This document shows positions 1 to 35,985 of a stretch of DNA of 35,985 nucleotides, one piece after another. A program made the position numbers and the translations under genes. The DNA lies in NCBI GenBank assembly GCA_944385585.1, contig CALWXU010000197.1, forward strand, positions 1 to 35,985, written 5' to 3'. Position 1 is the first letter of the stretch, and each line of letters begins with the position of its first letter. The notes under the pieces were generated by a model. It saw only the letters and a program-made list of their open reading frames with translations, ran no database searches and was not told where the DNA came from. Source of the stretch: an uncultured Flavonifractor sp. (lineage in GTDB: Bacteria; Bacillota; Clostridia; Oscillospirales; Oscillospiraceae).

Positions 1-13
1 GTTCATTGCTCAT
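1..13 (-). CDS. start of an unknown gene leaving the window
   Basis: Only the first four codons (M-S-N-E) are inside the window. An AGAGGTG ribosome binding site lies a few bases upstream, and a good extended -10 promoter sits about 30 bp further up, so this is a real start and not a chance ATG. The product cannot be told from four residues. Confidence 0.55.
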
Positions 14-42
14 AGGAACACCTCTTTCTGGCCTATTGTTCC

Positions 43-70
43 TATTATACCACATTACTCGTGTAAACAC
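43..70 (-). promoter_or_regulatory. extended -10 promoter with adjacent palindrome
   Basis: On the minus strand TGGTATAAT (a TG-N extended -10, TATAAT at 43-48) lies just upstream of the partial gene at 1-13. The -35 region is poor. A perfect 10-bp palindrome GTGTAAACAC (61-70) occupies the -35 region, which suits an activator or repressor site. The regulator is unknown. Confidence 0.45.
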
Positions 71-180
71 TATTTAAGCTTATACATCATATAACACGAT
101 TTGCTGTAAATTAGAAATAATCTACCTCCTCGTAATTTCAAAACAACATGTGTTTTCTTTCCTATTTCATGGAGGTTGAC

Positions 181-492
181 TCATAGAAATTCTTCCACAT
201 GTTCACAGCCCTGCGCAAGGATAAATCGCACATGATCGTCATCCAGCTGATAAAAGATCTCTTTTCCGTTTCGGCGGCGCCGGACCAGGCTGTTCATCCG
301 CAGGATCCGCAGATGGTGTGAAACCGCCGCTTCAGACATTTTCAGACTTTGCACGATTACGTTAACACAGGACTCAGACGAGAAGATCTGAAATAAGATC
401 TTAAGGCGGGAGGAATCGCCCAGTGCTTTGAACAGCTGCGCCAGATTTTCCGATTCTTCTGCCTGCATCAAAACTTGGCGGGCCTGCTCCAT
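181..492 (-). CDS. ArsR/SmtB-family zinc-responsive repressor
   Basis: A 103-residue winged-helix metal sensor that should release DNA when zinc (or Cd/Co) binds. The recognition helix reads SEAAVSHHLRIL (about residues 53-64). The C-terminal helix carries D85-x-H87-x10-H98-x2-E101, which is exactly the alpha-5 zinc site known from SmtB, CzrA and ZiaR. There is one cysteine (C42) where CadC proteins have a CxC pair, so the alpha-3 site of CadC is absent. The start at 492 is chosen for its AAAGGAAG ribosome site; the longer open frame upstream overlaps the ATPase gene in another frame. It is the last gene of the metal-efflux operon, 35 bp after the ATPase, and probably represses its own operon through the dyad at 2873-2890. 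Confidence 0.9.
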   Translation of the reverse strand: MEQARQVLMQAEESENLAQLFKALGDSSRLKILFQIFSSESCVNVIVQSLKMSEAAVSHHLRILRMNSLVRRRRNGKEIFYQLDDDHVRFILAQGCEHVEEFL

Positions 493-527
493 AGATTGCT
501 TTCTTCCTTTCAAACAGACCGGGCCGT

Positions 528-2528
528 TTACAGATCCTTTACGAACAGGGCGCGGATGGCATTCAGAACGGCAAGGATCATCACGCCCACATCTGCAAAA
601 ACAGCCAGCCACATATTGGCGAAGCCCAGAGCCACCAGCACCAGGCAGATCAGTTTAATGCCGATCGCCACAACGATGTTTTGGTAAACAATACGCAGGC
701 ACTTGCGGGAAATCTTGATGGCCGTGGAGATCTTCATGGGATCGTCGTCCATCAGCACCACGTCGGCAGCTTCAATAGCTGCATCGGACCCCATCGCGCC
801 CATAGCAATACCAATGTCCGCACGGCCCAGTACGGGCGCATCGTTGATGCCATCACCCACGAAGGCCAGCTTCGCCTTCTCCGGCTTCTCCTGCAGCAGG
901 GCCTCCACCTTTTCCACCTTGTCGGCGGGGAGAAGCTGGCTGTACACCTGGTCAACCCCCAGGTCTTGGGCCACCTGGTCGGCCACCTGCTTGGCGTCGC
1001 CGGTGAGCATAACGGTCTTTTGTACGCCGGCATCCTTCAACGCCCGGATTGCCTGCTTGGAGGTGGGCTTTTCCACATCGGAGATGACGATATGGCCGGC
1101 GTATTTGCCGTCAATGGCCATATGGATGATGGTTCCCACGCTGTGGCAGTTGATGTAGTCCACACCGATACGCTTCATCAGTTTGTCATTACCCGCGGCC
1201 ACGGTGTGTCCGTCCACCTTGGCAATGACGCCGTTGCCGCTGATCTCCTGAATGTCGCTGACCCGGCTGCGGTCGATCTCTTTGCCGTAGGCCTTCTGGA
1301 GGCTCTTGCTGATGGGATGGCTGGAAGCGGATTCTGCCAGGGCGGCGTATTCCACCAGCTTGGCATTTTCCATCTCGCTGTGGTGGATGCCGTTGACTTC
1401 AAACACCCCCTGGGTCAGGGTGCCGGTCTTATCGAACACCACAACCTTGGTCTGGGACAGGGTTTCCAGATAGTTGGACCCTTTGACCAGCACACCGGCC
1501 TTGCTGGCCCCGCCGATGCCGGCGAAGAAGGACAGCGGGATGCTGATGACCAGCGCACAGGGGCAGCTTGCCACCAGGAAGGTCAGCGCACGATAGACCC
1601 AGGTTTCCCACCCGGCGTCGAGGCCGAGGGCAAACATCCGGACCAGCGGCGGCAGGATGGCCAGCGCCAGCGCAGCATAGCAGACAGCGGGGGTATAGAT
1701 TTTGGCAAAACGGGAGATGAAATCCTCCGACTTGGACTTGCGGGAGGAGGCGTTCTCCACCAGGTCAAGGATTTTGGAGACGGTGGACTCCCCGAATTCT
1801 TTGGTGGTCTTAATCTTCAGTACGCCGGTCATGTTGACGCAGCCGCTGATAATTTCGTCCCCGGCCTTGGCGTCCCGGGGCAGGCTTTCGCCGGTCAGGG
1901 CCGCCGTGTTCAGGGTGGAAACGCCCTCGGTCACAATACCGTCGATGGGCACCTTCTCGCCAGGCTGCACCACGATGATGGAGCCGATCTCCACCTCGTC
2001 GGGATCGACCTGCTCCAGCTTGCCGTCCCGCTCGATATTGGCATAGTCGGGGCGGATATCCATCAGGTCGCTGATATTGCGGCGGCTCTTGCCGACGGCG
2101 TAGCTTTGGAACCACTCGCCGACCTGATAAAACAGCATGACGGCGATGGCTTCCAGATAGTCGCCGTTCTCATAGATGGCCAGCGCCAGCGCGCCCAAGG
2201 TGGCGATAGCCATCAGGAAGTGCTCGTCAAAGACCTGCCCGTTGCGGATGCCCTTCCAGGCTTTCTGCAGGATGTCGTAGCCGATGATGGCGTAATCAAC
2301 CAGATAGCAGGCCAGTCGCACCCACCGCCCGGCGGCGCCCAACTGGTCAAAGGCGGCGGCCCCAAGCACCTGGAGCCCTAGCAGCAATACCGTGGCGGCC
2401 AGAATGCGCCAGAGCATGACTTTTTGCTTTTTGGTCATGCCGCTGTTGGCCCGTGCGCCGATGCATTGGAGGATTACGGCCAGCAGAGCCACTACAATCA
2501 GCAGACCATTGATAATGTACTCTTGCAT
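528..2528 (-). CDS. zntA: P1B-2-type Zn2+/Cd2+/Pb2+ exporting ATPase
   Basis: A 666-residue membrane pump that exports divalent soft metals at the cost of ATP. Visible motifs in order: TGES 212-215 (actuator), CPC 322-324 in the metal-binding membrane helix, DKTGT 366-370 (phosphorylated D366), the HP dipeptide 404-405, and GDGINDAP 558-565. The last two helices carry N617-x7-K625 and D646-x-G648, the combination that marks subgroup P1B-2 (Zn/Cd/Pb) rather than the copper pumps. The usual N-terminal heavy-metal-associated domain is missing; a separate small gene just upstream supplies one. A GAAAGGAAAA ribosome site precedes the ATG. Regulation is probably by the zinc-type ArsR encoded downstream. 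Substrate order (Zn against Cd) cannot be read from sequence. Confidence 0.95.
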   Translation of the reverse strand: MQEYIINGLLIVVALLAVILQCIGARANSGMTKKQKVMLWRILAATVLLLGLQVLGAAAFDQLGAAGRWVRLACYLVDYAIIGYDILQKAWKGIRNGQVFDEHFLMAIATLGALALAIYENGDYLEAIAVMLFYQVGEWFQSYAVGKSRRNISDLMDIRPDYANIERDGKLEQVDPDEVEIGSIIVVQPGEKVPIDGIVTEGVSTLNTAALTGESLPRDAKAGDEIISGCVNMTGVLKIKTTKEFGESTVSKILDLVENASSRKSKSEDFISRFAKIYTPAVCYAALALAILPPLVRMFALGLDAGWETWVYRALTFLVASCPCALVISIPLSFFAGIGGASKAGVLVKGSNYLETLSQTKVVVFDKTGTLTQGVFEVNGIHHSEMENAKLVEYAALAESASSHPISKSLQKAYGKEIDRSRVSDIQEISGNGVIAKVDGHTVAAGNDKLMKRIGVDYINCHSVGTIIHMAIDGKYAGHIVISDVEKPTSKQAIRALKDAGVQKTVMLTGDAKQVADQVAQDLGVDQVYSQLLPADKVEKVEALLQEKPEKAKLAFVGDGINDAPVLGRADIGIAMGAMGSDAAIEAADVVLMDDDPMKISTAIKISRKCLRIVYQNIVVAIGIKLICLVLVALGFANMWLAVFADVGVMILAVLNAIRALFVKDL

Positions 2529-2576
2529 CTCGATTTTCCTTTCAAAGGTTGCTTATTTATTTATCAGAGAAAGGCA

Positions 2577-2605
2577 ACGCCCTGCAAGCAGCTGCTCCAG
2601 GGCGT
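2577..2605 (-). other. intercistronic hairpin in metal-efflux operon
   Basis: ACGCCCTG (2577-2584) pairs perfectly with CAGGGCGT (2598-2605) around a 13-nt loop, between the HMA gene and the ATPase gene. No T-run follows on the minus strand, so it is more likely a stability or processing hairpin that lets the small HMA protein be made in excess than a terminator. Confidence 0.45.
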
Positions 2606-2616
2606 GTCCGTGGCAG

Positions 2617-2835
2617 TTACAGATAGATTTCACAGTCGGGCTCTACCTTTTTGCAGGCCTTCGTCACAGAGGCCATCACGCTGGCGGGCTCCTGACCCTC
2701 GGCAAACTCCACAATCATCTTCTGGGTCATGAAGTTCACAGTGGCGTTCTGCACGCCGCTGGTCTTGCGGGCGGCATCCTCCATCAGGTTGGCACAGTTG
2801 GCGCAATCTACCTCGATCTTATAAGTCTTTTTCAT
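2617..2835 (-). CDS. free-standing heavy-metal-associated (HMA) domain protein
   Basis: A 72-residue ferredoxin-fold metal chaperone with the binding motif D-C11-x-x-C14 near the N-terminus. The aspartate before the first cysteine is typical of the zinc/cadmium HMA domains of ZntA-type pumps, whereas copper chaperones usually have M-x-C-x-x-C. It is the first gene of the operon and most likely stands in for the HMA domain missing from the ATPase, delivering or sensing metal in trans. An AAAGGAG ribosome site sits 8 bp before the ATG. Confidence 0.9.
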   Translation of the reverse strand: MKKTYKIEVDCANCANLMEDAARKTSGVQNATVNFMTQKMIVEFAEGQEPASVMASVTKACKKVEPDCEIYL

Positions 2836-2872
2836 GTTGAAAACTCCTTTCTGAATTGAATCAAGTCATCGG

Positions 2873-2890
2873 AACAATTAAATCATTGTT
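2873..2890 (-). promoter_or_regulatory. candidate ArsR operator of the metal-efflux operon
   Basis: An inverted repeat AACAAT-N6-ATTGTT lies just downstream of the predicted start point (about 2897) of the promoter at 2904-2932, and upstream of the HMA gene. Its position is ideal for repression by the ArsR protein of the same operon. The half-site does not closely match the best-known SmtB/CzrA sites, so the assignment is inference. Confidence 0.4.
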
Positions 2891-2903
2891 TAACTGTATC
2901 CCT

Positions 2904-2932
2904 ATCATACACAGGCCATGCCTGATCGTCAA
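2904..2932 (-). promoter_or_regulatory. sigma-A promoter of the metal-efflux operon
   Basis: Read on the minus strand: TTGACG (2927-2932), a 17-bp spacer, then TATGAT (2904-2909), which also has an extended -10 TG. This is close to consensus and correctly placed about 70 bp upstream of the HMA start. Confidence 0.7.
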
Positions 2933-2947
2933 TGCCTTTGAGGGGAA

Positions 2948-2981
2948 TCCTTCTGTTTGGGTAAAAGGTCCTTCTGTTTGG
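2948..2981. repeat. 13-bp direct repeat at 21-bp spacing
   Basis: TCCTTCTGTTTGG occurs at 2948-2960 and again at 2969-2981, exactly 21 bp (two helical turns) apart, in the gap between the radical SAM pair and the metal operon promoter. Such phased repeats often bind a regulator. It lies about 16 bp upstream of the -35 box of the metal-operon promoter. Confidence 0.5.
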
Positions 2982-3038
2982 ACAAAAACAGACCGGAACA
3001 GTTCATCGATTGAACCATCCCGGTCGCCTGTTTGAATA

Positions 3039-3947
3039 TTAAGCCCTATGCCCCTGATTCTCCGATCCGCGGATCTCTTCATGATAAAAGTAATTGATAA
3101 TCGTCGGTTTTCCCGGCTTGCTGCGCCCATCAGGCAGGTGGTTGTCCAGATAGGGAAAATCGCTTGCCTCTGCAATCCGGCGAACCTCCTGCTCTAATGC
3201 CATCCAGTAGGATCGATCCCGCTTTTTATAAATAGCATCATACAAAGAGACTAACTCCGGATGCTTTCGGCTGATGTAGGCGAGAATTTCTGCTTTGAAC
3301 GAACCACGCAGATTAAGATTTTCCAGCCAGATAAAATCACATTGATTCCTGACCCGCTCCACAATGGCGGGCACGTCTGTAATGCCTGGAAAAATCGGGG
3401 CTGTAAAGCATACTGTTCGGATACCTGCCTTGTAGACCCTTTGCATGGCGGCCAGCCGTCGCGCAATGCTGACGGCGTTGTCCATATCGCTTTTGAAGTC
3501 CTCGTCCAGTGTGTTAATGGACCAGGATACCGTCACATCCGGCATTTGGGTCAACAGATCCAGATCCCGGAGTACTAGGTCGGACTTGGTACAAATCATC
3601 AGCTTGGCGCCGCTGGTTTTCAGCTGTTCCAGCAGGCTCCGGGTACGTCCGTAAACCTCCTCTTGGGGAAGGTAGCCGTCGGTCACCGAGCCGATCACCA
3701 CACGCTGCCCCCGATATTTTTGCGGGTTTTTGATATCCGGCCAGTGCTTCACATCCAGGAAAGCCCCCCATGGTTCACTGTGACCGGTAAACCGTTTCAT
3801 GAAAGAAGCATAGCAGTATTTGCAGTTATGGGTACAGCCTATATACGGGTTCACTGAATAGCCGCCCACGGGCAGCGTGGATTTGGTCATAACATTCTTT
3901 GTTTTAATGTCCCGGATTAGTACTCCATTTTCTTTTATTTCTTCCAT
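3039..3947 (-). CDS. radical SAM protein, mobile-pair B type (SPL-like)
   Basis: A 302-residue radical SAM enzyme. The [4Fe-4S]-binding triad is C38-x3-C42-x2-C45 (CTHNCKYC), within a sequence resembling the spore photoproduct lyase/Rv2578c-type branch. It matches what is annotated as 'radical SAM mobile pair protein B', a partner always found beside protein A on transferable segments. The substrate of the pair is not known. The start at 3947 gives a GGAGG ribosome site; the gene overlaps the end of protein A by 13 bp, so translation is probably coupled. Confidence 0.8.
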   Translation of the reverse strand: MEEIKENGVLIRDIKTKNVMTKSTLPVGGYSVNPYIGCTHNCKYCYASFMKRFTGHSEPWGAFLDVKHWPDIKNPQKYRGQRVVIGSVTDGYLPQEEVYGRTRSLLEQLKTSGAKLMICTKSDLVLRDLDLLTQMPDVTVSWSINTLDEDFKSDMDNAVSIARRLAAMQRVYKAGIRTVCFTAPIFPGITDVPAIVERVRNQCDFIWLENLNLRGSFKAEILAYISRKHPELVSLYDAIYKKRDRSYWMALEQEVRRIAEASDFPYLDNHLPDGRSKPGKPTIINYFYHEEIRGSENQGHRA

Positions 3948-4624
3948 GCAGCCTGTTCCTCCAATACACACTGGAAAGCCGGAGGCAGTTCCTGCACCAT
4001 CTGCGCCCCGCCCATGATGGGGAGCAGATCCTCTTTCATGAATACGGGGATACCCAGCGCGTGGGCCTGATAGGTTAACTCCCACACCCATTCCGGTCTG
4101 GATACGGCTTTACCCTTTCTGCGTCCGGTCTCGGTACCGATGACCACCCACTCAATGCCGGAGAGGTCCACTTCACCAATATCATCAAACATGGGCTCGA
4201 AGGTCACATGAAAGTGTCCCCCGTGGATGTTTTCCCGCAGAGCCTGGATGCGGTCCTTCTCTTTACGGGATGTAACGGTCACCCCAAACCAGGCATTGTC
4301 CAGCGGTGTGGAGAAGCGAATCACTTCCGGCCGTTTGGTCAGGAAGAGGTACTGGTGCTGCGGGTTCTGGGCCATTTTAGCAAATACTTCGTCCCGCCAC
4401 TCCGGTTTCCAGAAGGCAAAATCGCTCATCCCGGTCAGGAGAAAATTGTGGGGGCGCGGATTGTCCATCAGCCGCAGTTTGTTCGGGAAAAATTCCGGCT
4501 TCTCAAAATCGTCGATCATATGGAACCGCCGGACATTGTTCCTGGCGTAGCAGTAGCTGCACCCAATGGGACAGCCGATGACCAGGTTCCTATTCTGGAT
4601 CAAATCCTTAATACAGACCGCCAT
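3935..4624 (-). CDS. radical SAM protein, mobile-pair A type
   Basis: A 229-residue radical SAM/phage Gp37-like protein with the cluster motif C18-x3-C22-x2-C25 (CPIGCSYC) unusually close to the N-terminus. It corresponds to 'radical SAM mobile pair protein A'. The ATG at 4624 has an AAAGGAGG ribosome site; the longer open frame upstream has none. It lies 34 bp behind the (broken) flavin reductase gene on the same strand and overlaps protein B downstream. A flavin reductase in front could once have supplied electrons to reduce the iron-sulphur clusters; that is inference. Confidence 0.8.
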   Translation of the reverse strand: MAVCIKDLIQNRNLVIGCPIGCSYCYARNNVRRFHMIDDFEKPEFFPNKLRLMDNPRPHNFLLTGMSDFAFWKPEWRDEVFAKMAQNPQHQYLFLTKRPEVIRFSTPLDNAWFGVTVTSRKEKDRIQALRENIHGGHFHVTFEPMFDDIGEVDLSGIEWVVIGTETGRRKGKAVSRPEWVWELTYQAHALGIPVFMKEDLLPIMGGAQMVQELPPAFQCVLEEQAAWKK

Positions 4625-4658
4625 CGGCCCCGCCTCCTTTTCTGGTATTGCGAAAGAA

Positions 4659-5170
4659 TCAGCCCTCCACGGCGGGCGCAACCTTGCCGAAGCCATTCCA
4701 GGCATACAGGCCCTTCTTGCTCTCATCGCCCAGGAATTTGCCTACCTGGCAGATATGCAGGATATGGTCGCCCACTTCCACCGACTGCTGCAGGGTGGCC
4801 ACCATCGCCAGCTTGGTGTCCGCCGGGATCTGGATGTCGCTGCCCTCCACGGCCACCATCTCGATGTGGTTGGCGGCCACCTTGTCGGTCTTGGCTCCGG
4901 TGGAAGCCCCGCAGGCCATGACGGCCTGTGCCAGGCTCTCGCCCGGAACGGTGACGATCACCTTGCCGGTCTCCCGTACCTGCCTGCCGGTGTGGGACTG
5001 CTTGCTGGTGGCGAATCCGATCATCGGCGGATTGGAGGAGAGGTAGGACACAAAGCAGATGGGTGCCAGGTTCGTGGTGCCGTCCTCTTTTTTGGAGCAG
5101 ATCAGCGTCAGAGGATTGGGGGAGGTCAGAACATCAGAACAGTGGCCTCTATAATGTTCAGTTCTTTCAT
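4659..5170 (-). pseudogene. flavin reductase family protein, frameshifted by 8-bp duplication
   Basis: The downstream open part (130 residues from 5051) is a DIM6/NTAB-type flavin reductase with the family's N-terminal strands missing. The missing part exists upstream: from the ATG at 5170, with a good AAAGG site, the frame reads M-K-E-L-N-I-I-E-A-T-V-L and then hits a stop. The cause is a tandem duplication of TGTTCTGA (minus strand; 5126-5133 and 5134-5141). Removing one copy restores T-V-L-T-S-P-N-P-L-T and one continuous frame of about 167 residues, the usual length for the family. Either the gene is dead or the repeat is a slippage switch. It is controlled by the promoter at 5233-5260. 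Confidence 0.85.
5126..5141. repeat. 8-bp tandem duplication causing frameshift
   Basis: TCAGAACA is present twice in direct tandem (5126-5133, 5134-5141). It shifts the flavin reductase frame by +2 and creates an early stop. Confidence 0.9.
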
Positions 5171-5232
5171 GTCATTCAGACCTTTCCAAGAAATTTCAGT
5201 CGTTGACTGCATGGTCAACCAGTGATATATTT

Positions 5233-5263
5233 ATTATACTTGATTAAAATCTTCAATCAAGTA
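5233..5263 (-). promoter_or_regulatory. flavin reductase promoter overlapped by HxlR operator
   Basis: On the minus strand TTGATT (5255-5260), a 16-bp spacer and TATAAT (5233-5238) make a strong promoter. A perfect inverted repeat TACTTGATT-N9-AATCAAGTA (5237-5263) covers both boxes. It sits between the divergent HxlR regulator and the reductase, so binding there would block the reductase promoter directly. HxlR-family proteins typically act in this arrangement. Confidence 0.7.
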
Positions 5264-5326
5264 CGCAAATCGTTTATATCTGGTATTAAAAAAGATACTG
5301 CTGGTAGAATGGAGTAAACTATCATC

Positions 5327-5680
5327 ATGACCTATGAGGAATTTGCGGAGAAAGTGAGCAGCGTGATTCTGACGGAGCGTGGAAACTGCCCGGTCACGCC
5401 GGTGATCCAGATGCTGCAGGGGAAATGGAAACTGCAAATTCTCTACGAGCTGTGCATCAAATCCCCCATGCGGTTTGGGGAGCTGAAGAAGATGCTGAAA
5501 CCCATTACCAATGCCGCCCTGACCAATGCGCTGAAGGAGCTGGAGACCAACGAGCTGATCCAGCGCATCCAGTACAACGAAATGCCGCTGCGGGTGGAAT
5601 ACTCCCTGACGGAGAAGGGGCGGGATCTGCTGCCTGTCTTCTACGCCATCTCCCAGTGGGGGTTGAAGTACATTCCATAA
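5327..5680 (+). CDS. HxlR-family winged-helix transcriptional regulator
   Basis: A 117-residue regulator with the HxlR core: GKWKLQILYEL, the recognition segment around residues 60-75 (ITNAALTNALKELETNEL) and the wing ending in VEYSLTEKG. Proteins of this family often sense quinones, aldehydes or oxidants and control a divergent redox enzyme; the divergent gene here is a flavin reductase, which fits. A cysteine near the N-terminus (in GNCPV) is in the position used for redox sensing in several HxlR/QorR-type members. The ribosome site is GGAG at 12 bp, a little far, so translation may be weak. Confidence 0.88.
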   Translation: MTYEEFAEKVSSVILTERGNCPVTPVIQMLQGKWKLQILYELCIKSPMRFGELKKMLKPITNAALTNALKELETNELIQRIQYNEMPLRVEYSLTEKGRDLLPVFYAISQWGLKYIP

Positions 5681-5723
5681 AAGCACTGTCAGAACACTTT
5701 TGAACTCCACCGATCGTCCAAGA

Positions 5724-5767
5724 GGGGGCTGAGATCCTATTACCTATTAGGATCTCAGCCCCCTTTT
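5724..5767 (+). terminator. intrinsic terminator after HxlR gene, probably bidirectional
   Basis: A perfect 16-bp stem (5724-5739 with 5748-5763) with an 8-nt loop, followed by TTTT. It lies between two convergent genes and ends directly at the stop codon of the small gene at 5769. Confidence 0.9.
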
Positions 5768-5768
5768 G

Positions 5769-6086
5769 TCAGGAGATTTCCTCTGCCTCCAGCAGGAAGA
5801 CGACCGGACGCACGCCATCCGGGCAGGCAAACACGCCGATGGAATCATCGTTCAGCCAGGTACCGGATGGCTGGAGCAGCCCGCCTTCGGATAACTGGCG
5901 CACCCACGGTTCAAGGTTTTGCCAGGCCACGCCGCACATCCCCTCCGGCGGGTTGATGCCATCGCTGTAGAGCACCTGCCCTTTCTGGTGGAAGGGACAC
6001 ATTCCAAGCTCAGGAATCGCATACCGATCCGCCAAGTCCTGATAGTATTCCGTGCGAAGCACGGTAATCTTTACTTTTTTCTGCAT
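5769..6086 (-). CDS. small TIGR04076-like protein
   Basis: 105 residues beginning MQKKVKITVL, with the pattern ELGMCPFHQKGQ then PEGMCGVAW, which resembles the small uncharacterised proteins annotated as the TIGR04076 family. No signal peptide or membrane segment is visible. Two cysteines (in GMCPF and GMCGVAW) could bind a cofactor or a metal. The start at 6086 has an AGGAGGAG ribosome site; an upstream in-frame ATG has none. It lies 34 bp after the patatin gene on the same strand, so probably belongs to the Rrf2-patatin transcript. Function unknown. Confidence 0.7.
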   Translation of the reverse strand: MQKKVKITVLRTEYYQDLADRYAIPELGMCPFHQKGQVLYSDGINPPEGMCGVAWQNLEPWVRQLSEGGLLQPSGTWLNDDSIGVFACPDGVRPVVFLLEAEEIS

Positions 6087-6120
6087 ATTGCTCTCCTCCT
6101 TTTTTGCCATTATGTAACCA

Positions 6121-6987
6121 TCAAGCGGATAAGAAGTTCTGCAGGTTTTCTTTTTGGGCGGCAAAATCCTGCAGGCCCAGGTCATATAGCGCCCGCTCTG
6201 CCTCCTCTTTCATGGAGTAGGTCCCCACATGGAGCGGCTCGCTGGGCGCCAGGACAAAGGCCGTTCCCGCCTGTTCCAGCGCGAATACCTCCTGGAAATT
6301 TTGATTATATACGGTGTGCCGGCGGTTCAGCGCCTCTACGATCCTGGGATACCTGCGGCAGGCCAGCCGGTATAGTGGCCGCATCCCCTGGGGTTTCTTC
6401 ACATAGTCCCGATTTTTAGACAGGATCACCACCAGCCGGTCACACCCCTTTTCCAGCGCCCGGCGGACGGGGATGGCGTCGGTCAAGCCGCCGTCAAAAT
6501 AGGGCACCCCATTCAGTTCCACCGGATGGCAGACAGCGGGGATGGCGCTGGATGCCATGATCAGGCGGTAATCGTCCTGCTTCATGGCCTCCTTTCCAAA
6601 GTATTCCGGCCTGCCCGTCAGCGCGTTGGTGACCACCGCCTCATATTCTGTGGGATTGTTCAGAAATGCCGGAAAGTCCAGCGGGTCTTTTCCGTCCGCC
6701 CGCGTCAGATCACCATAGATATGCTGGATGCCGAACAGATCGCCGGTTTTCAGCAGGCTCCTCAGCCCAAAGTATTCCGGGTCATGGATGTGCTCGGTAA
6801 AAAAGCGCAGGTTCCGCCCCCGCTGCCCGGCCAGATAGGACACCAGATTTCCGGAGCCCGCCGAGACACCGATGCAATAGTCGAAGGTAATTCCCTCATC
6901 CAGAAAACGGTCCAGGATCGCGGCGTTATAGGCGCACTTCATGCCGCCGCCCTCCACCACCAGCCCGTATTTTATTTCTGTCCGCAT
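6121..6987 (-). CDS. patatin-like phospholipase
   Basis: A 288-residue soluble acyl hydrolase of the patatin fold. The oxyanion loop GGGMK (13-17), the nucleophile elbow G40-V-S42-A-G44 and the D165-G-G catalytic aspartate are all present, so the Ser/Asp dyad is intact. The closest familiar group is the YjjU-like bacterial patatins of about 280-300 residues. The gene overlaps the end of the Rrf2 regulator by 16 bp and is thus translationally coupled to it. Substrate unknown; membrane phospholipid is the usual target. Its fixed link with the divergent sirtuins suggests a shared stress response. Confidence 0.88.
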   Translation of the reverse strand: MRTEIKYGLVVEGGGMKCAYNAAILDRFLDEGITFDYCIGVSAGSGNLVSYLAGQRGRNLRFFTEHIHDPEYFGLRSLLKTGDLFGIQHIYGDLTRADGKDPLDFPAFLNNPTEYEAVVTNALTGRPEYFGKEAMKQDDYRLIMASSAIPAVCHPVELNGVPYFDGGLTDAIPVRRALEKGCDRLVVILSKNRDYVKKPQGMRPLYRLACRRYPRIVEALNRRHTVYNQNFQEVFALEQAGTAFVLAPSEPLHVGTYSMKEEAERALYDLGLQDFAAQKENLQNFLSA

Positions 6988-7451
6988 AAAGCAGCATCCC
7001 CTTTCCCGTTCGTTTGTGCTGTCTGGTTTTGCTCCAATTTCCGGTCATACCGGGCAAGGATCTCCGCCAGCGTAATCTCCCGCATCCTGGCTTCGGCGCT
7101 CTCCTGCACCTCCCGGTAGCAGTCCGCCAGCACCAGCTGGATGTTCACTCCCACGCCGCAGGCCGGGTTGGTGTGGGTGTCCTGATGCAGGATCGGCTTG
7201 TCGCCCTCCACCGCGCGGTAGGCATCCAGCAGCGTGATCTGGGCGGGGTCACGGGTCAGGGCGGGCCGGGGATGCCCTTTCACGCTGGTGAGCAGCCCGC
7301 CCTTGCGCAGAGCCGACATCAGTTGGCGAACATAGGCAGGATTTGTCTGCACGCTCTCTGCAATCCGTTCGCTGGTCAGGTTGGCTCCCGGATGCAGGGC
7401 CAGGAAGGCCAGAATGTGGACCGCGTCGCTCAATCTGGTTGGATATTTCAT
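6972..7451 (-). CDS. Rrf2-family transcriptional regulator
   Basis: 159 residues with the Rrf2 N-terminal winged helix (YPTRLSDAVHILAFLALHP, then SERIAESVQTNPAYVRQLMSALRKGGLL). The cysteines that bind iron-sulphur clusters in IscR/NsrR are not in their usual spacing: only C118 (PACGVG) and C130 (ADCYREV) are seen in the central part, so it resembles the YwnA/CymR branch more than a classical Fe-S sensor. The start at 7451 has a GAGAGG ribosome site. It reads away from the sirtuin operon, and two copies of a dyad in the shared promoter region are its probable operators. Confidence 0.88.
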   Translation of the reverse strand: MKYPTRLSDAVHILAFLALHPGANLTSERIAESVQTNPAYVRQLMSALRKGGLLTSVKGHPRPALTRDPAQITLLDAYRAVEGDKPILHQDTHTNPACGVGVNIQLVLADCYREVQESAEARMREITLAEILARYDRKLEQNQTAQTNGKGDAALCGQK

Positions 7452-7472
7452 ACGGCTGTCCTCTCTTCTTGA

Positions 7473-7491
7473 TGTTAAAAATATTATAACA
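7473..7491. promoter_or_regulatory. operator 1, TGTTA-N9-TAACA
   Basis: Perfect inverted repeat. It contains the -10 box (TATAAT on the minus strand, 7483-7488) of the leftward Rrf2 promoter, whose -35 is a weak TTGCAT (7506-7511) at 17 bp, and it abuts the -35 of the rightward promoter. Confidence 0.65.
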
Positions 7492-7496
7492 GCATA

Positions 7497-7525
7497 TTGA
7501 CAGGGATGCAAGCGGGTGCTATGAT
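7497..7525 (+). promoter_or_regulatory. sigma-A promoter of the sirtuin operon
   Basis: TTGACA (7497-7502), 17-bp spacer, TATGAT (7520-7525). A near-consensus promoter placed exactly between the two TGTTA-N9-TAACA dyads. Confidence 0.85.
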
Positions 7526-7533
7526 AAACACGC

Positions 7534-7552
7534 TGTTAAAGAAAAAATAACA
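7534..7552. promoter_or_regulatory. operator 2, TGTTA-N9-TAACA
   Basis: A second perfect copy of the same dyad, 61 bp from the first, lying directly downstream of the expected start point of the sirtuin operon and just ahead of its ribosome site. Occupation would block the rightward promoter. Confidence 0.65.
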
Positions 7553-7574
7553 TCAGGCAGAGAGGTTGAACCCC

Positions 7575-8552
7575 ATGAGCTTTTACGAAGATTTGGTCAC
7601 TCAGACCCAGATGAACTATTCCCACTATTATACTGTCTACGCCTCCGGGCGCACGCCCTATGAACTGACGGACAAACCCGCCCTGCCCTACGACCAGCAG
7701 ATCGCCCGACTGGTTCAGGAAATCCGGGAAGCTGACTGCGTTGTCGTTGGCGGCGCCTCCGGCCTGTCGGCGGCAGGCGGCGGGGACTTTTATTATGAGG
7801 ACAATGCCTCCTATCGGAAATACTTCGGCAAGTATGCGGAGAAGTACCACTTCAATGGGGCTTTTGCGGGCATGATGCACCATTGGGCCACCCGGGAGGA
7901 GTTTTGGGGCTATCTGGCCACCTTCCTGCACACCACCCAGACCGCGCCCATCCGCCCGCCCTATCTGGATCTGGATGCGCTGCTGGAGGGCAAGGACTTC
8001 TTTGTGCTGACCACCAACCAGGACACCCAGTTTGTCAAACTCTACCCGGAGGAACAGGTGGCGGAGATCCAGGGGGATCACCGATTTTTCCAGTGTGCCG
8101 CCTGCTGCACCGACGACACCTGGGACGCAGTGGGACCGGTGGCTCAGATGGTACAGGCGATGGGCGAACACACTGCCATCCCCACCGAGCTGATCCCCCG
8201 CTGCCCCCACTGCGGCGGGGAGGCCTTCCCCTGGGTGCGGGGCTACGGCAACTTTTTGCAGGGCAAAAAGTACGAGGAACAATACGAGAAAGTTTCCCGC
8301 TATGTGCTGGCGCACAAGGACAGCAAGCTCCTGTTTCTGGAGCTGGGCGTGGGCCGCCTGACCCCCATGTTCATCCAGGAGCCGTTCTGGAACCTGACCC
8401 TCAGCTTCCCCCACGCCCGGTATATCGCCGTGAACAACCAGTATAACTTCCTGCCCAAGCAGTTGGAGGACAAGGGCATGGTCATCGTGGAGGACATTGC
8501 CAAGGTGCTGCGGGATGCCCGCGCGTCAGCCAGCCGGGGGCCGATGCAATGA
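7575..8552 (+). CDS. class M-like sirtuin (NAD-dependent ADP-ribosyltransferase/deacylase), copy 1
   Basis: A 325-residue Sir2-fold protein. Visible: NAD-binding G-G-A-S-G-L-S (59-65), T-T-N148-Q-D150, and a zinc ribbon with C174, C177, C178 and C210-x2-C213. The position of the catalytic histidine of ordinary sirtuins (the HG dipeptide) is Q166-G167. From memory, class M sirtuins (SirTM), which ADP-ribosylate rather than deacetylate, also have Gln there. An N-terminal extension of about 45 residues is not shared by the two paralogues downstream. The ATG at 7575 is preferred over the TTG at 7566 because AGAGG sits 9 bp before it. It is followed by the next paralogue with an ATGA overlap. Confidence 0.85.
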   Translation: MSFYEDLVTQTQMNYSHYYTVYASGRTPYELTDKPALPYDQQIARLVQEIREADCVVVGGASGLSAAGGGDFYYEDNASYRKYFGKYAEKYHFNGAFAGMMHHWATREEFWGYLATFLHTTQTAPIRPPYLDLDALLEGKDFFVLTTNQDTQFVKLYPEEQVAEIQGDHRFFQCAACCTDDTWDAVGPVAQMVQAMGEHTAIPTELIPRCPHCGGEAFPWVRGYGNFLQGKKYEEQYEKVSRYVLAHKDSKLLFLELGVGRLTPMFIQEPFWNLTLSFPHARYIAVNNQYNFLPKQLEDKGMVIVEDIAKVLRDARASASRGPMQ

Positions 8553-9424
8553 CAGAGCAGGTACTGGACCAGCTGGCCGAAAAAGTCGAGATTGCGGATG
8601 CAATCCTGATCGGCGCCGGATCCGGGCTGTCCAGTGCGGCGGGGTATAACCACTACCATTGGATGCCGGCCTTGGATTCGTATCTGAGAGAATTTCGGGA
8701 GTATTATCGGTTTGCCTCCCCCTTTGCTGATTTTTATTACTGTTATTCCTCGCCGGAACAACAGTGGGCGTACTATACCCGATATATTTACAGTATGTGG
8801 CACCTGCCCACCGGCCAGCCATATCTGGACCTGCGGGCTGTTCTGGCAGGCAAGGACTACTTTGTGCTGACCACCAATGTGGACGGGCAATGTGAGCGGG
8901 TATTCCCCCAGAAGCGATTATGCGCATACCAGGGAAACATGGGGTATTTCCAGTGCTCCCAACCCTGCCATGACCGTATTTACGAAAACCGGGATGCCGT
9001 TGAAGCCATGAACAGGGCGCTGGGGGATATGGTTCTGCCCTCTTCCCTGATCCCCCGCTGCCCGGAATGCGGGCGAATTATGGTTCCCTGGGTGCGGGAC
9101 GATACCTTCTTGGAGGGAACCGCCTGGCAGGAAGGCGTCGCACGTTACCAGGCGTTCCTTCGGCATTGGCTGATGGAGCGGACTGGAAAGAAACTCCTGC
9201 TGCTGGAGCTGGGCGTGGGCGAGATGACGCCCAGCATCATCAAGCTGCCTTTCTGGCAGCTGACCGCCCAAAACGAGCATGTATTTTACGCCTGCCTGAA
9301 TCAAAAGCCTTCCCACGCGCCGGAGCACCTCAAAGGGAAAAGCCTCTATTTGCAGGGGGATCTGGCGGAGATACTGTCCCGGCTGCGACAAAAATTGTGC
9401 AGAATCGGCTGTGTGCCGGAATAA
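8549..9424 (+). CDS. class M-like sirtuin, copy 2
   Basis: 291 residues, overlapping copy 1 by ATGA. NAD-binding G22-A-G-S-G-L-S-S-A-A-G32, T-T-N110-V-D112, Q128-G129 in place of His-Gly, and a complete four-cysteine zinc ribbon (C136, C140, C171, C174). The C-terminal half repeats the landmarks of copy 1: P-R-C-P-x-C-G, then L-E-L-G-V-G-x-x-T-P. Of the three copies this is the most canonical for class M. It probably uses NAD+ to modify a protein; no carrier protein, lipoate ligase or macrodomain gene, the usual class M partners, is found nearby. Confidence 0.85.
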   Translation: MTEQVLDQLAEKVEIADAILIGAGSGLSSAAGYNHYHWMPALDSYLREFREYYRFASPFADFYYCYSSPEQQWAYYTRYIYSMWHLPTGQPYLDLRAVLAGKDYFVLTTNVDGQCERVFPQKRLCAYQGNMGYFQCSQPCHDRIYENRDAVEAMNRALGDMVLPSSLIPRCPECGRIMVPWVRDDTFLEGTAWQEGVARYQAFLRHWLMERTGKKLLLLELGVGEMTPSIIKLPFWQLTAQNEHVFYACLNQKPSHAPEHLKGKSLYLQGDLAEILSRLRQKLCRIGCVPE

Positions 9425-9440
9425 GAGAAGGAGCGTTTGT

Positions 9441-10277
9441 ATGGAGAATCTGAAACCTGTGGCGGAAGCCATCCAGGCTGCCGATGCCATTTTGATCGGG
9501 GCCAGCAACGGCCTGTCCATCACCGAAGGCCTGCATCTCTTCGCCGATAACCAGGCTTTTGAGGAATTGTTCGGCGATCTCAAACGGAAATACGGCCTGC
9601 GGTGTATTCTGCACGGCATGGGGGCTCGCTGGCCGTCCGAGGAGGAAAAGTGGGGGTTCTGGTCCCGCCTGATCCACCACTACTGCGGCGAATACAAGCC
9701 CACGCCGGTCATGCAGGATCTGCGGGCCATCGTGGGCGAGAAGGATTATTTCATTGTGACCTCCAACGGGGAGTGCCACTTTGAGATGAGCGGCTTTGCC
9801 CCGGAAAAGATTTACGAGGTCGAGGGAAACTGGCTGACCATGCAGTGCGCCCGCCCCTGCCACGACACCCTATACCCCACGCTGGAACTGGCAGAGAAGA
9901 TGGCCGCCGCAGAGCGGGACGGGAAGATCCCGTCGGAACTCGTCCCCCGCTGCCCCAAGTGCGGCGGGCCGATGGAGGTTCACATGGAAGGCGGCCCCAA
10001 CTTCATCCCCGATACCGCAGCCCGGCAGCGGATGCAGGCTTTTCTACACCGGTATCACGGGAAGAAGCTGGTGGTGCTGGAGCTGGGCATCGGCTGGCGC
10101 AATCAGCTCATCAAGGCTCCGCTCATGCGTCTGGTGGCCCAGGAGCCCCATGCCGCCTATGTGACCATCAATCTGGGGGAAATCTATATCACTGATGACA
10201 TCAAAGCGCGGTCCTTTGGATTGGACGGCCCTTTAAGCGATATGTTGTCCGCGCTCCGGGAGGCGTGCGGCGTATGA
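9441..10277 (+). CDS. class M-like sirtuin, copy 3 (diverged active site)
   Basis: 278 residues with the same fold landmarks: G20-A-S-N-G-L-S26, a zinc ribbon C136, C140, C171, C174, and LELGIG near 213-218. The active site is altered further. T-S-N109-G-E111 replaces T-x-N-x-D, and the His/Gln position is E128-G129. Asn109, which contacts the nicotinamide ribose, is kept, so NAD binding is plausible while the chemistry may differ or be lost. It may be a regulatory partner of copies 1 and 2. AAGGAG lies 8 bp before the ATG; the HD gene downstream overlaps by ATGA. Confidence 0.82.
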   Translation: MENLKPVAEAIQAADAILIGASNGLSITEGLHLFADNQAFEELFGDLKRKYGLRCILHGMGARWPSEEEKWGFWSRLIHHYCGEYKPTPVMQDLRAIVGEKDYFIVTSNGECHFEMSGFAPEKIYEVEGNWLTMQCARPCHDTLYPTLELAEKMAAAERDGKIPSELVPRCPKCGGPMEVHMEGGPNFIPDTAARQRMQAFLHRYHGKKLVVLELGIGWRNQLIKAPLMRLVAQEPHAAYVTINLGEIYITDDIKARSFGLDGPLSDMLSALREACGV

Positions 10278-10537
10278 AACTTCCAGGGGCTGTAAAACGT
10301 GACTATGACCGCTGGAGCCGCTTCCTGGAGCAACAAATTGACTTTTCCCTGAAAGACAGTGAGAAGCACACCAAGGCCCACTGTGCCCGGGTGCTGCTGT
10401 ATGCACTTTTGATCGCGGAAAAAATGGGCTTATCACAAGAACTGCGGGAAGTGCTCGGCGCTGCGGCGGTCTTTCACGACTCCCGCCGTCAGGATGACTG
10501 GCTGGATGTAGGACATGGACAGCGGGCGGCAGACTAG
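10274..10537 (+). pseudogene. HD-domain phosphohydrolase, truncated
   Basis: 87 residues that cover the start of an HD hydrolase: the first histidine in HTKAHCARV (about 39-43) and the H-D pair in FHDSRRQDDWLDVGHGQRAAD. The frame stops right after RAAD, where family members continue with Y-Y-R-E and another hundred residues. In a shifted frame the text continues R-E-M-R-A, so a small deletion at about 10534 followed by loss of the rest seems likely. The ATG overlaps the stop of sirtuin 3, which makes it the fourth gene of the operon. HD proteins of this type remove phosphate from nucleotides; here activity is doubtful. Confidence 0.65.
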
Positions 10538-10565
10538 GGAAATGCGCGCACTTGCTTTTCTGCCG

Positions 10566-11060
10566 TTAAACAATATTCATGTCATCATCATGCAGCATAA
10601 ACATACAGACCGCAAGCAGTATCATTGCACATTCTATGGATATCATATCGGAAAAAATCAAGATCTCCTTTCTGAGCCGCAAGGTGTGTATCATTGTGCA
10701 GACCTCTCTTTTTTGTATGTAAATATGAAAGGTGCGGTCTGTATGTTGAACAATGGTGACTGGGCCATTGTGAGAATCCAACTTGATCCGCTGTGCCAGG
10801 GGCGGTTTCACGTGGCTGTTGCAAGGTGGTTTTTCCCCCTCCACAGCATAATTAAAGGGATATGGCCCAAAGTTCTCCCTGTTCTTTTCAAGGGAAATCG
10901 TTTCTCCGCTTTGATGGACGCATCCTATTTGGACCCCGTCAGGAGTGCAAATTTCAAGTGATGCCGCAGGCAAAAAGCTTCTTTTCACAAATCCAACGCA
11001 GACGCCTTCTGAGTTGAAAACCACGTATTTATTGACATGGGTTTTAACATATAATTGCAT
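10566..11060 (-). CDS. hypothetical protein, tubby/LURP-one-like
   Basis: 164 residues, no signal peptide. The repeating short strands with paired small and aromatic residues (YVVFNSEGVCVGFVK; LEICTPDGVQIGCVHQSG; VTIVQHTDRTFHIYIQKREV) resemble the tubby C-terminal/LURP-one-related barrel seen in bacterial YxjI-like proteins. The fold call is by eye only. A hydrophobic C-terminal stretch (about residues 142-157) could anchor it. AGGAGG precedes the ATG and only 2 bp separate it from the chromate transporter gene upstream, so it is the third gene of that operon. It ends 28 bp from the convergent HD fragment. Confidence 0.6.
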   Translation of the reverse strand: MQLYVKTHVNKYVVFNSEGVCVGFVKRSFLPAASLEICTPDGVQIGCVHQSGETISLEKNRENFGPYPFNYAVEGEKPPCNSHVKPPLAQRIKLDSHNGPVTIVQHTDRTFHIYIQKREVCTMIHTLRLRKEILIFSDMISIECAMILLAVCMFMLHDDDMNIV

Positions 11061-11062
11061 AG

Positions 11063-11623
11063 TTATCCTCCTATTACACTTACCGCTAATTTCATAATGC
11101 CAGCTAAAAGCATAACTAGGATGGGGTTTGTTTTTGCTTTTTGAAGCAGGATAAAGCAGATGGCAAATATAAGCACCATACTCCAATTTGTATTCGCAAT
11201 GGAAATTGCTCCACTGCCCCAAAACACCGAAATGAGAATGGAAATGCCAGCTGATGCGATCATAGCCACTACAGCGGGACGCAGGGTTGTCAAAATCTCC
11301 TGCAGCACACTCATATTTTGATACTTTAAGTACAATTTTGCGATGAGCGTGACAATGATACATGACGGAAGGACACATCCGATCGTTGCAATGAGTGCAC
11401 CTGGAATACCGGCAATTCTTATTCCGACAAAAGTTGCAGAGTTGATGGCAATTGGGCCCGGCGTCATTTGGGATATGGTGATCAAATCTGTAAATTCTGA
11501 CATGCTGAGCCAGCCGTGAGTCTCAACAATCTGATGTTGGATCAGCGGCATCGCTGCATAGCCGCCTCCAAAACTGAACAGGCCGATTTGTAGGAAGCTG
11601 AAAAACAGTTGAAGATAAATCAT
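11063..11623 (-). CDS. short chromate transporter (CHR) subunit
   Basis: 186 residues, about six hydrophobic segments, carrying the CHR signature FSFGGGYAAMPLIQ and the SQMTPGPIAINSATFVG loop. Single-domain CHR proteins come as pairs with opposite membrane topology, as with B. subtilis YwrA/YwrB, and export chromate or a related oxyanion. This is the second of the pair; its ATG overlaps the stop of the first by 4 bp. The natural substrate in a gut anaerobe is uncertain. Probably controlled by the divergent LysR regulator. Confidence 0.9.
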   Translation of the reverse strand: MIYLQLFFSFLQIGLFSFGGGYAAMPLIQHQIVETHGWLSMSEFTDLITISQMTPGPIAINSATFVGIRIAGIPGALIATIGCVLPSCIIVTLIAKLYLKYQNMSVLQEILTTLRPAVVAMIASAGISILISVFWGSGAISIANTNWSMVLIFAICFILLQKAKTNPILVMLLAGIMKLAVSVIGG

Positions 11624-12189
11624 GCTGCGACCCCTCTTTTCCGATGGATAAATGTTTGAATGATCCCGATCAAAATGCAGATCACGACAACGTAAATTAC
11701 ATTTACATTCAAAAAGCAGGTCGCGGCAAAGGCCGCTGCCATGACGCCGATGGATGACAATTTCCTCCCATGGATCACCTCTGCTGCCATTTCATAAACC
11801 ACAGATGCGATAACTGCGCCTACCCCTGCCTGCATTCCCTCAAGAACCTGGCTTACAATGAAATTATCGCGGAATGCGTGGTAGAAGACGGAGATCAGGG
11901 AGATGATGACAAAGGGTGGAATAACGGTGGCAACAATAGCCGTAAGCGCACCCAAGAGGCCTGCGAGCTTATATCCCACTACGATGGCGCCATTTACAGC
12001 AATTGCTCCCGGCGCTGACTGAGCGATCGCTATTAAATCAAGCATTTCATCTTCTTCGATCCAATGGCATTCATCTACAAACTTTTTTTTCATCAGCGTA
12101 ACAATGACGTATCCGCCGCCAAATGTAAAGGCGCTTAGATACAGTGTGGAGATAAATACTTTCAGCAGTACGTCTTTTTTTCTTTTCAT
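11620..12189 (-). CDS. short chromate transporter (CHR) subunit
   Basis: 189 residues with the CHR signature FTFGGGYVIVTLMKKKFVDE and the AQSAPGAIAVNGAIVVGYK loop, again about six membrane segments. First gene of the operon; partner of the protein encoded immediately downstream, with which it should form the working dimer. A CCTCC ribosome-site complement lies just outside the ATG. The divergent promoter region toward the LysR gene holds a long AT-rich dyad. Confidence 0.9.
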   Translation of the reverse strand: MKRKKDVLLKVFISTLYLSAFTFGGGYVIVTLMKKKFVDECHWIEEDEMLDLIAIAQSAPGAIAVNGAIVVGYKLAGLLGALTAIVATVIPPFVIISLISVFYHAFRDNFIVSQVLEGMQAGVGAVIASVVYEMAAEVIHGRKLSSIGVMAAAFAATCFLNVNVIYVVVICILIGIIQTFIHRKRGVAA

Positions 12190-12231
12190 ACTTTGCCCCT
12201 CCTTGGAGCATAGTATATCTTACGTTGACTT

Positions 12232-12258
12232 ATAATAAAAATAGTATTATTTTATTAT
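12232..12258. promoter_or_regulatory. AT-rich dyad in the chr/LysR divergent promoter
   Basis: ATAATAAAA (12232-12240), 9-bp spacer, TTTTATTAT (12250-12258): a perfect 9-bp inverted repeat midway between the divergent LysR and chromate genes. It is the expected place for the LysR protein to act on both. A TTGACT -35-like box precedes it at 12225-12230. AT richness makes chance pairing easier, so confidence is moderate. Confidence 0.45.
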
Positions 12259-12299
12259 TGTGATATTGTTTTTATTATAAAGCGGGTGAGGTATAAGGT

Positions 12300-13202
12300 A
12301 TGACGCTTCGTCACATGAAGATATTTGTAGCTGTATTCCAGCACAGCAACATTACAAGAGCAGCCGCAGAGCTGCATCTTGCGCAGCCATCAGTCAGCCT
12401 TGCCATCAAAGAACTGGAAGAGTATTACGGCATACAGCTTTTCGCAAGAATTGGAAGGCGTATTTCTCCCACCCCATGCGGCAGGGAATTCTATAGCTAT
12501 GCGCTTCATATCGTTACTTTGTTTGAAGATATGGAGACCAAAATCAAAAACTGGGGTGCAGTAGGATCCATCCGCATCGGAACTAGTATCACGATCGGTA
12601 CGCACATCCTGCCGTTTTTGCTGAATCAATATCAATTGCAATATCCCTCTTTAAAGATACAGGCAGTGGTTGGAAAATCCAGTGATATAGAGCAAAAACT
12701 TTTAGACAACTCGCTTGACATCGGCTTAATTGAGACGAATCCTGAGCATATCGATCTTTGTGCGACTCCCTTTATGCAGGATAAGATGTGCGCAATCGTG
12801 GCAAGGGATCATCCTCTGGCCTCCCAAAAAAGCGTGAGCCTTTCCCAATTGGTTGAGTATCCCTTTTTGGTAAGGGAAAAGGGCAGCGCAGGCAGGGATC
12901 TTCTGGACGCCTGCTGTTCCCTCCAACGGTTGTCCTTGCAGATCCTGCTGGAGAGCTCCAGCACACAAGCCATTGTAAAAGCTGTCGCAAACGGGCTCGG
13001 AGTTGCAATATTGCCATACCTGCTTGTGGAAAGAGATGTCCTGGAAAATGTTGTGGAACCGCTGCGGTTATGCCAGCCATTGCAGCGCGATTTGAATATT
13101 GTTTATCACAAAAGCAAGTTTCTCTCACCGAATTTGAAAACCTTTATCGCGGTGTGCCAACGTTATGGGAGAGACCATGAGATTGCATTAGACCTTGTTT
13201 GA
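12300..13202 (+). CDS. LysR-family regulator
   Basis: 300 residues with the N-terminal LysR helix-turn-helix (HMKIFVAVFQHSNITRAAAELHLAQPSVSLAIKELEEYYG) and a periplasmic-binding-like effector domain beginning near residue 90 (GSIRIGTSITIGTHILPFLL). Divergent to the chromate-type transporter pair, which it most likely controls. The effector is unknown. GTGAGG lies 8 bp before the ATG. Confidence 0.92.
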   Translation: MTLRHMKIFVAVFQHSNITRAAAELHLAQPSVSLAIKELEEYYGIQLFARIGRRISPTPCGREFYSYALHIVTLFEDMETKIKNWGAVGSIRIGTSITIGTHILPFLLNQYQLQYPSLKIQAVVGKSSDIEQKLLDNSLDIGLIETNPEHIDLCATPFMQDKMCAIVARDHPLASQKSVSLSQLVEYPFLVREKGSAGRDLLDACCSLQRLSLQILLESSSTQAIVKAVANGLGVAILPYLLVERDVLENVVEPLRLCQPLQRDLNIVYHKSKFLSPNLKTFIAVCQRYGRDHEIALDLV

Positions 13203-13360
13203 AAAAGAAAGGCTGCATAGAAAGACAGGATATTCAGGAAGGCACGCCCATCGTGTATCCTCGTCCATCTGCCAAACGAATCAAGGATTTGATCCAGAAG
13301 GAGGCAGGGAAAACCATTCTGCTTTTGTCTTACAAGCATGACGATCCGAAGGTGGAGTAA
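13203..13360 (+). pseudogene. C-terminal remnant of an unknown gene
   Basis: Directly after the LysR stop an open frame without ATG runs to the TAA at 13358. Its end reads GKTILLLSYKHDDPKVE and looks like genuine coding sequence (charged/hydrophobic alternation, no low-complexity). No family was recognised and no start with a ribosome site exists, so it is taken as a fragment left by a rearrangement. Confidence 0.3.
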
Positions 13361-13423
13361 GTGAAAATGGATTCCTTATCCCTTCACAATGTGGTATGAT
13401 TTTGAGGAAGGGAGGAACCCGAT

Positions 13424-13819
13424 ATGCCAGAAACCCATCTGCCCCATAATCATGGTCAGGCATTAGAGGGCACATTTGACCACATGCCCCGCACCGAGGA
13501 TTTCCAAACCGTTGCCGATGTTTTCAAGCTGCTCAGTGATGGGAGCCGGATTCGCATCTTCTGGCTGCTGTGTCATTGCGAAGAATGCGTCATCAACCTC
13601 TCTGCGATGGTACAGATGAGCAGCCCCGCAGTATCTCACCATTTGAAACAGTTGAAGGCAGGCGGTTTGATCGTGAGCCGCCGTGAAGGAAAGGAAGTCT
13701 ACTACAAGGCGGCCGATACAGAAGCAGCACAGCTGCTCCATCATACGATTGAAAAATTGGTGAAGATCATCTGCCCTACGGAAGATTCCAGAGGGGAGGT
13801 CTTGCATGAAACAGGATGA
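13424..13819 (+). CDS. ArsR-family regulator with Cys-rich sensing helix
   Basis: 131 residues. The helix before the recognition helix carries C50-H-C52-E-E-C55, with a further C117 near the end and a histidine-rich N-terminus (H5, H8, H10), all suited to binding a soft metal. The recognition helix is SSPAVSHHLKQL (66-77). Unlike the ArsR at the left of the window it lacks the alpha-5 D-x-H-x10-H-x2-E zinc site, so a thiol-based sensor of the CadC/CmtR kind is more likely. GGGAGG precedes the ATG and an extended -10 (TGGTATGAT) lies upstream. It overlaps the AraC gene by 14 bp. Confidence 0.85.
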   Translation: MPETHLPHNHGQALEGTFDHMPRTEDFQTVADVFKLLSDGSRIRIFWLLCHCEECVINLSAMVQMSSPAVSHHLKQLKAGGLIVSRREGKEVYYKAADTEAAQLLHHTIEKLVKIICPTEDSRGEVLHETG

Positions 13820-14861
13820 ATTGTCTTATACTGAGCGCATATTAAAAGATGTCCCTTCTGGTGAAGTATCCATCGTGCGCCATTTTGATTCGGCGCAAGG
13901 CCGAACCCTCTTGACAGATCAATTTTTGGCCAAAACTTCTGGAAAAGGGAAGGTAGAAACGTATGCCCTTTTCCCTGGGATAGAAGCGTCTTATCATGTT
14001 TTTCTGGCCCCTCAAATAGCATTCCATCATGACGCTTCTGACTCTATGCTGGAAATCTTTCACTGCAGGAGCGGACGGATCGGCTGGAATATGCGCGGCG
14101 GCACCGCTGTTTATCTGGGAGCCGGTGATATGACTGTCCACAGCACGGCCTGCTGCGCAGATTCCGCAATGATGTTTCCACTGGGATATACGGCGGGGAT
14201 CTCTTTCTCGGTCGACCTGCCGCACCTGAATGAAAATCCTCCTGAGATTTTACGGGAAGCGGGCATAGACGGAAAACGGCTACAGGACTTATTCTGCTCC
14301 GGGAAACCGGTCGCGACCCCGGCTTGTGCCGAGTTGGACTGTATCTTTGCCCCGCTGTATTGTGCAGCCCCGGCACAGCGCGGGCCCTATCTGAAGTTAA
14401 AGATTCAAGAGCTTTTGCTGTTCCTCTACAACTTCCAGCCTGAACGCAGGGAGTTGACACAGTATCACTCCCAGCAGACGGAATTGATTAAAGAGATCCA
14501 TCGCCTGCTTACAGAGCATTTAGACCAGCGCTATACCATTGAAGATCTTTCCAAAAGGTTCCTCATTAACAGCTCAATGCTAAAAGAGGTGTTCAAGGCC
14601 GTATATGGAGCGCCCATCGCCACCTACATGAAGGAATACCGAATCCGGCAGGCAATGAAGCTGCTTCGGGATACAAATGACAGCATTGCCTCCATTGCGG
14701 CGCGGGTGGGGTACGAATCACAAGGGAAATTTACACAGGCTTTCAAGGACGTTGCAATGGTGCTCCCATCAGAATATCGTAGAATTCAGTATTGCAAAGA
14801 TAGGGCACAATATTCTGAACAAGGCGCTGAACAACCGGATGGTAGCCCCCATACGATCTAG
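13806..14861 (+). CDS. AraC-family regulator, tail encoded by IS remnant
   Basis: 351 residues: an N-terminal sensing domain with many histidines and cysteines, then a double helix-turn-helix (about 225-325) with IEDLSKRFLINSSMLKEVFKAVYG and the second motif SIASIAARVGYESQGKFTQAFKD. After SEYRRI the last two dozen residues come from a different frame of the decayed IS1182-type transposase, which also supplies the stop codon. The DNA-binding part is complete, so the protein may still work. It is translationally coupled to the ArsR gene. Such ArsR-AraC pairs usually precede a transporter; none follows here, because the IS remnant took its place. Confidence 0.82.
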   Translation: MKQDELSYTERILKDVPSGEVSIVRHFDSAQGRTLLTDQFLAKTSGKGKVETYALFPGIEASYHVFLAPQIAFHHDASDSMLEIFHCRSGRIGWNMRGGTAVYLGAGDMTVHSTACCADSAMMFPLGYTAGISFSVDLPHLNENPPEILREAGIDGKRLQDLFCSGKPVATPACAELDCIFAPLYCAAPAQRGPYLKLKIQELLLFLYNFQPERRELTQYHSQQTELIKEIHRLLTEHLDQRYTIEDLSKRFLINSSMLKEVFKAVYGAPIATYMKEYRIRQAMKLLRDTNDSIASIAARVGYESQGKFTQAFKDVAMVLPSEYRRIQYCKDRAQYSEQGAEQPDGSPHTI

Positions 14862-15388
14862 GCCAGCGCAAAAAGAAAGAATTCCAGATAGTATAAGTTG
14901 CAAAGACGGCAAAGGTGTACTCCCAAAAGATGCGGGAGGAAGTAAATATGGAACAGGAAAGGCTTGGAAAAAACCGATAAAAGGTGGCGATGATGAAACC
15001 GGTATACCTGGCATCGGTGCAGTAGAAAAGACAGTTTCCACCACCGATCCGGATCCGGGATATTCGTAAATGGAGAGCATGAACGGTATTGCCTATGAGT
15101 CGCATACCGCCAGTGACAAACACGGGCTTGTCTTTGATGTGGAAGTAGCAGCGCGAAATGTGCATGACAGTGCAGCTCGGGATGACCTGTATAACCAGGT
15201 AACAAACCGTTTGAAACAAATTCAGTTTGTGGTAATGGATTCGGCATATACGACGCCGTGGATTTCATTGAATGTGTTGGAGGACAGAAAAATCCATGTC
15301 CTGCCCTATGTGAGGTACACCGGAAAGAAGGAATAGTATAAGCTGTGGGAGTATACCTGCGACCCAGTGCAGGACACCTTAGTATGTT
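14790..15388 (+). mobile_element. decayed IS1182-type transposase
   Basis: Pieces of one transposase are readable in all three frames: NILNKALNNRMVAP, then HxIKASAxKKK-like text, YSQKMREEVN, ERLGKKPI, TVSTTDPDPGY, ESHTASDKHGLVFDVEVAARNVHDS, VVMDSAYTTPW, and lastly YKLWEYTCDPVQDTLVC. The order matches IS1182-family DDE transposases. Breaks include an in-frame TAA near 14894, a one-base loss at about 15065 (stop at 15067) compensated near 15091, and TAG at 15334. Both ends of the element are gone and no terminal repeats were found. The open piece 15070-15336 is not a functional gene. Confidence 0.75.
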
Positions 15389-15541
15389 GATGTATAATCC
15401 CAATTATACTTAGCGCAGCCCTGCTCGGCTTCAAAAATAATCGAAAATATGCAGTGTCTTATGTTTCCTGAACATTTTTTCGATACTTGTGGACAAATGA
15501 CCCTTGTAGAATAAATATCCATTTTCATAAGCATATAAAGT

Positions 15542-15578
15542 ACAGCCGTCCATGCCTCACAACGGCATGGACGGCTGT
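15542..15578 (-). terminator. intrinsic terminator after the flavoprotein operon
   Basis: A perfect 15-bp stem (15542-15556 with 15564-15578) with a 7-nt loop, 22 bp beyond the stop of the leftward flavoprotein gene. On the minus strand it is followed by TACTTTATAT. A smaller palindrome, GTATAAT-N4-ATTATAC, lies at 15392-15409; the rest of 15389-15600 shows nothing coding. Confidence 0.8.
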
Positions 15579-15600
15579 TTGTCAAGATTACTGGATGATT

Positions 15601-16224
15601 TTAACGAATAAAATTCGTAAACACTTTCCGTTCATACTCCGGCCCCGGGACGCCCTCATTTTTCCCGGCCTCCATGTTTTTCAACATCCAGGCCATATTT
15701 TCGCCAAGGGTGCGCATGGTATGCATCCCCTCAAGGTCCTCTTTGACCTCGCCGGGCTTCATCCCATGAACCATATTCCAGTACGAAGAACCCACTACGC
15801 ACATATTGCTGTACGTCAGATATCGGTTCAAGCGATCCAGTGCAGCACTGGCTCCACCGCGGCGGCAACAGACAACGGCCGCCGCTAATTTCCCCGCCAG
15901 ACGTTTCCCGCCAGCCCAGAACAGCCGATCCAGGAAAGCGCACAAATGACCGTTGGGCCCTGCAAAATAGACCGGGGAGCCGATGATGATACCGTCATAG
16001 CTGTCCAGCTTTTCAATTACCTGATTTACCTGGTCATCAAAGACGCATTTTCCCGCTTTGACACACTTGTAGCAGGCGATGCACCCGGCGATGGGCTGTT
16101 TGCCCAGATAGAGCAGCTCAGTCTCCACGCGGTGCTTTTCCAAGGCGTCCGCCACCTCATTCAGTGCGGTCCATGTATTGCCCTGCGCGTTTGGGCTCCC
16201 GTTGATCAACAATACTTTACTCAT
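15601..16224 (-). CDS. flavodoxin-like NAD(P)H-dependent FMN reductase / iron-sulphur flavoprotein
   Basis: 207 residues with the FMN phosphate loop NGSPNAQGNTW (8-18) and the second flavin contact GSPVYFAGPNGHLCAFLDR. Cysteines C-x2-C-x2-C-x5-C (in CIACYKCVKAGKC) lie where iron-sulphur flavoproteins (Isf) bind a cluster. The ATG at 16224 has GAGG 9 bp upstream; the earlier ATG at 16233 sits on the ribosome site itself. Last gene of the nitrilase cluster, 51 bp after the cysteine hydrolase. Role probably the supply or removal of electrons; the partner is unknown. Confidence 0.82.
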   Translation of the reverse strand: MSKVLLINGSPNAQGNTWTALNEVADALEKHRVETELLYLGKQPIAGCIACYKCVKAGKCVFDDQVNQVIEKLDSYDGIIIGSPVYFAGPNGHLCAFLDRLFWAGGKRLAGKLAAAVVCCRRGGASAALDRLNRYLTYSNMCVVGSSYWNMVHGMKPGEVKEDLEGMHTMRTLGENMAWMLKNMEAGKNEGVPGPEYERKVFTNFIR

Positions 16225-16275
16225 TTCTATCATCCTCTTGATCTGCTAAAGATTGCTAAGGCAAAACTCAGTCGC

Positions 16276-16791
16276 TCAGGAAAATGCCTCCTCGATAGAG
16301 ACAAAGGGTACACGGACAGAGAGTCCCGCCAAAGCGAAATTGTGAACCATGGGATCAATCGTCGTCGTACACTCAGGGATCAGCTTGACCTGATACTTCT
16401 CCGCGCTCTTGGACAGGCTGGTAAACACGACACAGTTGTGGGTCATCATGCCGGTGATGATCAGCTCCTCCACACCGAGCCCGGAGAGGACCTCTTCCAG
16501 ATTGGTATGGTAGAAGGAATCTGCGTCCGCCTTTTGCACAATGGGAGCCCCCGGAGCTTCCGCAAGAATCTCTTCCGCGATCTGGTCGTTGGGTGTGCCC
16601 TCAATGAAGATGGGCATACCGGAGTCCTTGGGGAAAACGTGCTGAATCAGGATGATGGGGATATTCTTTTCCTTGGCCGCCGCCATCGCCTTCTTGATGT
16701 TAGCAATGGTGGCATCCATGTTCCAGAGAGGATAGCCCCCGCCGGCGTAGTACTCCTTCTGAGCATCAATTACGATCAATGCCTTCTTCAT
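16276..16791 (-). CDS. isochorismatase-family cysteine hydrolase
   Basis: 171 residues. The catalytic triad of the family is present: D9 (in VIDAQ), K87 (in VQKADADSF) and C120 (in THNCV), along with the cis-peptide region just before it. Members hydrolyse amides such as nicotinamide, N-carbamoyl compounds, ureidoacrylate or carbamoylated amines. Its place behind a nitrilase and a membrane carrier suggests action on an amide formed from a nitrile or imported by the carrier; that is inference. Substrate not readable. Confidence 0.88.
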   Translation of the reverse strand: MKKALIVIDAQKEYYAGGGYPLWNMDATIANIKKAMAAAKEKNIPIILIQHVFPKDSGMPIFIEGTPNDQIAEEILAEAPGAPIVQKADADSFYHTNLEEVLSGLGVEELIITGMMTHNCVVFTSLSKSAEKYQVKLIPECTTTIDPMVHNFALAGLSVRVPFVSIEEAFS

Positions 16792-16849
16792 AACAAAGTA
16801 GCCTCCTTCAAAATTAGCTACAAGACGCTGGTGTTTTCTATGCCCGTTT

Positions 16850-17473
16850 TTACTTAAAAAGCGGCTTCCCCAGAGTGAGCTTTTTGCCGGTTCCAGTATA
16901 CCCGTGGATAAATACGATCAGAGCCCAAGTACCGAGCGCCGCTACCAGTCCCAGCAGAACCTGCCCAATCAGTGTCAACGTCGCCGCCATGACACCAAGA
17001 CCAGCAAGGCCAAGGGCGAACACACCAAATGCGGCAAAAATCCAAAGGGCAAAGAAGGTCCACGGATTCTTTCTGAGGGCGCCGATGCAGATGATCATCA
17101 GGCCGCCAAGATATACATTGGGAATCGCCAAAACCATTGCGTTCATCGTAAACCCGAGAGCATTCAGAATATCTGTTACGCCACCGAACAAGCCGAACAG
17201 GAATACGAAGCACATATTGATATTGCCCCACAGCTTATCGGCCTTCATACGCTCGCGCGCGCCCATGAAAAACATGCCAGTGAGCGACAGTTTAAGCACA
17301 CCCCAGGTAAATGTGGACCCAGGGCCAAAGTCCACGAATGCAGATATGATAATCAACCAGGAGAACAGAACAAAGACAAAGACATCGCTCATCATTTCAT
17401 CCACGGCACGGGCGCCGGAACGAATATCTACCTGCAGGACGGACTTGTTGTCTGAATTCTGGAGCTGATCCAT
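16850..17473 (-). CDS. six-helix membrane protein, putative small-acid/amide transporter
   Basis: 207 residues, about six membrane segments starting near residue 30. The size, the topology and the C-terminal part (...LGTWALIVFIHGYTGTGKKLTLGKPLF) resemble the GPR1/FUN34/YaaH acetate-uptake family. The family's NPAPLG motif is absent, so this would be a distant member; an AmiS/UreI-like amide channel is an alternative. The long N-terminal tail (about 28 residues) is charged. The start at 17473 has AGGAGAGG. It lies between the nitrilase and the amide hydrolase, which fits import or export of their substrate or product. Confidence 0.55.
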   Translation of the reverse strand: MDQLQNSDNKSVLQVDIRSGARAVDEMMSDVFVFVLFSWLIIISAFVDFGPGSTFTWGVLKLSLTGMFFMGARERMKADKLWGNINMCFVFLFGLFGGVTDILNALGFTMNAMVLAIPNVYLGGLMIICIGALRKNPWTFFALWIFAAFGVFALGLAGLGVMAATLTLIGQVLLGLVAALGTWALIVFIHGYTGTGKKLTLGKPLFK

Positions 17474-17540
17474 AACATTTCCTCTCCTCTCACTATCCCG
17501 ATGGGGGGGGAAGAACATACATATATTTAGGTGTTTAGTC

Positions 17541-17581
17541 AGAGTCTCCTCCGTGGCCACTCCACAGAGGAGACTCTTTTT
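17541..17581 (+). terminator. strong hairpin with T-run, opposite to the operon
   Basis: AGAGTCTCCTC (17541-17551) pairs with 17567-17577, and after one mismatch GTGG pairs with CCAC; TTTTT follows on the plus strand. The genes on both sides read on the minus strand, where no T-run follows. It can stop rightward antisense transcription, or act as a processing hairpin separating the nitrilase message from the carrier message. Confidence 0.6.
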
Positions 17582-17621
17582 GTGCTGGCAATTCAGCACG
17601 GCGATTTAGATCGGGGAAAAA

Positions 17622-18782
17622 TTACTTGATCTTACCCTTGGCGAGCAGCTCCTCATACTGGGCGGCCAGCTGCTCCACCTTCTGCAGCTCCACCTCGAAC
17701 CGCTCGGAGGCCTCCTTGATGAAGTTATAGCTGGGGGCGTCCAGCACCAGGTTCTCATTGTGCTTGGTGTTGAGGTGCAGGGACACCACATCGGGGCGGG
17801 AATAATGTCCCAGGCCGTCAAAGAAGAACTTCTTTACCTTGAGGGTATTGGCATAGCAGTCGGCGTAAACGATGGTCTCCTCGTTATACACCGGCTCAGC
17901 GAGATAGTTGCCCAGCGGGTCCAGGATGCAGGCGCCGCCAACCTGCCACATGGCCATGTGGGGATCGTTGAAGAAGTCCTTGTACTCGGGCTCGAAGTCC
18001 TCCTCCCGGAGCAGGTTGTGAGCGCTCAGCACGAAGGCGCCGGATTCAAAAGCATACTCCATGTCGGCCATATGAGCGTCGCAGTTGTCGCCCATGGGGT
18101 GGGTGTTGGGGGCAATGCAGCCGTGGCCGGGGGCGTGCTTGAACTCCCAAGTGCCGGACCAAGTGGCCACATGGAACTCCTCGCCCAACAGCATCTGCGC
18201 GGCACGCACGCCGATGGTGTGGTGCTCCCAGCAGATCAGAGAGCCAATCCGACCGATCGGGGTGTCAACCACGCCCATATCGCTGCCGTCGCCCTCGCCC
18301 CAATAGACGCGCTCATTGAAGGTGGGCTTCAGCTTACGGTGCCGGGCAAGAACCTCGCCGGAGGGCCCGAAGGTCAGGTTGGTGTTGTAGAAGGTATGTA
18401 CGCCGGGGCGGTCGTCCATCTCATGGACGCCCATCACACAGTAGACGCCGGCGTCGCGGCAGGCCTCGCCGATGCGGATGGTATCTTCGCTGCCCACCAC
18501 AATGGAGTTGTCGGACAGGCCGATGGCCCACCGCTCCTGCATGGAGGCGTCACAGTCAAAGCCGGGGTTGTAGATCTGGGGGAAGACAGGAATGAAGCAC
18601 TCCGGGAACGCGACCAGCTCCGCACCGTTGGCGCCGGCCTCTTTGATCATGCGGCATGCCTTTGTGATCAGCTTCTCCTTGTTGAACACATTGCTGGCGG
18701 CCTGGATCACGGCGACACGAACCTTCTCTCTGCCGCCCAGGAACTTGTTGACGCTGGTCTGCTTCTTGATGTTTCCGTTCAT
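17622..18782 (-). CDS. nitrilase (carbon-nitrogen hydrolase)
   Basis: 386 residues. The Glu-Lys-Cys triad is E61 (AFPECFIP), K150 (HRKLKPT) and C184 (LICWEHH). The text H-R-K-L-x-P-T-x-x-E-R-x-x-W-G-x-G-D-G-S is the hallmark of true nitrilases of branch 1, which convert nitriles to acids plus ammonia, rather than of amidases. Length fits (about 340-380 for the family), with an extra C-terminal helix rich in E/K/Q (353-386). AAAGGAG lies before the ATG. First gene of the cluster. Its promoter region (18916-18952) holds the same 15-bp dyad seen before the butyrate genes. Confidence 0.9.
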   Translation of the reverse strand: MNGNIKKQTSVNKFLGGREKVRVAVIQAASNVFNKEKLITKACRMIKEAGANGAELVAFPECFIPVFPQIYNPGFDCDASMQERWAIGLSDNSIVVGSEDTIRIGEACRDAGVYCVMGVHEMDDRPGVHTFYNTNLTFGPSGEVLARHRKLKPTFNERVYWGEGDGSDMGVVDTPIGRIGSLICWEHHTIGVRAAQMLLGEEFHVATWSGTWEFKHAPGHGCIAPNTHPMGDNCDAHMADMEYAFESGAFVLSAHNLLREEDFEPEYKDFFNDPHMAMWQVGGACILDPLGNYLAEPVYNEETIVYADCYANTLKVKKFFFDGLGHYSRPDVVSLHLNTKHNENLVLDAPSYNFIKEASERFEVELQKVEQLAAQYEELLAKGKIK

Positions 18783-18915
18783 GTTTCTGCGCTCCTTTTC
18801 TGAATCAATTTTAGTGCTGGCCTGTTATCAGGATTCGTCAGCTGCAACTCGTCCTGCGTTCAGGCGCTGCCGGGAGACTGGACGTGGCCGACCTTCATTG
18901 GTCTTCCTGTTACGA

Positions 18916-18952
18916 AGGATACCACACAAGCAATCATATTGTAAAATACATT
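18916..18952 (-). promoter_or_regulatory. nitrilase promoter with overlapping dyad (site 1)
   Basis: Minus strand: TTTACA (18940-18945), 18-bp spacer, TATCCT (18916-18921) with an upstream TG. The dyad ATTGTA-AAA-TACATT (18938-18952; one mismatch) covers the -35. The same layout occurs at the promoter at 20519-20555. Confidence 0.5.
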
Positions 18953-18971
18953 TTATTCGCATGAAGTATAA

Positions 18972-19880
18972 CTATAAATTATTTTTTATCTCGTCAATGG
19001 CGTTTGAACCAAAATAGCCCAGAATCTCCTCAACGACTTGCAAAACAGCAGGCGAAAGATACTTCTCCTTTTTGATGATTAATGCCAGCTTCCAGGGAAT
19101 TTCCGGTTTAATCTTGATTTTGCGCAAGTATGGGTTTGAGTCGGGAAACGTCGGCCCAGGCATGATGGTGATTCCCTGGTTCTTTTCCACCATCCCCAAA
19201 ACAATTGAGGTATTCGAGCTTTGAAACATAATATTGGGCGAGAATTGCCTGGAATAGCAGGCTTGACGTACCATGTCGTTGAGTACAAAACGGCGGTTGA
19301 ATAGGAGGAAACTTTCATGCTCCAATTCAGAAATATCGACTTGCTCTCTGGAGGCCAGCGGGTGATCCACGCTGACCATCAAGGCGCACTGGTCGTCAAT
19401 AATCTGGTAGACATCAATATCATGTGTGGGGACTGGGAGCATGACAACGCCAATATCAATCATATCCCGAACAAGCGCGTTTACAACAGTATGCGAACCC
19501 TCCTCATGCAGGTCGATGGAGATCTCTGGATATTTCTTATGAATGTCAATAAACAATGGGATAAAATACAGGCTCACAACTTCCAATGGGATACTGATAG
19601 AAACTGACCCACGCAACAGGTTCTTGGAATCATCCAGAATATGTTCAAGCTCATCGTAATCATTTAGGATCTTAATGCATTTTTGATAAACGAGTTTGCC
19701 CTCCTCTGTAATCTGGAAGCTCTTGCTATTGCGCTTAATGAGCTGTGCGCCAAACTCGCTCTCCAACTGGCTGATTGCCTTGCTGAGCATGGGTTGTGAA
19801 ACATAGAGCTTCTGCGCAGCGTGGGAAAAACTCTGTTCCTTTATGACCTCTACAAAATACGTGAGCTTGCGCAGATCCAT
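18972..19880 (-). CDS. LysR-family regulator
   Basis: 302 residues: N-terminal helix-turn-helix (YFVEVIKEQSFSHAAQKLYVSQPMLSKAISQLESEFGAQL) and an effector domain from about residue 90. It lies directly upstream of the nitrilase on the same strand and faces away from the butyrate genes, so it can control either or both. GGGGGG-type ribosome site before the ATG at 19880. A perfect ATCTTA-C-TAAGAT palindrome about 40 bp upstream (19921-19933) has the length of a LysR box and is the likely autoregulatory site. Confidence 0.92.
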   Translation of the reverse strand: MDLRKLTYFVEVIKEQSFSHAAQKLYVSQPMLSKAISQLESEFGAQLIKRNSKSFQITEEGKLVYQKCIKILNDYDELEHILDDSKNLLRGSVSISIPLEVVSLYFIPLFIDIHKKYPEISIDLHEEGSHTVVNALVRDMIDIGVVMLPVPTHDIDVYQIIDDQCALMVSVDHPLASREQVDISELEHESFLLFNRRFVLNDMVRQACYSRQFSPNIMFQSSNTSIVLGMVEKNQGITIMPGPTFPDSNPYLRKIKIKPEIPWKLALIIKKEKYLSPAVLQVVEEILGYFGSNAIDEIKNNL

Positions 19881-19920
19881 TGGTCTCTGCCCCCCTTAGC
19901 ATTACTATCAGTTATATTTG

Positions 19921-19933
19921 ATCTTACTAAGAT
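19921..19933. promoter_or_regulatory. LysR-type box upstream of lysR
   Basis: ATCTTA-C-TAAGAT, a perfect 6-1-6 palindrome in the leader of the leftward LysR gene. Position and size suit negative autoregulation. Confidence 0.45.
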
Positions 19934-20083
19934 GTTTTGCTCTTATATCATATCATCTGAACCAACTCCTTGCAACCGCTCGGATACCGTATTGAGGAGC
20001 AAAAGCAAAGAAAAGATTCTTGCTGCAAATCTAAACGTATTTACGGGGAGGAATTTCAAGTGTGAAAAGGGTTAATAAATTGA

Positions 20084-20126
20084 CCACCGGCCACATCACT
20101 AGAGACGTGGTCGGTGGTATGTTTTG
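20084..20126 (+). terminator. terminator-like hairpin of a lost gene
   Basis: ACCACCGGCCAC (20084-20095) pairs with GTGGTCGGTGGT (20108-20119), one G-T pair, 12-nt loop, followed by ATGTTTT. There is no plus-strand gene upstream that it could serve; it is probably left from a deleted gene. Confidence 0.5.
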
Positions 20127-20518
20127 ACATTTAAACTGTATAAGCCTTTCGCTTGAGACTTAACCCAGAATCATTGATGTGATTGCTGGGCGTCCTGTAA
20201 TGGGTTAGATTTTTATGGGAAGCGGATTCCAACATATAAACTATTCAAGTATTGCCTATCAATTTGAATGTCTGTAACCGAAATGCCGCAAACATCCATA
20301 TTATGCAACAACACATTGGTATTCCCTACTCCAGCATCAATTAGTAGATCCTGTAAAATACATTCTGTTACCTTGATCTATAACTACAAATAATATCACG
20401 CAAGTTATAACTAAATAAGATACATGACAAGCCGCTAACCTTTTAAAATGCGCCGTTTAATCGAGCGCAAGTCTCATAAATCGAAAGCATAACTTGTGGT
20501 TATTTTATATTGCTCAAA

Positions 20519-20555
20519 AATGTATTTTACATTATACGATGCGGAGTGATACACT
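20519..20555 (+). promoter_or_regulatory. butyrate-operon promoter with overlapping dyad (site 3)
   Basis: TTTACA (20526-20531), 18-bp spacer, TACACT (20550-20555), about 85 bp before the first gene. The -35 lies inside a perfect dyad AATGTA-TTT-TACATT (20519-20533). Same geometry as the nitrilase promoter. Confidence 0.5.
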
Positions 20556-20638
20556 ACATCTGCAAAGCTAAAGTTCAGGTATCTGTCACTCAGGTGGCCA
20601 GTACTGGATGCAACAAGCGGAAAAGGAGGTACGCAAAT

Positions 20639-21445
20639 ATGCAGCATCTGGGCAAATTAGAGAAAATTATATATTCTGCTCAGGATGGCATCGCCACCAT
20701 CATCATGAATGATCCAAGCAATCTCAATGCCATAGACGAGCAAATGGCCGACGAACTACTGACCGCATTCCAGAGAGCGGTGCAAGATGCTGAAGTAAAG
20801 GTTGTTGTCCTAAAGGGATTGGAGAAAGCATTTTCCGCCGGGGGCGACATTCGGTACTTCTATCAACGCATACAGGCCGGAGGAGAGGTCAGTATAGACG
20901 AACTAATTGCCAAGGTGGGCGTTCTGGCAGACCATATGAAGCGGATGGGGAAGCTAATTGTAGTTGCGGTTTCTGGACCGGCCGCTGGCGCAGGTGTCAG
21001 TTTAGCCTTGGGCGGGGACTTCCTGATCTGTGCAGATAACGCAAAATTTATCTTGGCTTTTGTCAATTTGGGACTGGTTCCCGATACCGGCGCTACTTAC
21101 CTGCTATCCAAGAGTGTTGGGGTAGCGCGAGCCCTGGCATTAGCAGCCACGGGCCGACCAGTGAACGCATTAGAGGCACAGTCTCTTGGGCTTGCTCATA
21201 TGGTGGTACCCAAAGCGGAATTGGATGAAGCTGCCATGAAACTGGCTCGAGAGTTAGCAGCCGGTCCTCTTGTTGCCTATTCAAATCTCAAAAGACAAAT
21301 TTATGATGCCAACTTCCGAGATTACCGCCGGTGGCTTCAAGAAACTGAGATCCCTACCCAGCACGCCTGTGGACAGTCAGAGGATTTTAAGGAGGGTGTC
21401 AAAGCCTTTATCGAAAAGCGGACACCCAAGTTTTCAGGATGTTGA
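20639..21445 (+). CDS. crotonase-fold enoyl-CoA isomerase, PaaG-like
   Basis: 268 residues with crotonase-fold oxyanion holes (A-G-G-D 67-70; G-A-G 117-119). Both hydratase glutamates are missing: Ser121 and Phe141 stand at their positions. Instead there is D149 in L-V-P-D-T-G, the catalytic aspartate of the PaaG/isomerase branch. So double-bond isomerisation (for example a Delta2/Delta3-enoyl-CoA shift) is more likely than hydration. The start at 20639 has AAGGAGGT. First gene of the long acyl-CoA operon, and poorer in GC than the etf genes downstream. Confidence 0.82.
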   Translation: MQHLGKLEKIIYSAQDGIATIIMNDPSNLNAIDEQMADELLTAFQRAVQDAEVKVVVLKGLEKAFSAGGDIRYFYQRIQAGGEVSIDELIAKVGVLADHMKRMGKLIVVAVSGPAAGAGVSLALGGDFLICADNAKFILAFVNLGLVPDTGATYLLSKSVGVARALALAATGRPVNALEAQSLGLAHMVVPKAELDEAAMKLARELAAGPLVAYSNLKRQIYDANFRDYRRWLQETEIPTQHACGQSEDFKEGVKAFIEKRTPKFSGC

Positions 21446-21511
21446 CCAATGTCCTTCCAGGTACTTAGTCTAGTAAATACTTCACTCTAATATCTAAAAA
21501 GGAGAATCATT

Positions 21512-22657
21512 ATGGAATTCAAACTGAATGAGACACAAGAGTCCATCCGAGATCTGGCAAGAGAGTTTGCGGAAAAAGTTCTCAAACCCCGTATCGATGA
21601 CATCGAGGAGGTAGGCCACTTCCCCACCGATGTTTATCAGCAAATGGCTGACACCGGACTGCTGGGCATTGCCTTTGACGAGAAGTATGGAGGTATTGGC
21701 GCCGGCTACGACAGCTTTGTTCTGGCCTTCGAAGAGTTGTCCAAGGTGTCTCCCAGTGCCGCCACCGCCCTGCTCATTACTCTGCTTCCCTTGGAGGCCA
21801 TCAATCTCTTCGGCAGCGAGGATCAGAAGCAGGCATACATCGGCCCCAGCATTGAGGGAAAACTCCGGGGCTCTATGGCATTTACCGAGCCCAGCACCGG
21901 TTCTGATCCCAAGCAGCTGACCACCACCGCCAGGCTGGAGGGTGATACCTGGGTGATCAGCGGAGTCAAGCGCTTTATCTCCAATGCCGCTTATGACGGC
22001 CCCATGCTTCTCTACGCCAAAGAGGCCGAGACGGGTAAATGCACGGCTTTCCTGTTTGATAAGCCCATTGAGGGCTATTCCACTTCCACGCCTTGGGAGA
22101 AAATTGGCCTGCTGGGCAGCCCCTGCTATGACGTATTTTTGGATGAGGTCCGTGTCCCTAACGACGACTTCCATATCCTTGGCAAACGGGGAGACGGGTT
22201 CACCATTCTGAAGGCAACCACCGCCTATGGCAAGCTGGGTTTCTCCGCGGTCTTCCTGGGCGCTTTCGGCGGAGCTGTCAATGCGGCAAAGGACTACGTT
22301 ACCACGAAAGTTCACCGGGACAGCACCATTACCAAATTCCAGGCGATTCAGACGAAGTTTGCCACCATGCTCTCCAAGTATGAGAGCTGCCGCTACATGG
22401 TCTATAACTGCGCGGAGACGGCCAACGACCACAGCCGTCTGGAGGAAATGCTGGGGCAGTCCGCCTTGGTTAAGGCCTACGTGGGGGACACGGCGGTAGA
22501 GGGCTGTGTACTTGCCATGAACCTGATGGGCTCCTACGGTGTTATGAAGGAGTACCAGACAGAGCGCTTCCTGCGCGACGCTCTGATCGGGCCTCACGTG
22601 GAGGGCCAGACCGACGTGCAGCGAGTAATTGCCGCAGGCTATTATCTGAATCACTAA
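21512..22657 (+). CDS. acyl-CoA dehydrogenase 1
   Basis: 381 residues of the FAD-dependent acyl-CoA dehydrogenase family. FAD contacts A-F-T-E-P-S-T-G-S (123-131) and the base E364 in H-V-E-G-Q-T-D-V-Q-R are visible. The catalytic loop reads VEGQTD instead of the usual YEGTSE of butyryl-CoA dehydrogenase, so its substrate may differ (branched or aryl acyl-CoA). It follows the isomerase by 66 bp with a strong AAAAAGGAGA site. A second, more typical member is encoded at 25912. Both can pass electrons to the EtfBA encoded between them. Confidence 0.9.
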   Translation: MEFKLNETQESIRDLAREFAEKVLKPRIDDIEEVGHFPTDVYQQMADTGLLGIAFDEKYGGIGAGYDSFVLAFEELSKVSPSAATALLITLLPLEAINLFGSEDQKQAYIGPSIEGKLRGSMAFTEPSTGSDPKQLTTTARLEGDTWVISGVKRFISNAAYDGPMLLYAKEAETGKCTAFLFDKPIEGYSTSTPWEKIGLLGSPCYDVFLDEVRVPNDDFHILGKRGDGFTILKATTAYGKLGFSAVFLGAFGGAVNAAKDYVTTKVHRDSTITKFQAIQTKFATMLSKYESCRYMVYNCAETANDHSRLEEMLGQSALVKAYVGDTAVEGCVLAMNLMGSYGVMKEYQTERFLRDALIGPHVEGQTDVQRVIAAGYYLNH

Positions 22658-22686
22658 ATCACAAAGATGAGGAGAGAGGTTGCATT

Positions 22687-23883
22687 ATGAATCTTGCACC
22701 CGACGATATTGTAATTCTGAGCAGGGCCAGAACCCCTGTGGGCGATTTCCTCGGATCTTTAAAGGATGTTAGTTTGGTTGATTTGACTACCGTTGCTGGG
22801 CAGGCAGCCTTGGAGAGGGCGGGTGTATCCCCCGAAGAAATTGACGAGGTCGTCATGGGATGCCTTTACAAGCACGGAAACAAGGGCAACCCGGCCCGGC
22901 AGGTACAGCTCAAACTGGGATGTCCCTCCAGTGGCTGGGCCTATACGGTTGACCAGCAGTGTGCCTCATCCATGAAAGCGTATGACTGTGCCTATCGCAG
23001 CCTAAAAACCGATGGCTGTCAGGTTGCCCTGGTTCTTGGCGGTGAGACCATGTCCCGGGCCCCCTATCTGACCTTGGGCGCTCGCACTGGGTTCCGCATG
23101 GGGGATGTCAAAATGATTGACTCTCTCACCTATGATGGACTCGTTTGCGCAATGATGGGTTATCACATGGGCGTAACCGCAGAGAATCTGGCTCAAGAGT
23201 ATGGGATCACCAGAGAGGAACAGGATGAGCTTGCTGTAATGAGCCATCAACGTGCCTACGCGGCAATGGAGGCTGGCAAATTTGATGCCGAAATGGTTCC
23301 CATTGAGGTGAAGACAAAGAAGGGAACTGTCATTGTGGATCGGGATGAGCATCCCAAAAAGGGCACCACGATGGAAGTGCTGAGCAAGCTGAAGCCGGCC
23401 TTCTTGAAAGAAAATGGGACTGTAACCGCTGGAAATGCCTCTGGCATCAATGACGGGGCCGCCGCTGTGGTGCTGACCACGGCTGCCTATGCCCAGGCAC
23501 ATGGGCTCCGGCCTCTCGCAAGGGTATTGTCCACAGTCAGTGCTGGTGTGGAGCCCCGCATTATGGGCATTGGCCCGGCTTACTCTATTCCAAAAGCTAT
23601 CCGTGAGGCTGGCTTGACGGCGGATGACATTGACTACTATGAAATCAACGAGGCCTTCGCGGCGCAGTTCTTGGCCTGTAATCGCGAACTGAAGCTGCCC
23701 ATGGACAAGGTCAATGCCAATGGTTCCGGCATCGCAATCGGACACCCAGTGGGATGCACTGGTGTGAGAATCATTGTGGGGTGTCTGTCGGAATTGATCT
23801 ATCGCCAGGCGAGATACGGGGTCGCCTCCCTTTGCGTTGGCGGCGGCCCATCCATGGCGACAGTCATTGAGCGAATCCCTTGA
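22687..23883 (+). CDS. thiolase (acetyl-CoA C-acetyltransferase family)
   Basis: 398 residues, usual length. Nucleophile C92 (in QQCASSMKA), N-E-A-F 321-324, H353 (in IGHPVG) and C383 (SLCVGGGPS) form the complete thiolase active site. It condenses two acetyl-CoA to acetoacetyl-CoA, or cleaves 3-ketoacyl-CoA. C92 is followed by ASS instead of the more usual GSG/SSG, a mild variation that occurs in the family. 29 bp after acyl-CoA dehydrogenase 1, same transcript. Confidence 0.92.
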   Translation: MNLAPDDIVILSRARTPVGDFLGSLKDVSLVDLTTVAGQAALERAGVSPEEIDEVVMGCLYKHGNKGNPARQVQLKLGCPSSGWAYTVDQQCASSMKAYDCAYRSLKTDGCQVALVLGGETMSRAPYLTLGARTGFRMGDVKMIDSLTYDGLVCAMMGYHMGVTAENLAQEYGITREEQDELAVMSHQRAYAAMEAGKFDAEMVPIEVKTKKGTVIVDRDEHPKKGTTMEVLSKLKPAFLKENGTVTAGNASGINDGAAAVVLTTAAYAQAHGLRPLARVLSTVSAGVEPRIMGIGPAYSIPKAIREAGLTADDIDYYEINEAFAAQFLACNRELKLPMDKVNANGSGIAIGHPVGCTGVRIIVGCLSELIYRQARYGVASLCVGGGPSMATVIERIP

Positions 23884-23922
23884 ATGCTTTGGAACGACTA
23901 ATATTGGAGGTCATAATAGATT

Positions 23923-24726
23923 ATGAACATACTTGTTTGTGTCAAACAGGTTCCGGATACCACAGAAATCAAGATCAATCCGGAGACCAACACCCTGATG
24001 CGGGAGGGGGTGCCCAGCATCGTCAACACCTTTGACGCCTTCGCGCTGGAGGCGGCGGCCCGGATCAAGGACAAAAACCCGGACAGCAAGATTGTAGTGG
24101 TGAGCATGGGCCCCGAGCAGGCCAAGGCGGCCCTGAAGGAGTGTCTGGCCATCGCGGCGGACAAGGCGTACCTGGTGTCGGACCGGGTCTTCGGCGGGTC
24201 GGACACCCTGGCTACCAGCTACATCCTCTCCAACGCCATCCGTAAGATTGAGGAGCTGGAGGGCAAGTTCGACGCTATCTTCTGCGGCAAGCAGGCCATC
24301 GACGGCGACACCGCCCAGGTGGGCCCGGAGATTGCCGAGCACCTGGACTATCCCCAGGTGACCTACGCCCTGGAGGCGGAGCTGGACGGGGACAGGCTGA
24401 AGGTCCTCAAGGAGGGCCAGGACGGCAACATGGTCATTGGCGTGAAGCTGCCCTGCCTGGTCACCTTCACCAAGCCCTCCTTTGACCCTCGCTACCCCAC
24501 CATCAAGCGCAAGATGGCGGCCAACCGGGCGGAGATCCCCACCCTCACCTCCGCGGACTTCCCGGACATCGACACCACCCGCATCGGCCTGAAGGGCTCC
24601 CCCACCCACGTGAAGCGGTCCTTCGTACCGGAGAAGAAGAAGGGCGGCATCAAGATCCAGGAAGAGACCAACGAGGAATCCGCGGCAAAGCTGGCAACGC
24701 TGCTCAGCGACGCCCACGTGATTTAA
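23923..24726 (+). CDS. etfB: electron transfer flavoprotein, beta subunit
   Basis: 267 residues, with VCVKQVPDT at the N-terminus and the ETF-beta signature segment V-E-x-P (here V-K-L-P-C-L-V-T). It takes electrons from acyl-CoA dehydrogenases together with EtfA. In butyrate formers EtfAB with butyryl-CoA dehydrogenase often bifurcates electrons from NADH to crotonyl-CoA and ferredoxin; that is known of the family, not shown here. Base use changes abruptly at this gene: third codon positions become almost all G or C. Confidence 0.95.
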   Translation: MNILVCVKQVPDTTEIKINPETNTLMREGVPSIVNTFDAFALEAAARIKDKNPDSKIVVVSMGPEQAKAALKECLAIAADKAYLVSDRVFGGSDTLATSYILSNAIRKIEELEGKFDAIFCGKQAIDGDTAQVGPEIAEHLDYPQVTYALEAELDGDRLKVLKEGQDGNMVIGVKLPCLVTFTKPSFDPRYPTIKRKMAANRAEIPTLTSADFPDIDTTRIGLKGSPTHVKRSFVPEKKKGGIKIQEETNEESAAKLATLLSDAHVI

Positions 24727-24742
24727 GAGGAGGGATACAGTC

Positions 24743-25747
24743 ATGGAAGCAAAGACCAAGGACCTGTGGGTCTATGTAGAGACCAAGGAGGACGGCTCGG
24801 CCAAGAGCGTGGGCCTGGAGCTGCTGGGCCCCGGCCGGGATCTGGCGGATAAGCAGGGCGGCAAGCTGGTGGCCGTGGTCATCGGCAGCGGTGTGGAGCA
24901 GGCCGTCAGCGATGCCTCCGCCCACGGTGCGGATCAGGTGATCGTGGTGGACGCCCCCGAGTTCAAGGAGTACACTACCGACGCTTACACCGCCGCCATG
25001 TATTATCTGATCGATAAGTACGGCCCCACTACTCTGCTCATCGGAGCCACCCCGGACGGTCGGGACATGGGCCCCCGCCTGTCCTGCCGCCTGAAGACCG
25101 GCCTGACGGCGGACTGTACCGGCCTGGACATCGACCCGGAGTCGGGCAACGTGGCCTGGACCCGCCCCGCCTTCGGCGGCAACCTGATGGCAACCATCCT
25201 CTGCCCGGACCACCGGCCCCAGATTGGCACCGTGCGTCCCGGCGTGTTTAAGAAGTCCGCCCCCGGCAACGCCAAGGCCGAGGTGGTCCGCGAGGAATTC
25301 CACGTCGCACCCGAGCAAATCCGCACCGAGCTCCTGGAGGTCATCCGGGAGGCGGCCGGTGAGCTGGTGGACCTGGAGGGCGCGGACATCATCGTCTCCG
25401 GCGGCCGGGGTGTGGGAGGCCCCGAGGGCTTTGCCCCTGTGAAGGCCCTGGCCGACGTGCTGGGGGCCACCGTGGGTGCCTCCCGCGCGGCGGTGGACTC
25501 GGGCTGGATCTCCCACGCCTACCAGGTGGGCCAGACGGGCAAGACCGTGGCCCCCAAGCTGTACATCGCCTGCGGCATCTCCGGCGCCATCCAGCACCTG
25601 GCCGGCATGTCCGGCTCAGACTGCATCGTGGCCATCAACAAGGACCCCGACGCCCCCATCTTCGACGTGGCGGACTACGGCATCGTGGGCAACCTCTTTG
25701 AGGTGCTCCCCGCCCTTACCGAGGAGATCAAAAAGCTGAAGGCGTAA
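24743..25747 (+). CDS. etfA: electron transfer flavoprotein, alpha subunit
   Basis: 334 residues with the C-terminal FAD domain: [11 protein letters not shown], then [10 protein letters not shown] and the C-G-I-S-G-A-I-Q-H motif. No N-terminal ferredoxin domain, so the soluble simple type. 16 bp after etfB with GAGGAGGG, same high-GC codon use. Forms the EtfBA heterodimer. Confidence 0.95.
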
Positions 25748-25829
25748 GGCCTTCCCAACCACGGCAGGAGCAGCCCCGGGCAGATCCATTTGCTGCCTTC
25801 CTCCTAGAATGGGTTGTTTCTTGTAATGC

Positions 25830-25863
25830 GCTTTGAGCTGTCTCTTGCCGGGCAGCTCAAAGC
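25830..25863 (+). other. intercistronic hairpin between etfA and bcd
   Basis: GCTTTGAGCTG (25830-25840) pairs perfectly with CAGCTCAAAGC (25853-25863), 12-nt loop, no T-run. Set in a 164-bp gap that is poorer in GC than either flank. Partial termination or processing is possible. Confidence 0.5.
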
Positions 25864-25911
25864 TGTATCTAGGCATGTTAAAAATTAGTAGATAAAGAAG
25901 GGAGCTACACT

Positions 25912-27054
<1,143 letters not shown>

Positions 27055-27097
27055 TATACGGATCGAACAACTACAGACATAGTCAGGAGGTTTATCA

Positions 27098-27874
27098 ATG
27101 AAATACGTAAAACTCGAAATTAACAACCACATCGGAATCGTTACCATCGACCGGCAGGAGGCGCTGAACGCCCTTAACAGCCAGGTGCTGACCGACCTAG
27201 ACGAGATGATCGACCAGGTGGCGGCGGACGATGAGATTTACGTCATGATTCTGACCGGCGCGGGCCGCTCCTTCGTGGCGGGCGCCGACATCGGCGAGAT
27301 GAAGGGCTTCTCCTCCATCGACGGTAAGCGCTTCGGCGTCCACGGCGGCGGTGTGTTCCTCAAGCTGGAGAACATGGCAAAGCCGGTGATCGCGGCGGTG
27401 AACGGCTTCGCCCTGGGCGGTGGCTGTGAGCTGTCCATGGCCTGCGACATCCGCCTGGCAAGCGAGAAGGCCCGGTTCGGCCAGCCCGAGGTGGGCCTAG
27501 GCATCACCCCCGGCTTCGCGGGCACCCAGCGGCTACCCCGCATCGTGGGCGTGTCCAAGGCCATGGAACTGATCCTTACCGCCAGGACTATCAAGGCCGA
27601 CGAGGCCAAGGCCATCGGCCTGGTCAGCGATGTCTATCCCCCCGAGGAGCTGATGCCCAAGGCCATCGAGCTGGCGGAGGCCATCTGTGCCAACGCCCAG
27701 ATCGCGGTGCAGGAGTCCAAGCGCTGCATCCGCATGGGCATGCAGACTGACATCGCCACCGGCTCCGCCTTCGAGGCCGAGGCCTTCGGCGTCTGCTGCG
27801 GCACCGAGGACAAGAACGAGGGCATGGGCGCGTTTTTGGAAAAGCGGGCGGAGAAGCACTTTAAAAACCGGTAA
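27098..27874 (+). CDS. crt: enoyl-CoA hydratase (crotonase)
   Basis: 258 residues. Both catalytic glutamates are there: E111 in G-G-G-C-E-L-S-M-A-C-D and E131 in F-G-Q-P-E-V-G-L-G, as are the oxyanion segments A-G-A-D (61-64) and G-G-G (107-109). It dehydrates 3-hydroxybutyryl-CoA to crotonyl-CoA, the hydratase that the PaaG-like gene at the operon start cannot replace. AGGAGG site before the ATG; 43 bp after bcd. Confidence 0.94.
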   Translation: MKYVKLEINNHIGIVTIDRQEALNALNSQVLTDLDEMIDQVAADDEIYVMILTGAGRSFVAGADIGEMKGFSSIDGKRFGVHGGGVFLKLENMAKPVIAAVNGFALGGGCELSMACDIRLASEKARFGQPEVGLGITPGFAGTQRLPRIVGVSKAMELILTARTIKADEAKAIGLVSDVYPPEELMPKAIELAEAICANAQIAVQESKRCIRMGMQTDIATGSAFEAEAFGVCCGTEDKNEGMGAFLEKRAEKHFKNR

Positions 27875-27890
27875 CAGGAGACTGGATGCA

Positions 27891-28739
27891 ATGAAAAAAG
27901 TAGTTGTCATTGGTGGCGGCGTCATGGGCCTCGATATTGCTCAGGTATTTGCCAAGGCAAACTTTGATGTAGTAATTCGGGATATCAGCGATGAGGTCAT
28001 TCATAATGCTGAAGCCAGGCTGAACAAAGCCTTGGATAAACAAATAAATAAAGGTAAGTTGAACGAACTCGGTAAGAAGGCTCTCATCGATAAGATCATT
28101 TTTACTACCGAGCTGACACTGGCCGCCGATGCTGACCTGGTCGTAGAGGCCGCCGTTGAGAATTTGGAGATTAAAAAGCAGGTATTTGCTCAGTTAGATA
28201 CTATCTGCAAGCCAAGCACAATTTTTGCCTCCAACACTTCATCTATCTCTATTTCGGCGATAGCCGCCGCCACCAAACGGCCGGATAAGTTCATTGGTAT
28301 TCACTTCTTTAACCCGGCTGCTGTTATGAAACTGGTAGAAGTCATCCGCGGAGCCAACACTTCGGACGAAACCTTTGATACAGTCTTCAAATTGGTCAAA
28401 GCAATCGGTAAGGAGCCTGTATCCGTCCACGAAGCGCCTGGTTTTGTCGTCAATAAAATCCTGGTGCCAATGATCAATGAGGCTTGCGATCTGGTCTATA
28501 CCGGCGTGGCTTCTATAGAAGGTGTTGACACCGCGATGAAGCTGGGCGCGAACCATCCCATGGGCCCCCTGGCCCTGGCTGATTTAATCGGCCTGGATAT
28601 TTGTTTGGCTGCAATGGATACCTTGTATAGCGAAACTCATGACTCTAAATATCGGGCCTCACTACTACTGCGCAAGATGGTGCGAGCTGGCTGGCTTGGC
28701 CGCAAAACTGGAAAGGGCTTCTATGATTACTCCAAATAG
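27891..28739 (+). CDS. hbd: 3-hydroxybutyryl-CoA dehydrogenase
   Basis: 282 residues. NAD(P)-binding G-G-G-V-M-G (8-13), catalytic H138 in I-H-F-F-N-P with S117 and N188 nearby, and a C-terminal domain ending G-F-Y-D-Y. Reduces acetoacetyl-CoA to 3-hydroxybutyryl-CoA. The start at 27891 has AGGAG; a much longer open frame that begins inside crt is not real. At this gene the base composition falls back to a lower GC content. Two broken relatives lie at 30430-30737 and 33118-33467. Confidence 0.94.
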   Translation: MKKVVVIGGGVMGLDIAQVFAKANFDVVIRDISDEVIHNAEARLNKALDKQINKGKLNELGKKALIDKIIFTTELTLAADADLVVEAAVENLEIKKQVFAQLDTICKPSTIFASNTSSISISAIAAATKRPDKFIGIHFFNPAAVMKLVEVIRGANTSDETFDTVFKLVKAIGKEPVSVHEAPGFVVNKILVPMINEACDLVYTGVASIEGVDTAMKLGANHPMGPLALADLIGLDICLAAMDTLYSETHDSKYRASLLLRKMVRAGWLGRKTGKGFYDYSK

Positions 28740-28849
28740 AGGCCGTCTAGGTTGCTGATCTACCAGTTCACACAACAAAATCCATTTTATAAATAGAAGG
28801 CAATTACCATAGCAACGATGAATTTTTTCTCTCCTTGGAGGTGCTAAGT

Positions 28850-30412
28850 GTGAGCAAAATTAAAAGCATCGATGAAGCGATTGATCTGATCCAGGATGGT
28901 GCGGTTGTCACAACATCTGGCTTTGTACTCTGGGGCATGGCGGATTGGGTATTTAAGGCTGTGGAGGATCGCTTTTTGAAAACCGGGCACCCAAACAACC
29001 TGGAATGTGTATTCACCGGGAGCGCCGGCTCAGAGGGTTCTGGCTATGACCGCTGGGCCCACGACGGACTTGTTTCCAAGATTATTGCAGGCCATTTCGG
29101 CTTGAATCCTAACTTTTGCAAATATGTAAGTGAAAATAAATGCCAGGCCTATAACTGGCCGCATGGGGCTATCCTGAATTCGCTTCGTGCCGCTATTTTG
29201 GGCCAGAAGCATTTCATGAGCAAGATAGGTCTGCAAACTTTCGTTGATCCTCGGCTAGAGGGCGGCAAGCTGAACCGTGTGACTACAGATGATCTAATCA
29301 GGGTAGTCGAATTTGAAGGCGAGGAGTGGCTATATTATCCTACGCCTAAATTTGACATCGGCATCATCCGTGGGACAACTGCAGATCAGAATGGCAATAT
29401 TTCAATCGAAGACGAATGTGGACCCATGAATATGCGTGATATTGCCATGGCGGTCAAAAGTTGCGGAGGCAAGGTAATTGTGCAGGTTAAAAATCTTTCC
29501 GCCAACAAGCTGACCGCAGATCGGATCGAAATTCCGGGTGTGTTTGTGGATGCTGTTGTGGTCTGCGAAGAACCGGAAAAATATCACCGCCAAACGAAAG
29601 ATATCTACTATTCGCCGAGATACGCCGGACATATTGATATTCCAACGGATGAGGTGAAAACACTGCCGCTCGACCCCCGTAAAGTGATTGCCAGGCGGTG
29701 TGCAATGGAGCTAAGGCCAAATTCCATCGTAAATCTTGGTATCGGCATACCAGAGCTTGTGGCGAATATTGCGGCGGAAGAAGGGTTTGCCGATGAAGTG
29801 GTCATGAGTGTCGAGGCCGGTATGCTTGGAGGTGTTTTGGGATCTGGCGACACATTCGGATGCGCAGTTAATGCCATCGGATTGTTATCTATGACCTATA
29901 ATTTCGACCTATATGATGGTGGAAATTTGGGCATGGCGGTTCTCGGCCTCGCGGAATGTGATGCAGAGGGCAATATCAATGTGAGTAAATTTGGCCCAAA
30001 GATTCCTGGCTGTGGCGGATTTATTGATATAACGCAGTCTACTCCCTTGGTGATCTTTGCTGGTACATTTACAGCAAGCGGTGCAAAGCTCGAAGCGGCA
30101 GACGGTGTATTGCGTATTTTGCAAGAGGGAAAGGTTAAGAAATTCAAAAATACGGTTCAACAGATTACTTTCAGCGGGGAGTATGCCGCCTCTTCTGGGC
30201 AAAAGGTGCTCTATGTCACAGAGCGGGCGGTTTTGGAACTGACAAAAGATGGGTTGATGCTGACTGAGATCGCACCTGGTGTCGACCTGCAGAGAGATAT
30301 TTTGGATCAGATGGAATTTAAGCCGTTAATTGCAAAAGACCTCAAAACAATGGATGCAAGAATTTTTGCTGATTGTAAGATGGGTTTCTATCCTAATCAC
30401 TGCGGCACATGA
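28850..30412 (+). CDS. family I CoA-transferase (fused alpha/beta, YdiF/propionate CoA-transferase type)
   Basis: 520 residues, GTG start with GGAGG 8 bp upstream (a TTG at 28835 overlaps this site). N-terminal alpha-like and C-terminal beta-like halves are fused. The catalytic glutamate is in V-M-S-V-E-A-G-M-L-G-G. It moves CoA between acyl-CoA and free acids such as acetate. It can serve as the last step of butyrate formation, or feed an acid (for example one made by the nitrilase) into the operon. Low-GC codon use like hbd. The gap before it (28740-28849) has no clear promoter. Confidence 0.88.
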   Translation: MSKIKSIDEAIDLIQDGAVVTTSGFVLWGMADWVFKAVEDRFLKTGHPNNLECVFTGSAGSEGSGYDRWAHDGLVSKIIAGHFGLNPNFCKYVSENKCQAYNWPHGAILNSLRAAILGQKHFMSKIGLQTFVDPRLEGGKLNRVTTDDLIRVVEFEGEEWLYYPTPKFDIGIIRGTTADQNGNISIEDECGPMNMRDIAMAVKSCGGKVIVQVKNLSANKLTADRIEIPGVFVDAVVVCEEPEKYHRQTKDIYYSPRYAGHIDIPTDEVKTLPLDPRKVIARRCAMELRPNSIVNLGIGIPELVANIAAEEGFADEVVMSVEAGMLGGVLGSGDTFGCAVNAIGLLSMTYNFDLYDGGNLGMAVLGLAECDAEGNINVSKFGPKIPGCGGFIDITQSTPLVIFAGTFTASGAKLEAADGVLRILQEGKVKKFKNTVQQITFSGEYAASSGQKVLYVTERAVLELTKDGLMLTEIAPGVDLQRDILDQMEFKPLIAKDLKTMDARIFADCKMGFYPNHCGT

Positions 30413-30429
30413 TTCCAAGTCCTATCATA

Positions 30430-30737
30430 CATCGCTACGGTCACTCGACAACCTGATGATTTCATTGGTACGTACTTCTTCAACCTCACCACCGTCACGA
30501 AGTTGGTGGAAGTTATGTGGAGGGTGTGGACACTGCCATGAAGCTGGGCGTCATCACTCCATGGCCCCCGACCTGGGCGACCTGATCGGCCTGGGCGGGG
30601 GCCTGGCTATCATGGACACCCTGCACAATGAGACCCACGACCTCAAGTACCGCGCCTCCCTGCTGATGCGCAAGATGGTCCGCGCAGGTAAGCTGGGCCG
30701 AAAGACCGGCGTGGGCTTCTATGACTACCGTAAATAA
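30430..30737 (+). pseudogene. hbd pseudogene (copy 2)
   Basis: Frame fragments match hbd: T-R-Q-P-D-D-F-I-G-T-Y-F-F-N-L (catalytic His changed to Tyr), K-L-V-E-V-M, then after loss of about 50 codons E-G-V-D-T-A-M-K-L-G, and in another frame the end G-L-A-I-M-D-T-L-H-N-E-T-H-D-L-K-Y-R through G-F-Y-D-Y-R-K. Small indels near 30550 shift the frame again. Followed directly by the 5' end of a butyrate CoA-transferase gene. Confidence 0.85.
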
Positions 30738-30746
30738 GGGGAGAGC

Positions 30747-30811
30747 ATGGATTTTCAAGCGATTTATCAGGAGAAGCTGACTACCGTCGAAAACGCGGTG
30801 AAGGCGGTCCG
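30747..30811 (+). pseudogene. 5' fragment of butyryl-CoA:acetate CoA-transferase
   Basis: After GGGGAG an ATG opens M-D-F-Q-A-I-Y-Q-E-K-L-T-T-V-E-N-A-V-K-A-V-R, the typical start of But-type CoA-transferases. The match ends at about 30811, exactly where the stop codon of the convergent sigma-54 activator begins. The matching 3' part is found 2.7 kb away at 33559-34107. Confidence 0.75.
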
Positions 30812-32260
30812 CTATCCATCTCTGGTGCCATCACACGGACGAAGGTTATGTTTTTTTAATTTATTTATAAGCGACTGACGGCTTATGCCGAGAATATGGG
30901 CGAGATGGGTTTGATTGGAACAGTTCCTTTGGCACGAATCAAGATAGAGGTTTTCAAAACGATCCATAGCCTCTTTGTAGGTGGCGCCGTCTCTTATAAG
31001 CTGCTCTATAACATCGGGAATTAAATAGGATGGTGCTGATGTGGATGCGGGCAAAAAATTAGCAGAATTTTTCTCCCTGTGCTCTTTATTCTCGATACTT
31101 CTGGATTTTGTTATATAGTAAGGAAGGTCTGAAATTTGAATCGTTGATGACTTGGCAAAAATAGCGGAACTCTCGATCACATTTTTTAACTCCCGAACAT
31201 TACCTGGCCAGGAATATTGTTTAAACACAGCGAGAACTTCATCGGAAACTCCACTAAATTGCTTGGACGAAGCTTCATTGTGGGCCTGTATGAAGTGCTC
31301 GGTAAGAAGCGGAATGTCCTCTTTCCGCTCCCGGAGAGGTGGGATTTCCAGGACAAAAGTGCTGAGCCGATAAAACAGATCACTTCTGATTTTACCGGAT
31401 TCCATACACTTGAATGGATCCTCATTGGTTGCCGCCACAACACGGAAGTCCAAGCTAATCTCCTTGTCAGAGCCAAGCCGATGGATCTTTTTTGTCTCCA
31501 ATGCGCGGAGGAGCTTAGCTTGGATGGAGTAGTCCAAAGAGTTGACCTCATCTAAGAACAGGGTGCCGCCGTTTACCTGCTCGAATATGCCCGGACTGTC
31601 AACGGAGCCCGTATAGACGCCCTTTTTGGTTCCGAAAAGCAGGCTCTCTGCCAACCCACCTGGGATAGCGGCGCAATTCTGGGAACAGAATTGCTTATTG
31701 CTCCGGAGGCTGAGGCCGTGGATGGCTTCCGCGACCATCTCCTTGCCGGTGCCAGTTTCTCCATAGACGAGGATGCTCGTGTCTGTGGCGGCAAGTTGAG
31801 CAATTTGCATTTTCAAGTATCGGAGTTTGGGGGAATTGCCAATGATGTCTTTGAGTTTATACATGGATTTGGCGGTTGCCTTAGGGAGGTTAATATCGAG
31901 ATATTTTTTGCTAGTTGCCGCATTCTGGGAGACGCAGACGGCACCGATAATCTTGCCCTCGAAGCGGACTGGATATACGTTTTCTACGATTTCGTGGCGA
32001 CTTCCGTCCTTGTGGATAACCTCGAAATGGTTGTGGAAGGAGGACTCCCCCCGCAGGGCTTTCAGCACGGAGCTCTCGCTGGGGTTGATATTGGTGAAGA
32101 CATCCAGAAAGTGCCGCCCAATGATCTCAGAGGGGGCGAAAGGGGATGCCTCCTGCTGAAATACTTTGTAGTACTGTATAATTCCTTTGTCGTCGATAAT
32201 CGTGACGGCATCCGCAAGGATATTCATCGCGATGATTTGATTGACATAATGTTCGATCAT
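30812..32260 (-). CDS. sigma-54-dependent PAS/AAA+ transcriptional activator
   Basis: 482 residues: an N-terminal PAS sensor (about 10-115), an AAA+ domain with Walker A G-E-T-G-T-G-K-E (167-174) and Walker B L-F-L-D-E (234-238), and a Fis-type helix-turn-helix at the end (L-A-H-I-L-G-I-S-R-Q-S-L). The sigma-54 contact loop, normally GAFTGA, reads G-V-Y-T-G-S (214-219), an unusual variant. GAGAGG site before the ATG. It is divergent to a transporter gene with a -24/-12 promoter, its obvious target. Its last codons overlap the junction with the CoA-transferase fragment. Confidence 0.92.
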   Translation of the reverse strand: MIEHYVNQIIAMNILADAVTIIDDKGIIQYYKVFQQEASPFAPSEIIGRHFLDVFTNINPSESSVLKALRGESSFHNHFEVIHKDGSRHEIVENVYPVRFEGKIIGAVCVSQNAATSKKYLDINLPKATAKSMYKLKDIIGNSPKLRYLKMQIAQLAATDTSILVYGETGTGKEMVAEAIHGLSLRSNKQFCSQNCAAIPGGLAESLLFGTKKGVYTGSVDSPGIFEQVNGGTLFLDEVNSLDYSIQAKLLRALETKKIHRLGSDKEISLDFRVVAATNEDPFKCMESGKIRSDLFYRLSTFVLEIPPLRERKEDIPLLTEHFIQAHNEASSKQFSGVSDEVLAVFKQYSWPGNVRELKNVIESSAIFAKSSTIQISDLPYYITKSRSIENKEHREKNSANFLPASTSAPSYLIPDVIEQLIRDGATYKEAMDRFENLYLDSCQRNCSNQTHLAHILGISRQSLINKLKKHNLRPCDGTRDG

Positions 32261-32294
32261 AGTATGCGGCCTCTCAAGAATTGAAAATCAAATG

Positions 32295-32326
32295 TTACAG
32301 TAAAAAGAATTAAACAAAAACTGTAA
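32295..32326. promoter_or_regulatory. candidate upstream activator site
   Basis: TTACAGT-N18-ACTGTAA, a perfect 7-bp inverted repeat 63 bp upstream of the -24 box of the divergent transporter promoter. Place and symmetry suit a binding site for the sigma-54 activator. Confidence 0.5.
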
Positions 32327-32388
32327 ATAATTATATACTATTCAAATTAAAAAGGCAAGAAAATCCCACATTTAGAACAGATATTGAC

Positions 32389-32405
32389 TTGGCACAGATA
32401 TTGCA
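32389..32405 (+). promoter_or_regulatory. sigma-54 (-24/-12) promoter
   Basis: TTGGCAC-N5-TTGCA. The GG at 32391-32392 and GC at 32403-32404 are separated by exactly 10 bp, matching the sigma-54 consensus. It lies 41 bp before the transporter start. Confidence 0.88.
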
Positions 32406-32446
32406 TCTAATAATGGTGAAGTTCAAAAAAGAAATGGGGGCTGAAA

Positions 32447-33117
32447 ATGAAAAAACAGAATTTTATGTTAGATGCAATCGTTGTTGGCCTGGCTCTGTTT
32501 TCGACATTTTTTGGGGCTGGGAACCTGATCTTTCCCCCGGCCGTAGGGCTGGAATCCGGTTCCGCATGGGTGATGGGTGCCCTGGGCCTGCTCCTTTCGG
32601 CTATCATCTTTCCAGTACTCTCAATTCTGGCGGTCAACAATGCGGGAAACGGCTCACAAGGGCTGATGATCCACGCTCACCGCAAATTGTATAACGCAAT
32701 GTCTATCTTGGGATGGCTGTTTATTGGCGTCGGCTCGTCAGTGCCTCGGTGCGGCGCAACCACCCATGAGCTGGGCGTGGTGAACCTGTTCCCTAACGTC
32801 TCTATCTGGGTGACAGTGATCGTGTTTTTTGTCCTGGTGTTTTTCTTTGCCAAGGACAAAGACTCGATTGTGGACAAACTGGGGAAATATCTCACCCCGT
32901 TGCTGATCATCATGCTGGCAATTGTCTTGATCAAGGGCATCGCCAGCCCGGTGGGAGAGCCGATTGAGCCCCAGGTCGATAATCCCTTTACCTCGGCGAT
33001 GCTCCAGGGTTACGCCATCGGTGATCTGCTTCTTGGTTTGATGTGCGCAAATATCTTTATTTACTCTATGCGGGCCAAAGGGTATGGCCCTAAACTGGAA
33101 AAGCGCGGCATTAACGA
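32447..33117 (+). pseudogene. BrnQ-type branched-chain amino acid transporter, truncated
   Basis: The first about 223 residues of a LIVCS-family sodium/branched-chain amino acid symporter (start M-K-K-Q-N-F-M-L-D-A-I-V-V-G-L, the F-F-G-A-G-N-L-I-F-P motif typical of BrnQ). Family members have about 430-450 residues and twelve helices; here six or so remain. Near 33115 the sequence changes to the 3' half of an hbd gene in another frame, giving a stop at 33160. The promoter is intact, so a half transporter may still be transcribed. Confidence 0.85.
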
Positions 33118-33467
33118 GGTTGGTCAAGGCCATTGGCAAGGAGCCGGTAGAGGTCAATGAGGCCCCCGGCTTCGTAGTGAACAAGATCCTGGTACCTATG
33201 ATCAACGAGGCCTGCGATCTGGTTTACACTGGTGTGGCCAGCGTAGAGGGCGTGGACATCGCCATGAAACTGGGCGCCAACCACCCAATGGGTCCTCTGG
33301 CACTGGGTGATCTGATCGGCTTGGATGTGTGCCTGGCCGTCATGGACACCCTCTACAACGAGTCCCATGACTCCAAGTACCGCGCCTCCCTGCTTATGCG
33401 CAAGATGGTGAGAGCCGGTAAGCTGGGCCGCAAGACCGGTAGCGGATTCTATGACTACACTAAATAA
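33118..33467 (+). pseudogene. hbd 3' fragment (copy 3)
   Basis: The last about 115 residues of 3-hydroxybutyryl-CoA dehydrogenase, matching intact hbd from about residue 168 to the end (V-K-A-I-G-K-E-P-V, then P-G-F-V-V-N-K-I-L-V-P to G-F-Y-D-Y-T-K) with few changes and no frameshift. The NAD-binding domain is missing. Codon use is more GC-rich than the intact hbd at 27891, so it is a separate lineage rather than a recent copy. Confidence 0.88.
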
Positions 33468-34107
33468 GGGTAAAACCCTGGTGCCTAAGAAGAATGCTAC
33501 CGGTGTACTAGCCATCTGCTGGCCCTGGAATGGGATTTCGGTCGTCTGGAAGAGAAAATCAAAGAATGTAAATATCCAGAGCTACAACACCACGTGGGCG
33601 GGCACCCAGAAGCTCTACGACTACGTAAACCACAACCCGGAGGTCATGGGTGCGCCGGTGGACGACACCAATGACGTCCACGTCATCGCCCAACTGGACA
33701 ACTTCATCTCCATCAACAACGCGGTGGACGTGGATCTGTTCGGCCAGGTGAACGCCGAGAGCGCCGGGCTCAAGCACATCTCGGGCACCGGCGGGCAGTT
33801 GGACTTCGTCCTGGGGGCCTACCTGTCCAAGGGGGGCAAGAGCTTCATCTGCCTGTCCTCCACCATGACGGGCAAGGACAGACAGATGAAAAGCCGCATC
33901 GTCCCCACCCTCACCAACGGCTCCATCACCACCGACCCCCGCTCCGCCGTCCACTACCTGGTGACGGAGTACGGCATGGTCAACCTGAAGGGGGCCTCCA
34001 CCTGGGAGCGGGCGGAGAAGATCATCTCCATCGCCCACCCCGACTTCCGGGAGGAGCTGATTGCCCAGGCAGAGAAGATAGGTATCTGGCGAAAGAGCAA
34101 CCGGTAA
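33451..34107 (+). pseudogene. 3' part of butyryl-CoA:acetate CoA-transferase
   Basis: An open frame of 218 codons. From about 33595 it matches the C-terminal half of But/4-hydroxybutyrate CoA-transferases ([21 protein letters not shown], then [37 protein letters not shown]). The N-terminal half with the catalytic glutamate is missing; 33468-33590 is unplaced. High-GC codon use like etfBA. Translation could start at the ATG at 33451 inside the hbd remnant, but an enzyme is not expected. Confidence 0.85.
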
Positions 34108-34126
34108 CTAAACCTACAACAAAGTG

Positions 34127-34172
34127 CGGAGGCACCAGCCCCTATTAAAAGGCTGGTGCCTCCGTTGATTTT
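34127..34172 (+). terminator. intrinsic terminator after the CoA-transferase remnant
   Basis: Perfect 14-bp stem (34127-34140 with 34151-34164), 10-nt loop, then TTGATTTT. Confidence 0.85.
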
Positions 34173-34485
34173 CAATTGGATAAGGACTGTTGGTAAAGGT
34201 ATTTTGAGATGCTTGTGAGAGGAAAGGGAACATTATAATCTACCTGGGTTCACTGTGGCGTTAAGGAGTGCCAGCGCCTGCCGGCGCATCGCACTGCCTT
34301 CACCTATGCAGCAAAAAGAACCTGGATCTGCTGCAGACTTCTTAATGCCGCAAATCAAGCCGCCGGCTTTGCGCGTTGTCACAAAACCGACGGCCTTTGT
34401 TTTACCCATCGGCACACGGTAGGGTGCCGCGGCCCTCCGCTTCTGAATTTTGGACTTCCAAATTCAGAAGAACGGAGGAAACAGC
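34173..34485. other. gene-poor stretch with hairpins before the integrated element
   Basis: No convincing gene. It contains a compound hairpin at 34267-34295 (AGTGC...GCACT enclosing GCGCC-TGCC-GGCGC), CGGCAC...GTGCCG near 34410-34430, and a perfect 11-bp stem (34440-34450 with 34460-34470) directly before the GGAGG of the next gene, which could control its translation. The border of the integrated element may lie here. Confidence 0.4.
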
Positions 34486-34953
34486 ATGGGTTTCAACTAT
34501 GCCAAGGAACATAGGAAGTTCGAAGCCAAGTGGAAGAGGCTCCGCAAGGAGTACGAGGAAGCCGGTATGGATGAGTATGCAATTGAACAGCTTTATCTAT
34601 TTGACCTCGAAGTCTTTTGCTCTGAAAGATCCTATAGCAATCATACGCAGCCATTACCCGATATGCATGTCTCAGAAAACACAGCAAACCACTCAACTCT
34701 ACTGAAAAAGTTCGAAAGTCTCTCATGCGAATTGGACGAACTGGCGTATTCAGATCGATATTTCTGGATAGATACGATTGATAACCCTGAACTTGCCTCC
34801 AAGCTCAAACAGTTGACGCGCCCCGATTTGGAGCTCCTGACCCTATCGGCCATAGATGAGCATAAACAGTGGGAAATAGCAGGGCTGCTCGGATGTAATC
34901 AATCTGTAGTATCCAGGCGCTTGAAGAAAATTAAAAAATTTTTAGAAAAGTAG
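34486..34953 (+). CDS. sigma-like helix-turn-helix protein of an integrated element
   Basis: 155 residues. The C-terminal part is a sigma-70 region-4-like helix-turn-helix (LTLSAIDEHKQWEIAGLLGCNQSVVSRRLKKIKKFL, about 118-153), preceded by a charged helical N-terminus (HRKFEAKWKRLRKEYEEAGM). Small sigma-like proteins of this kind are common in conjugative or integrative elements of clostridia, near the recombinase. The start at 34486 has ACGGAGG and a hairpin directly upstream. A strong terminator follows. Confidence 0.7.
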   Translation: MGFNYAKEHRKFEAKWKRLRKEYEEAGMDEYAIEQLYLFDLEVFCSERSYSNHTQPLPDMHVSENTANHSTLLKKFESLSCELDELAYSDRYFWIDTIDNPELASKLKQLTRPDLELLTLSAIDEHKQWEIAGLLGCNQSVVSRRLKKIKKFLEK

Positions 34954-34957
34954 CATA

Positions 34958-35001
34958 AAAATTGCCTCCTCGCTGCCTACACAGTGAGGAGGCAATTTTA
35001 T
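34958..35001 (+). terminator. intrinsic terminator after sigma-like gene
   Basis: Perfect 14-bp stem (34958-34971 with 34986-34999) with TTTT within the descending arm; pairing continues inward with one G-T. Confidence 0.88.
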
Positions 35002-35019
35002 ACCTCCCGTGCAGCTTGA

Positions 35020-35440
35020 AAACTTCATATCCGGCAGCGGGATACGTCTGCTGACGAGAGGCCCTCCGGGAGGAGGGCTGGAGCGACGCTGGAGGATGCG
35101 CCAAGACCACCTGTGCGGGATACAATTCCGCATCAAAGACGGCCAAGGAAGGTGCAGAGCGGTGCCCATCCGTCCACAAAGCAGCCTGTGGCGGGCTGTT
35201 TCGCATTGCGGCTGGTTTTGAACCAGCCCGACCCTCGTCAGCAATCTGATAATGATACTCCTGTCCAGCCACAGCCCCGGGTGAAACCGGGATCAAGCAA
35301 TGGGGGCAGCTCGGAGAGATCCTCGGAGGGGTGAGATTCCCGTGATGTGTGCCAACACAGTCCGTCTGCTGCCGCCTAGGGCCCGGGAAGTAGTGTCGAA
35401 TAGGGCCAACCAGCGAAATGTATTTTTGAGAAACTCAGTG
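35020..35440 (+). ncRNA. candidate structured RNA in the integrated element
   Basis: No open frame with a ribosome site, but a chain of short stems: GCCCTCC-GGGA-GGAGGGC (35061-35078), TGCGG...CCGCA near 35115-35133, CAGCC...GGCTG near 35183-35199, GGCTGGTT-TTG-AACCAGCC (35210-35228) and CCCGG-GTGAAA-CCGGG near 35276-35291. Several have tight 3-6-nt loops. It matches no RNA family I can name; it is not a recognisable group II intron domain V, tmRNA or cobalamin riboswitch. A decayed gene is the alternative. Confidence 0.35.
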
Positions 35441-35479
35441 GGGGCCGTTCTGCGGCCATGAGCCTCATAACGGCCCCCA
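35439..35479 (+). other. hairpin before small SHOCT-like gene
   Basis: TGGGGGCCGTT (35439-35449) pairs with AACGGCCCCCA (35469-35479), 19-nt loop, followed by TTTCG. A weak terminator of the preceding structured region or a leader hairpin for the small gene. Confidence 0.55.
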
Positions 35480-35499
35480 TTTCGAAATGGAGATACGAG

Positions 35500-35643
35500 A
35501 TGAACCAGAACATCAACTACATCGGAATGGTAAACCTCCTCCGGCACCTCCAGAACGCCGGCCTTGTCAGCCGGAAGGAGGCCGGGAGGATTGCTGCCCG
35601 GCTCCGTGTAGAGACCGGGGCGGACGTCATATTTTTCCCCTGA
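35500..35643 (+). CDS. small SHOCT-like protein
   Basis: 47 residues: INYIGMVNLLRHLQNAGLVSR then KEAGRIAARL, a two-helix pattern like the SHOCT-type short domain. Tiny proteins of this sort commonly stand just before the large serine recombinase in clostridial integrative elements and may help integration or excision. GGAG 8 bp before the ATG. Role unproven. Confidence 0.6.
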   Translation: MNQNINYIGMVNLLRHLQNAGLVSRKEAGRIAARLRVETGADVIFFP

Positions 35644-35716
35644 TTTTTGTTACGTTTGGATATGGATATTTTGCGGCAGTGCTGGTATTGTGTGTTGCTG
35701 AAAAGGAGGTGATTCC

Positions 35717-35985
35717 GTGGGCAAGCAGAAGAAAACCAGCGGTTCCCTGGCGCTGAACAGCACACCCCAGGTGATCACCATCCCGCCCAGCAACCCGGTC
35801 AGAGCCCGGAAGCTGCGGGTGGCGGCATACGCCCGGGTGAGTTCCAGTTCAGAGGACCAGCTCAACTCCTTCGCCGCCCAGAACGCCCATTATACGGAGC
35901 TCATTACTGCCAACCCGGAGTGGGAGTTCGTGGATGTGTACGCGGACAAGGGGATCACCGGCACCTCGGCGGAGAAGCGGGAGGA
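35717..35985 (+). CDS. large serine recombinase, N-terminal part (runs off window)
   Basis: 89 codons from a GTG with an almost perfect AAGGAGGTGATT ribosome site. Resolvase-type catalytic domain: A-Y-A-R-V-S-S (the serine nucleophile lies here), D-Q-L-N-S-F-A-A-Q and Y-A-D-K-G-I-T-G-T-S. This is the pattern of large serine recombinases of the TndX/TnpX class that integrate mobile elements in clostridia. The extra about 38 residues before the catalytic motif are usual in these. Confidence 0.92.
   Translation, partial: MGKQKKTSGSLALNSTPQVITIPPSNPVRARKLRVAAYARVSSSSEDQLNSFAAQNAHYTELITANPEWEFVDVYADKGITGTSAEKRE

Follow-up and report, generated by a model that had tools for sequence, protein, structure and literature searches.

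SirA and SirC, a recurrent pair of SirTM-like sirtuins, as a candidate two-part stress module of Clostridia

The window analyzed here, a stretch of 35,985 nucleotides from a Clostridia bacterium (an uncultured Flavonifractor sp.), carries three sirtuin-fold genes, SirA, SirB and SirC, arranged head to tail, with the gene of an Rrf2 regulator diverging from them. SirC is a near-obligate partner of SirA, and the two form the conserved core of the locus. Other bacteria have this pair too, and some of them encode nicotinamide recycling next to it, which suggests a two-part stress module that uses NAD and is as yet undescribed; a search of the open-access literature found no paper on the SirA–SirC pair. 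To the reading that we favor, in which stress induces a SirTM-like ADP-ribosyltransferase made of two subunits, one of them the rebuilt partner, we give about an even chance, with the enzyme's activity, target and signal all predicted. The rebuilding of SirC, the pairing, the operator-like sites and the linkage to salvage genes go beyond the initial annotation of this DNA.

Three sirtuin-fold genes and their active sites

SirA occupies positions 7575–8552 of the plus strand; its listed open reading frame starts at TTG 7566, and the ATG at 7575 is preceded by AGAGAGG. An ATGA overlap joins it to SirB (8549–9424, plus strand), and 16 bases separate SirB from SirC (9441–10277, plus strand) if the latter starts, like its orthologues, at the ATG of 9441; its frame was listed as 9411–10277. 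The initial annotation had described Sir2-fold genes with ATGA overlaps or tight spacing, with Gln, Gln and Glu at the catalytic positions of SirA, SirB and SirC and a zinc ribbon in each. All of this holds: the three residues are as read, and the four zinc-site cysteines are invariant in 25/25 aligned paralogues, among them SirA, SirB and SirC of the window. The proposal of a class M-like trio stands as kinship, with S. pyogenes SirTM (5a3a) the first PDB match of SirA, SirB and SirC (phmmer E-values of 1.1e-39, 4.3e-43 and 6.8e-37), but SirC departs from the class M residue set.

For residue counts we used rows of at least 240 amino acids, near-copies included, each assigned by its best BLAST query. 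SirA of the window has Asn, Asp, Gln, Arg and GVGxxTP all intact, and in all 46 SirA rows the equivalents of SirTM Asn118 and Arg192, the Gln-Gly and GVGxxTP are present. The family departs from GVGx[NT]TP at the [NT] position, where SirA has Met (36/46) or Leu (10/46) versus Asn in 47/47 canonical SirTM rows, with the TP itself kept. In the SirA proteins from Lactiplantibacillus, the zinc cysteines are missing. For S. pyogenes SirTM, mutation of Asn118, Gln137 or Arg192 is reported to cut ADP-ribosylation strongly (PMC4518038). Because its residues are kept, SirA is predicted to be an active transferase and hence the catalytic subunit. SirB, a further SirTM-like sirtuin likewise of the Gln type, has Gln-Gly in 23/24 rows, the Asn118 equivalent in 24/24 and the Arg192 equivalent in 21/24; Met fills its [NT] position in 24/24 rows, and the TP is kept.

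SirC retains the sirtuin fold with its four-Cys zinc site: the AF2 model (pLDDT 93.6) has 5a3a as best PDB match, with a TM score of 0.87. The catalytic Gln is replaced by Glu in 48/48 rows, so the Gln-Gly of class M is absent; the Asn118 equivalent is found in 48/48 rows and the Arg192 equivalent in 0/48. As aligned, SirC also lacks the TP of GVGxxTP, which reads Asn-Gln in the window with Asn for Thr in 48/48 rows, and the [NT] position holds Arg in 47/48 rows and Lys in one. A description of SirC as just one more class M enzyme would thus be too simple: Glu stands in for Gln, and the partner Arg and TP are missing. Purifying selection nevertheless acts on it, with dN/dS of 0.074 and 0.063 in single pairs; single-pair values were 0.099 for SirA and 0.103 for SirB.

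Conservation of the pair and of its Rrf2 regulator

We surveyed 48 loci, 29 of them selected by SirC or SirA and 19 by SirB. For the former set 30 regions were taken, and one, a canonical SirTM with macrodomain (L131), was dropped; the remaining 29 loci come from 28 genomes, 20 through SirC in family f52 (Lachnospiraceae by inference), 7 from the family of the window, where SirA matched strongly, and 2 through SirC in the order. Genome G182 was not re-entered in this set, locus L033 being taken as its copy. SirA and SirC lie on the same strand and less than 2 kb apart in all 29 of these loci and in 17/19 SirB-selected loci, with SirA incomplete at two of the 29 (L102, L108). Among 397 sampled genomes of f52, SirC was found in 20, SirA in 22 and both in 19 at our cut-offs; 3/22 SirA genomes lacked a full SirC. 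A class-wide sample of 391 genomes added one more SirC genome. SirB is optional among the surveyed loci, unlike the pair, and in L050 and L116–L119 the match covers just 21–41% of its length. The link among three sirtuins that the initial annotation had drawn thus narrows to SirA and SirC.

The pair also travels on plasmids. Mesobacillus and Paenibacillus plasmids encode SirA at 45–49% and SirC at 46% identity, and on two Lactiplantibacillus plasmids the two genes overlap by 8 bases. All eight plasmid proteins cluster with SirA or SirC (SH-aLRT 94 and 100) in a tree of their first 300 residues with 18 canonical SirTM rows. Overall, SirA, SirB and SirC form clades apart from canonical SirTM; these were quick trees with SH-aLRT support only and near-copies removed, the larger one with 129/165 rows.

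The divergent gene (6972–7451, minus strand; listed frame 6972–7511, protein start MKYPTRLSD) encodes an Rrf2 protein (Pfam E-value 3.4e-30), as had been annotated. Rrf2 regulators of the IscR/NsrR type bind their Fe-S cluster with three clustered cysteines; here, a single Cys column is conserved, invariantly, in 38/38 rows. An Rrf2 gene lies within 4 kb in 39/48 loci and is directly divergent in 36/48. Two 19-bp palindromes of the form TGTTA-N9-TAACA (7473–7491 and 7534–7552), recognized by pattern and recurrence, flank a predicted sigma-70 type promoter of SirA (TTGACA-N17-TATGAT, 7497–7525, plus strand; 11/12 matches, with 0.3 expected in shuffles). After removal of near-copies (14 of 37 gap sequences, that of the window included), at least one operator-like site was found in 19/23 gaps and none in four, amounting to 32 sites versus 0.05 expected from mononucleotide shuffling; counted over the full 37, a site is present in 33, with two in 20. 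The window's genome contains three exact sites, two of them at this locus, versus one for a reversed control pattern, and two sites in the window alone are not rare (6/100 shuffles with one mismatch allowed). From gene proximity, divergence and shared operator-like sites, the sirtuin–Rrf2 link is real.

Neighboring genes and alternative readings

The links to patatin and HD are weaker. The patatin-like phospholipase gene with DUF6363 (6121–6987, minus strand), correctly identified (Pfam E-value 2.6e-24) and overlapping the end of the Rrf2 gene, is an optional neighbor, found within 4 kb in 10/48 loci. The annotated downstream HD protein is here a broken 5' fragment (10274–10537, plus strand; Pfam HD E-value 0.0018, below the curated cut-off) of 90 codons versus 181 in L033 and L037, and positions 10537–13230 of the window occupy the place of 573 other bases in L037. 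HD genes lie within 4 kb in 12/48 loci, and we rejected HD as a core part on its presence in 5/30 pair-bearing genomes, the window's broken copy counted; most relatives lack it. The HD protein found no relative in the PDB by sequence (best E-value 0.39) and no Foldseek match with E < 0.001.

On the Mesobacillus and Paenibacillus plasmids, the order is SirA, SirC, HD, nicotinate phosphoribosyltransferase and an isochorismatase family gene, the Mesobacillus set being read from a Pfam scan. In L041, HD is fused to an isochorismatase domain, and both parts also occur in L046 and L050; these three look like one lineage. SirC is followed by isochorismatase and phosphoribosyltransferase genes in L047 and by phosphoribosyltransferase and NAD synthase genes in L036. 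Salvage genes thus occur in 5/19 SirB-selected loci and 0/29 SirC/SirA-selected loci, and there are none at the window's module.

Macrodomain, GcvH and lipoate ligase genes had been noted as missing locally, and indeed none is among the window genes scanned (3039–14861). No macrodomain gene was recognized within 4 kb in any of the 48 loci (full flanks in 32, the other 16 shortened by contig ends; one query protein, family recognized by eye), so the linkage that defines class M was not seen at these loci. The nearest are in L112, where a separate SirTM–macrodomain pair begins at about 3.2 kb (macrodomain at 4.2 kb), and in L103, at about 6 kb; canonical SirTM adjoins a Pfam macrodomain in G182, G294 and G567. 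SirA might write ADP-ribose and SirC, through its Glu, read or remove the mark in place of the missing macrodomain. In agreement with this, three pair-bearing genomes of 97–99% completeness (G934, G1080, G1238) have no PF01661 match anywhere, and the SirC Glu and Asn are invariant, unlike in decay. Still, the absence of a macrodomain near the pair does not mean absence from the cell, because 27/30 pair-bearing genomes have one somewhere, and we know of no sirtuin that removes ADP-ribose. We consider this reading unlikely. The same holds for its fuller form, a self-contained ADP-ribosylation switch that does without a macrodomain, with the Gln-type protein as writer, the Glu-type protein, of changed chemistry, as reader or remover of the mark, and genes of the same operon recycling nicotinamide in some lineages.

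SIR2 effectors of defence systems deplete NAD, and the pair might likewise be a stress- or phage-triggered NAD hydrolase. The sirtuin fold and the adjoining NAD resynthesis genes of some loci would be in line with this, as would the human FAM118 pair, which is described as resembling antiphage sirtuins and lowering cellular NAD (PMC12700824), and the patatin weakly matches the phospholipase model of a PADLOC effector (E-value 3e-4). Against it, SirA, SirB and SirC match no PADLOC model, known anti-phage SIR2 included, up to E 1; viral contigs scanned with SirC and HD as single queries gave no relative; and among phage records, the matches were limited to two partial ones and a SirTM-like one (E-values of 9e-28 to SirA and 2e-38 to SirC) in an unannotated Staphylococcus record of 5.5 kb. 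Genes of redox and metal functions moreover recur among the neighbors (FeoB, P-type ATPase, C_GCAxxG and CGGC proteins, FMN reductase). A depleting hydrolase is therefore quite unlikely, and the phage-defence half of the "stress or defence module" in the initial annotation finds little support.

The sirtuins could also be ordinary class M enzymes modifying a lipoylated GcvH-like protein encoded elsewhere, since they share the fold, SirA and SirB have the Gln, and GcvH is strongly matched in the genome of the window itself. Such matches (E < 1e-30) occur in just 4/30 pair-bearing genomes, and the clades are distinct from canonical SirTM, which makes this reading improbable. That all three are lysine deacylases with unusual residues, as public plasmid records annotate such proteins and as weak matches to deacylase models, falling well short of the cut-off, might hint, is highly improbable given that His is replaced by Gln or Glu in all of them and that Gln-bearing class M sirtuins are described as having no appreciable deacylase activity (PMC4518038).

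A proposed mechanism and its relation to known systems

In the two-subunit transferase that we favor, SirA and SirC would be the two parts of a single SirTM-type enzyme that uses NAD. Judging from its residues, SirA would cleave NAD and transfer ADP-ribose to a protein. SirC, with its fold kept and its catalytic set lost, might bind SirA, NAD/ADP-ribose or the target and thereby switch or complete the activity. SirB, where present, may act as a second Gln-type transferase. The Rrf2 protein would repress the operon by binding the conserved palindromes flanking the promoter and, through its conserved Cys, might be released upon thiol or electrophile stress. Released nicotinamide would be recycled by the salvage enzymes where they are encoded alongside. 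HD probably hydrolyzes a nucleotide product, for example, free ADP-ribose, and this is the step of which we are least sure. The pairing would also suit two enzymes that act separately in one pathway.

GcvH-L is described as the sole known protein substrate of ADP-ribosylation by a SirTM (PMC11490716). With its shared operator-like sites and, sometimes, salvage genes, a pair that is conserved in Clostridia and also on plasmids of Bacilli offers a compact system for seeking a second SirTM target, and SirC allows one to ask what role a Glu plays at the catalytic position of a sirtuin.

Human FAM118A and FAM118B, two sirtuin paralogues reported to be weak singly and markedly more active in NAD processing together (PMC12700824), belong to another sirtuin subfamily (SIR2_2) and form filaments, so the likeness is one of analogy only. 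HypR/CymR-type regulators have a similar Rrf2 fold, with model matches below cut-off, whereas the window's protein has one invariant Cys and predicted TGTWA-N9-TWACA sites. Mfs1 (PDB 8rsn; PMC11490716), the second PDB match of SirA, SirB and SirC, shares the SirTM domain but is fused to a macrodomain, which the window locus lacks. Closest are the SirTM enzymes of S. pyogenes and S. aureus (Rack et al. 2015, PMC4518038), with which SirA and SirB have in common the fold, a non-His catalytic site, the equivalents of Asn118, Gln137 and Arg192 and the cysteines. Unlike with SirTM, no macrodomain was found near them; they carry Met or Leu before the TP in place of Asn or Thr, and SirA is paired with the Glu-type SirC and accompanied by an Rrf2 regulator and shared operator-like sites.

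The SirA–SirC pair and its conservation

In the window, the sirtuin genes SirA (7575–8552), SirB (8549–9424) and SirC (9441–10277) lie head to tail on the forward strand, followed by a short HD reading frame (10274–10537), and the genes for an Rrf2 regulator (6972–7451) and a patatin (6121–6987) are divergent on the reverse strand. The genome has 2,416,861 bases in 198 contigs and is 81% complete. Pfam gave clear matches for Rrf2 and patatin and hardly detected the sirtuins, which matched an NCBIfam deacylase model far below its cut-off. In a PDB search, each sirtuin found 5a3a, the S. pyogenes class M sirtuin (SpySirTM), best and 8rsn, a macrodomain-fused SirTM, second; the predicted SirC structure (mean pLDDT 93.6) aligned to 5a3a with a TM score of 0.87. 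Radical SAM mobile pair proteins A and B are encoded at 3039–4726 (TIGR04471, 9.1e-123; TIGR04470, 6.1e-160), and genes for a flavin reductase-like protein and an HxlR regulator lie close by. Across the comparison set, rSAM_B occurs near the module in 10 of 48 loci and rSAM_A in nine.

These 48 loci comprise 29 selected by SirC or SirA and 19 selected by SirB in one scan of genome contigs. SirA was searched in whole-genome samples of the window's family (300) and of f52, presumably Lachnospiraceae (397), and SirC in samples of the order (394), the class (391) and f52 (397). All 29 SirC/SirA-selected loci carry the pair on one strand within 2 kb, with SirA incomplete in L102 and L108, as do 17 of the 19 SirB-selected loci; in the exceptions, SirA lies 2.9 kb off on the opposite strand (L047) or only two SirB-like genes are present (L049). 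Among 22 f52 genomes with SirA, three had no listed SirC: G1334 retains a SirC C-terminal stretch, SirA is truncated in G1188, and in G1178 SirA lies near a contig end and SirC is absent from 4.3 kb upstream. Rrf2 was found within 4 kb in 23/29 and 16/19 loci, respectively. Other neighbors vary: the 29 loci contain SirB, whole or partial, in seven, HD in four, patatin in six and nicotinamide salvage genes in none, the 19 loci HD in eight, patatin in four and salvage genes in five. A gene for a C_GCAxxG_C_C redox protein lies between SirC and SirA in two loci (L039:3059-3454, L118:8306-8701). Sequence comparison hence argues strongly for a conserved SirA–SirC pair, mostly beside Rrf2 and shared operator-like sites. 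The pair could form one enzyme, and this enzyme would transfer ADP-ribose.

Rrf2 and its putative operator

The gap between Rrf2 and SirA contains TGTTA-N9-TAACA at 7473–7491 and 7534–7552, flanking a promoter-like TTGACA-N17-TATGAT (7497–7525). The genome holds one more exact site, three in all, against one for the reversed control pattern. Taken alone, the window's two sites are not rare by chance, arising in 6 of 100 shuffles with one mismatch allowed. The weight of these sites rests on the relatives: TGTWA-N9-TWACA occurs in 19 of 23 dereplicated gaps, with 32 sites versus 0.05 expected from mononucleotide shuffling. One Rrf2 cysteine is invariant in 38/38 rows, a set that includes near-copies and, for L118 and L119, a second Rrf2 gene each; the signal might be thiol stress. 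In five of nine loci without Rrf2 (L047, L111, L112, L113 and L114) a TetR gene lies nearby and may take its place.

HD, salvage genes and plasmids

Synteny with L037 extends to window position 10536 and resumes at 13231, with 573 bases between in L037 versus 2694 in the window. Window positions 10537–13230 encode two chromate transporters and a LysR regulator; at this place L037 has the HD remainder and then the beginning of the region that follows. Genes of this kind also occur in L122, about 1.5 kb past HD. Given the break relative to L037, HD is probably no working part in the window's genome. Only five of the 30 genomes with the pair have HD. Its predicted fold (pLDDT 90.7) is generally like HD hydrolases, and its structure search gave no match with E under 0.001.

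The window's module has no salvage genes. Elsewhere, L041 encodes an HD–isochorismatase fusion, both parts of which have matches in L046 and L050. L047 carries isochorismatase and phosphoribosyltransferase downstream of SirC; L036 has a phosphoribosyltransferase gene and one for NAD synthase, separated from SirC by a 34-residue isochorismatase match. Judged from its neighbors, the isochorismatase would be a nicotinamidase; against the nicotinamidase model it scores below cut-off.

HD, used as a query against plasmids, turned up Mesobacillus foraminis and Paenibacillus sp. 37, both with the order SirA, SirC, HD, nicotinate phosphoribosyltransferase and isochorismatase family, the last preceded in Mesobacillus by a small Spo0E-family frame. 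An HxlR regulator lies upstream in both loci (about 3.1 kb in Mesobacillus, 1.0 kb in Paenibacillus). On two Lactiplantibacillus plasmids SirA and SirC overlap, and SirC ends in a cupin-like (Cupin_5) stretch (L148:5992-7323, L149:5989-7308). A TetR gene adjoins SirC in L148, whose plasmid is typed mobilizable; that of L149 is typed conjugative. All eight sirtuins of the four plasmids cluster with SirA or SirC and keep Gln and Glu, respectively. OR849908.1 (5.5 kb, unannotated, labelled Staphylococcus phage) also matches SirTM-like proteins and may be host sequence.

SirC and the relation to class M

The tree sets SirA, SirC and canonical SirTM apart, each on one side of a branch (SH-aLRT 97, 100 and 99). 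SirB falls just short of this, as a SirB-like gene from L047 and another from L049 group with SirA. SirC has Glu at the Gln position and Asn for the Thr of TP in 48/48 rows, never Arg at the Arg position, and Glu for the Asp two residues past the catalytic Asn in 47/48. According to PMC4518038, SpySirTM lost most activity upon changes at the equivalent Asn, Gln or Arg, and Gln to His abolished it. SirC therefore probably does not carry out the SirTM reaction by the known route. Judged from dN/dS (SirC 0.074 and 0.063 with two relatives; SirA 0.099 and SirB 0.103, one pair each), SirC is not decaying.

No macrodomain was found within 4 kb in any of the 48 loci, 32 of which have full 4-kb flanks; 27 of 30 pair-bearing genomes encode one somewhere, and three (97–99% complete) have none. 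GcvH matched at E 0.001 or better in 13 of these 30, strongly in only four, including the window's genome, so a route via GcvH-L, the lipoylated class M target, is unlikely to be general for the family. Because no macrodomain linkage was found and the [NT] position of the GVGx[NT]TP motif differs, we do not file the SirA–SirC pair as class M; it may nonetheless work like class M.
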